From positions 1 to 41,387 of the forward strand of contig CALFBH010000044.1 of NCBI GenBank assembly GCA_937951615.1: a DNA stretch of 41,387 nt, given 5' to 3'. The position numbers and the translations under genes are program-made. Under the pieces are notes generated by a model. The model was given only the letters and a program-made list of their open reading frames with translations, had not been told where the DNA came from and ran no database searches. Below are positions 1 through 41,387 of this stretch, in pieces (the first letter of the stretch is position 1; each line of letters begins with the position of its first letter). The stretch comes from an uncultured Saprospiraceae bacterium. GTDB taxonomy: Bacteria > Bacteroidota > Bacteroidia > Chitinophagales > Saprospiraceae.

Positions 1-141
1 AAATTTGGAAAATGAAGAAGAAAAGTCGGCTGACGATGGTTGCTTATCCACACGTATGATGATTTCCAGGACGATGAACTCCTGAATAAATTGAATCGTC
101 AGACGACTCAGGTTGCTTTTTAATTTGATGCGTTTGCCCTA
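1..141. repeat. Right part of dispersed inverted-repeat element, copy 1 (truncated by window edge)
   Basis: This stretch aligns without gaps to 33938-34078, with about nine differences in the first 140 bases. It carries the same two palindromic cores (GTCGGCTGACGA near 26 and TCGTCAGACGAC near 96) and ends with the same terminal inverted repeat, TTTGATGCGTTTGCCCT, at 124-140. Only the right part of the element is present because the window starts inside it. I read it as a non-autonomous mobile repeat, since the full copy at 33762 has terminal inverted repeats and a target duplication. Confidence 0.85.
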
Positions 142-322
142 TTATTTAAATAAAACCCTTGGCTGGGTTTCTTATAGTGACTACCTATTTAACGTTGATT
201 TTTTGATTTGCCTCGTCTTAGTTTTCGGAATCGTTTCAGTCAAAAATGCCACAATTAATACCATTTTAAAATATATACTTCTTGCTTCTTTGATGATTCA
301 GGTAATCCCTTTACTTTTGTAA
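128..322 (+). CDS. Small hydrophobic protein, possibly a remnant
   Basis: This is a 64-codon frame with two hydrophobic stretches (around FLICLVLVFGIVS and ILKYILLASLMIQVIPLLL), consistent with two membrane helices. It stops one base before the Nif3 start codon, so the two could be translationally coupled. Its first codons lie inside the right end of the dispersed repeat. The original N-terminus may therefore have been replaced, and the frame may be the tail of a larger membrane protein. I recognise no family. The dense hydrophobicity and tight spacing favour a real or recently real gene. Confidence 0.4.
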   Translation: MRLPYYLNKTLGWVSYSDYLFNVDFLICLVLVFGIVSVKNATINTILKYILLASLMIQVIPLLL

Positions 323-323
323 A

Positions 324-1373
324 ATGAAAATCCAACAACTCACCAATTATTTAGAAAGCATTGCGCCACCAATGTATCAGGAAAGCTATGATAATGCAGG
401 ACTGATTACCGGAAATCCACAAGCTAAGATTACAGGTGTTTTGCTATGCCTCGACTCTACCGAAGCGGTGTTGGATGAAGCCATTAAAAAGAAATGTAAT
501 CTGGTCATTGCACATCATCCTATTGTTTTTAAAGGCTTAAAACGTTTTACAGGAAGAAATTATGTGGAGCGAGTTATTATAAAAGCCATTAAAAACGATA
601 TTGCGATTTATGCAGCACATACCAATCTGGATAATGTACATAATGGCGTCAATGCTAAAATTTGCGAAAAGCTAGGATTGAAAGATCCCCGTATCCTTGC
701 ACCCAAAACCACACTCAAAAAACTCCATACCTATGTTCCCATAAATGCTGTAGAAATGGTACGACAAGCCATTTTTAAGGCAGGAGGAGGTAATCATAAT
801 GCCTTTAACAACATGAGTTTTTCCACGCTCGGTGTAGGGACATTAGACAAGGCAATGGGCGCGCAATCAAAAATCGAAATTATTTTTGAAGAAGCTATGG
901 AACATCAGGTTGTCAGGGCTTTACAGCAAGCATATCCGGCAGACGATGTACCTTATGAGATTATAAAAATAGAAAATCGCCATGCACAGATTGGCTCGGG
1001 AATGATTGGAATCCTGCCACGCTCGACAACTGAAACAGCTTTTCTGAATAGACTAAAAACCACAATGAAAGCAGGCTGTGTACGGCACACTGCACTACGG
1101 GATAAGCGGGTAAAGACGGTTGCCGTTTGTGGTGGTTCGGGAGGCTTTTTGCTGCCAGATGCTATCCGCCAAAAAGCAGATGTTTTTGTCACCGCTGATT
1201 ATAAATATCACGAGTTTTTTGATGCCGACGGGCGAATCATCATCGCCGACATCGGACATTATGAAAGCGAACAATTTACTATAGAGCTTTTTAACGAGTT
1301 TATAACACAAAAATTTAGTACCTTTGCGGTCTATTTGACTAAAATAAACACTAATCCAGTCTTTTATTTGTAA
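324..1373 (+). CDS. Nif3-like dinuclear metal-centre protein (DUF34/NIF3 family)
   Basis: The protein has 349 residues, within the usual range of the long Bacteroidota form, which carries an inserted middle domain between the two NIF3 halves. Visible metal-site motifs are AHHPIVFKG near residue 64, the HTNLDNVHNG segment near 92 and ADIGHYESEQ near 308. GGSGGFLLPDA precedes the C-terminal half. Members form hexameric toroids with a dinuclear metal site; their substrate is debated (GTP cyclohydrolase I type 2-like annotations are common and unproven). The next gene downstream is a C4 zinc-ribbon protein, a neighbour pairing I recall as recurrent in Bacteroidota. The start ATG follows the upstream stop by one base. 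The function remains generic. Confidence 0.92.
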   Translation: MKIQQLTNYLESIAPPMYQESYDNAGLITGNPQAKITGVLLCLDSTEAVLDEAIKKKCNLVIAHHPIVFKGLKRFTGRNYVERVIIKAIKNDIAIYAAHTNLDNVHNGVNAKICEKLGLKDPRILAPKTTLKKLHTYVPINAVEMVRQAIFKAGGGNHNAFNNMSFSTLGVGTLDKAMGAQSKIEIIFEEAMEHQVVRALQQAYPADDVPYEIIKIENRHAQIGSGMIGILPRSTTETAFLNRLKTTMKAGCVRHTALRDKRVKTVAVCGGSGGFLLPDAIRQKADVFVTADYKYHEFFDADGRIIIADIGHYESEQFTIELFNEFITQKFSTFAVYLTKINTNPVFYL

Positions 1374-1608
1374 CTGGGATGATTGAGTTTATTGAGGGAT
1401 TGTGTTGATTAAGTAAGTGCTTGGACTCAACTAAACGCCACTTTCAATTTACATAATTGGCTTATTGTCAATACTTTTTTGAATTTTAATTTGACGTTTG
1501 GATTTGTATTTCCACTTAATTGAATAATCAATAATATACACTTAATCAACTAATACACTCAATAACCGAATATACCCAATCAACTAACACACTCAATAAA
1601 CTAAAAAT
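1374..1608. repeat. Low-complexity intergenic region built on ACTCAATCAACT-like units
   Basis: The gap between the Nif3-like and zinc-ribbon genes starts with TTGATTAAGT-type sequence and ends, just before the ATG at 1609, with several degenerate repeats of ACTTAATCAACTAATACACTCAAT type. The two ends are roughly inverted and could pair. A closely similar tract precedes atpG at 22616-22718. No ORF is seen. It may be a 5' leader or a simple-sequence expansion. Confidence 0.6.
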
Positions 1609-2385
1609 ATGGCTAAAAGTAAAGCTAAAGATAAAGATCAAACCGTTGCAGAAAAATTGCAGGCAATGTACACCCTTCAGGAGGTAGACTCGAAGAGAGA
1701 TCAAATTCAGATTTTGAAAGGAGAACTTCCAATGGAAGTTAAAGATTTGGAAGATGAAATTGAGGGCTTGAAAACCCGTCTGGGAAAATTGGAGAAGGGC
1801 GTTAAAGATTATGAAGCAGAACTTGCGCGTTATCGCAACACTAGCAAAGAAGCCGAAGAATTGATTCTGCGTTATGAGAAGCAATTGGAGGATGTGAAAA
1901 ACAACCGTGAATACGAAGCTTTGACTAAGGAAATTTCTTTACAGAAACTGGAAATCCAACTTGCTGAGAAAAAGCAACTCGGAAGTGTGGGGCTGTTGGA
2001 AGAAAAAAATAAATTGGTCAGTAACACCAGCGAAAAAATAGAGAAAAAAGAAAAAGCACTGGTAGATAAAAAAGTTGAGCTGGAAAAAATTATCAAGAAG
2101 ACGGAAAAAGACGAAGAAACGCTCAATAGAAAATCAGAAAGAGCGAAAAAGCATATTGAAGAGCGTTTGCTCAGAGCTTATACGAAAGTACGCGGTGCTT
2201 ATCGCAATGGTTTGGCAGTCGTGACGGTCGAACGTAGTGCCTGTGGAGGTTGTTTCAACAAAATTCCACCACAAACACAACTGGAAATCGGACAACGCAA
2301 AAAAATTATCGTTTGCGAACACTGCGGACGCATTTTGGTAGATGACGAGACTGCAGGTAAAGCTCCGGCAGAAGCTGCAAAATAG
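1609..2385 (+). CDS. Coiled-coil protein with C-terminal C4 zinc ribbon (CT398/COG1579-like)
   Basis: The protein has 258 residues. Residues about 10-190 are a long heptad-rich, highly charged coiled coil. This is followed by a four-cysteine zinc ribbon, CGGCFNKIPP, then CEHCGRIL near residue 235. This is the layout of the zinc-ribbon family typified by Chlamydia CT398, which has been linked to nucleic-acid, secretion or flagellar partners without a settled role. It follows the Nif3-like gene, with a long low-complexity leader between them. A strong hairpin terminator follows at 2443. The start ATG opens MAKSKAKDKD. The family call is firm; the function is unknown. Confidence 0.9.
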   Translation: MAKSKAKDKDQTVAEKLQAMYTLQEVDSKRDQIQILKGELPMEVKDLEDEIEGLKTRLGKLEKGVKDYEAELARYRNTSKEAEELILRYEKQLEDVKNNREYEALTKEISLQKLEIQLAEKKQLGSVGLLEEKNKLVSNTSEKIEKKEKALVDKKVELEKIIKKTEKDEETLNRKSERAKKHIEERLLRAYTKVRGAYRNGLAVVTVERSACGGCFNKIPPQTQLEIGQRKKIIVCEHCGRILVDDETAGKAPAEAAK

Positions 2386-2442
2386 CTTATTCTTATTTTA
2401 TGGCTTTATTATTGTAAAATAATTTACGTGAAGACACTGTTT

Positions 2443-2476
2443 AAAAAAGAACACAGGTTTTGTGTTCTTTTTTTTG
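2443..2476 (+). terminator. Rho-independent terminator after the zinc-ribbon gene
   Basis: A perfect stem of AAAAAAGAACACA and its complement encloses a four- to five-base loop and ends in a run of eight or more T. It lies 57 bases after the zinc-ribbon stop codon. The A-rich left arm means it could also act on the opposite strand, where the toxin/antitoxin pair ends at 2541. Confidence 0.9.
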
Positions 2477-2540
2477 TCAGGATTGCAGGCAACAGAAAAT
2501 CATCTTGCCTTCTGCTCCTCTCTATTTGGAATTTCATTAT

Positions 2541-2864
2541 TTAAATCAGATATTTTAGTCTGTCAGGGTGTTGGTTACTGTGAATGACAGCGATGATTTC
2601 TACCATTTTATCTTCCTCATTCACAAAAAATATGATTTTATATTTCCATTTAAAAATAAAACGATATACCTCATCTTCACTACTGATTTCATGAACAATA
2701 GGTCGTCCTGTGGGTAGCTTTTCAAGTTTTTGGATTTCATCAGCTATGCCTTTAGCAACATTCAATGCGGTATTTCTGCTTACATTTTCTTGTAAATACT
2801 GGAAAATATCAGCGATATGCTGGCGGGCTTGATGCGTAAGAATGATTTGATAAACATCTACCAC
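2541..2864 (-). CDS. ParE/RelE-superfamily toxin
   Basis: The protein has 107 residues with the RelE/ParE fold signature: an N-terminal strand and helix (VYQIILTHQARQHIADIFQYL), then a long helix, then paired C-terminal strands (YRFIFKWKYKIIFFV and MVEIIAVIHSNQHPD). These features match ParE-type plasmid-stabilisation toxins, which poison gyrase or, in RelE relatives, cleave mRNA at the ribosome. It overlaps the upstream antitoxin by seven bases on the same strand, the classic coupling of these operons. Which target applies here cannot be told from sequence. Confidence 0.88.
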   Translation of the reverse strand: MVDVYQIILTHQARQHIADIFQYLQENVSRNTALNVAKGIADEIQKLEKLPTGRPIVHEISSEDEVYRFIFKWKYKIIFFVNEEDKMVEIIAVIHSNQHPDRLKYLI

Positions 2865-3094
2865 GTCTTTATATCTTCTTTGAGTTCATCAAGAGTAACA
2901 TAATGCCCTTTTTTAATCTGTGTTCGGGCTGCCCTCGCTCGTTCTTTAAATTCATTTGCTCTAATCGGCTCTCCTTCAATAGTATAGCCGATAATCGGAT
3001 CATCTTCTGCGTAGGCATTCAGTTTTTGGAGTTCCTCTTTAGAAGCGGTTTCTATATATTTGTATAATTTTTCTTTTAATTCTATTGTACTCAT
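2858..3094 (-). CDS. Antitoxin partner of the ParE-like toxin
   Basis: The protein has 78 residues, is highly charged and helical, and opens MSTIELKEKLYKYIETAS. It is encoded directly before the toxin and overlaps it by seven bases. It resembles the short, often uncharacterised antitoxins that accompany ParE in Bacteroidota: an N-terminal helical pair followed by a C-terminal tail (VTLDELKEDIKTW) that probably wraps the toxin. I see no clear helix-turn-helix or ribbon-helix-helix, so autoregulation is not assured. The call rests mainly on context. Confidence 0.82.
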   Translation of the reverse strand: MSTIELKEKLYKYIETASKEELQKLNAYAEDDPIIGYTIEGEPIRANEFKERARAARTQIKKGHYVTLDELKEDIKTW

Positions 3095-3233
3095 GTTATG
3101 CTGTTTATCGTGATAGTCCTATATGCAAGTTAACGCTTTTTAGATAAATATTCAAATGAGATAAAAGGCTTGACGAGACAGATCTAATAAACCGTTATCT
3201 TTTGGCATGGTTTTAAAGCAAGAAATTACCATT

Positions 3234-4718
3234 ATGCGCCTAATTTATACCATATTAATTTTCTGCCTTCATTTGTCTGCTTTCGCAAATGGAGTATTCG
3301 AGTTTAGTCCGAATGTAGAACAGGCTTATGAAATGACGCTGAGCCTGCGACTGGAAGAAGCAAAACAGGTGTTGGCGATTGAAAAACAGAAAAACCCCGA
3401 CAACCTATTGCCTTTGCTGGTTGAGGACTATGCAGATTTTTTCACGGTATTTATCAATGAAAATAAAGCAGAGTTTGACAAACTAGAACCCAACAAAAAT
3501 GCCCGACTAAAAAATATCAGATCTGGCGACAAATCTTCTCCTTATTACCTCTACGCACAAGCTGAAATCATCCTCCATTGGGCATTAGCCCGACTCAAAT
3601 TTGAAGAAAACCTGACGGCTGCCCGCGAAGTCCGCAAAGCCTATAAACTGCTGGAAGAAAACGACCGAAAATTCCCCGATTTTATGGCCAACAAAAAAAC
3701 GCTCGGCCTGCTACACGCCATGCTCGGCACTATTCCCGACAATTATCAATGGGTCGTGAAAATGGTCGGCATGGAAGGCTCGCTTGAGCAGGGAACAGCG
3801 GAAATGCAGGGAGCCATGCGCTATGCAGAAACGCATCCCGATTTTCTATTCGGCGACGAGACAATCGTCATGTACGCCCTACTCATGCTCCACGTCGGCA
3901 ATCAGGAAGCCGAAGCCTGGACGATAGTCCGCAATGCCAACATGAACCCCGCTGACAATCCACTAGCAGCATTTATACTCGCGAATGTCGCCATGCACAC
4001 CGGACGAAATGACGAAGCCATCAACATCCTAAAAAATGCTCCTCGTGACGAACAATACCACCGCTTCGATTATCTGGATTATATGCTAGGACTGACTAAG
4101 CTGTATCGACTCGACGAGGATGCCGACCGTTATCTCCGCCGTTATCTCCGCAATTTTAAAGGACAAAATTATATCAAGGAAGCCTATCAAAAATTAGCCT
4201 GGCATGAATTATTGTTTGGCACAAATGAAGGTTATAAAAAGCAAATGTTGTTTTGCCAGTATAAAGGCAAAGCCATTATAGAAAGTGATAAAAAAGCCCT
4301 GAAAGAAGCCCAAAAAGGCCCCATTCCACACCGCGACCTCGTAAAAGCTCGCCTGCTCTTCGACGGAGGCTATTATGATAAAGCACTAGCAACTTTACTC
4401 GGAAAAAGTGAAACTGATTTTGAGAATGACCGCCAACGCATAGAGTATTTGTATCGACTCGGTCGCATTTATCATCAAAAAAACAATTCGGCGAAAGCCT
4501 TAGAATATTACCAGCAAACCATCGCAAAAGGCGCAACAAAACCCTGGTATTTTGCCTGCAATGCTGCCCTCAAAACTGGCAACCTCTACGAAGACCAGGG
4601 CAACTTTTCCAAAGCTCGCGAATTCTATAAAAAGTGCCTCAGCCTGCGCCCCGATGAATATAAAAATGGTCTACATCAAAAGGCCAAAGCCGGGCTTGGT
4701 CGAGTAAGGAAACGATAG
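3234..4718 (+). CDS. Exported tetratricopeptide-repeat protein
   Basis: I chose the ATG at 3234 because it opens a clear signal peptide (MRLIYTILIFCLHLSAFA); an upstream in-frame start at 3207 would add nine polar residues before it. The mature protein is almost entirely helical, with TPR-like pairs throughout. The clearest lie at the C-terminus (IEYLYRLGRIYHQKNNSAKALEYYQQ and the unit ending AREFYKKCLSLRPDEYK). It is probably a periplasmic or outer-membrane scaffold. The reading frame continues past the stop codon as a hydrophobic 38-codon stretch (see findings). It is not in an obvious operon. Confidence 0.85.
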   Translation: MRLIYTILIFCLHLSAFANGVFEFSPNVEQAYEMTLSLRLEEAKQVLAIEKQKNPDNLLPLLVEDYADFFTVFINENKAEFDKLEPNKNARLKNIRSGDKSSPYYLYAQAEIILHWALARLKFEENLTAAREVRKAYKLLEENDRKFPDFMANKKTLGLLHAMLGTIPDNYQWVVKMVGMEGSLEQGTAEMQGAMRYAETHPDFLFGDETIVMYALLMLHVGNQEAEAWTIVRNANMNPADNPLAAFILANVAMHTGRNDEAINILKNAPRDEQYHRFDYLDYMLGLTKLYRLDEDADRYLRRYLRNFKGQNYIKEAYQKLAWHELLFGTNEGYKKQMLFCQYKGKAIIESDKKALKEAQKGPIPHRDLVKARLLFDGGYYDKALATLLGKSETDFENDRQRIEYLYRLGRIYHQKNNSAKALEYYQQTIAKGATKPWYFACNAALKTGNLYEDQGNFSKAREFYKKCLSLRPDEYKNGLHQKAKAGLGRVRKR

Positions 4719-4873
4719 AAAACGGACATTTCCTTTATCATTGCTTTCTTCATCATCATTGGTTCTTTATTTGGACTTGTGGCTTGTATTGCTCTTGGTA
4801 TCTTGTTAGACGGGGCTTTGTTTGTGAGTCAATGACTTTGGAGTGTCCGCTAGATTTTTTTTGTTCTCATTAT

Positions 4874-6010
4874 CTAATGAGCCAATAAGGTCATAGCCCC
4901 TTCCTCACCAGTCAGCACACCAATAGCAACGCCCATACCACCCAAGCGCACAGCGGTTACGACATTAGGCGAAATGTGTCGAATAATCGGCGTTTTGCTT
5001 TCGCCAATACCGAGAATACCACTCCACCAACGTTCCACTTCAATATTTTTACCGGGCAGAATACGGGTGTGCAATAAGTTTTTCAGGTGTTGCTGAATGT
5101 TTTCGGTCATACCGAAATCGGCTGTGGTTTCTTGTTTCGCAAACAGATTGCGACCGCCACCCAACAAAATTCGATTGCCGACATTCCGAAAATAAACATA
5201 GCCTTTGTCATAATGAAAGCAGCCTTTTACAGCAAGCCCTGAAATTGGTTTTGTGATGAGTACCTGATTGCGGGCGGGCGTCACCTGTAGGTTGGGTAGC
5301 AATTTTTGTGTAAAACCATTTGTAGCGACCAATACTTTTTTAGCATCAATACTCCAGCCTTGTGTCGTTTGCAAACGGACGCCTCGCGCATCCTCCTCCA
5401 AGTGCTGAATGCTCAGCCCATTTAGAATCTGAATGCCTTCCATTTTAGCAATTTCGAGTAAACCAGCCATCATTTGTCCGGTATTGAGTTGTCCTTCGCT
5501 TTGGTTAAATATTAAGTGTTGAATGCCTTTGAATCCCAAAGCAGATACATGCTGGTCACGGATAGAAAACGTTTTTGCCGCTCCGGTAATCATCGAAATT
5601 TTTCGATTGAGGTCCGCAATTTGTCCGCTGCATTCTTCAAAAACAGCAGCTTCTTCTGTTTTAAATAATTCGTAAGCCCCAAGCGGCTCGTAGCCCAATT
5701 GTTTGTCGCCTAGCAATGCCCGCAATCGCTGAAGTCCTTTCCAGCGTTTTTGGACTAGAGAAAAGACTTCGTCCTCCGAATGATTTTTCAAGTCATCCAA
5801 CAATTCAGTTACGCTACCAAAGCAGGCAAATCCAGCATTGCGCGTACTCGCTCCGCTAGGCAATATGCCGCGCTCCGCGACGAGTATTCGCAATTTCTTG
5901 TCTTGTCGTTTTAATGTTATCGCAGCACTCAACCCAACAATCCCGCTGCCGATGATCACAATATCTAAATCTCTAAAAAAGGAATTCCATTCCCAGTGGC
6001 TTAGCTTCAT
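4874..6010 (-). CDS. FAD-dependent amine/amino-acid oxidoreductase (DAO family)
   Basis: The protein has 378 residues. The dinucleotide-binding motif IVIIGSGIVGLSAA lies near residue 20, followed by an acidic end of the second strand (VAERG) and the GASTRNAGFACFGS segment typical of glycine-oxidase-like DAO enzymes. A C-terminal FAD contact region reads LGGMGVAIGVLTG. Family members oxidise the C-N bond of amino acids or secondary amines with FAD, but the substrate is not evident. It is a single gene on the minus strand, convergent with the TPR gene. A 16-bp tandem repeat sits just upstream of its start. Confidence 0.85.
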   Translation of the reverse strand: MKLSHWEWNSFFRDLDIVIIGSGIVGLSAAITLKRQDKKLRILVAERGILPSGASTRNAGFACFGSVTELLDDLKNHSEDEVFSLVQKRWKGLQRLRALLGDKQLGYEPLGAYELFKTEEAAVFEECSGQIADLNRKISMITGAAKTFSIRDQHVSALGFKGIQHLIFNQSEGQLNTGQMMAGLLEIAKMEGIQILNGLSIQHLEEDARGVRLQTTQGWSIDAKKVLVATNGFTQKLLPNLQVTPARNQVLITKPISGLAVKGCFHYDKGYVYFRNVGNRILLGGGRNLFAKQETTADFGMTENIQQHLKNLLHTRILPGKNIEVERWWSGILGIGESKTPIIRHISPNVVTAVRLGGMGVAIGVLTGEEGAMTLLAH

Positions 6011-6032
6011 TTGTTTTGTTTATGTATAGAAA

Positions 6033-6080
6033 AGAGATCGCTTTGCTGAGAGATCGCTTCGCTGAGAGATCGCTTTCGTC
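6033..6080. repeat. Three tandem 16-bp units upstream of the FAD oxidoreductase
   Basis: The unit AGAGATCGCTTTGCTG is repeated three times with small changes, directly upstream of the minus-strand oxidoreductase start. It could be a cluster of protein-binding sites in the promoter region or a simple slippage repeat. Confidence 0.75.
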
Positions 6081-6439
6081 CAAAGTCTAGCCAATGTAAT
6101 GGTCTCTCTTCTTTTCTTCATTCAATTTTCACCAAATTTCTTTTCACAGCTTTTCCATTGTTTGAAAAAAAATAAAAACCATGGACTATGGGCTATCGAC
6201 CACATACTTATATTAAATATTATACCAACTTTTGAATGACCTTCATTTGTAAAAAAAGGAACAGCTTTCAAATTACGATAACATTAATTTAACTTTTTTG
6301 TAAAAATAATCATTTTTTATTTGTCGTTATAGGTAACATAATTACCCGTAGAAGGATATAGTTGCAAAAGAAAATTTGGAATCATTCCTCACATTGAATA
6401 AGGTATATCCCTTATTCAAAACCAAAAAAACCGCGTGTC
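6081..6439. other. AT-rich intergenic region between divergent genes
   Basis: This region separates the divergent oxidoreductase and glucosaminidase genes. It holds a fragment (6180-6210) of the CCATGGACTATGG-type motif that recurs as a hairpin at 16365-16510, then a very AT-rich stretch. The only other recognisable structure is the palindrome at 6394-6419, listed separately. No ORF or RNA gene is recognised. Confidence 0.5.
6394..6419 (+). promoter_or_regulatory. Palindrome just upstream of the glucosaminidase gene
   Basis: TTGAATAAGG and CCTTATTCAA form perfect 10-base arms around a six-base spacer, ending 20 bases before the start codon. The position suits an operator or a leader hairpin that limits translation. 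There is no T-run, so a terminator is unlikely. Confidence 0.55.
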
Positions 6440-7465
6440 ATGTGGAAAAACAATGTAAAACTATGGACAATCACTGCCCTAATGATGGGCTTGAGTTCGC
6501 TAATGTATGCAGCACCAAGTATTGAACAGTATATTGAACAATACAAAGCGATTGCAATTATGGAAATGGATAGAGGCGGCGTGCCTGCGAGTATTACACT
6601 TGCGCAGGGCATCCTCGAATCCTCTTTTGGCAACAGCCCGCTGGCAACAGACGCCAAGAATCATTTTGGCATTAAATGCCACGATTGGGAAGGCGAAGGC
6701 TATTGGAAATGGGACGATGAGTCCGAACCTTCCTGCTTTCGAGTGTATTGTAATGCAGAAGAATCATTCAAAGATCACACTGATTTTTTGACGGGACGCA
6801 GCCGTTATGCCAGTCTGTTTTTATTATCTAAAACGGATTATGCAGGCTGGGCAAAAGGTTTGCAAAAAGCAGGCTACGCCACAGCCAATGACTATGCTGA
6901 CAAACTGATTGATTTGATTGGTAGATACCAACTATACATCTACGATACCACGAGTGGTGAAATTTTTGTGATGGCAGCAGAAAAACCAACAGCAGCAAAG
7001 CCAGCATTCAGAGATTTGACGCCTACTACGACTACAATCACTACAACAGTCACTAGCGGCAGAGCGACTTCTGAACTATTTCCCAATCATCACAGAGTAG
7101 GTATTTTTATCAATAACAACCTGAATATGGTCATCGCTGGCCCAGAAGATACACCGGAAAGTCTGGCCAAAAAATACAATACACCAGTAGAGGAAATCAG
7201 ACGTTTCAACAACCTGAATGTGGGCGAGCAATTGATGTTGCATCAGTATGTTTATTTAGGTCCCAAGCGAAATGAGTTTCATGGCACACTGCCTTATCAT
7301 CTTGTGCAGGGCGACGAAACGATGTATGTGATTGCGCAAGTATATGGTTTGCAATTAGGCATTTTGCTTCAACGCAACCAATTGCGCAGAGGAGAAGAAC
7401 CAGCGGTCGGACAGAAAATCTACCTGCGTGGTGGCATGGAAAATAAACCAGTTTTGCGAGACTAA
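6440..7465 (+). CDS. Cell-wall glucosaminidase with two LysM-like domains
   Basis: The protein has 341 residues. A signal peptide (MWKNNVKLWTITALMMGLSSLMYA) precedes an FlgJ/LytD-type mannosyl-glycoprotein endo-beta-N-acetylglucosaminidase domain at about 30-170. Its catalytic region reads SITLAQGILESSFGNSPLA (the Glu of ILESS is the expected acid), followed by AKNHFGIKCHDWEG. A Thr-rich linker leads to two degenerate LysM-like repeats, near 225-275 (AKKYNTPVEEIRRFNNL) and 290-335 (YHLVQGDETMYVIAQVYGL). It should cleave the glycan strand of peptidoglycan during growth or division. It is monocistronic, with a palindrome upstream and a terminator-like hairpin downstream. Confidence 0.92.
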   Translation: MWKNNVKLWTITALMMGLSSLMYAAPSIEQYIEQYKAIAIMEMDRGGVPASITLAQGILESSFGNSPLATDAKNHFGIKCHDWEGEGYWKWDDESEPSCFRVYCNAEESFKDHTDFLTGRSRYASLFLLSKTDYAGWAKGLQKAGYATANDYADKLIDLIGRYQLYIYDTTSGEIFVMAAEKPTAAKPAFRDLTPTTTTITTTVTSGRATSELFPNHHRVGIFINNNLNMVIAGPEDTPESLAKKYNTPVEEIRRFNNLNVGEQLMLHQYVYLGPKRNEFHGTLPYHLVQGDETMYVIAQVYGLQLGILLQRNQLRRGEEPAVGQKIYLRGGMENKPVLRD

Positions 7466-7471
7466 ACGTCG

Positions 7472-7546
7472 TTATACCGAATACCGTAATCGTAGGGGTG
7501 ATTCATGAATCACCCCTACGATATACGATATTCGGCGTTTTTTTTT
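7472..7546 (+). terminator. Long palindromic hairpin with T-run after the glucosaminidase gene
   Basis: The central 30 bases at 7491-7520 are a perfect palindrome (CGTAGGGGTGATTCA and its complement). They are extended by an imperfect outer stem (CCGAATAcCGT against ACGaTATTCGG) and followed by nine T. It can act as a terminator for the plus strand. The GTAGGGGTGATTCAT core looks like a repetitive palindrome rather than a one-off terminator. Confidence 0.8.
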
Positions 7547-7585
7547 GCCACGAATGCGTACACGATTTTGAAATTTGCTTGTTAC

Positions 7586-7608
7586 ACCCATGATTTTAAC
7601 CATGGGCG
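7586..7608. repeat. Short REP-like motif, related to the hairpin at 16813-17000
   Basis: The segment contains TTTTAACCATGGGCG, which is identical to one arm of the large hairpin near 16959-16973. It can fold on itself (CCCATG against CATGGG). It lies between the convergent glucosaminidase and VPS10 genes, a typical place for REP elements. Confidence 0.55.
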
Positions 7609-7626
7609 AATGAATGTGCTGTTTAA

Positions 7627-10600
7627 TCACTCATCCACAGAAATCGGATCAGTAGACTTCTCCTTAATCAGCCTATTCAATCGCGGAATATCTGCTTCCA
7701 AAATCTCCTGATACCGCTCCACTAAATCATCCACTTCTGCACTCAGTTCTGCCTTGACTTCAAATGCCTGCTGCGGTGGTGCGAAATTGCTGTTTTGATA
7801 CAAAGCAATCAAATGTGCCAGCTTATTCGTCACCCGAATCGGGAAATTTAACGGGTCTTGTCGGCTTTGGTTTTTTGTTTGATACAAAGCCTCTTCTATC
7901 TTGGTCAGCTTTTCTTCCACATCTTCTATATCTTTGATAAATGTGGTGTCGGCTTCCAGTTTTTCCTTATAAGGCTTGAGTTGCTCGCGAATAGAACGGA
8001 TGTTTTTAATCGTCGTATGTCCTTCCGAAACTTTATCCTTAAGTTCCATGATGAAATCAAACTGCGCATTCAAATCACCAGGTTTGCCAGATGCTCTTGG
8101 ATCCATTTTGACCTCAAAAGGCTGACTTTGTTCTTCACCATTCAGCAATAATTTTGCACTATATTTTCCGGGTAAGGCTTTGGGTCCGTTCAGACTGCCC
8201 CACCAGAGAATCATGCCGTCAAATTTTTCTGCGGGCGGATAACTCATGTTCCAGTTGAAAGTATTGGAGCCTTTTTCGGGGTCTATTTTATAGGCTTTCT
8301 CTTCTGCGTGATTGGAATATTCGCTGATTAATTTATTCGCTTCGTCATAAATTTTAAAAGACAGCGTATCTTCTTTTTCCAATTCATTTTTCAAATAATA
8401 ATACATCATCACCCCACCCGGATGGTTCAATCCTTCTCCGACCGGATCTTTGCGTTGCCTGCCTTGCATTCTGTAACTCACATTGGGCTGAAAGAGGTGG
8501 AAATTTTTATTTTTAATGGCATTATCCATTTGATGCAGCGGCGTCAGGTCGTCAATGACCCAGAGGCTTCTGCCTTGAGTCGCTACAATCAGGTTTTGGT
8601 TTTTAATTGCCAAATCAGTAATCGGGACAATCGGCAAATTTAACTGAAAAGGCTGCCAGTTTGTACCATCATTATAAGAAATATACATGCCCGATTCTGT
8701 GCCGGCATACAAAATGCCTTGCTTGTCAGGATCAGCCCGCAAAGCCCGTGTAAAATGCTCCGCAGCAATGCCACGGTCTATTTTGCGCCAGGTTTTTCCA
8801 TAGTCTTCTGTTTTATACAAATAAGGTTTGAAATCGCCCAGCTTGTATCGCGTTCCCACAATATAACAACCAGCTACATTGAATGGATCAGGTTCGAGGC
8901 TGTTGATTTGTGTCCATTCTGGCAATGCAGCGGGTGTGACGTTTGACCAGTTAGCACCGCCATCAGTCGTCAGATGCACCAGCCCGTCATCGCTGCCTGC
9001 CCAGATGACGCCTTCTTTGAGTGGCGATTCGTCGGCAGCAAAAATGGTGCAATAATATTCTACACTCGTATTGTCTTTCGTAATTGGTCCACCCGATGTT
9101 CCTTGTTTGGTTGTGTCATTTCTAGTCAGGTCGGGACTGATGACCTGCCAGGATTGACCCTGATCGGTAGAGACGTGCAGGTGGTTGGAAGCGGTGTATA
9201 ATTTCTTTGCATTATGCCTGGAAAAGAACAAAGGGAAATTCCACTGAAAGCGATATTTCATATCCTCCACGCCATGCCCCATTGGATTGTCCGGCCAGAC
9301 ATTGACGGATTGGGTTTGCTGATTTTCATGGTCATATCTTTCTATAAAACCGTCATAACAGCCGCCATACACCAAATCATTATTCGTCGGGTCGATGGCA
9401 ATATGCCCACATTCGCAACCCGCCGTAGATTCCCAGTCATCCTCGCTAATCGTCGAGCCAGCGGAGCGATGATAAATTCTGACCGTAGAATTGTCCTGCT
9501 GTGCCGCATAAATTCGATAAGGAAAATGATTGTCCGTCGTCACCCGATAAAACTGTGCCGTCGGTTGATTGTGATACGTCGACCAAGTCGCGCCGCCGTC
9601 ATAACTCACCTGCGCCCCACCATCATCGCCGATAATCATGCGCTTAGGATTTTCGGGTGCAATCCAGAGATCATGATGGTCGCCATGCGGAGAGCGTTGT
9701 GGCTTGAAAGTCACGCCGCCATCTTTCGATTTGTGGTAACGCACATTCAACACATACACGACATCTTCATCGTGCGTATCGGCATAAATCCGCGTATAAT
9801 ACCAGGCACGTTGCCGAAGACTGCGGTCGCTATTCAATTTTTTCCAAGTCTCGCCAGCATCATCAGAACGATACAAACCACCATCTTTATTTTCAATAAT
9901 CGCCCAAACGCGTTCTGAGTTAAGTGGACTCACCGCCACGCCAGAAATCCCCCAAACACCTTCCGGCAAACCTTCGTTTTTAGAAATATCTGTCCAGGTC
10001 TCTCCGCTGTCTGTACTTTTCCATATCGCAGATCCCTCACCGCCGCTCGACATGCTATAGGGTGTTCTTTGTACCCGCCAAGTCGTTGCGTAGAGGTGTC
10101 GCGAATTATTTGGATCAATCAATAAATCAACTGCCCCGACTTCATTATTGACAAATAAAACCTTCTTCCAGGTCGTCCCGCCATCGGTTGATTTGAATAC
10201 GCCTCTTTCTTCGCTGGGTATAAATAAATTGCCCATCACGGCAGCATATACAATGTCGGGATTGTTGGGATGAATCCGCAGTCGCGCAACGTGCCGCGAC
10301 TTCAGTAGTCCTTTTTGTGTCCAGGTCTTCCCTGCATCTTCCGACCGCCATACGCCATAACCAAAAGAAACATTTCCACGCACCGTTTTTTCACCACCAC
10401 CCACATAAATCACATTCGGGTCAGATTCTGCCACAGCAATAGAGCCGACAGAACCGCCAAAAAAACCATCACTGATGTTTTTCCAGACACGCCCGCCATC
10501 CTCTGTTTTCCAGACGCCGCCGCCAGCCATGCCGAAGTAAAAAAGATTGGGCTTGCCCGGCACACCAGCCACCGCACAGGAGCGACCGCCGCGATAAGGT

Positions 10601-10743
10601 CCAATACTCCGATACTCGACGGCATCATAAATACTTTCATCCATTTGCTGTAGGACAACTGGACTTTGTTTGGATTTTCTTTGTGCGTCTATTTGGCTGT
10701 AGCCGAATAGGAGGCAGAGTAGGAGGAGTGTGATTGGTTTCAT
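7627..10743 (-). CDS. Exported VPS10/BNR (Asp-box) beta-propeller protein
   Basis: The protein has 1038 residues. A signal peptide (MKPITLLLLCLLFGYSQIDAQ) is followed by about 700 residues of seven-bladed-propeller repeats with many Asp-box motifs of the form SxDxGxTW, for example KTEDGGRVWKN, RSEDAGKTWTQ, KSTDGGTTWKK and KSTDSGETWTD. This is the VPS10/sortilin-like 'glycosyl hydrolase BNR' family, abundant in Bacteroidota. The last 300 residues have a beta domain (FEVKMDPRASG) and a helical tail. No catalytic residues of true sialidases were identified, so enzymatic activity should not be assumed; ligand or peptide binding is as likely. It stands alone on the minus strand. Confidence 0.88.
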   Translation of the reverse strand: MKPITLLLLCLLFGYSQIDAQRKSKQSPVVLQQMDESIYDAVEYRSIGPYRGGRSCAVAGVPGKPNLFYFGMAGGGVWKTEDGGRVWKNISDGFFGGSVGSIAVAESDPNVIYVGGGEKTVRGNVSFGYGVWRSEDAGKTWTQKGLLKSRHVARLRIHPNNPDIVYAAVMGNLFIPSEERGVFKSTDGGTTWKKVLFVNNEVGAVDLLIDPNNSRHLYATTWRVQRTPYSMSSGGEGSAIWKSTDSGETWTDISKNEGLPEGVWGISGVAVSPLNSERVWAIIENKDGGLYRSDDAGETWKKLNSDRSLRQRAWYYTRIYADTHDEDVVYVLNVRYHKSKDGGVTFKPQRSPHGDHHDLWIAPENPKRMIIGDDGGAQVSYDGGATWSTYHNQPTAQFYRVTTDNHFPYRIYAAQQDNSTVRIYHRSAGSTISEDDWESTAGCECGHIAIDPTNNDLVYGGCYDGFIERYDHENQQTQSVNVWPDNPMGHGVEDMKYRFQWNFPLFFSRHNAKKLYTASNHLHVSTDQGQSWQVISPDLTRNDTTKQGTSGGPITKDNTSVEYYCTIFAADESPLKEGVIWAGSDDGLVHLTTDGGANWSNVTPAALPEWTQINSLEPDPFNVAGCYIVGTRYKLGDFKPYLYKTEDYGKTWRKIDRGIAAEHFTRALRADPDKQGILYAGTESGMYISYNDGTNWQPFQLNLPIVPITDLAIKNQNLIVATQGRSLWVIDDLTPLHQMDNAIKNKNFHLFQPNVSYRMQGRQRKDPVGEGLNHPGGVMMYYYLKNELEKEDTLSFKIYDEANKLISEYSNHAEEKAYKIDPEKGSNTFNWNMSYPPAEKFDGMILWWGSLNGPKALPGKYSAKLLLNGEEQSQPFEVKMDPRASGKPGDLNAQFDFIMELKDKVSEGHTTIKNIRSIREQLKPYKEKLEADTTFIKDIEDVEEKLTKIEEALYQTKNQSRQDPLNFPIRVTNKLAHLIALYQNSNFAPPQQAFEVKAELSAEVDDLVERYQEILEADIPRLNRLIKEKSTDPISVDE

Positions 10744-11135
10744 TGTATGAATATACTACCTAAATATTCAAACTTATAAGTTTTTTTGAGAAAAATGAGT
10801 GAATGATGGGTTGAGTGGATGAGTGAGTTTGTTAGGCTATAAAGGAGGTGAGCATGGTTTTTAATCAGGAGATTACTTATAAAATTGTTTCTATCACTTA
10901 CCAGTCCCACTGGTTTTATGGAGAAACGCGTTCAGCAAGACTTCCACTTTTGGGATTTTTATTTTAATAGCATAAGTGTTTGTTTTTTGTGTATATTTGA
11001 ACTGAATATCAGAAGCAGATACTACATCCCATCAGACTACCGTACCGACGACTTTAGCCGTCGCAGGATAAACAGATGACGGCTAAAGTCGTCAGTACGG
11101 GATAAAAAGTCTCGCTTCTAAACAAAAAAATAAAC
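10744..11135. other. Intergenic region with REP-like hairpin
   Basis: This 392-bp gap lies between the divergent VPS10 and preA-like genes. It contains an imperfect repeat-rich start (GAGTGAATGATGGGTTGAG), no convincing ORF, and a strong inverted repeat at 11040-11100, listed separately. The promoters of both flanking genes should lie here, but I see no exact TTTG/TAnnTTTG pair. Confidence 0.5.
11040..11100. repeat. REP-like hairpin with 23-base arms
   Basis: Arms at 11040-11062 and 11078-11100 match at 22 of 23 positions; the core is GACGACTTTAGCCGTC. The loop is 15 bases and there is no T-run. It sits 36 bases upstream of the preA-like start, so it could be in the 5' leader. Form and location suit a REP/RAYT-type dispersed palindrome. 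Confidence 0.75.
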
Positions 11136-12461
11136 ATGGCAAACTTACAAGCAAACCTAGCAGGTATCAAATCTCCCAACCCATTCTGGCTGGCTTCTGC
11201 GCCGCCGACCAATTCTGGTTATCAAATCATGAAAGCCTTTGATGCGGGCTGGGGAGGAGCAGTTTGGAAAACGCTGGGCGTGCCGATTATCAATACGTCG
11301 AGTCGTTATGGTGCGCTGCATTATCGCGATAGCCGGATGATGGGTTTTAATAATATTGAGTTGATTACTGATCGTCCGTTGTCGCATAATTTAAAAGAGA
11401 TAGAAGAAGTTAAAAAATACTTTCCTGACCATGCGGTCATTGCGTCGCTGATGGTGCAAAGTCGGGAAGAATGGCATCAGATTGTCAAAGACGTACAAAA
11501 TGCCGGGGCAGATGGAATTGAGTTGAATTTTGGTTGTCCGCATGGCATGTGTGAGCGTGGGATGGGTTCGGCAGTTGGGCAGGAGCCGGAAGTTTTGAAA
11601 ACGATTACTGAGTGGGTGATGGAAGTCGCCAATGTTCCCGTCATTGTAAAACTGACACCCAATATTTCTGATATTACAGAGCCAGCCATTGGAGCTGTGC
11701 AGGGTGGCGCAGATGCCATTTCACTTATCAATACGATTCAAAGTGTCATTGGTGTCGATTTGGATACTTTTGTGCCTTATCCGCAGGTCGATGGAAAAAG
11801 TACAAATGGTGGTTATTGCGGTCCAGCGGTGAAGCCGATTGCACTAAATATGCTAAAAAACTGCGCTCAGCATCCTGATGTTACGATTCCGATTTCGGGT
11901 ATTGGTGGCATAGAAAGCTGGCGGGATGCAGCCGAACATTTATTGCTTGGAGCTTCTAATGTGCAGGTGTGTACAGCGGTCATGCATTATGGTTTTGGCA
12001 TTGTGCGTGAGATGATTTCCGGCTTGGAAAATTACATGGACGAAAAAGGTTTTGAAACACTGGATGACATGGTGGGCAAGTCGCTGCAAAATGTACTAAA
12101 GTGGGAAAACCTCAATTTGAAATATAAAGTCGTCGCGGATATCGATACGGATAAATGTATTGGTTGCCAGCTTTGTTATATTGCTTGTGAGGACGGTGCG
12201 CATCAGGCCATCGGCTTATCGGGTACGGAGGAAAATCGAGTTCCGCACATCATAGAAGAAAATTGTGTGGGTTGTAATTTATGTTCGCTGGTTTGTCCGG
12301 TAGAAGAATGCATCACGATGGTCAGAAAAGACGATGGCAAGCAAGATGTCAGTTGGACAGATCTTGCCGCCAAAGATATGGCTCCGACTGAGTTTGAAGA
12401 TGAAAAAGCAGGTGGTAGACATCACTGGGTTCCTGCTCCAGCAGATGCGTTGAAAAAGTAA
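11136..12461 (+). CDS. preA: PreA-like dihydropyrimidine dehydrogenase subunit (FMN plus two 4Fe-4S)
   Basis: The protein has 441 residues. An FMN-binding TIM barrel of the dihydroorotate/dihydropyrimidine dehydrogenase class covers about 1-310 (NPFWLASAPPTNSG, GADGIELNFGCPHGMCERG, VIVKLTPNI, ISGIGGIESWRDAAE). A C-terminal ferredoxin domain has two clusters (CIGCQLCYIAC and CVGCNLCSLVC, followed by P). Family members reduce uracil or thymine with NADH through a partner flavoprotein, PreT. No preT is next to it, so the electron donor must be encoded elsewhere or be ferredoxin. The loop ends SAVGQ where mammalian DPD has ACGQ with the catalytic Cys; E. coli PreA also lacks that Cys. Confidence 0.85.
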   Translation: MANLQANLAGIKSPNPFWLASAPPTNSGYQIMKAFDAGWGGAVWKTLGVPIINTSSRYGALHYRDSRMMGFNNIELITDRPLSHNLKEIEEVKKYFPDHAVIASLMVQSREEWHQIVKDVQNAGADGIELNFGCPHGMCERGMGSAVGQEPEVLKTITEWVMEVANVPVIVKLTPNISDITEPAIGAVQGGADAISLINTIQSVIGVDLDTFVPYPQVDGKSTNGGYCGPAVKPIALNMLKNCAQHPDVTIPISGIGGIESWRDAAEHLLLGASNVQVCTAVMHYGFGIVREMISGLENYMDEKGFETLDDMVGKSLQNVLKWENLNLKYKVVADIDTDKCIGCQLCYIACEDGAHQAIGLSGTEENRVPHIIEENCVGCNLCSLVCPVEECITMVRKDDGKQDVSWTDLAAKDMAPTEFEDEKAGGRHHWVPAPADALKK

Positions 12462-12910
12462 AAAGTACATCAGGCTTCCAGCCTAATCTATCAGAAGGTA
12501 CAGGCTGCTTCAGCTACCCACCCGCAAAGCGCGAAAAACACTTTCATACTACCACACAGTCGGCAGCTGAAGCCGCCGATACGTTCTGTTCTGCAAGCAC
12601 CAAAGCCCCTCCATTGCCACATTCAAGTCATTTATTCACCTGCTCATAGTCTACATCCTTTCCAAAGAGTAGAAAAAACACTATTTTTGTACACAAAACA
12701 AAGGCGGTACGCCAAAGTCGCGTCCGCAAAAAGACATTTATGATTTGTTTAAAACGAACTTAACGCTTCATTAACGGGCATCATCGTTCTGACAACGTAT
12801 ATTTACATTTTCTAGTTAATGAGAGCATTGTGAAATTTTGAAATATAATTTTGCTGCGCAAAATGCAGTATTACAATTTCGCAATTACACAGTTATAAAA
12901 CACAGACATA
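12462..12910. other. Intergenic region with imperfect inverted repeats
   Basis: This 449-bp gap lies between the preA-like gene and dsbD. A small hairpin (AGGCT-TCC-AGCCT, 12472-12484) follows the preA stop. REP-like arms GGCTGCTTCAGCTACC (12503-12518) and GGCAGCTGAAGCCGCC (12562-12577) pair imperfectly. The distal part near the dsbD start is AT-rich and probably holds its promoter. No ORF is supported. Confidence 0.5.
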
Positions 12911-15847
12911 ATGAGACTGATAATTACATCTCTACTCCTGACATTCACTTTCCTGAGTACCGCCATTGCGCAGCAATATGATCCGGTCAAATGGTCATTC
13001 AGCAGCAAAAAAGTTTCGGATACGGAATATGACTTGACTTATACCGCCAAAATTGAGAAAGGCTGGTATGTCTATTCGCAATACTTGGAAAGCGATGAAG
13101 GTCCAATAGCAACAGCCATTGAGTATGAAGGCGAAAAGGCATTTTCTGCTGAAGGCAAATCCAAAGAAGCTGGCGATAAAGTCACTGGACACGATAAGAT
13201 GTTCGACATGGTGATTACCAAGTTTAAAAAGGATTATACCATCACGCAGCGCATCAAAGTGACGGACGCCGCCAAACCTGTGGCTGGTTACCTGACTTTT
13301 ATGACGTGCGATGACAGCAAATGCCTGCCGCCAACGGATGTAGATTTTTCTTTTGACCTGAGCAAAAGTAGCGGAGCGGCACCTGATACAAGTGGAGATA
13401 CAGGAGCAGTGGACCCACCCAAAGAAGTAGAAAAACCTGTTGAAGTAAAAGAGGATAAAAAAACGATACCTGGTTCTTTATTTCCCGGCAAGGGAAATGA
13501 TGCTGAAAAAATAGCTAAAGCAGAAGCGGCTAAAAAAGCAGCAGAAGCCGAGGCATTAGCCAAAGGAGAAGCCAATAAAATTGCACAGGCAAAAAAAGAT
13601 GCAGAAGCTCGTGCCAAAGCAGCAGCCGATAAAGTCGCACAAGCTAAAAAAGATGCCGAAGCAAAAGCAAAGAAGGCAGCAGATGTAAAAGCAAAGGATA
13701 AAAAAGCGGCAGCAGCAACAGCCAAAACAAATGCACAAAAGGCAGCAGCAGCCAAAAAGAAAGCAGCAGCAGCAGCCAATACGGATGAGGAAGGAAGTGC
13801 AGGTTTCAAAGCAAATAACACAGGCAACCGCGCAGGAAAAGGTAGAGAAATATTACAACCTGTAAAGTGGTCGTTCAGCAGTAAAAAAATATCGGACACA
13901 GAATATGATTTGATCTACAAAGCCGACATTGATAAAAACTGGTACGTTTATTCTCAATACCTGGAAAGCGATGAAGGGCCAGTGGCGACAGAAATTATTT
14001 ATGAAAATGATAACCTCAGCAAGGTTGGTAAATCAAAAGAAAGCGGAGAAAAGACCAGCGGTTTTGATAAGATGTTTGAAATGAATGTGGTCAAATTCAA
14101 AAACGACTACACCATCACGCAGCGTATCAAAACGACTAAGCCCAAAGAAGCCATTACAGGTTATCTGACTTTTATGACTTGCGACGACAGCAAATGCCTA
14201 CCACCTGAAGATATAGATTTTAGCATTATTCCTTCTAGCGGAAAAGCTCAGAAAGCTGCTGCGGCAGCCACGACTGGCGCAGGCGGCACAGCAAGCCTAC
14301 AAGCAGCAAAAATTGATGGCAACATCATGGATCAGGCACGTCAAAAACTTAAAACAACTTACGAAACGCCTGTTGGAGATTGCGGAGCAGAAGAAATTAC
14401 TCGGGATCAGAATTTGTTCTGGACATTTATCATGGGCTTTCTGGGTGGCTTGTTGGCTTTGCTGACACCTTGTGTATTTCCTATGATTCCGCTGACGGTG
14501 AGTTATTTTACAAAAGGCAGTAAAGACAAAGCGAGTGGCATTCGGAACGGCTTATTATATGGTGCGTCTATTATTGTGATTTACGTTGGATTGGGCTTGT
14601 TGATTACAGGAATTTTTGGTGCGACAGCACTGAATGAACTTTCTACCAATTGGGTAGCCAATCTGCTGTTCTTTGCAATTTTTGTCATTTTTGCTATTTC
14701 TTTCTTTGGCTATTTTGAAATAACCCTGCCGAGTTCCTGGGCAAATAAAACAGACGCCATGGCAGATAAAGGCGGACTGATTGGTACTTTCTTCATGGCA
14801 TTTACGCTGGCACTTGTTTCTTTCTCCTGTACGGGACCGATTATCGGCTCGGCATTGGTGGAGTCGGCAACAAGTGCTTTTGGACCAGCGATTGTGATGC
14901 TGGGGTTCTCTACCGCATTGGCTTTGCCTTTTGGTTTGTTTGCAGCTTTCCCAGCATTGCTCAATTCCCTTCCACAATCTGGCGGATGGATGACTTCGGT
15001 GAAAGTTGTATTGGGATTTTTAGAATTAGCATTGGCATTGAAGTTTTTGTCGGTTGCAGATATGACGATGGGCTGGGGCATCCTGCCTTATGAATTATTT
15101 ATGGGACTTTGGGTGCTTATTGCTTTGCTCACGGCTTTATATCTTTTTGGTTTTATCAAATTTCCACACGATTCACCAATTAAAAAACTATCGCCAATTC
15201 GCATGGGATTTGGTCTGCTATTTCTAGGCATTGCCGGATACTTGTGTACAGGCTTTTTGTATAATGAAAAGGTTAATTCTTATAATGGATTAAGCTTAAT
15301 GAGTGGACTTGCACCTCCGACGGGTTATAATTTATTCCTTACAAAAGGTAAAGTAGATGCTTCAATTAAGGACAAATACCCTTCTTTTACCAAATGCGCC
15401 AATGATTTAGATTGTTTTAAAGATTATTATGAAGGTTTGGCTTACGCCGAAGAAGTGGATAAGCCGGTCTTGCTTGATTTTACCGGACATGGCTGTGTGA
15501 ATTGTCGGAAGACAGAAGAACATATTTGGATAGTGGATAAAATTAGAAGTAAAATACAAAAGGACTTTGTACTGGTTTCTCTTTATGTAGATGAACGCGA
15601 AAAACTGGACAAGACTTATATCTCTGCACATACGGATAAAAAGATTCGTAATATAGGTAATAAATGGGCTGATTTTCAAATTGTGAATCTCCAGCAAAAT
15701 GCCCAGCCACTTTATGTGATGATGACAGAAGGCGAACAAGTGCTAGCTGCGCCAAGAGGTTACAAACCAGATGCCGAAGCGTATAATGACTTTTTGGAAT
15801 GTGGACTGGAGACCTACGAAGATTCTAAGCAGACTGGAATGAATTAA
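12911..15847 (+). CDS. dsbD: DsbD-type thiol-disulfide transporter with duplicated N-terminal domain
   Basis: The protein has 978 residues, far longer than the roughly 570-residue E. coli DsbD. A signal peptide (1-21) is followed by a DsbD N-terminal immunoglobulin-like domain (about 22-151) with the Cys pair CDDSKC, then a long Ala/Lys/Glu-rich helical linker (about 152-313). A second, clearly homologous N-terminal domain (about 315-437) has the same CDDSKC pair. The CcdA-like membrane domain (about 500-785; LLALLTPCVFPMIPLTVSYF and SCTGPIIGSALVES) and a C-terminal thioredoxin domain with GHGCVNCRK (near 858) follow. It should carry electrons from cytoplasmic thioredoxin to periplasmic thiols. 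The next gene is a Cys/His-rich metal-binding lipoprotein, a plausible client. Confidence 0.92.
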   Translation: MRLIITSLLLTFTFLSTAIAQQYDPVKWSFSSKKVSDTEYDLTYTAKIEKGWYVYSQYLESDEGPIATAIEYEGEKAFSAEGKSKEAGDKVTGHDKMFDMVITKFKKDYTITQRIKVTDAAKPVAGYLTFMTCDDSKCLPPTDVDFSFDLSKSSGAAPDTSGDTGAVDPPKEVEKPVEVKEDKKTIPGSLFPGKGNDAEKIAKAEAAKKAAEAEALAKGEANKIAQAKKDAEARAKAAADKVAQAKKDAEAKAKKAADVKAKDKKAAAATAKTNAQKAAAAKKKAAAAANTDEEGSAGFKANNTGNRAGKGREILQPVKWSFSSKKISDTEYDLIYKADIDKNWYVYSQYLESDEGPVATEIIYENDNLSKVGKSKESGEKTSGFDKMFEMNVVKFKNDYTITQRIKTTKPKEAITGYLTFMTCDDSKCLPPEDIDFSIIPSSGKAQKAAAAATTGAGGTASLQAAKIDGNIMDQARQKLKTTYETPVGDCGAEEITRDQNLFWTFIMGFLGGLLALLTPCVFPMIPLTVSYFTKGSKDKASGIRNGLLYGASIIVIYVGLGLLITGIFGATALNELSTNWVANLLFFAIFVIFAISFFGYFEITLPSSWANKTDAMADKGGLIGTFFMAFTLALVSFSCTGPIIGSALVESATSAFGPAIVMLGFSTALALPFGLFAAFPALLNSLPQSGGWMTSVKVVLGFLELALALKFLSVADMTMGWGILPYELFMGLWVLIALLTALYLFGFIKFPHDSPIKKLSPIRMGFGLLFLGIAGYLCTGFLYNEKVNSYNGLSLMSGLAPPTGYNLFLTKGKVDASIKDKYPSFTKCANDLDCFKDYYEGLAYAEEVDKPVLLDFTGHGCVNCRKTEEHIWIVDKIRSKIQKDFVLVSLYVDEREKLDKTYISAHTDKKIRNIGNKWADFQIVNLQQNAQPLYVMMTEGEQVLAAPRGYKPDAEAYNDFLECGLETYEDSKQTGMN

Positions 15848-15986
15848 AGAAAAAGTTGGTTTCGGCTCCGCTCAAGCAACTGCAATTTGGGCTTTGTTCA
15901 ACCAACTGCAATCTTGACTTTGCTCAATTCAAACACTTGTCTGAGCGAAGTTGAGGATAACTTTATCAATAAACCAAATACAAATT

Positions 15987-16349
15987 ATGAAAACACTACT
16001 CAGTTTAATGACCTTCGCCCTTATGCTGACACTCGGAATCACGATGATCAGTTGTGGCGGCAACAAAATAGAGAAAGCAACCGACACCAACGGCAAAGAA
16101 TATACTTCAGCTTATATCTGCCCGATGTATTGTAAAGGCAGCGGCAGCGCACAGCCTGGCAAATGTCCAGCTTGCAAAATGGATTATATTGCCAATGCAA
16201 AGGTTCAACAAAATAAAGGACATAATCACAACCATGACCACAATCACGATGGACATGACCACAGCGGACACGATCACGGAGACCACAGTGGACACGACCA
16301 TAGCGGACATGCCCACGACCATGATGGTGACGGTAAGCCAGATCATTGA
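15987..16349 (+). CDS. Heavy-metal-binding-domain lipoprotein with His-rich tail
   Basis: I chose the ATG at 15987 because it opens a lipoprotein signal (MKTLLSLMTFALMLTLG with lipobox TMISC). The 120-residue precursor carries one heavy-metal-binding domain: YICPMYC, then QPGKCPACKMDYI, matching the CPMHP...PGKCPxCGM pattern of copper-efflux-linked HMBD. The tail is a run of HDH/HNH repeats (over twenty His in about 45 residues), ending DGDGKPDH. It probably buffers or scavenges copper, zinc or nickel in the periplasm or at the outer membrane. It follows dsbD by 139 bases, which could keep its cysteines reduced. The metal identity is not determined by the sequence. Confidence 0.85.
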   Translation: MKTLLSLMTFALMLTLGITMISCGGNKIEKATDTNGKEYTSAYICPMYCKGSGSAQPGKCPACKMDYIANAKVQQNKGHNHNHDHNHDGHDHSGHDHGDHSGHDHSGHAHDHDGDGKPDH

Positions 16350-16364
16350 TGGAAATAGTCCATA

Positions 16365-16510
16365 GTCGATGGTCCATAGTCCATGGCTATATAGTTCAGC
16401 AATATTCCTGCTTTATAAGCTTTGCACGCATTTTGCAAAGCAAAATGAAATGCTGAAATGACCTGAATACTAAAAAGACAGCCATCGACCATGGACTATA
16501 GACCATCGAC
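16365..16510. repeat. Inverted repeat of CCATGGACTATGG type
   Basis: Arms at 16365-16386 and 16489-16510 match at 21 of 22 positions (GTCGATGGTCyATAGTCCATGG). Related fragments flank each arm, and another lies at 6180-6210. It lies between the HMBD lipoprotein gene and the tRNA promoter. It may help end transcription, but there is no T-run. It is likely a dispersed repeat. Confidence 0.7.
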
Positions 16511-16539
16511 CAAATATTCCTATAATTTTGCCCCAAAAC

Positions 16540-16572
16540 CTTGCTAATTCAATAGCAAATCATTTATCTTTG
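16540..16572 (+). promoter_or_regulatory. Bacteroidota-type promoter of tRNA-Leu
   Basis: A -33-like CTTG at 16540-16543 and a perfect -7 element TATCTTTG (TAnnTTTG) at 16565-16572 have about 21-base spacing. The mature tRNA begins 11 bases after the -7 box, as expected for a short leader. Confidence 0.8.
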
Positions 16573-16582
16573 CAGCCCATTT

Positions 16583-16667
16583 ACCCAGGTGGCGGAATTG
16601 GTAGACGCGCTAGGTTCAGGTCCTAGTGTCCATTGCGGACGTGCAGGTTCAAGTCCTGTTCTGGGTA
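16583..16667 (+). tRNA. tRNA-Leu (anticodon CAG)
   Basis: An 85-nt class II tRNA. The acceptor stem ACCCAGG pairs with TCTGGGT (one G-U). The D arm is GGCGGAATTGGTAGACGC. The anticodon stem CTAGG/CCTAG encloses loop TTCAGGT with anticodon CAG. A long variable arm (TCCATTGCGGA) and T arm (GCAGGTTCAAGTCCTGT) follow. The discriminator base is A and CCA is not encoded, as is usual in many Bacteroidota. It has its own promoter and terminator, so it is a single-gene unit. Confidence 0.96.
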
Positions 16668-16673
16668 CGCTTT

Positions 16674-16720
16674 AAAGTCACGAGAAATTGATCTTCAATT
16701 TCTTGTGACTTTTTATTTTT
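16674..16720 (+). terminator. Terminator of the tRNA-Leu gene
   Basis: A long stem, AAGTCACgAGAAATTG against CAATTTCTtGTGACTT, has a short loop and is followed by TTTTATTTTT. It starts seven bases after the tRNA end. Confidence 0.9.
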
Positions 16721-16729
16721 ATATGACTC

Positions 16730-16801
16730 AGTAGTCTTTCCAGTTAATAGTGTCGACTAAATTTCGCCAAATTACCCGACAGAATTAACTGGAAAGACTA
16801 C
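16730..16801. repeat. Perfect 18-base inverted repeat
   Basis: AGTAGTCTTTCCAGTTAA at 16730-16747 is exactly complementary to 16784-16801, around a 36-base loop. It lies directly after the tRNA terminator. No coding sequence is seen. It may be a small palindromic mobile or REP element, as other hairpins cluster here. Confidence 0.75.
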
Positions 16802-16812
16802 TCAGGTCTGTA

Positions 16813-17000
16813 TAACAAATTGCACAATTTTGCCGCTCGATTCGCCCACGGTTAAAACCATTGGCTACCAAATAGACCGTGTCTACGACACTTTGTAAAG
16901 CTATCCAAGTTGAAAGGCTATTCAAGTCGCATCGCGACGAATGGTGTGGTAGCCGATGGTTTTAACCATGGGCGTTCTAAAGAGAAAGTGCAATTTGTTA
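16813..17000. repeat. Nested inverted repeat of about 188 bp
   Basis: Outer arms TAACAAATTGCAC (16812-16824) and GTGCAATTTGTTA (16988-17000) pair perfectly. Inner arms at about 16844-16870 and 16949-16975 pair at about 25 of 27 positions and carry the ACCATGGGC-type motif also seen at 7586. The centre is unpaired. It looks like a small non-autonomous palindromic element inserted between the tRNA and the DUF4160 gene. Confidence 0.75.
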
Positions 17001-17021
17001 TGTACACACGATCTAGTAAAG

Positions 17022-17053
17022 GTTGCTTATTTAAGCAACTTTTGCTATCTTTG
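17022..17053 (+). promoter_or_regulatory. Promoter with embedded palindromic operator for the DUF4160/XRE pair
   Basis: GTTG (17022-17025) and TATCTTTG (17046-17053) form a -33/-7 pair with 20-base spacing. The 18-base palindrome GTTGCTTATTTAAGCAAC at 17022-17039 (perfect 8-base arms) overlaps the -33 and the spacer, which is where a repressor would block polymerase. The start codon at 17066 lies 12 bases after the -7 box, so the mRNA should be leaderless or nearly so. The XRE protein encoded downstream is the natural candidate to bind here. Confidence 0.7.
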
Positions 17054-17065
17054 TAAAAACAACCA

Positions 17066-17299
17066 ATGCCAACAGTCTATCTCATTGACTCTATCAAGAT
17101 AAACATTTATTACGACGACCATTTACCACCTCATTTTCATGCTATTTATAATGAGTATGAGGAATTGATTATTATCCGTACACTAGCAACATTGCAGGGT
17201 AAATTACCAGGTAAACAAAGAAAGAAAGTTATCAAATGGGCAGGCGATAATCAGGAATTTTTGATAAAAAAATGGAATCAATTTAATCCAGACAATTAA
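17066..17299 (+). CDS. DUF4160 protein (toxin-antitoxin-like partner)
   Basis: The protein has 77 residues and matches DUF4160: an N-terminal strand ending KINIYYDDHLPPHFHAIYNEYE, with the family's conserved DHxPPHFHA motif, followed by a strand and two helices rich in Lys/Trp (RKKVIKWAGDNQEFLIKKWNQF). DUF4160 genes are regularly paired with DUF2442 genes, as here: the next gene starts five bases after this stop. The pair has been suspected to be a toxin-antitoxin-like module, but no activity is established to my knowledge. It is expressed from the palindrome-bearing promoter just upstream. Confidence 0.85.
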   Translation: MPTVYLIDSIKINIYYDDHLPPHFHAIYNEYEELIIIRTLATLQGKLPGKQRKKVIKWAGDNQEFLIKKWNQFNPDN

Positions 17300-17303
17300 T
17301 ACA

Positions 17304-17825
17304 ATGAAAGGACTTAGAAGCATACCAAAAATACTCAAAATTAATGAGGTACAGGATTTTGCGATTTCCTGCTTATTTAATAATGGGGAATCTCGCATTA
17401 TAGATTTTAAAACGTTTTTTGCTGAAAAAAAGATTACTGCAAAGCATCCTGCCTATAAATTGATGCAAAACCTCAAAGAATTTCAGCAAGTCAAGATTAT
17501 TGGTAATACATTAGGTTGGAGCAATACTGGCATTCATGCTGAAAATTTTGATGGGGAAGAAGAATTTTACTCCTATGATATAGACCCCATTGTGCTATTT
17601 CAGAATAGTGTATTGGACCAATCCAGAAACCTAAGTATAGGAAAGACGATCAAATCAGCAAGAAAGAAAGCAGGATTGACGCAGCAGCAACTAGCAGAGA
17701 AAAGTGGAACGACCAAACATTATATCTCCAAATTGGAAAACAATAAGTCTGATATTGAATTGCTGACCCTCAAAAAAATCATTGAAGCAGGATTAGGCAA
17801 AGAATTGAGTATTCAGATTGTTTAA
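17304..17825 (+). CDS. DUF2442 domain fused to an XRE helix-turn-helix
   Basis: The protein has 173 residues. Residues about 1-105 look like DUF2442 (strands around FAISCLFNNGESRIIDFKTFF). Residues about 112-170 are a standard XRE/Cro helix-turn-helix: IGKTIKSARKKAGLTQQQLAEKSGTT and HYISKLENNKSDIELLTLKKIIEA. It lies immediately downstream of DUF4160. DNA binding by the C-terminal domain would suit autoregulation through the palindrome at 17022. No homologue search was run. Confidence 0.85.
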   Translation: MKGLRSIPKILKINEVQDFAISCLFNNGESRIIDFKTFFAEKKITAKHPAYKLMQNLKEFQQVKIIGNTLGWSNTGIHAENFDGEEEFYSYDIDPIVLFQNSVLDQSRNLSIGKTIKSARKKAGLTQQQLAEKSGTTKHYISKLENNKSDIELLTLKKIIEAGLGKELSIQIV

Positions 17826-18024
17826 CACAAAAAAAACAGCCGGCAAAATAAAATACGCCATTCCGATAAAATCAAACCTGTTTTTATTGCTTCGCCAACG
17901 CCGATTAAAATAATCTACCAAAGCCCTTTTTAATGACAATATTTATAAATAAAAAACAACATACAAGACCTACAAAAAAACCACAAAACCACTTGAAAGT
18001 CTACCGAAAAAAGGTTAAAGAGCC

Positions 18025-18055
18025 TTTCTTTTGAGCTAATAAAAACATACCTTTG
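18025..18055 (+). promoter_or_regulatory. Probable promoter of the ATP synthase operon
   Basis: TACCTTTG at 18048-18055 fits the TAnnTTTG -7 box. TTTC at 18025-18028 gives a near-consensus -33 with a 19-base spacer. The first suitable ATG, with a signal peptide, lies 39 bases downstream at 18094. Confidence 0.55.
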
Positions 18056-18093
18056 CAGTGATTTTCAAAAATGCTGTAACTAAGGTGCTAAAA

Positions 18094-19428
18094 ATGTTGA
18101 AAAATATAACGAAATATCTTGCCTTTCTGCTCTTGTTTGCTTTGCTTTTTATAGCGGGGTCTGTCGTCGCACAAGACCATAATCACAAACACGATAAGCA
18201 GGAACAGCACAATCATGATGACCATAACGGGCATGACCACGATGCACATAAAGCGCACGATCATGCCAAGCATGATGCAAAAGGTCATGAAGGGCATAAC
18301 CATGGTGGAGGTGCACACGCAAGTGGAGGCGGACATGGTGCGCACGGCGGACATGTGCAAACAGAAGAAGAGAAGAAAGACTATGCCACGACCGTCATGA
18401 ATCACATCAATGACGCCAATGAAATTCATATCCTCGGTAATTTTACCATTCCATTACCCTGTATTCTCTACGCAAAAGATAAAGGGCTGGATGTTTTCAT
18501 GTCCAGCAAATTCCATCATGGACATAATAGCTATAAGGGATACGTTTCTTATCATGGAAATGTAAAGCGGGTAAAACCAGGAATGGGATTCCCACAAGAT
18601 AAAGCAGTAGATGTTCATGTAGATCATTTTGGAAAATTCGTAACCGTTGGCACTAAGAAATATCCATTAGAAGAAGCCAGTGCACTAACCGGCATGTCTT
18701 CTTGGTTCGACTTTTCTATCTCCAAAGCCGTCACGGCAATGTTGTTAGCATCCTTCCTATTGTTTTTCATCTTTAGAAAAGTTGCCCGCAGCTATCAAAG
18801 CGCACCAGGTACAGCTCCTAAAGGAATCCAAGCAGTATTTGAGCCGATTATTGTTTACTTGACCGATAATGTTATCAAGCCGATTATCGGTCCAAAATAT
18901 ATTAAGTACTCACCATTCTTACTGACTTTATTCTTCTTTATACTTACGTTGAATCTATTGGGCTTAATTCCTGGATTTGGTTTCAATGCAACGGGAAATT
19001 TAGCCGTTACTTTGGCTTTAGCAGTAATTACTTTATTGGTATATGTATTTAATGGAAATAAACATTATTGGGAACACATGCTCTGGATGCCAGGCTTACC
19101 TTTCCCGATGAAGATACTAATGGCACTTATTGAAGGCGCCTCAAATCTTATTTTAAAGCCGGCAACCTTGATGCTACGTCTATTTGCTAATATTACTGGA
19201 GGGCATATCGTCATATTGAGTCTAGTTGGTTTGGTTTGGGCTTTTGGTAATTTCGGAGAGAGTTTGGCTGGAGGACTGTTAGGCGGTTTTGTTTCTACAA
19301 TTTTTGTACTCTTTATGAATGTACTGGAGCTATTAGTAGGTTTTTTACAGGCATTTATATTCATGACGTTGGCAACTGTATATATTGCTCAAGCAGTAGA
19401 AGAGCCACACCATGAAGCACAACATTAA
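18094..19428 (+). CDS. atpB: ATP synthase F0 subunit a with His-rich N-terminal extension
   Basis: I chose the ATG at 18094 (MLKNITKYLAFLLLFALLFIAGSVVAQ) since it opens a signal peptide and lies after the likely transcription start. Residues about 28-87 hold 19 histidines among Asp, Gly and Lys, followed by a soluble domain (about 90-205) typical of long Bacteroidota subunit a. The membrane part ends with the ion-channel helix containing the essential Arg (LMLRLFANITGGHIV) and FIFMTLATVYIAQA. Subunit a forms the proton half-channels next to the c-ring. Genes for c, b, delta, alpha and gamma follow. The His-rich tail should face the periplasm and is absent from textbook subunit a. Confidence 0.95.
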   Translation: MLKNITKYLAFLLLFALLFIAGSVVAQDHNHKHDKQEQHNHDDHNGHDHDAHKAHDHAKHDAKGHEGHNHGGGAHASGGGHGAHGGHVQTEEEKKDYATTVMNHINDANEIHILGNFTIPLPCILYAKDKGLDVFMSSKFHHGHNSYKGYVSYHGNVKRVKPGMGFPQDKAVDVHVDHFGKFVTVGTKKYPLEEASALTGMSSWFDFSISKAVTAMLLASFLLFFIFRKVARSYQSAPGTAPKGIQAVFEPIIVYLTDNVIKPIIGPKYIKYSPFLLTLFFFILTLNLLGLIPGFGFNATGNLAVTLALAVITLLVYVFNGNKHYWEHMLWMPGLPFPMKILMALIEGASNLILKPATLMLRLFANITGGHIVILSLVGLVWAFGNFGESLAGGLLGGFVSTIFVLFMNVLELLVGFLQAFIFMTLATVYIAQAVEEPHHEAQH

Positions 19429-19446
19429 AAATTAACTTCTGGATAA

Positions 19447-19704
<258 letters not shown>

Positions 19705-19719
19705 TTTACCTAAATTTTA

Positions 19720-19759
19720 AATCCGGCGAACTGCGGTTGGCTTAGTAACCGGATTTTTA
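19720..19759 (+). terminator. Hairpin in the atpE-atpF gap
   Basis: AATCCGG (19720-19726) pairs with CCGGATT (19749-19755), followed by a short T-rich stretch (TTTATTTG). It may be a weak terminator or a processing/stability hairpin that lets subunit c be made in excess. The rest of the 214-bp gap holds a CCCTCCTCTGGAGGG-type repeat near 19852 and no ORF. Confidence 0.55.
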
Positions 19760-19918
19760 TTTGAATACAATTTTATTAAAATATAGTTAATTAAATACCC
19801 CACAATCCATCTCCTTATTTCCCGAAAGGGAAAGATAAAATATCCCTCCTCTGGAGGGGGCGAAGGGGGAGGAACACTGGAACACTTTTTAATTAACACA
19901 CGAAAATCAACATTCGAT

Positions 19919-20434
19919 ATGTTTTTTTTACTTGATATTGATTTCTCTCCCATGCGCCCAGAGTTCGGACTTATTTTCTGGACGACACTTATCTTTGGGA
20001 TTCTTATGTTTTTATTGGCCAAATATGGTCTTGGTCCCATCACCAAAGGTTTGAAAGCCCGTGGCGACGCGATTGACGAAGCATTGAAGTCTGCCGAAAC
20101 TGCCCGTGCAGAAATGGCAAACCTGAAAGCAGAAAACGAAGAATTGCTGGCTCAAGCCCGCGAAGAGCGCACCAAGATGCTCCGCGATGCAAAAGAGATG
20201 AAAGAGCAGATTATCACCGATGCGAAAACACGCGCTGATGAAGAGTATCGCAAAAAAGTAGCGAGTGCGATGGAAGAAATCAGTAATCGTAAGATGGAAA
20301 TGCTCATCAACGTCAAAAACCAGTCAGGCTTAATGGCTTTGGATATTGCTGAAAAAGTAATGCGCAAAGACCTGAAAGGACAAGCTGAGCAGGAGGATTT
20401 TGTGAATAAGCTGATTGCTGAAATTAACATTTAA
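19919..20434 (+). CDS. atpF: ATP synthase F0 subunit b
   Basis: The protein has 171 residues. One N-terminal membrane helix (FGLIFWTTLIFGILMFLLAKYG) is followed by a long charged helix (RGDAIDEALKSAETARAEMANLK and onward) that forms the peripheral stalk dimer, and a C-terminal segment (LDIAEKVMRKDLK) that contacts delta. It lies between atpE and atpH in the usual order, 34 bases before atpH. Size and layout are normal for the family. Confidence 0.95.
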   Translation: MFFLLDIDFSPMRPEFGLIFWTTLIFGILMFLLAKYGLGPITKGLKARGDAIDEALKSAETARAEMANLKAENEELLAQAREERTKMLRDAKEMKEQIITDAKTRADEEYRKKVASAMEEISNRKMEMLINVKNQSGLMALDIAEKVMRKDLKGQAEQEDFVNKLIAEINI

Positions 20435-20468
20435 GTTATTTTTTTACCATTGCTAAGACCGACAAATT

Positions 20469-21029
20469 ATGTCTGTAGATAGAATAGCCAACAGGTATGC
20501 CAAATCACTGATTGATCTTGCTGTAGAGCAGGGCAAACTGGAAGAGGTACACAAGGATGTCAAATACATCGAAAAAGTAGCTGAAAATAAAGACTTTAAA
20601 TCGGTGATTAAAAGTCCTGTCATTGCGCCAGCAAAGAAAAAACAGGTGCTTGATGCACTGTTTTCTGGCAAAGTCAGCCCGATGACCTCTTCTTTTTTGA
20701 AAACAGTATTGAGTAAAGGACGGGAAGCCCACCTCGGCGAAATGTCCAAAGATTTTATTGTACAATATAAAATCATCAAAAAGGTTTCCGCTGTACAACT
20801 GACCTCCGCGCAAGTTCTGAGCAAAGAAACGGTCAATAAAATATTGGCAAAATTGCACAGCAGTAATACGACGATGGACAACATCGAACTAGACATCAAA
20901 GTAGATCCGAGCCTTATCGGTGGCTTTGTGTTGCAATACAATGACAAGCTATACGACACCAGCGTGAAACATAAACTGGCTTTATTGAAAAAAGAATTTA
21001 ATAAGAATCAATATATTAAAAACATCTAA
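20469..21029 (+). CDS. atpH: ATP synthase F1 subunit delta (OSCP)
   Basis: The protein has 186 residues. The N-terminal six-helix domain opens with [22 protein letters not shown]. The C-terminal part has the family signature [28 protein letters not shown]. It links the peripheral stalk (subunit b) to the top of the alpha3-beta3 head. It ends two bases before atpA, so the two genes are tightly coupled. Confidence 0.95.
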
Positions 21030-21031
21030 TC

Positions 21032-22615
21032 ATGGTTGACGTAAAACCTGATGAAATATCAGCAATATTAAAGGAACAAATTTCCGGCTTCAAAACGGCT
21101 TCCGACTTGGAAGAAGTGGGTACTGTACTCGAAGTAGGAGATGGAATCGCCCGTGTATATGGGTTAAATAACGCTCGTGCGGGTGAGTTGGTCATTTTTG
21201 ACAACCAAATCCAAGCGATTGTTTTGAACCTTGAGGAAAGCAACGTGGGTGTCGTACTCATGGGGGCTTCTGAAGAAATCAAAGAAGGGGATGTTGTACG
21301 TCGTACCGGACGCATCGCTTCTATTGATGTGGGTGAAAAAATGGTTGGACGTGTTGTAAATACACTTGGCGCACCTATCGACGGGCGCGGACCTATCACT
21401 GGCGACAAATACGAAATGCCTTTGGAGCGTAAAGCACCAGGTGTTATCTATCGTCAGCCAGTAAATGAGCCATTACAAACAGGTATCAAAGCCATCGACG
21501 CGATGATTCCGATTGGACGTGGACAACGGGAGTTGATTATTGGTGATCGTCAGACAGGGAAATCTGCCATTGCGATTGATACCATTATCAACCAAAAAGA
21601 ATTTCACGAAAGAGGCGAAACTGTTTACTGTATTTATGTTGCCATTGGGCAAAAAGCATCTACAGTAGCACAGGTAGCCAAAACACTGGAAGAAAACGGC
21701 GCATTGGATTACACCGTTATCGTTTCTGCTTCTGCGGCTGATCCTGCACCTTTGCAGTTTTACGCACCATTTGCAGGAGCTGCGATCGGTGAGTTCTTCC
21801 GCGATACAGGTCGTCCAGCATTGATTATCTATGATGATTTGTCGAAGCAGGCAGTTTCTTACCGTGAGGTGTCGCTTTTATTGCGTCGTCCTCCAGGGCG
21901 TGAGGCTTATCCAGGTGATGTATTTTACCTGCACTCTCGCTTATTGGAACGTGCAGCCAAAATCATTAATAATGATGCAGTTGCTCAACAAATGAACGAC
22001 ATTCCTGAGTCTTTGAAAAAAGCAGGTTTGGTAAAAGGTGGCGGTTCTTTGACTGCATTGCCGATTATCGAAACACAGGCAGGTGACGTTTCTGCATATA
22101 TCCCGACCAACGTAATTTCGATTACAGATGGTCAGATTTTCCTGGAATCTAATCTCTTTAATGCTGGTGTACTTCCTGCAATTAACGTGGGTATCTCGGT
22201 ATCTCGTGTAGGTGGTTCAGCACAGATTAAGTCCATGAAAAAAGTGGCGGGTACATTGAAACTGGATCAGGCAGAATATAGAGAGTTAGAGGCTTTCGCC
22301 AAATTTGGTTCTGACCTTGATGCAGCTACAAAAGCAGTATTGGACAAAGGAGCAAGAAACGTGGAAATTCTCAAGCAGCCACAATACTCTCCAGTATCGG
22401 TAGAGAAGCAGGTAGCGATTATTTATCTCGGTTCAAAAGGTTTGTTGAAAGATGTACCTGTGAATAAGGTGAAAGAATTTGAGGAAATTTTCCTTACGGA
22501 AATGGAGCAGGCACACCAAGACGTATTAGATACGTTCAAATCGGGTAAACTGTCAGATGAAGCCATCAAAACAGTAACTGAACTGGCAGCGTCACTATCT
22601 AAACAATATCGTTAA
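21032..22615 (+). CDS. atpA: ATP synthase F1 subunit alpha
   Basis: The protein has 527 residues. The N-terminal beta-barrel domain is followed by the nucleotide-binding domain with P-loop [14 protein letters not shown] (near 171), the [17 protein letters not shown] region and the alpha-specific [21 protein letters not shown] (shown here in part). The C-terminal helical domain ends [11 protein letters not shown]. Alpha subunits bind nucleotide without hydrolysing it. The catalytic beta subunit and epsilon are not in this window; in Bacteroidota they usually lie in a separate atpDC operon. Confidence 0.97.
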
Positions 22616-22718
22616 TTGAGTTGATTAGGTGATTAAGTAATTGAGTTGATTAAGTGAGAAAACCTACTTAATTACTCAATACACTCAATCAACTTAATAC
22701 ACTCAATATACCAATAAA
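22616..22718. repeat. Low-complexity leader between atpA and atpG
   Basis: Repeats of TTGAGTTGATTAAGTGA type are followed by their approximate complement (ACTTAATTACTCAATACACTCAATC), giving a long AT-rich potential hairpin before the atpG start. A very similar tract precedes the zinc-ribbon gene at about 1520-1608. No ORF is present. Confidence 0.65.
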
Positions 22719-23618
22719 ATGGGAGCAAATTTAAAAGAAGTCCGTGAACGGATGACTTCAATCAAATCAACGATGCAGATTACAAAAGCCATGAAAATGG
22801 TTTCTGCTGCGAAGTTGCGCCGTGCCCAGCAGGCGATTGTGCAAATGCGTCCGTATTCTAATAAGCAAAATGAGATGCTGACCAATATCGTATCCAATCT
22901 AGATGGCGATATTGAAATCACTTATGCATTAGAAAGACCAGAAACCAATGTACTGATTGTGGTCGTGACCTCCAATCGGGGTTTATGTGGAGCATTTAAT
23001 AGTTTTGTGAGTAAGGAAGCCGTTAAGCTAGTAGAAGAGAAGTATGCTGCACAACACGCAAGTGGTAATTTGTCGCTGATGTTTATTGGAAAAAAGGGTT
23101 ACGATTACTTCAGAACGCGATTTGAAGGACTCAATTATATCAACGACCACAGTAACTTGTTTGCTGACCTGACTTTCGGGAGTACAGCAGCCATTGCTTC
23201 TAAAATTATGAAGCAATTTGAAGACAAGGAGTACGATAAAGTGGAAGTGGTGTATGGTGAATTTAAAAATGCTGCTGTTCAATATTTCAAAGCCGAGCAG
23301 TTTTTGCCGATTCAGAAAATAGCTACGGAAGAAGGAGGCGCAGACGACAGTAAGAATTCCTTATTCAAGTTTGAGCCATCTGCTGCTGAATTGTTGAAGC
23401 ACATGGTGCCATCTATTCTGAAAACGCAATTCCACAAATTCATGCTAGATACCCACGCTTCCGAGCATGGCGCGCGTATGACAGCAATGGATAAAGCAAC
23501 CGAGAATGCGGATGACTTGTTGAAAGACCTGAAAATTACGTACAACAAAGCCCGTCAGGAAGCGATTACGAAAGAAATTTCGGAAATTGTTGGTGGAGTA
23601 GCGGCTTTGGAAGGCTAA
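22719..23618 (+). CDS. atpG: ATP synthase F1 subunit gamma
   Basis: The protein has 299 residues. The conserved N-terminal rotor helix reads LKEVRERMTSIKSTMQITKAMKMV. The central Rossmann-like domain has VVVTSNRGLCGAFNSF. The C-terminal helix includes HGARMTAMDKATENADDLL and IVGGVAAL. Gamma is the central shaft transmitting rotation from the c-ring to the catalytic head. It is the last gene of this ATP synthase set and is followed by a terminator at 23681. Confidence 0.97.
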   Translation: MGANLKEVRERMTSIKSTMQITKAMKMVSAAKLRRAQQAIVQMRPYSNKQNEMLTNIVSNLDGDIEITYALERPETNVLIVVVTSNRGLCGAFNSFVSKEAVKLVEEKYAAQHASGNLSLMFIGKKGYDYFRTRFEGLNYINDHSNLFADLTFGSTAAIASKIMKQFEDKEYDKVEVVYGEFKNAAVQYFKAEQFLPIQKIATEEGGADDSKNSLFKFEPSAAELLKHMVPSILKTQFHKFMLDTHASEHGARMTAMDKATENADDLLKDLKITYNKARQEAITKEISEIVGGVAALEG

Positions 23619-23640
23619 TTCAAATACAAATACAACATTC

Positions 23641-23712
23641 AAACTCAAATTCAAGTGCTGAATTGAATTTGATAAATTATAGAGACCTGCCTTTTTGGTG
23701 GGTCTTTTTTTG
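23641..23712 (+). terminator. Terminator after atpG, copy 1 of a threefold repeat
   Basis: GACCTGCC and GGTGGGTC form the stem (23684-23704) around TTTTT, followed by seven T. The preceding 40 bases include an inverted repeat TCAAATTCAA/TTGAATTTGA. The whole 73-bp segment recurs nearly unchanged at 29346-29417, and its stem recurs at 24857-24889. Confidence 0.92.
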
Positions 23713-23754
23713 TATATTCGTATTTGATTGGTTTAATTTTATTTAGATTTTAAT

Positions 23755-24717
23755 ATGCCGGAACAGAATACTATTCGTCTTGAAAAAATAAATACTGTAG
23801 AGATTAAAAATCTATGGGGGCAGTATAATTTTAAGTGGGACTTAAATGAGGATGTGAATATTCTCGTGGGAATAAATGGGAGTGGAAAGACGACTATTTT
23901 TAGGATAATTGAAAGCATATTTAATGAATTTGACTATTTCGAGGAGGGAGAGTATAATTATGATGAAGAATCTGACTTTATGAAGAAAATGAAAATCAGG
24001 AATCATAATACTGAGGTTAAAATAACATTTAACGATGGAAAAAAAGTATCTGGAAATAAGGGGGTATGGGGAGGCTTAAGATACTTTGGACAGGCTGTTA
24101 AAATATCGAATATAAATACATTTGATGTTCCTGTTTCGAGGTCAAGGGCGGAAAGAATGCAGAAGAATTCTGTTGATTCTGATCTCACATTGAGAATGAG
24201 AACATTACTGGATATTGAATTAGAGGAACTCATATTCAGGAAAGAAAATGAAGACTCTTATACCTTTTTGGATTATCGTTTTCGAAAAATGGTAGGGGTA
24301 CAAACGAAAACTAATGAATTTGAAAAATATCGAAAGAAAATCAATGACTTCTACGCACTAATCAATAATTATTTCAAAGATACTTACAAAGAAATTCGTG
24401 AAGATGAGATGACAAACGGCATCAAGTTTTATCATACAAAACGAGATAAATATATTTCAATCCATAACTTATCAGCTGGTGAAAAACAATTACTGCTCAT
24501 ATTTTTTACGATATTTCTTCAGGATGAACAGCCCTCTGTATTGCTTTTGGATGAGCCTGAAATATCACTACATATCATTTGGCAGCAAAAATTAATAGAA
24601 ACTTTGAGACAACTGAACCCGAACTGTCAATTAATTATTGCCACGCATTCACCAGGAATATTTGGTAAAGGCTGGGGATATAAGCGGTTTAAAGTAGATG
24701 AACTTTTTTATGACTAA
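23755..24717 (+). CDS. AAA/ABC-type ATPase of the RecF/OLD-like class
   Basis: The protein has 320 residues. It has a Walker A motif VGINGSGKTT (near 37), an ABC-like signature NLSAGEKQLL (near 237), a Walker B VLLLDEPEISLH (near 263) and an H-loop IIATHSPGIF. Such stand-alone ATPases often pair with a TOPRIM or DUF4435 nuclease-like partner in phage-defence cassettes. Here only a broken stub of a second gene overlaps its 3' end. Base composition is more AT-rich than the ATP synthase genes, which suggests acquisition. It lies between two copies of the same terminator. It may be non-functional without its partner. Confidence 0.82.
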   Translation: MPEQNTIRLEKINTVEIKNLWGQYNFKWDLNEDVNILVGINGSGKTTIFRIIESIFNEFDYFEEGEYNYDEESDFMKKMKIRNHNTEVKITFNDGKKVSGNKGVWGGLRYFGQAVKISNINTFDVPVSRSRAERMQKNSVDSDLTLRMRTLLDIELEELIFRKENEDSYTFLDYRFRKMVGVQTKTNEFEKYRKKINDFYALINNYFKDTYKEIREDEMTNGIKFYHTKRDKYISIHNLSAGEKQLLLIFFTIFLQDEQPSVLLLDEPEISLHIIWQQKLIETLRQLNPNCQLIIATHSPGIFGKGWGYKRFKVDELFYD

Positions 24718-24849
24718 TTCCATAAATACTTTTGCAGATTTAAACCATCTACGAAACACCATCACCTACACAGGATACTGGCAAATAGAAAAATTGATAG
24801 AAGACATAAAGAGCAAGTTACCTTGATGGTTCTAGTTGAAAATGAATAG
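24710..24849 (+). pseudogene. Broken partner gene of the AAA ATPase (possible TOPRIM/DUF4435 remnant)
   Basis: An ATG at 24710 overlaps the ATPase stop by eight bases, as in coupled two-gene systems, and encodes 38 residues (MTNSINTFADLNHLRNTI, then TYTGYWQIEKLIEDIKSKLP) before a stop. Read in another frame, the next bases give EQVTLMVLVENE and then a stop. That resembles the first strand and LVEG motif of TOPRIM/DUF4435 proteins. The copy-2 terminator follows immediately. I infer a frameshifted and truncated second gene. The stub could instead be a genuine 38-residue protein. Confidence 0.4.
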
Positions 24850-24856
24850 AAATTAT

Positions 24857-24889
24857 AGAGACCTGCCTTTTTGGTGGGTCTTTTTTTTG
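24857..24889 (+). terminator. Terminator after the AAA ATPase block, copy 2
   Basis: It has the same stem-loop as the atpG terminator (GACCTGCC/GGTGGGTC around TTTTT) followed by eight T. The upstream AATTATAGA context is also shared, but the longer CAAATTCAA inverted repeat is missing. Confidence 0.88.
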
Positions 24890-25027
24890 TAAAATCAATC
24901 TATTTGAAAAGCCTTAAAATCCCTAAGACGCTACACTTTGCAACCCTTTAGCGTGATTTTATATCTATACATAATGCAATATGAATGTGTATGTCTCAAT
25001 GAACTATTAAACGACACACTACTACCT

Positions 25028-28000
25028 ATGCTAAACAAAAAATTACAAAAAGAGGTATTCAGCTTATGTCTGTTGACCTGCTCCTTTCTATTCTGCAATG
25101 CACAGTGGAATCCACAGCCCAACTGGAAAGACAGCTATGAAGCCAATGGACTGTGCTGGTGCAACAGTACTTTTGATCACAATCTTGCCAGTAAAACAAT
25201 TGCTATCAATGGAACAGCATACAGTGTCGTTGATATTTGCGATGAACTGGAGCAACACCCGTTATTTCGCAATGAACAAAATAATGATCCAGTTTATAAT
25301 GATATACAATGTGGCAATGGACCGGTCAACGACGCACCAGATGAAGCAGGCTGTCCGGGCCGTGTAGATATGGGCAGCGCAGGCTGCGATATTATTGGGC
25401 CAGGTTTTGATATGAGCTGGTTATCCACTCGCACGCGGTTTGGCGGGGGACAGAATCAGGCAACGATTACCGGAGAGCTTAAAAAATGGCACAAAGTCAC
25501 GCTTTCTTTTGAAGGTCCAAACACTTCTGAAGCCGCAAACCCCAACCCTTTTACAGATTATCGACTGCTGGTCACCTTTACAAATGGCGGTACATCTTAT
25601 ACCGTTCCAGGCTATTATGCTGCTGATGGTGATGCCGCTGAAACAAGTGCGACCGCAGGAAATAAATGGCTCGTTCATTTTGCTCCTGATAAAATAGGTG
25701 TGTGGACTTACACCGCTTCTTTCCGACAAGGAACGGACGTTGCTATTGATACAGGCGTGAATGCAGGTACATCAGCTGGTTTTTTTGATGGTGAAACGGG
25801 TAATTTCAGTATTGCCGCTACAGATAAGACCGGACGTGACCATAGAGGTAAAGGGCGGCTCAGTTATGTAGGCGAACATTATCTTCAATATGGAGAAACA
25901 GGCGAGTATTTTGTGAAAATGGGCGCAGATGCACCGGAAAACACCCTCGCTTATGAGGATTTTGATGATGTACCCAATAGAGGGAATCGTAGGAAAAACT
26001 GGACTCCTCATGCAGGAGATTATCTTGCTGCCGATGCCTCAAATTATACCTGGAAAAGCGGGAAAGGAACAGAATTATTAGGCGCAATCAAGTACTTATC
26101 AGATAAAGGTATGAATGTGTTTTCTTTCCTTACGCTTAGTCTGCATGGAGATGATGAAAACGTTTTTCCATACTTATTAAAAGTGGCAACAAGTACTTAT
26201 AATGGATATAATGATGCTACTCAATGGAATGATGGTGTTCATCATGACCGCTTTGACGTTTCGCGACTGGAGCAATGGGAGAAAGTCTTTGAATATGCAG
26301 ATAAAAAAGGGATGTACATGCACTTCAAAACGATGGAAACCGAAAATGATAACATCATGGACGGCAATGGTTTTGGAAGAGAGCGTAAGATATACTATCG
26401 TGAATTAATCGCCCGATTTGGTCATCATCTTGCCCTCAATTGGAACCTGTCGGAGGAAATTACCCTGAGTGCTTCGGTCATTGACCAAACAGCAGATTTT
26501 ATAAAATCCATTGATCCTTATAATCATATTGTCGTCTTCCATACTTATCCAGGTGAGCAAAATCGCTATGATAATCATTATGGCTCTAACTCAAGTGTAG
26601 ATGGCGCTTCTATTCAAACAGGGGATATCAATAACTCAAATAATAATAGAAATGATTTGCTCGACCAAATCAACAATTCTGCCAATGCAGGTAAAAAATG
26701 GGTGGTAGGATATGATGAACCGGGAACAGCAAATATAGGTATTGATAATGATCCCAATGCAAGGAAAGATGTACGACATAAAGTCGTCTGGAATACCTTG
26801 ATGGCAGGTTCTGCCGGAGCTGAATTTTATTATGGTTATCAGACCAATTGTACCGATTTGACCTGTCAGGATCATCGGTCAAGAGATGAGAAATACACGG
26901 ATGCTAATTATGCCCTGAATTTTTTCCACACCTATCTTCCATTCCATGAAATGTCAGAAATAGACAATATAACAGGAGATACGGATGATTATGTATTTGG
27001 AAAAGCAGGAGAAATATATGCCGTTTATCTGCCGAATGGAGGGTCGAGTTCCATTAACCTACCCGCAGGAGATTGGCAGGTGGAATGGTATAATCCCAGA
27101 AATGGACAAATGCAGTCAGGCACAACACAGATCACCAATCAAATATCAGCCCCTGATGGCAATGACTGGACAGCACTGATTACCAACTGTAATGGCTTTG
27201 AAGAGGCAAATGGGCTGGTGACGATTGAAGCAGAAAGTCTTAATCTGGGCGGAACGGATTGGGAAGTTAAAACCACCGCATCCGGTTACACGGGCAGTGG
27301 ATACATTGAGTGGACGGGAGCAAACTATTTTGCTGCTCCAGGAAATGGACTGATAGAAACCTCTGTCACCATTAACACACCGGGTATATATAAAGTAAAA
27401 TGGCACAACAGAGTTGGATTTGGTGTCAATTCTACAGAACACAACGATACTTGGCTACGATTCCCTGACGCGGATGACTTTTTTGGACAGAAAGGTGCCA
27501 GTATTATCTACCCTTATGGATCTGGGCAAACACCAAATCCGAATGGTGCCGGGGCTGACGGCTGGTTTAAAGTTTTTCTAAGCGGATCGCTCGAATGGGT
27601 ATGGAATTCCAGCACCAGCGACAATGATGGACATGATATTTTTGTTAAATTTGACAATCCAGGAACTTATACATTACAACTATCCGGGCGGTCGCAATAC
27701 CATCAAATTGACCGGATTACATTATTCTTACCCAGTGCAAGCGATCCATTCAATCTTGGAAATCCGCAGACCGTCTGCAATGGTAGTTGTACTGTTGGAG
27801 CTAGTTGTAATGACAATGATTCTTGCACAACAAATGATGTATTTACAATAAACTGTAATTGTGTCGGAACGTTTCAGGACGCTGATAATGATTCGGTTTG
27901 CGATACAAACGACCTTTGCCCTGGTTTTGATGACACCTTGATTGGTACAAGCTGCGACGACGGAAATGACTGTACGGTCAACGATGTATATACTTCGGGT

Positions 28001-29326
28001 TGTGAATGTCGAGGCAATCCACCTACAACAGAAAGTACGATTATTCTTGCGCCGATACAGGACGCCTATTTACAAGGGACTACACTTTTTAATACGAATG
28101 TTTTAAGAGTAGAAAATGGCAATCGGGTGTCCTACATGATGTTTGATTTAAGCAATATTAATGGGACGATCACTTCTGTCGATTTAGAGTTTACCGTCGA
28201 TACAGATGGAGGCGATGGAGACATCAATGTTGAGTTGGGAGACAATAACAACTGGACAGAAACCAACCTTTCTACTGCCAATAAACCCAACACGAATGGT
28301 TTATTGGGACAATTTGTAGGGACTTATGCTGTACAGACGACTTATTCCACCTCATTATCAAATATTAACACAGGAGGATTGCTGACGCTGATTATTACTC
28401 ATCTAAATGGCAATGATGTTTCCTTTAAATCTAAAGAAAATGGAGGCGCGTCGCCGCGTCTTATTGTGAACCTTGAGGAAAATAATAATCCACCAGTAGC
28501 TTGTAATGATGGTAATCCCTGCACCATAAATGAAGTATATGACAATAACTGCGATTGTATCGGTATCCTCCTTGATGATAATAACAATAATATCTGTGAT
28601 CTAGAGGAATGCATAACTACGGAATTATATGTTATGCTTCAAGGAAACTATGATACGGTGACCAATGAAATGACCACCAAACTCAACACAGAACGTGGAC
28701 TATTGCCCGGACAAACGCCTACAAATGTCTTGGCTACTCCTACACCACAGGGGCAGCCTTATAGCGATGCGCCCTGGAATTATGCAGGCGGAGAAGGCGC
28801 AGACTGGACAGATGTCAATTATTCTACTGAGATAGTAGATTGGATACTGATTTCTTTCAGAACCGGGCAGGAAAAAAACACAGAAATCGCGCAGGCTGCT
28901 GCCTTATTGAATAAAAATGGTCTTGTCGAATTTCCCACCTGCGCTCTACTCAATCAAGGCGTGGATTCAGTTTATGTGGTCATAGAACATCGCAATCACA
29001 TGGGCGTCATGTCCCCATCCGCTGTTCCTATTATAGATGGTGTCTTAAACTACGATTTCAGAACAACAGACAGCTATAAAGATCTGACCAGTTATGGACA
29101 AAAACAATTACCCGATGGCAACTGGTGCATGTATGCAGGAGATGGAGACCAGTCAGATTTTCCCAGTTATGATATTAAAGGTTTCGACAAGGCGATATGG
29201 TTTCCTGAAAATGGACTTTTTGAGCAATATTCAGCATCAGATTTTAATCTGGACGGAGATGTAAATGGTGGGGACAAGGCATTCTGGGATGGGAATAATG
29301 GGGTGTCTTCCAGAGTGCCTAAATAG
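25028..29326 (+). CDS. Large secreted modular glycoside hydrolase (DUF5060/DUF4038-like) with binding domains
   Basis: I chose the ATG at 25028 because it opens the signal peptide (MLNKKLQKEVFSLCLLTCSF, then LFCNAQ); an in-frame ATG 90 bases upstream has a poor leader. The order is a short Cys-containing segment; a DUF5060-like beta domain (WHKVTLSFEG, GYYAADGDAAETS, WLVHFAPDKIGVWTYTASF); a TIM-barrel hydrolase core with LALNWNLSEEITLS as probable acid site; a collagen-binding-like beta domain (GDWQVEWYNPRNG); a CBM6-like domain; Cys-rich CDDGNDCTVNDVY repeats with thrombospondin-3-like DxDxDxxCD; a DNRLRE/CBM-like domain; and a final module ending in a dockerin-like DFNLDGDVNGGDKAFWDGN. It probably degrades an extracellular polysaccharide; the substrate is unknown. 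It lies between terminator copies 2 and 3. Confidence 0.85.
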   Translation: MLNKKLQKEVFSLCLLTCSFLFCNAQWNPQPNWKDSYEANGLCWCNSTFDHNLASKTIAINGTAYSVVDICDELEQHPLFRNEQNNDPVYNDIQCGNGPVNDAPDEAGCPGRVDMGSAGCDIIGPGFDMSWLSTRTRFGGGQNQATITGELKKWHKVTLSFEGPNTSEAANPNPFTDYRLLVTFTNGGTSYTVPGYYAADGDAAETSATAGNKWLVHFAPDKIGVWTYTASFRQGTDVAIDTGVNAGTSAGFFDGETGNFSIAATDKTGRDHRGKGRLSYVGEHYLQYGETGEYFVKMGADAPENTLAYEDFDDVPNRGNRRKNWTPHAGDYLAADASNYTWKSGKGTELLGAIKYLSDKGMNVFSFLTLSLHGDDENVFPYLLKVATSTYNGYNDATQWNDGVHHDRFDVSRLEQWEKVFEYADKKGMYMHFKTMETENDNIMDGNGFGRERKIYYRELIARFGHHLALNWNLSEEITLSASVIDQTADFIKSIDPYNHIVVFHTYPGEQNRYDNHYGSNSSVDGASIQTGDINNSNNNRNDLLDQINNSANAGKKWVVGYDEPGTANIGIDNDPNARKDVRHKVVWNTLMAGSAGAEFYYGYQTNCTDLTCQDHRSRDEKYTDANYALNFFHTYLPFHEMSEIDNITGDTDDYVFGKAGEIYAVYLPNGGSSSINLPAGDWQVEWYNPRNGQMQSGTTQITNQISAPDGNDWTALITNCNGFEEANGLVTIEAESLNLGGTDWEVKTTASGYTGSGYIEWTGANYFAAPGNGLIETSVTINTPGIYKVKWHNRVGFGVNSTEHNDTWLRFPDADDFFGQKGASIIYPYGSGQTPNPNGAGADGWFKVFLSGSLEWVWNSSTSDNDGHDIFVKFDNPGTYTLQLSGRSQYHQIDRITLFLPSASDPFNLGNPQTVCNGSCTVGASCNDNDSCTTNDVFTINCNCVGTFQDADNDSVCDTNDLCPGFDDTLIGTSCDDGNDCTVNDVYTSGCECRGNPPTTESTIILAPIQDAYLQGTTLFNTNVLRVENGNRVSYMMFDLSNINGTITSVDLEFTVDTDGGDGDINVELGDNNNWTETNLSTANKPNTNGLLGQFVGTYAVQTTYSTSLSNINTGGLLTLIITHLNGNDVSFKSKENGGASPRLIVNLEENNNPPVACNDGNPCTINEVYDNNCDCIGILLDDNNNNICDLEECITTELYVMLQGNYDTVTNEMTTKLNTERGLLPGQTPTNVLATPTPQGQPYSDAPWNYAGGEGADWTDVNYSTEIVDWILISFRTGQEKNTEIAQAAALLNKNGLVEFPTCALLNQGVDSVYVVIEHRNHMGVMSPSAVPIIDGVLNYDFRTTDSYKDLTSYGQKQLPDGNWCMYAGDGDQSDFPSYDIKGFDKAIWFPENGLFEQYSASDFNLDGDVNGGDKAFWDGNNGVSSRVPK

Positions 29327-29345
29327 AAATACAAATTGAAAACTC

Positions 29346-29417
29346 AAACTCAAATTCAACTGCTGAATTGAAGTTGATAAATTATAAGAGACCTGCTTTT
29401 GGTGGGTCTTTTTTTGT
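29346..29417 (+). terminator. Terminator after the glycosidase, copy 3
   Basis: This is a near copy of 23641-23712, including the CAAATTCAA inverted repeat, the TGCTGAATTGAA segment and the GACCTGC/GGTGGGTC hairpin with seven T. Its loop also supplies the TTTG of the next promoter. Confidence 0.9.
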
Positions 29418-29429
29418 TTGGTAACTTTG
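29398..29429 (+). promoter_or_regulatory. Promoter of the HipA-like/MNIO gene set, overlapping the terminator
   Basis: TTTG at 29398-29401 and TAACTTTG at 29422-29429 have an exact 20-base spacer, a textbook Bacteroidota promoter. The -33 box lies in the loop of the upstream terminator. The start codon of the kinase gene is 20 bases after the -7 box. I see no other promoter before the MNIO gene, so this may drive all five genes. Confidence 0.72.
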
Positions 29430-29449
29430 TATTAATTTTAAACTAAATT

Positions 29450-30460
29450 ATGAGTAAACTCAAAAAAGTTATAGAGATAGAGAATTATTCTGGAGTGAAT
29501 ATTCGTAAAATTCATAGTAGAATAGTTCCTATTAGGCAAGGTTATTACAGAATATTGAACATATCAATTTCAGGAGATGCTCCTAAAGATTTTATTCAAT
29601 TATATAACTACGGAGAAAGTCGCAAAAAGAAGATTAGCAACTGGGCAAAACATATTGCAAAAGTTGGAAAGAAATGGTATCCAATTGAAAGCATTATTGA
29701 ATATCTTTTAAATCGAATTGGAGAAGTTATAGGCTTAGATGTTGCGGAATCCCAATTGCGTTTAGCAGATAACCAAATACGTTTTCTGAGCAAGTATTTT
29801 TTGCAAGACCAGGAAATACTGGTACATGGTGCACAAGTATTTTCTGCGTATTTGGAAGATAAAGATGAGGATTTTGTTGAAGAAATTGAACGTCAGGGTT
29901 TAGCAAGAGAATTGTTTACATTTCAGTTTGTTATCGAATCTATTCGTTACAGCTTTCCCAATCAGTTTGAATCTATTTCATCAGCGTTTGTAAAAATGTT
30001 GGTATTTGATGCAGTTACAGGGAATAACGACAGACATTTTTATAATTGGGGAGTAATAACAGATTTATCAGGAAATAAAAAACCAATTTTTTCGCCAATA
30101 TATGATACCGCACGTGGCTTATTTTGGAATTATAGTGAGGATAAGGTTTTAAAATTATTCAATGCGAAAGGGAGTATTAATGAAATTCATCTTAAGAAGT
30201 ATATCAACAATTCAAGACCCAAAACAGGTTGGGAAGGACATCAGAATGTGAACCACTTTGAATTGATAGAATTGATAAACAATGATTACCCTGAATATAG
30301 TTCTATTTGCATGGAACTATTAAATAGCTTAAATTTGTTTAGTATCATTGAAATGATAGACACAGAATTCAAACATTTTTTCTCATCGGAACATTATTTG
30401 CTTATAATAGAGTGTTTGAAACTTAGAATTAACCACTTAAAATCAATTTGTAACTGTTAA
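29450..30460 (+). CDS. HipA-fold Ser/Thr kinase (stand-alone kinase core)
   Basis: The protein has 336 residues. The HipA-type catalytic loop is FDAVTGNNDRHFYNWGV (near 186-202, with the Asp of NNDRH as catalytic base), followed by the metal-binding SPIYDTARGL near 216. An N-terminal lobe precedes it, with the helix IEYLLNRIGEVIGLDVAESQL. The usual HipA N-terminal subdomain is absent and appears as the next gene. In HipA and HipT, the kinase phosphorylates a tRNA synthetase and arrests growth. No HipB repressor gene is adjacent. Codon use is AT-rich, suggesting transfer. Whether it is a toxin or a kinase with another target is open. Confidence 0.78.
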   Translation: MSKLKKVIEIENYSGVNIRKIHSRIVPIRQGYYRILNISISGDAPKDFIQLYNYGESRKKKISNWAKHIAKVGKKWYPIESIIEYLLNRIGEVIGLDVAESQLRLADNQIRFLSKYFLQDQEILVHGAQVFSAYLEDKDEDFVEEIERQGLARELFTFQFVIESIRYSFPNQFESISSAFVKMLVFDAVTGNNDRHFYNWGVITDLSGNKKPIFSPIYDTARGLFWNYSEDKVLKLFNAKGSINEIHLKKYINNSRPKTGWEGHQNVNHFELIELINNDYPEYSSICMELLNSLNLFSIIEMIDTEFKHFFSSEHYLLIIECLKLRINHLKSICNC

Positions 30461-30470
30461 AAGGAGTAAT

Positions 30471-30866
30471 ATGTTAAAAAAGCTAAAAAATATCTTCTGG
30501 AAATCAGAAGGACATGAAGGCTTAATGACTCCAAAAAATGTCAATGTCATTTTTGAATTGAAATATGGTAATCTGCTGATTGGCACATTAAATTTAAAAA
30601 ATGGACTTTGGACGTTTATTTATTCTGATGCATTTAAGCAGCAGAATGGAATTAAGCCATTAACTGATTTTCCAAAAACCAACAAAACATATCAAAATGA
30701 GGCGCTTTACCCTTTCTTTGTACAGCGTATCCCTGGCTTGAACCAACCGAAAATTAAGGCAACCATAGAAAAAGAAAAGATAGACAAGACAAGTGAAGTA
30801 GAACTCTTAAAGCGATTTGGGCAGTTGTCTATTTCCAATCCTTTCCAGTTATTTGCTGTTGGTTAA
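30471..30866 (+). CDS. HipA N-terminal-subdomain protein (HipS/Couple_hipA-like)
   Basis: The protein has 131 residues and matches the N-terminal subdomain 1 of HipA: a strand pair IGTLNLKNGLWTFIYSDAF, then KPLTDFPKTNKTYQNEALYPFF, then VQRIPGLNQP (the xLPPEGxxP-like stretch of HipA). In E. coli O127 HipBST the equivalent small protein, HipS, acts as antitoxin to kinase HipT. Here it follows the kinase by 10 bases instead of preceding it. The C-terminal 45 residues (VELLKRFGQLSISNPFQLFAVG) are not assigned. It ends 10 bases before the first lipopeptide gene. Confidence 0.72.
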   Translation: MLKKLKNIFWKSEGHEGLMTPKNVNVIFELKYGNLLIGTLNLKNGLWTFIYSDAFKQQNGIKPLTDFPKTNKTYQNEALYPFFVQRIPGLNQPKIKATIEKEKIDKTSEVELLKRFGQLSISNPFQLFAVG

Positions 30867-30876
30867 GTATTGAATA

Positions 30877-31059
30877 ATGAAAATATCAAAATCACTATCA
30901 CTAGCGATTGCAGCAGGCATCGTAATGGGAACCACATCTTCTTGTGGGACTAAAAATAATCCAGCCCATACAGAAGATTGTCCAGTGAATTGTGAAGTTG
31001 ACCATGCGAAAGAAAAAAAGAAGCGAGGTGCTTATTGCCCCGCTTGCGGTATGGGCTAA
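30877..31059 (+). CDS. Cys-rich lipopeptide 1, candidate MNIO-modified RiPP precursor
   Basis: The peptide has 60 residues. It has a lipoprotein signal (MKISKSLSLAIAAGIVMGTT, then lipobox TSSC) and a mature part of about 38 residues with motif EDCPVNCEVDH, a Lys-rich spacer, and the C-terminal motif YCPACGMG. It is closely paralogous to the next gene, both in the signal and in the two Cys motifs. The DUF692/MNIO enzyme gene lies downstream. Bufferin precursors also carry a secretion signal and few conserved cysteines. The CPxxC...CPACGM layout also resembles a shrunken heavy-metal-binding domain, so an unmodified metal-binding lipoprotein is the alternative. Confidence 0.75.
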   Translation: MKISKSLSLAIAAGIVMGTTSSCGTKNNPAHTEDCPVNCEVDHAKEKKKRGAYCPACGMG

Positions 31060-31155
31060 GTATCTCAGAAAAATATTAGAAAAACCCAACCCTTCTTAAA
31101 GTTCCTCCCGTCTATCCTAATGACAGCTCAAAACATCAATCAAAACAATAAAATT

Positions 31156-31347
31156 ATGAAAGTTTCAAAATCATTATTATCAGCTATTGCAGTAGGTATC
31201 GTTATGAGCACCACTTCATGTAGTTTGCAAGACGAAGTTGCTGAATTACATGATGAAGATTGTCCTGTAGGTTGTGACGTAGATCACGAGCAAGAAGCTG
31301 AAGAAGAAGAGCGTTGTTGGGATTGTCCGGCTTGTGGTATGGGCTAA
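31156..31347 (+). CDS. Cys-rich lipopeptide 2, candidate MNIO-modified RiPP precursor
   Basis: The start at 31156 (MKVSKSLLSAIAVGIVMSTT) is chosen to match its paralogue at 30877; an upstream in-frame ATG at 31120 would add 12 polar residues before the signal. It has 63 residues, lipobox TTSC, a mature part with EDCPVGCDVDH, an acidic spacer (EQEAEEEERCWD, with one extra Cys) and CPACGMG at the end. The spacer is acidic here and basic in paralogue 1, while both Cys motifs are kept, so the Cys motifs are under selection. SLQDE after the lipid Cys resembles a Bacteroidota surface-export signal. The MNIO gene starts nine bases after its stop. Confidence 0.78.
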   Translation: MKVSKSLLSAIAVGIVMSTTSCSLQDEVAELHDEDCPVGCDVDHEQEAEEEERCWDCPACGMG

Positions 31348-31356
31348 GCAATACCG

Positions 31357-32484
31357 ATGGACAATCTATACTGCGGAATTTCCTGTAATCTTGATAGCAA
31401 TATATTGGCGACAGCCCTTCCGCTATTGGAAAAAGGCGCCGTTGAAGCCATAGAATGGTCTTTCGACGCGCTTTTTCGCCATGCCGATATTCCTGCTTGG
31501 TTTGATGAACTGTTACAGCTTTTTGCCAGCGAAGGCAGATTGATTGGACATGGAGTCTATTATTCCCTGTTTTCGGGAACATGGAAACGGGAGCAACAAG
31601 AATGGCTGGACAACCTCAAATCAACTGCCGACCGTTATCACTTCGACCATATTACCGAGCATTTTGGCTACATGACGGGCGAAGATTTCCATAAAGGTGC
31701 GCCTTTGAGTGTGCCTTATAATCAGACGACGCTACAGATTGCAAGAGATAGGATTTCGAGAATGTACGCAGCCTGCGGACGACCAATTGGATTAGAAAAT
31801 CTGGCTTTTTCTTATGCTTACGAAGATTTGGAAAAACACGGCGCTTTTCTAAAAGAAATATTATCAGAAGTCAATGGTTTTATCATTCTCGACTTGCATA
31901 ATGTCTATTGTCAGGTCAAAAATTTCAATATTGATTTCGAAAAACTAATCTCTGCTTATCCGCTTGAGATGGTTCGGGAAATTCATATTTCAGGCGGTTC
32001 GTGGGAAGATTCTACCGTGGAAGTCGGCAAAAAAATAAGAAGAGACACCCACGATGATGCCGTTCCGGAAGAAGTATTTGAATATTTGAAAACAGTCATT
32101 CCCAAAGTCCCCAATTTAAAATTTGTGATGCTGGAGCAAATGGGGAGTGCATTGAAAACAATGGATAGTCAGGCACAATTTCGCAGCGATTTTATAAAAA
32201 TGAATCAAATCTGCAAGCAAGCCCAAGCCACTAAACCTAAGTCCAATAATGTTTTTCTACCCAAAGAAAAACTGCCCACTCGCCCAGCCTTCGAATCTGC
32301 TCAATTAGCCAAAGAACAAGCCACATTGACCAATATTCTGGAAAATTCAGCTGATTTTCAGGAAGCCAAAAGTCGCCTTTCTACCTCCATCCTCAGCCAT
32401 TCAGACTGGAAAATAGAACAATGGGATGATGTGATGCTGGAGACTGCATTTGCGATAAGCCAAAAATGGAAAGATGGGTTTTAA
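31357..32484 (+). CDS. DUF692-family multinuclear non-heme iron oxidase (MNIO), RiPP-modifying
   Basis: The protein has 375 residues. Residues about 1-285 show the DUF692 TIM-barrel ligands in order: GHGVYYS (near 64), TEHFGYM (near 99), LSVPYN, IGLENLAFSY (near 146), ILDLHNVYC (near 179), EIHISGG (near 208), RRDTHDDAVP (near 230) and VMLEQMG (near 260). These match MbnB, TglH, ChrH and bufferin synthases, which use two or three irons and oxygen to rearrange Cys residues. The last 85 residues or so (LPTRPAFESAQLAKEQATLT onward) are an added helical segment I cannot assign. The usual partner/RRE protein gene is not adjacent. The likely substrates are the two lipopeptides directly upstream. Confidence 0.9.
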   Translation: MDNLYCGISCNLDSNILATALPLLEKGAVEAIEWSFDALFRHADIPAWFDELLQLFASEGRLIGHGVYYSLFSGTWKREQQEWLDNLKSTADRYHFDHITEHFGYMTGEDFHKGAPLSVPYNQTTLQIARDRISRMYAACGRPIGLENLAFSYAYEDLEKHGAFLKEILSEVNGFIILDLHNVYCQVKNFNIDFEKLISAYPLEMVREIHISGGSWEDSTVEVGKKIRRDTHDDAVPEEVFEYLKTVIPKVPNLKFVMLEQMGSALKTMDSQAQFRSDFIKMNQICKQAQATKPKSNNVFLPKEKLPTRPAFESAQLAKEQATLTNILENSADFQEAKSRLSTSILSHSDWKIEQWDDVMLETAFAISQKWKDGF

Positions 32485-32487
32485 GCC

Positions 32488-32694
32488 TATGGCAATCGCA
32501 TTAAAATATTTTTTAAACCACTAAGCGCACTAAAGGACATGAAGCCGATAGCTATCGGCTTGTATGGTATAAAGAACACGAATGAATTTTCCTTTGTGGT
32601 CTTTTTATCCTGTTAGTTTTAGTGTTCCTTAGTGCGCTTAGTGGTTAGAAAAGGGATACGTATAAGACTAATTTACTTTTATGCGATTGCCATA
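32488..32694. repeat. Nested hairpin between convergent genes
   Basis: Outer arms TATGGCAATCGCAT (32488-32501) and ATGCGATTGCCATA (32681-32694) are perfect. Inner arms 32516-32537 and 32626-32646 (AACCACTAAGCGCACTAA with one gap) pair almost perfectly. The palindrome AGCCGATAGCTATCGGCT lies in the loop region. It could terminate both the MNIO gene and the minus-strand gene ending at 32708, or be a small palindromic insertion. Confidence 0.78.
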
Positions 32695-32707
32695 TTTTTA
32701 AACCCAA

Positions 32708-33046
32708 TCAAGCCTTTCGCTTAAAACGAGCTTCCACAATCAAATCATTTTCAACCTTATAAATCGCAATAATTTCAACATCAACCCCTTTTCTACCTGT
32801 GACGATTTCATGGTCAATGACGGTATTGCCCATCACCATTCTATTCAGGATTTTAGCATTCAAATTTGGAGAATTGTCAAATACATCGCCATAAATCTGC
32901 CTTAAATCTGAATGCCCGGTAGCGAAAGGACTAGCTTCCGCAAAATTATACAGCCTGACATTAGCATCATGACATTCCACAAATTGGTCAATATCTCTCG
33001 CATTATAAGCCTCTACCTGTTTTTGGACGATTGTTGCTGGATTCAT
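32708..33046 (-). CDS. NTF2/SnoaL-like protein
   Basis: The protein has 112 residues and the SnoaL-like cone fold: VQKQVEAYNARDIDQFVECHDANVRLYNF at the start, an internal helix (GHSDLRQIYGDVFDNSPNLNAK), and strands VIDHEIVTGRKGVDVEIIAIYKVENDLIVEARF. These small proteins include steroid isomerases, polyketide cyclases and many of unknown role. No substrate can be inferred. It is on the minus strand, downstream of the DinB-like gene with a hairpin between them. Confidence 0.85.
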   Translation of the reverse strand: MNPATIVQKQVEAYNARDIDQFVECHDANVRLYNFAEASPFATGHSDLRQIYGDVFDNSPNLNAKILNRMVMGNTVIDHEIVTGRKGVDVEIIAIYKVENDLIVEARFKRKA

Positions 33047-33110
33047 AGTTTGATTTTAAGGCTACAAGTATAAGTAATCTTTTCGACTGAAATTCTGTGG
33101 AATGAATTTA

Positions 33111-33192
33111 GCCACGAATGCACGAATCTTTTTTTGCATTTTTCATCACGAATACACGAGTCACATTCGTCTTTAATTCGTGCATTCGTGGC
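33111..33192. repeat. Inverted repeat with 17-base arms
   Basis: GCCACGAATGCACGAAT (33111-33127) is exactly complementary to 33176-33192, around a loop with a partial internal copy (CACGAATACACGAGT). A GCCACGAATGCGTACACGA fragment occurs also at 7547. It lies between two minus-strand genes and looks like a dispersed palindromic repeat that may act as a terminator. Confidence 0.72.
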
Positions 33193-33205
33193 AAAAAAAT
33201 AAGCA

Positions 33206-33676
33206 TTAAATTGCTGAGAACGCCTCAATAAGCCCAAACTGATACAAATGCCAACGCCCGTGCTGATAATTGAATAATTCCAATTCAGCCAGATTAAACT
33301 CGCCCATCATGGCATTATAGCTTTTATGGTCGGGGTTCGTCTCAAAAAGTGCATAAAACTGTTCAGTTGCTTTTTCTAAACCCTGAATGGCTTCTGCTAT
33401 ATTGGAGGAACGCAATTCATTTAGTTCAGCTCCTTCTTTTGGACGATATTCAAAAGGCGCACCTGCATCTATAAACTTGCGAAAATATTGTTGACTTTTA
33501 TTCAGCTCCGCTTCTGGTTCGCCCCTCCTTTTGGCAATAGATTTCGTTACAAAAATCAAATGTTCCACCGTATGCTGGGCAGTCATTATACCAAAATTAG
33601 GTGCTTGATCGCCAGCTAAGGTTCGGAGTTTTCTGGGGAGTTCTTTGGTCAGGAAATCTTTGTATTGTGGTGTCAT
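33206..33676 (-). CDS. DinB-superfamily/DUF1569-like protein
   Basis: I chose the start at 33676 (MTPQYKDFLTKELPRKLRTL); an in-frame ATG at 33712 would add 12 residues. At 156 residues it is a helical bundle with His residues in DinB-like positions: FGIMTAQHTVEHLIFVTKS near the N-terminus and YQHGRWHLYQFGL at the C-terminus, giving a probable metal site. DinB-type proteins include thiol transferases and stress proteins; some Bacteroidota members are misnamed after oxepin-CoA hydrolase. The actual reaction is unknown. Confidence 0.7.
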   Translation of the reverse strand: MTPQYKDFLTKELPRKLRTLAGDQAPNFGIMTAQHTVEHLIFVTKSIAKRRGEPEAELNKSQQYFRKFIDAGAPFEYRPKEGAELNELRSSNIAEAIQGLEKATEQFYALFETNPDHKSYNAMMGEFNLAELELFNYQHGRWHLYQFGLIEAFSAI

Positions 33677-33752
33677 GGTTTGATGTTTTGCTTTTGGATT
33701 CAATTTTATCATTGAAAAATAGGTTAAAAATGAACTATTTGCAACTGTAAGG

Positions 33753-34087
33753 TATTATTTTCAGGGCAAACGCATCAAAATTTTAGTCGTGTTCTATCAA
33801 AGTATCATTGAGGAAATTCTGTTGTCGTCAGACGAATTCAGTTGAAAATACAGCATATTTTTAGGGGGTAAACCACCGATTTTCATCAAATCCTTCGTCT
33901 GCCGACTATTCCAGACTTTGAACACCGCTTTAAATTTAAATTTGGAAAATGAAGAAGAAAAGTCGGCTGACGATGGTGGCTTATCCAGGCATTTGATGAC
34001 TTCCGGGACGATGAAGTCCTAAATAAATTGAATCGTCAGACGACTCAGGTTGCTTTTTAATTTGATGCGTTTGCCCTTTATTATTTT
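33753..34087. mobile_element. 317-bp MITE-like inverted-repeat element with 9-bp target duplication, full copy
   Basis: The element spans 33762-34078. Terminal repeats AGGGCAAACGCATCAAA (33763-33779) and TTTGATGCGTTTGCCCT (34061-34077) are perfect over 17 bases. The direct repeat TATTATTTT flanks it at 33753-33761 and 34079-34087, as left by transposition. Inside are four versions of the palindromic core GTCGkCwGmCGA arranged as inverted pairs, so the single strand can fold extensively. It encodes no transposase, so it must be mobilised in trans. Copies 1 and 3 lie at the window edges. Confidence 0.85.
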
Positions 34088-34100
34088 TAAAATGATGCTT

Positions 34101-34316
34101 ATGAAAAGTCCAATTACAGGTAAAGAAATGCTCTTGAAAAGAGAAAAGTGTTCTCTTTCATTTAGAAAAGAAGAGTTTACCATATCTAGCCACTTTTACC
34201 TTTGTGAAGAAAGCGGTGAACAATTTACTTCAACGGAATTGGATGAACTAAATTTACTGCAAGTTCATAATCAGTATAGGGATAAATATAACTTTCGTCA
34301 AAAAAACGTAATATGA
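34101..34316 (+). pseudogene. Truncated antitoxin gene (N-terminal YgiT/SocA-like zinc-finger-type region)
   Basis: The frame encodes MKSPITGKEMLLKREKCSLS, then FRKEEFTISSHFYLCEESGEQFTSTELDELN and LQVHNQYRDKYNF. This matches, from memory, the N-terminus of longer Bacteroidota antitoxins that continue into an XRE helix-turn-helix. Here the frame ends after 71 residues with RQKNVI, before any DNA-binding domain, and no toxin gene follows. The MITE lies 22 bases upstream. I read it as a decayed remnant; a short functional protein is possible but less likely. Confidence 0.6.
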
Positions 34317-34378
34317 TATAATGATATAGGGAATTCTAACAATTTGTAGCGTATTGTTTTTTTTAATCTGCATCAGGT

Positions 34379-35446
34379 TTAGTAGTTTTTTTCTTCTAAA
34401 TTTTCTAAATGATAATAGCCCATATTTGAGAATGATTCGTTAAGAAGGTTAACATCAATTTGAAAAATTAAGTCAGCAAAATATATCATATGTCTATCAA
34501 CAGATTCCGCTCCCAGCCAAACAGAATCTTCTCTATCATAAAATGCAGAGGTATAGTCTACATAACTTCCTTCAATTTCGAATGTTATTGTGCATAATAA
34601 TTCTAGTGTTACATAATTGTGATTAGTACCTGCTATTGAATACTCTTTAATTATTAAATTTTCAATTACCGGAGGCATTAAATCGGCTTCATCGAAAAAT
34701 GGATCGCTATCTAATTCTTCGGTTACAAAATTTACGAGATCAGAAGAAATATTCCTTTTTACATCAGCAATTATTTCGGGTTTAATTTTTGCATAGATTT
34801 TTTCTAGAGTCTCTACTTTTTTAGTTTCTATTTTTCTATTTACCGCATCAAGAAAATCAACAATATCATAATCAACCAATAAATTTTCATTTTTATAACT
34901 TCTGATATCAGAATCTGTAAATAGAACATAAACTTTCTTGTTGTTTTGTAAGCACCACTGTTTTATTGTATTTAAAGTAAAGGCGTCTGGAAATTCATCT
35001 TTTTTTTGTCCTTCACCAAACGGAGGTTTTTTTGAAAAGTATTGTTCAAAAACTTCATTTATTGAAGCATCTTTAGAAGAAACGATTTCAACTTTATTGT
35101 CCGAAATGAATTTATCGAGCTTTTCTTTTAATTTTAGAAATTCTTTTTCAATATCTACTTTCGGTATTTTGTAGTAAACTTCAAAAGTTGTTAAATTCTT
35201 TAGGATTTTTCCTTCCCCATTTAATTGTTGATATGCCTTTTTGTATGAATTGCTTGCCTTTTTCAAATTGACTACTATCCTTTTTTGAATTTCCTTATAT
35301 GTAATGTCTGTTATCTTTATTTCGACAAAATTGTTTTTACCTAGTTCCGCTAACTGGTTTATTTTATTACCCTTGAAGAAATTTTCCTTTTCAAAAATAC
35401 CAGTATCTAAAAATACTACATTAGATTCTAATTCTTCTATTTTCAT
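34379..35446 (-). CDS. PIN-like domain protein (DUF4935-type), possible RNase
   Basis: I chose the ATG at 35446 (MKIEELESNVVFLDTGIF); a GTG at 35497, overlapping the sugar-transferase stop, is the alternative. It has about 355 residues. Residues about 1-190 form a PIN-like fold with acidic residues at VVFLDTGIF, GQKKDEFPDAFTL and YVLFTDSDIR, the expected metal site of a nuclease. The C-terminal 170 residues are a charged helix followed by a beta-rich domain (IKEYSIAGTNHNYVTLELLCTI) that I cannot assign. It is more AT-rich than the exopolysaccharide genes upstream. Stand-alone PIN_8-like proteins occur in defence and tRNA/rRNA-cleaving contexts. Confidence 0.7.
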   Translation of the reverse strand: MKIEELESNVVFLDTGIFEKENFFKGNKINQLAELGKNNFVEIKITDITYKEIQKRIVVNLKKASNSYKKAYQQLNGEGKILKNLTTFEVYYKIPKVDIEKEFLKLKEKLDKFISDNKVEIVSSKDASINEVFEQYFSKKPPFGEGQKKDEFPDAFTLNTIKQWCLQNNKKVYVLFTDSDIRSYKNENLLVDYDIVDFLDAVNRKIETKKVETLEKIYAKIKPEIIADVKRNISSDLVNFVTEELDSDPFFDEADLMPPVIENLIIKEYSIAGTNHNYVTLELLCTITFEIEGSYVDYTSAFYDREDSVWLGAESVDRHMIYFADLIFQIDVNLLNESFSNMGYYHLENLEEKNY

Positions 35447-35493
35447 CTTTACATAATTGTATATAAATGGTTCATTTTTTTTGACATTTCCAA

Positions 35494-36909
35494 TCACTTC
35501 CCTCTTCCCTGCACCAAAATCAAAGCCGTATAAAGCAAAATCTTCACATCCAAGGCCAAGGACATATTCTCAATATACAGAATGTCGAACTTCAATCGCT
35601 GAATCATCTCATCCACATTAGAGGCGTAGCCGTATTTGACCTGCCCCCAGGAAGTGATGCCTGGACGCACTTTGAGCAAATGCTTATAATGAGGAGCGCG
35701 TTTTACGATTTGGTCGATAAAAAACTGACGTTCTGGGCGTGGACCGACCAGCGACATATCGCCGCGCAAGACATTCCAAAAATTGGGCAATTCATCCAAT
35801 CGCCACTTGCGCATGATGCGACCCCAGGGCGTGCAGCGCGGATCATGGTCGCTGGAAAGTTGTGGACCTTTTGCCTCTGCATCCACGTACATCGAGCGAA
35901 ATTTATAAATATGAAAAGGCTTTTTATTGAGTCCAATGCGCTCCTGCGAATAAAAAATCGGACCAGGCGAAGCCATGCGCACCCGAATGATAATATACAA
36001 CAACAAAGGCGACAGAAAAATCAGCATCGAACCCGATACGATAATGTCCAAAATTCTTTTGAAAAGCCTTTGCCAGGTCGGCATCAGCTCGGGCGATATT
36101 TCTATCAGTACTGCGCCATAGACATGATCCATCTTTACTGTTCCCAACATAATATCATACATGTCAGGAATGATTTTGATAATGATATTAAAATCATACA
36201 GCAGGTTCAGCATTTCGCGCAAGCGATTATGGTCAGAAGTTTCCACAGCAATGATGACTTCTTCTACCTTGTATTGGCGAATAGCATCAGGAATATCTTC
36301 AATCTTACCCACAACTGGTAAGTATTCTTTCAGGTGGTTGGTGCTGTTGCCATTCACATCTATAAAGCCCTTGAATTGATAGCCCAGCGACTTCTTATGA
36401 CCAGTAATATCTTTATATAAATCGACTGCATTTTTATCGCCACCAATAATCAAGGTATTAAAACCAACCTTCCCGGATTGCAAACGCCAGTGCGCAATAC
36501 TCAGTACCGACAGCCGCACAAAAGCCATGATAAAAAAGTGGATAAAAAACAAAGCCAACATAGACTTCCGATAACTAGGATAACCCTGTATCACGTCATC
36601 CAGAATCAGAATAAAAAAGAGAAAAACAGCCCCCACAAAAGTCAGCGCGAAAGTCCGAATCAGGGTCTTCATGCGCGAAGTGCGATAGATGTCTTTATAG
36701 GTTTCAAAAATAGTATATAAAAACACCCAGCCCAGCGGAATAACCACGACTCCAATAAAAAACCTTGGATCATTGAGCATACTCCATTCAAAATCCTGTA
36801 GCTCAATATACTTTTTGCGGTAGATGAAAAAGCAGCACCAGGCCAGCATAGCAGCCAGAAAATCTGCTATGAAATATAATACGATGCCTTTGCGCTTATT
36901 GCCTGCCAT
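35494..36909 (-). CDS. Exopolysaccharide polyprenyl-phosphate sugar transferase (WcaJ/CpsE-like)
   Basis: The protein has 471 residues. Four to five N-terminal membrane helices (about 5-135) are followed by a Rossmann-like domain (FNTLIIGGDKNAVDLYKDI) and a C-terminal bacterial sugar-transferase domain with its membrane helix (KRILDIIVSGSMLIFLSPLL). Catalytic motifs are FHIYKFRSMYVDAE, KWRLDELPNFWNVLRG and MSLVGPRPE. It transfers a sugar-1-phosphate to undecaprenyl phosphate, the first membrane step of exopolysaccharide or O-antigen assembly. Its start overlaps the upstream lipoprotein stop by one base, so the two are co-expressed. Confidence 0.93.
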   Translation of the reverse strand: MAGNKRKGIVLYFIADFLAAMLAWCCFFIYRKKYIELQDFEWSMLNDPRFFIGVVVIPLGWVFLYTIFETYKDIYRTSRMKTLIRTFALTFVGAVFLFFILILDDVIQGYPSYRKSMLALFFIHFFIMAFVRLSVLSIAHWRLQSGKVGFNTLIIGGDKNAVDLYKDITGHKKSLGYQFKGFIDVNGNSTNHLKEYLPVVGKIEDIPDAIRQYKVEEVIIAVETSDHNRLREMLNLLYDFNIIIKIIPDMYDIMLGTVKMDHVYGAVLIEISPELMPTWQRLFKRILDIIVSGSMLIFLSPLLLYIIIRVRMASPGPIFYSQERIGLNKKPFHIYKFRSMYVDAEAKGPQLSSDHDPRCTPWGRIMRKWRLDELPNFWNVLRGDMSLVGPRPERQFFIDQIVKRAPHYKHLLKVRPGITSWGQVKYGYASNVDEMIQRLKFDILYIENMSLALDVKILLYTALILVQGRGK

Positions 36910-37760
36910 TATCGGTGTACCAGTTTCAAATTGTCGATATATACTTCCGTAAATTGTACATTAGACGATTTATTGACTTTGAAATAAATTTGATACTGAG
37001 CGGCATTCAGTGCATTGACTTCTTCATCAAAGCTTACGTACACCTTATTCCAGGTTTCCTGCACATTAAAATTCAATTTGTCTAAATCAATAGGATCCCC
37101 GACTGGATTGATGCCTCGCACTCCAACCGTGAATACGGAATTACACTTATAATGCATTTCCAAAAAAATCGGACTGCTATTCAGCGGAAGCGTATAAAAA
37201 GTACCTGTACCAACCTGCGCCCGACTACCCGCATCTTCCAGCCGAATAAGTGCTGAACCCGTCCCTTCAAATGGATCATCAAAACTAACTTCTAAGCGCG
37301 TCCCGGTGTCGCCATCAATATCATCAACAAATAAATTGCTGCCGTTAAAATCTTCTCTAAAGGCAAAGAGCGCATCACTAGTATAAGTCATCGTCGGCTG
37401 AATGTCCAGTATTTCACCAGCAACCAATTCACCCGTTTCAGCATACCGCTCATAAAATGGATACAATTCCCGCGTAGCAGAAATACCATTTTCAATCACA
37501 AAAGCATCTATTTTTATATTGTTTGTCCCAGTACGCAAGACTGGAATACTAGCCGGAAGCGGAAAAATGCCGAGCAATTCATTCTCTGCGCTCACCTGTA
37601 TATCGGTGATTTTGTGCATCGCACTGCCTTGCAGATTATAATTGGTCACCAGATTTACTTCGTCAATTTGTATATAAGAAGGAATGGTCTCCGGCGGATT
37701 GATGACTTCACAGGAAGCCCAGCATAAAGGCAGGAGGAGGAGTAAATGTCTTAATTTCAT
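36909..37760 (-). CDS. Lipoprotein of unknown function upstream of the sugar transferase
   Basis: The protein has 283 residues with a lipoprotein signal (MKLRHLLLLLPLCWASC; lipid Cys at 17). The mature part is beta-rich with a jelly-roll-like C-terminal half (GTGSALIRLEDAGSRAQVG, IFLEMHYKCNSVFTVGV, YQIYFKVNKSSNVQFTEVYIDNLKLV) resembling carbohydrate-binding folds. I do not recognise a named family. It overlaps the sugar-transferase start by one base, suggesting a role at the cell surface linked to the polysaccharide. Confidence 0.82.
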   Translation of the reverse strand: MKLRHLLLLLPLCWASCEVINPPETIPSYIQIDEVNLVTNYNLQGSAMHKITDIQVSAENELLGIFPLPASIPVLRTGTNNIKIDAFVIENGISATRELYPFYERYAETGELVAGEILDIQPTMTYTSDALFAFREDFNGSNLFVDDIDGDTGTRLEVSFDDPFEGTGSALIRLEDAGSRAQVGTGTFYTLPLNSSPIFLEMHYKCNSVFTVGVRGINPVGDPIDLDKLNFNVQETWNKVYVSFDEEVNALNAAQYQIYFKVNKSSNVQFTEVYIDNLKLVHR

Positions 37761-37837
37761 GGTATTCAGTGGTCTAAGTTGAATGTCAAATTTAATGACT
37801 ACTTTTCAGCGAACTAAAAAACTAACTTACTGATTTG

Positions 37838-37876
37838 CACTCCCTTCCTTTTGTAAGGGAAGGGCTGGGGATGGGT
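37838..37876. repeat. CCCTTCC/GGAAGGG hairpin in the lipoprotein-Gfo/Idh gap
   Basis: A seven-base stem (CCCTTCC/GGAAGGG on the minus strand) is followed by a GGGCTGGGGATGGG tail. A related CCCTCC...GGAGGGGG segment occurs at about 19852 in the atpE-atpF gap. There is no T-run. It is likely a dispersed G-rich palindrome rather than a strong terminator. Confidence 0.5.
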
Positions 37877-37886
37877 TGAATTAGTT

Positions 37887-38873
37887 CTAGTTTTTCAAGC
37901 CCCGCCGTGCAATTTCCGCTATAATCTGATCCGCCAGTTTCAGGGCGCGATAGCCTTCTTGCAAACCGACTTTGGGCTGTTTGTCTTCTATAATGCTTTC
38001 CGCAAAAGTCTCTAGTTCCATTTTGATCGCATTGACAGGCTCTGTTTTTGCTTGTTGAAACTGGAGTAATTTTTTGCCAGAACTGGTTTCTATTTCATTG
38101 AGGCCTTCCGATGGCAGGTTGGGGGCATCGCTGTCAAACAGTCGCGCAATATCCGTTGTTTTATTCAAAAAGTCCATACTAATGTAGGCATCTTTTTGAA
38201 ACAGGCGCACCTTACGCATATTCTTCATCGACATTCGGCTAGCCGTAAAATTGGCCACACATCCATTTGCAAATTCTATCCGCGCATTGGCAATATCGGG
38301 GGTGTCGCTCATTACAGCTACGCCGCTTGCATGCACCTGCGTCACCTGATGTGGAACAAGACTCAGCACAATATCTAAGTCGTGAATCATCAAATCGAGT
38401 ACAACTGAAACATCAGTGCCACGCGGATTAAACAAGGCTAGTCGATGGGCTTCCACAAACATAGGCTCCAAATCCACATCATTTAAAGCAAGGAATGCAG
38501 GATTAAAACGCTCAACGTGTCCAATTTGTATCTTGACGGGGTCTTTTTTTTGTAAAAACAGCAATTCTTCGGCTTCTGCTAGTGTGCGGGTAAGGGGTTT
38601 TTCTATAAAAACATGTTTATGCTGTTGGATAGCGGCTTTCGCCAAATCGAAGTGAGCAAAGGTCGGTGCTACAATATCCACAACATCCACTGCTGCCAGC
38701 AAATCTTCCGGACTGGAAAATCGCTGAATCTGATGAGCAGCTTCAACTGCTTCAGCATTGGCGTCATCAGGGTCGTAAAAGCCAATCAACTGATACACAG
38801 TATTCAGCTCCCGAATACACCGGAGATGAATTTTACCTAAATGCCCAACACCAAAAAGTCCAATTTTTATCAT
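37887..38873 (-). CDS. Gfo/Idh/MocA-family oxidoreductase
   Basis: I chose the ATG at 38873 (MIKIGLFGVGHLGKIHLRCI), as the longer frame adds 18 residues before the Rossmann motif. It has 328 residues. NAD(P)-binding GVGHLGKIH is followed by the family's EKPLTRTLAEAEEL and GHVERFNPAF, then the substrate-side LDLMIHDLDIVLSLV with the expected His/Asp. Members oxidise or reduce sugars and their nucleotide derivatives. Similarity to UDP-sugar 3-dehydrogenases (WlbA-like) and the nearby sugar transferase suggest a role in surface polysaccharide precursors, but this is inference. Confidence 0.88.
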   Translation of the reverse strand: MIKIGLFGVGHLGKIHLRCIRELNTVYQLIGFYDPDDANAEAVEAAHQIQRFSSPEDLLAAVDVVDIVAPTFAHFDLAKAAIQQHKHVFIEKPLTRTLAEAEELLFLQKKDPVKIQIGHVERFNPAFLALNDVDLEPMFVEAHRLALFNPRGTDVSVVLDLMIHDLDIVLSLVPHQVTQVHASGVAVMSDTPDIANARIEFANGCVANFTASRMSMKNMRKVRLFQKDAYISMDFLNKTTDIARLFDSDAPNLPSEGLNEIETSSGKKLLQFQQAKTEPVNAIKMELETFAESIIEDKQPKVGLQEGYRALKLADQIIAEIARRGLKN

Positions 38874-39002
38874 GTTTATAACTTGCGATGCCAAAGATAC
38901 TTTTTTCAGTATTCTATACCAAAACAAACATTATTTTAAAAGTGTGTGCCATTTGCGTAACTTAGCTGCTTGTTTTGCGACCTCTATCCATTAAATTCAG
39001 AT

Positions 39003-41153
39003 ATGAAAAACTTTAAACGCCTACTCCCAATCATATTACTCTCCTTATTTTGTCTCGATATGCAGGCAAAAACGGATAAATTTCGCTGTATCTGGCGAGA
39101 TGATCCAGCAACGACTATGACGATTAGTTGGAATCAGGTTTCTGGTTCCAATCCAGTGGTATATTACGATACTTATGACCACGGGAATCGCAGCACAGAT
39201 TATATATTTGCACAGAATCCAAGCCACCAGGTCAAGGCGAAAGGCATGAATAATTATTTTGCCCGCCTGACAGGTTTACAACCTGGTACCACTTATTATT
39301 TTGTTGTAAAAGACAATGAAAGTGTGAGTCGTCGATTCTTTTTCAGAACAGGTCCAGACCATCCTTATGAACGCATTTCTATTATATCTGGCGGAGATTC
39401 AAGAAACAATCGCACGTCAAGAAAAAATGCAAATTTACTGGTCTCCAAACTGCGCCCAAATTGTATCCTGTTTGCAGGAGACATGACAGGAGGCGATAAT
39501 GATACGCAATGGCCACAATGGTTCGATGACTGGCAACTGACCATTTCCAATGATGGTAGAATGACGCCGATTATTCCCGCAAGAGGCAACCACGAATACT
39601 CAAATCAAACACTGATCGACTTATTTGATGCACCGAATAAAAACATTTATTACGCGCTGACGATTGGTGGAAATCTATTGAGGGTTTATACCCTAAATTC
39701 GATGATGGGAACAAGTGGAGACCAAGCAGCATGGCTGGAATCTGACTTGCTGATGCACCCTGATATCACCTGGAAAGTTGCCCAGTATCACCACCCTATC
39801 CGCCCGCATACGACACGAAAACGAGATAAAAATGCACAATTGGCCTGGGCAGAATCCTTTTATCAATATGGCGTTGATTTGGTGGTAGAATGTGATGCAC
39901 ACGATGTAAAAACGACTTGGCCCATTCGCCCTGATAAAGGACCAGGCAGTGATGAAGGCTTTATTCGAGATGATGCTAATGGCACGACCTACGTAGGCGA
40001 AGGCTGCTGGGGTGCACCACTACGCCCCAATGATGACGACAAAGAATGGACTCGAAATAGCGGTAGTTTTAATCAGTTTAAATGGGTATTTATTGATCAA
40101 AATGGTATAGAAATTCGCACCATAAAAACAGATAATGCAAAGTCGGTCGGAGAAGTTGATCCCAATTATGTATTTGCCGAACCAAGCAACTTAGACGTCT
40201 GGACGCCCAGCAATGGCGGAGTTGTTTATCTCAATAATAATCCACGTACAGCCTCTGTACAACCGACGGTAGCACCAACACCCATTTATACGCCACCTCC
40301 TACAGTTTACACGCCACCGCCCTCAGTTTACAACCCACCAACTCCAGTATATAACCCGCCTGTAGTCGTGAAAAAACCTGAGCCAGTTGTTGTAAAACAA
40401 CCAGAACCCGTTTATACACCACCAGCGAAACAAGAACCCGTAGTCGTGAAAAAACCGAAACCAGCAGTGAAGAAACCTGAACCAGTGGTGAAGACGCCAC
40501 CACCAGTTTATACGCCGCCAGCACCAGTAGTTGCACGGACACCACTTCCATCACCTCGCACCGAGCCTGCGCCGCCTGCCCCCAAGCCAGCACCAGTCAA
40601 TGAAATAACGAGTTTCAATACCAGAATAGACAGTGATATTGTTCATTTCATGGTATCTGCAAAAAATGAGTCGCGAAATTTATTATTTGAATTACAGCGT
40701 TCTACAAACGGTACATTTTTCAAAACCATCAACACAAGAGAAAGTGCACCAAGTTCCAGGACGGAGCAGACCTATAGTTTTAAAGACAAAACAGCCTTGT
40801 TTATCAATGAGCCTAAAGTCTATTATCGAGTCAAATATGGCACCAGCAAAAACGCAACGAGTTATTCTGCAGTACGGAGTGTTTCACTAACGCCCTGGAA
40901 AGATTATTACGAACTAGAACTTAATCCTGAGTCCAATTTGTTGCGCATACACTATTCGTTGCAAAGCAAAGGAAATGTAGAATTGTTCATTTATAATGGA
41001 CGTGGACAAGAAGAAATTCGCCAGAAATTTGTGGATCAAAAACCAGGTGATTATACTCGTCTGATAGATTTGCGTGGACTGGCTGGAGATACTTATCTAT
41101 TGCATTTAAGGAGCGGTACAGAAGCAATTATCAGAAGGGTGATTATACCTTAA
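39003..41153 (+). CDS. Secreted purple-acid-phosphatase-like metallophosphoesterase with type IX-like sorting domain
   Basis: I chose the ATG at 39003, which opens a signal peptide (MKNFKRLLPIILLSLFCLD, then MQA). It has 716 residues. A fibronectin-like N-terminal domain (about 25-110; GLQPGTTYYFVVKDN) is followed by a calcineurin-like phosphoesterase domain (about 115-370) with ISGGDSRNN, LFAGDMTGGDND, ARGNHEYSN, YHHPIRPH and VVECDAHDVKTTW. The last replaces the canonical GHxH. A Pro/Val/Lys-rich linker (about 410-530; YTPPP and VVKKPEPV units) leads to a C-terminal beta domain and a sorting-type end (VELFIYNGRGQEE, YTRLIDLRGLAGDTYLLHL) ending IIRRVIIP. It should act outside the cell or on its surface on phosphate esters. 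Confidence 0.88.
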   Translation: MKNFKRLLPIILLSLFCLDMQAKTDKFRCIWRDDPATTMTISWNQVSGSNPVVYYDTYDHGNRSTDYIFAQNPSHQVKAKGMNNYFARLTGLQPGTTYYFVVKDNESVSRRFFFRTGPDHPYERISIISGGDSRNNRTSRKNANLLVSKLRPNCILFAGDMTGGDNDTQWPQWFDDWQLTISNDGRMTPIIPARGNHEYSNQTLIDLFDAPNKNIYYALTIGGNLLRVYTLNSMMGTSGDQAAWLESDLLMHPDITWKVAQYHHPIRPHTTRKRDKNAQLAWAESFYQYGVDLVVECDAHDVKTTWPIRPDKGPGSDEGFIRDDANGTTYVGEGCWGAPLRPNDDDKEWTRNSGSFNQFKWVFIDQNGIEIRTIKTDNAKSVGEVDPNYVFAEPSNLDVWTPSNGGVVYLNNNPRTASVQPTVAPTPIYTPPPTVYTPPPSVYNPPTPVYNPPVVVKKPEPVVVKQPEPVYTPPAKQEPVVVKKPKPAVKKPEPVVKTPPPVYTPPAPVVARTPLPSPRTEPAPPAPKPAPVNEITSFNTRIDSDIVHFMVSAKNESRNLLFELQRSTNGTFFKTINTRESAPSSRTEQTYSFKDKTALFINEPKVYYRVKYGTSKNATSYSAVRSVSLTPWKDYYELELNPESNLLRIHYSLQSKGNVELFIYNGRGQEEIRQKFVDQKPGDYTRLIDLRGLAGDTYLLHLRSGTEAIIRRVIIP

Positions 41154-41238
41154 AACAGGTTTTAAGTTTAAGTGCAAGTTTAAGTTTAAAACGATACAAA
41201 ACGCTGGCGATTAGCTCTTTATTCAGGATTTAAATTAT

Positions 41239-41387
41239 AGGGTAGCGTTCGACTAAAGTATGATGGAGTAAACTCCGTTGTCGTCAGACGAATTCGGTTA
41301 GAAATACGGCATATCTAAAGGGATAAATCACCAATTTTCATAAAATCCTTCGTCTGCCGACTATTCCATACTTTAATCGAACACCCT
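41239..41387. repeat. Dispersed inverted-repeat element, copy 3 (short form, at window edge)
   Basis: The segment matches 33785-33930 of the full element, including cores GTCGTCAGACGA and TTCGTCTGCCGAC. Its own ends are inverted: AGGGT...TTCGAcTAAAGTATG against CATACTTTAATCGAA...ACCCT. It therefore looks like a shorter member with its own termini, lacking the outer AGGGCAAACGCATC. The window ends exactly at the final CCCT. Confidence 0.78.

Follow-up and report, generated by a model that had tools for sequence, protein, structure and literature searches.

A chryseobasin-related lipopeptide locus with two precursors that carry a probable metal-ligand tetrad

What do two short lipoproteins with cysteine motifs do beside an MNIO (DUF692) enzyme, and does such a locus represent a RiPP system of its own? 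The window, by which we mean the whole stretch of 41,387 nucleotides analysed, encodes two tandem peptides with lipoprotein signals and the C-terminus CPACGMG, followed by the enzyme gene, whose ATG lies nine bases past the peptide 2 stop. This arrangement, described in an earlier sequence-only reading, was confirmed by the open reading frames and by the Pfam model PF05114 (MbnB_TglH_ChrH; 3.1e-33 for the enzyme). The features of the locus are as follows.

30877-31059, + strand: precursor peptide 1, 60 aa, with a lipoprotein signal, an HCCH tetrad spacer, a basic KEKKKRG stretch and C-terminal CPACGMG
30943-30945, + strand: lipobox Cys codon of peptide 1 (C23 of TSSC), the lipidation site predicted from sequence and alignment
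30967-31005, + strand: H-x3-C-x3-C-x3-H tetrad of peptide 1, HTEDCPVNCEVDH (H31/C35/C39/H43)
31036-31056, + strand: CPACGMG of peptide 1, predicted MNIO modification site
31156-31347, + strand: precursor peptide 2, 63 aa, with a lipoprotein signal, an HCCH tetrad, an acidic spacer and C-terminal CPACGMG
31249-31287, + strand: H-x3-C-x3-C-x3-H tetrad of peptide 2, HDEDCPVGCDVDH
31324-31344, + strand: CPACGMG of peptide 2, predicted MNIO modification site
31357-32484, + strand: MNIO (DUF692) enzyme, ChrH/DybH subfamily, 375 aa, barrel plus C-terminal helices
32510-32652, no strand: inverted repeat just 3' of the enzyme gene, 30-nt arms, 87%

The start of peptide 2 is the one that matches its paralogue, the longest frame opening at 31120. 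A lipobox-type Cys, read by eye, is present in both peptides (TSSC in peptide 1, TTSC in peptide 2), and a 20-base core pattern for CPACGMG-stop matches twice in the window and never in 100 shuffles. Both peptides also share the motif EDCPVxCxVDH noted earlier, and the acidic spacer of peptide 2 holds one additional Cys (ERCWD). The contrast between a basic and an acidic spacer is real in the window, with net charges of +1 and -14, but it is not a rule: among the 8 other two-precursor loci, opposite signs recur only at L070, and opposite charges as a two-peptide device were rejected as a general feature. Just 3' of the enzyme gene, nested and further inverted repeats lie at 32473-32709 and 33107-33196 (arms of 36, 30 and 21 nt), the first arm covering the enzyme stop codon. 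Promoter and terminator scans stayed near chance (13 vs 12.9 expected and 4 vs 2.6 expected, respectively), and an Rfam scan returned tRNA only.

We then assigned the enzyme and the precursors to families. Specifically, peptides 1 and 2 score 48.4 and 49.7 bits against NF050125, the model for a "chryseobasin-related MNIO class RiPP peptide" (cut-off 40), and only 10.9 and 12.4 bits against the ChrA-type precursor model NF050124 (cut-off 50). The best NCBIfam model for the enzyme is NF050165 (MNIO_ChrH) at 380.5 bits, under its strict cut-off of 600, a value exceeded in 0 of 199 sampled genomes of the family. An AlphaFold2 model of the enzyme (4 sequences; mean pLDDT 83.9, pTM 0.86) displays a barrel-type order of strands and helices followed by helices 315-330, 334-342 and 358-372, and Foldseek ranks MbnB 7fc0 (7.5e-13) and TglH 8hi7 (1.4e-12) first and second for this model. 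Additionally, the enzyme motifs EN, DLHN, HxxGGSW, HD..VP and LE, which we take to be the metal ligands, align with those of TglH 8hci. The helices after the barrel stand where PMC12636315 places the helical bundle of the ChrH subfamily; a corresponding model of the peptide was uninformative (pLDDT 49). Taken together, sequence, model and analogy indicate that the cluster very probably encodes a lipidated RiPP of the DybA/DybH (chryseobasin-related) type with two precursors. The proposal of a candidate new RiPP system therefore fails, because both peptides pass NF050125, an existing precursor model, and the subfamily is described in the preprint PMC12636315 (2025). Likewise, the statement that lipoproteins with such a C-terminal motif are unknown among the described MNIO products has to be withdrawn, as PMC12636315 describes one and CPACGMG occurs in ChrA (PMC10214503).

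Pfam scans of ten neighbouring genes gave HipA, AAA, SnoaL, PIN, sugar-transferase, oxidoreductase and further unrelated families, with some of the genes in no family, and no partner protein, including the DUF2063 type, was found among them. Across 56 loci, many on short contigs, 608 ORFs within 8 kb yielded no shared neighbour gene pointing to metal; the largest shared family, presumably SusC-like, occurs in 9 of the 56 at scattered distances. Directly upstream, HipA is encoded by two genes with the C-terminal part first (29450-30457) and the N-terminal part second (30471-30863), ending 10 bases before peptide 1; these match PDC-M03A (1.9e-34) and PDC-M03B (8.6e-14) of a PADLOC candidate system. 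The HipA genes were rejected as part of the RiPP system, since none of the other loci fetched contains a match to them. Further upstream, 23755-24717 encodes an AriA-like AAA ATPase (PADLOC PDLC04164, 5e-69), presumably of PARIS defence; no AriB-like gene lies directly 3' of it, the next gene (24938-29326) having DUF5060 and CBM96 domains.

The pairing of precursor and enzyme was examined in 199 sampled genomes of the window's family (f1), which we read as Saprospiraceae because a named Saprospiraceae MAG (L058) groups with the f1 genome G444. A precursor match was found in 35 of them, 30 above the NF050125 cut-off, and an enzyme match in 36, nearly complete in length in 34 and fragments only in two. 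The two fragments are of ChrH type (G031, C13:41813-41998, 79.8 bits; G151, C588:36743-37255, 131.7 bits) and may reflect decay of the gene, a different MNIO or a gap in the assembly. In all 34 genomes with a near full-length enzyme, a precursor ending CxxCGxG adjoins the enzyme gene (adjacency in G000 being taken from the window), so that the co-occurrence of CPACGMG peptides with DUF692 genes, on which the sequence-only reading had staked its claim, is borne out. The exact pattern CPxCG[ML]G-stop occurs in 29 of these 34 genomes and in none of the remaining 165 (Fisher p 5e-30, with relatedness not taken into account). Its 33 places in the 29 genomes are all no more than 648 bases away from an enzyme match, and none was found elsewhere in the 199 genomes; the five remaining enzyme genomes have variants beside the enzyme, namely CPACGLG (G072, G122, G159), CPGCGLG (G091) and CGPCGMG (G137). 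The precursors stand on the enzyme strand in 67 of 67 cases, spread over 59 loci. Among 395 sampled genomes of the class, 6 contain CPxCG[ML]G-stop; a search of genome contigs with one enzyme sequence returned only 3 loci.

Some multi-precursor loci depart from the common ending. In 5 of the 11 such loci, a set that includes the window, one precursor copy ends CxxCGRG (L078 9368-9568, L088 8405-8611, L106 10529-10798, L117 2029-2244 and L118 2023-2238), and two of these five loci also hold a CGKCGKG copy. L117 and L118 (genomes G1137 and G1189) have four tandem precursors per enzyme with signals that, by eye, have no lipobox Cys.

Two genomes of the window's own genus are instructive. G114 (97% complete) has neither an enzyme nor a precursor match, and only in G003 (98% complete; locus L087) does a precursor match come without an enzyme match. 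G003 encodes two tandem lipoproteins (9586-9786 and 9934-10155, - strand) with a similar signal and Gly-rich ends, which match NF050125 weakly and under the cut-off (5.4e-6 and 1.1e-4) and have neither CPACGMG nor the tetrad. They may have lost the RiPP function or represent a relative that goes unmodified, and this genome, with similar lipoproteins that have neither motif and with no enzyme, offers a natural comparison. AriA and AriB genes stand together directly upstream of these lipoproteins (L087 11247-12275 and 10313-11254, - strand).

Precursors were compared in 69 rows, 67 from the loci after removal of two duplicates and 2 from the window; L059, taken to be the L094 contig (same length, same sequences), and L040, the same place as L104, were dropped before counting, and L087, with no enzyme, contributed no row. 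In the conservation alignment of 52 rows, from which the L070 and L099 rows were left out, every row (52 of 52) has Cys at the lipobox position. The automatic lipobox call, the first Cys at positions 15-43, is misplaced for one L070 row, L080, one L106 row and L107. Within the signal, K2 (88%), S4 (79%), K5 (85%), L7 and L8 (94% each) and G14 (92%) are conserved over the 52 rows. This signal, MKxSKSLLxAIxxG (window 30877-30945 and 31156-31221), is strongly conserved, though the enzyme published in PMC12636315 reads only the C-terminus.

What, then, lies between the signal and the C-terminus? The middle motif is better written H-x3-C-x3-C-x3-H; relatives do not keep the Pro of CPVxC. This exact tetrad is present in 17 of the 55 rows from f1 and f12, two families of the order (14/50 in f1, 1/1 in the named Saprospiraceae MAG, 2/4 in f12), absent in the other 38, and found in 0 of the 14 rows from elsewhere; by eye, the precursors of G1209 and of the two f110 genomes do not have it, and L104 is an example of a locus with a tetrad-free peptide. 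Since the definition of the tetrad came from viewing the sequences, the following shuffle figures are not clean tests: residue shuffles of the same spacers give a mean of 0.004 tetrads and reach 17 in 0 of 10,000, and C-x3-C-x3-H, present in 19 of 55 rows, has a shuffled mean of 0.139 and is likewise reached in 0 of 10,000. A cleaner test is given by the 20 f1/f12 rows first seen after C-x3-C-x3-H had been noted, which are relatives of the other rows: this motif is present in 7 (shuffled mean 0.046; 7 reached in 0 of 20,000), and all 7 also have the outer His at -4. A slack form that allows Cys outside and one residue of slack, fitted after the fact, covers 23 of 55 rows (shuffled mean 0.036; 23 reached in 0 of 5,000), made up of 17 HCCH, 1 CCCH (L065), 3 HCCC (L071, L074, L084) and 2 CCCC (L097, L098). 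The remaining 32 rows have no tetrad even with slack, although most of them still contain at least one other Cys.

At the outer positions of the tetrad, His is thus exchanged for Cys. Such exchange at fixed spacing is the behaviour of metal ligands, an argument that falls short of proof, and we regard the spacer tetrad as a probable metal-ligand site in a subset of the precursors, including both window peptides. The copper-storage proteins of the Csp type have CXXXC motifs, and the CuA loop of cytochrome oxidase subunit II has the spacing C-x3-C-x3-H. The tetrad has this same spacing, which serves as a lead to its role and claims no homology. That the site binds a metal ion of soft or borderline character, such as Cu(I) or Zn(II), at the surface of the membrane and apart from the macrocycle is given a little less than an even chance. 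A metal buffer had been suggested earlier on analogy alone, and the HCCH tetrad lends that idea independent, if inferential, support.

The strongest alternative takes the internal residues not for a metal site but for a C-x3-C disulfide, for a redox switch, or for a further substrate site of the enzyme. In line with this, C-x3-C alone is commoner (30/55) than the full tetrad (17/55). However, 20 of the 30 C-x3-C precursors have His at -4 and 18 have it at +8, any other offset reaching at most 3; moreover, 6 further rows have Cys at an outer His position when one residue of slack is allowed, and DybH needs only the C-terminal motif of its substrate (PMC12636315). We consider this alternative unlikely, though it deserves to be kept in mind. 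The tetrad is unnecessary for modification, since it is missing from the precursors of f20, which is probably Chitinophagaceae as L060 groups with it, and Chitinophaga ChsA is modified (PMC12636315).

The tetrad could also have come down neutrally from a common ancestor, in acidic spacers that change fast. On a tree of 60 enzymes, the motif (HCCH or CCH) falls on 17 tips and requires at least 10 changes (4 being forced by well-supported branches) vs a shuffled mean of 14.9, a clustering that speaks for this explanation, and near relatives are found among the rows. Against it, the tetrad is found on both sides of a deep, only moderately supported fork (88/67, 88/86), in the clade of the window and in the large other group, while the adjoining residues change; it is either old and repeatedly lost, or repeatedly gained. 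Also against neutrality, the spacer shuffles described above never reach the observed count, and of the 4,953 ORFs between 40 and 200 aa that the fetched loci contain, the 15 with HCCH are all precursors. Neutral descent is improbable.

Preferring the metal-ligand site, we tentatively propose, at somewhat less than even confidence, that part of the chryseobasin-related lipopeptides are two-headed, with an enzyme-made C-terminal macrocycle and, in the spacer, a metal site whose four ligands follow [HC]-x3-C-x3,4-C-x3,4-[HC], in Saprospiraceae-type bacteria and one related family. Such peptides may capture or deliver metal at the envelope, where the macrocycle would dock or cap. The Discussion of PMC12636315 states the function of DybA-type lipopeptides as unknown; as some members of the family carry the tetrad and others do not, that function becomes a direct question of metal binding. 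As far as the literature searched goes, the internal tetrad is new and the chryseobasin-related lipoprotein RiPP is a known kind: that literature yielded no earlier description of the tetrad and no Saprospiraceae MNIO system, and neither CxxxC nor Saprospir appears in the available text of PMC12636315, whose Fig. 1c logo or supplement may show the tetrad.

How the peptides would mature can be pictured from the tested relatives. The iron enzyme would take the C-terminal CPACGMG into its barrel in the cytoplasm and remove four hydrogens (-4 Da), linking the sulfur of the first Cys to the beta carbon of the second, and Cys-Gly-Met would rearrange to a hydantoin with a free thiohemiaminal thiol. 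The peptide would then be exported, Lgt would add diacylglycerol to the lipobox Cys, LspA would cut, and N-acylation would leave a membrane-anchored tail ending in the macrocycle, the two mature peptides having 38 and 42 residues. Specifically, DybH converts CPACGMG into a macrocycle plus hydantoin (-4 Da) with no partner protein, seven C-terminal residues suffice for its recognition and only CPACGMG is modified, and DybA made in E. coli becomes a triacylated lipoprotein; ChsH and HymH gave the -4 Da product as well (PMC12636315). These relatives support the view of an MNIO-modified, exported and lipid-anchored Cys peptide. Of the two sets of cysteines earlier put forward for modification, those of CPACGMG are favoured by analogy with DybH and those of CPVxC are not, given that the last seven residues suffice and the Pro is unconserved.

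It is quite improbable that the enzyme instead makes an S-methylated, +10 Da product of the ChrA type. The identical motif would allow it, and ArlH gave a mixture of the -4 Da and the S-methylated +10 Da products (PMC12636315). However, the window enzyme lies below the ChrH equivalog cut-off, none of the ten neighbours resembles ChrI (DUF1772), ChrE (epimerase) or ChrP (M42 peptidase), and the enzymes tested from Chitinophaga and Hymenobacter yielded the -4 Da product (PMC12636315). Least probable is a bufferin-like copper buffer in which modified, thiooxazole-type cysteines themselves bind copper: bufferins and oxazolins are indeed MNIO products, some with lipoprotein signals (PMC12452194, PMC12636315), but the enzyme reaches only 98.4 bits against BufB (cut-off 310) and 78.1 bits against HvfB (cut-off 360) vs 380.5 for ChrH, no partner-protein family is among the ten neighbours scanned, and modified DybA is described without the UV absorbance feature of thiooxazole-type rings (PMC12636315).

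Among known systems, the nearest are the DAG-RiPPs DybA/DybH of Dyadobacter crusticola, ChsA/ChsH and HymA/HymH (PMC12636315), which share with the window the C-terminal CPxCGxG and the lipobox Cys. The window further shares with DybA/DybH an adjoining MNIO with C-terminal helices and a minimal cluster in which no partner protein was found, and differs in its two precursors and its internal H-x3-C-x3-C-x3-H tetrad. Apart from the CPACGMG cysteines DybA is described with a single Cys, and three alkylations were seen on its A46P form (PMC12636315), so that DybA would have no C-x3-C pair. Chryseobasins are counted among the MNIO products (PMC12452194), and ChrA/ChrH of Chryseobacterium (PMC10214503) shares the CPACGMG substrate motif and the enzyme subfamily, whereas ChrA is longer and has a type I signal, its cluster contains ChrI, ChrE and ChrP, and its product is S-methylated (+10 Da). 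Bufferins and oxazolins (PMC12452194, PMC12636315) have in common with the window an MNIO enzyme and exported Cys peptides, some of them lipidated, and differ in enzyme models, partner proteins, core motifs and chemistry.
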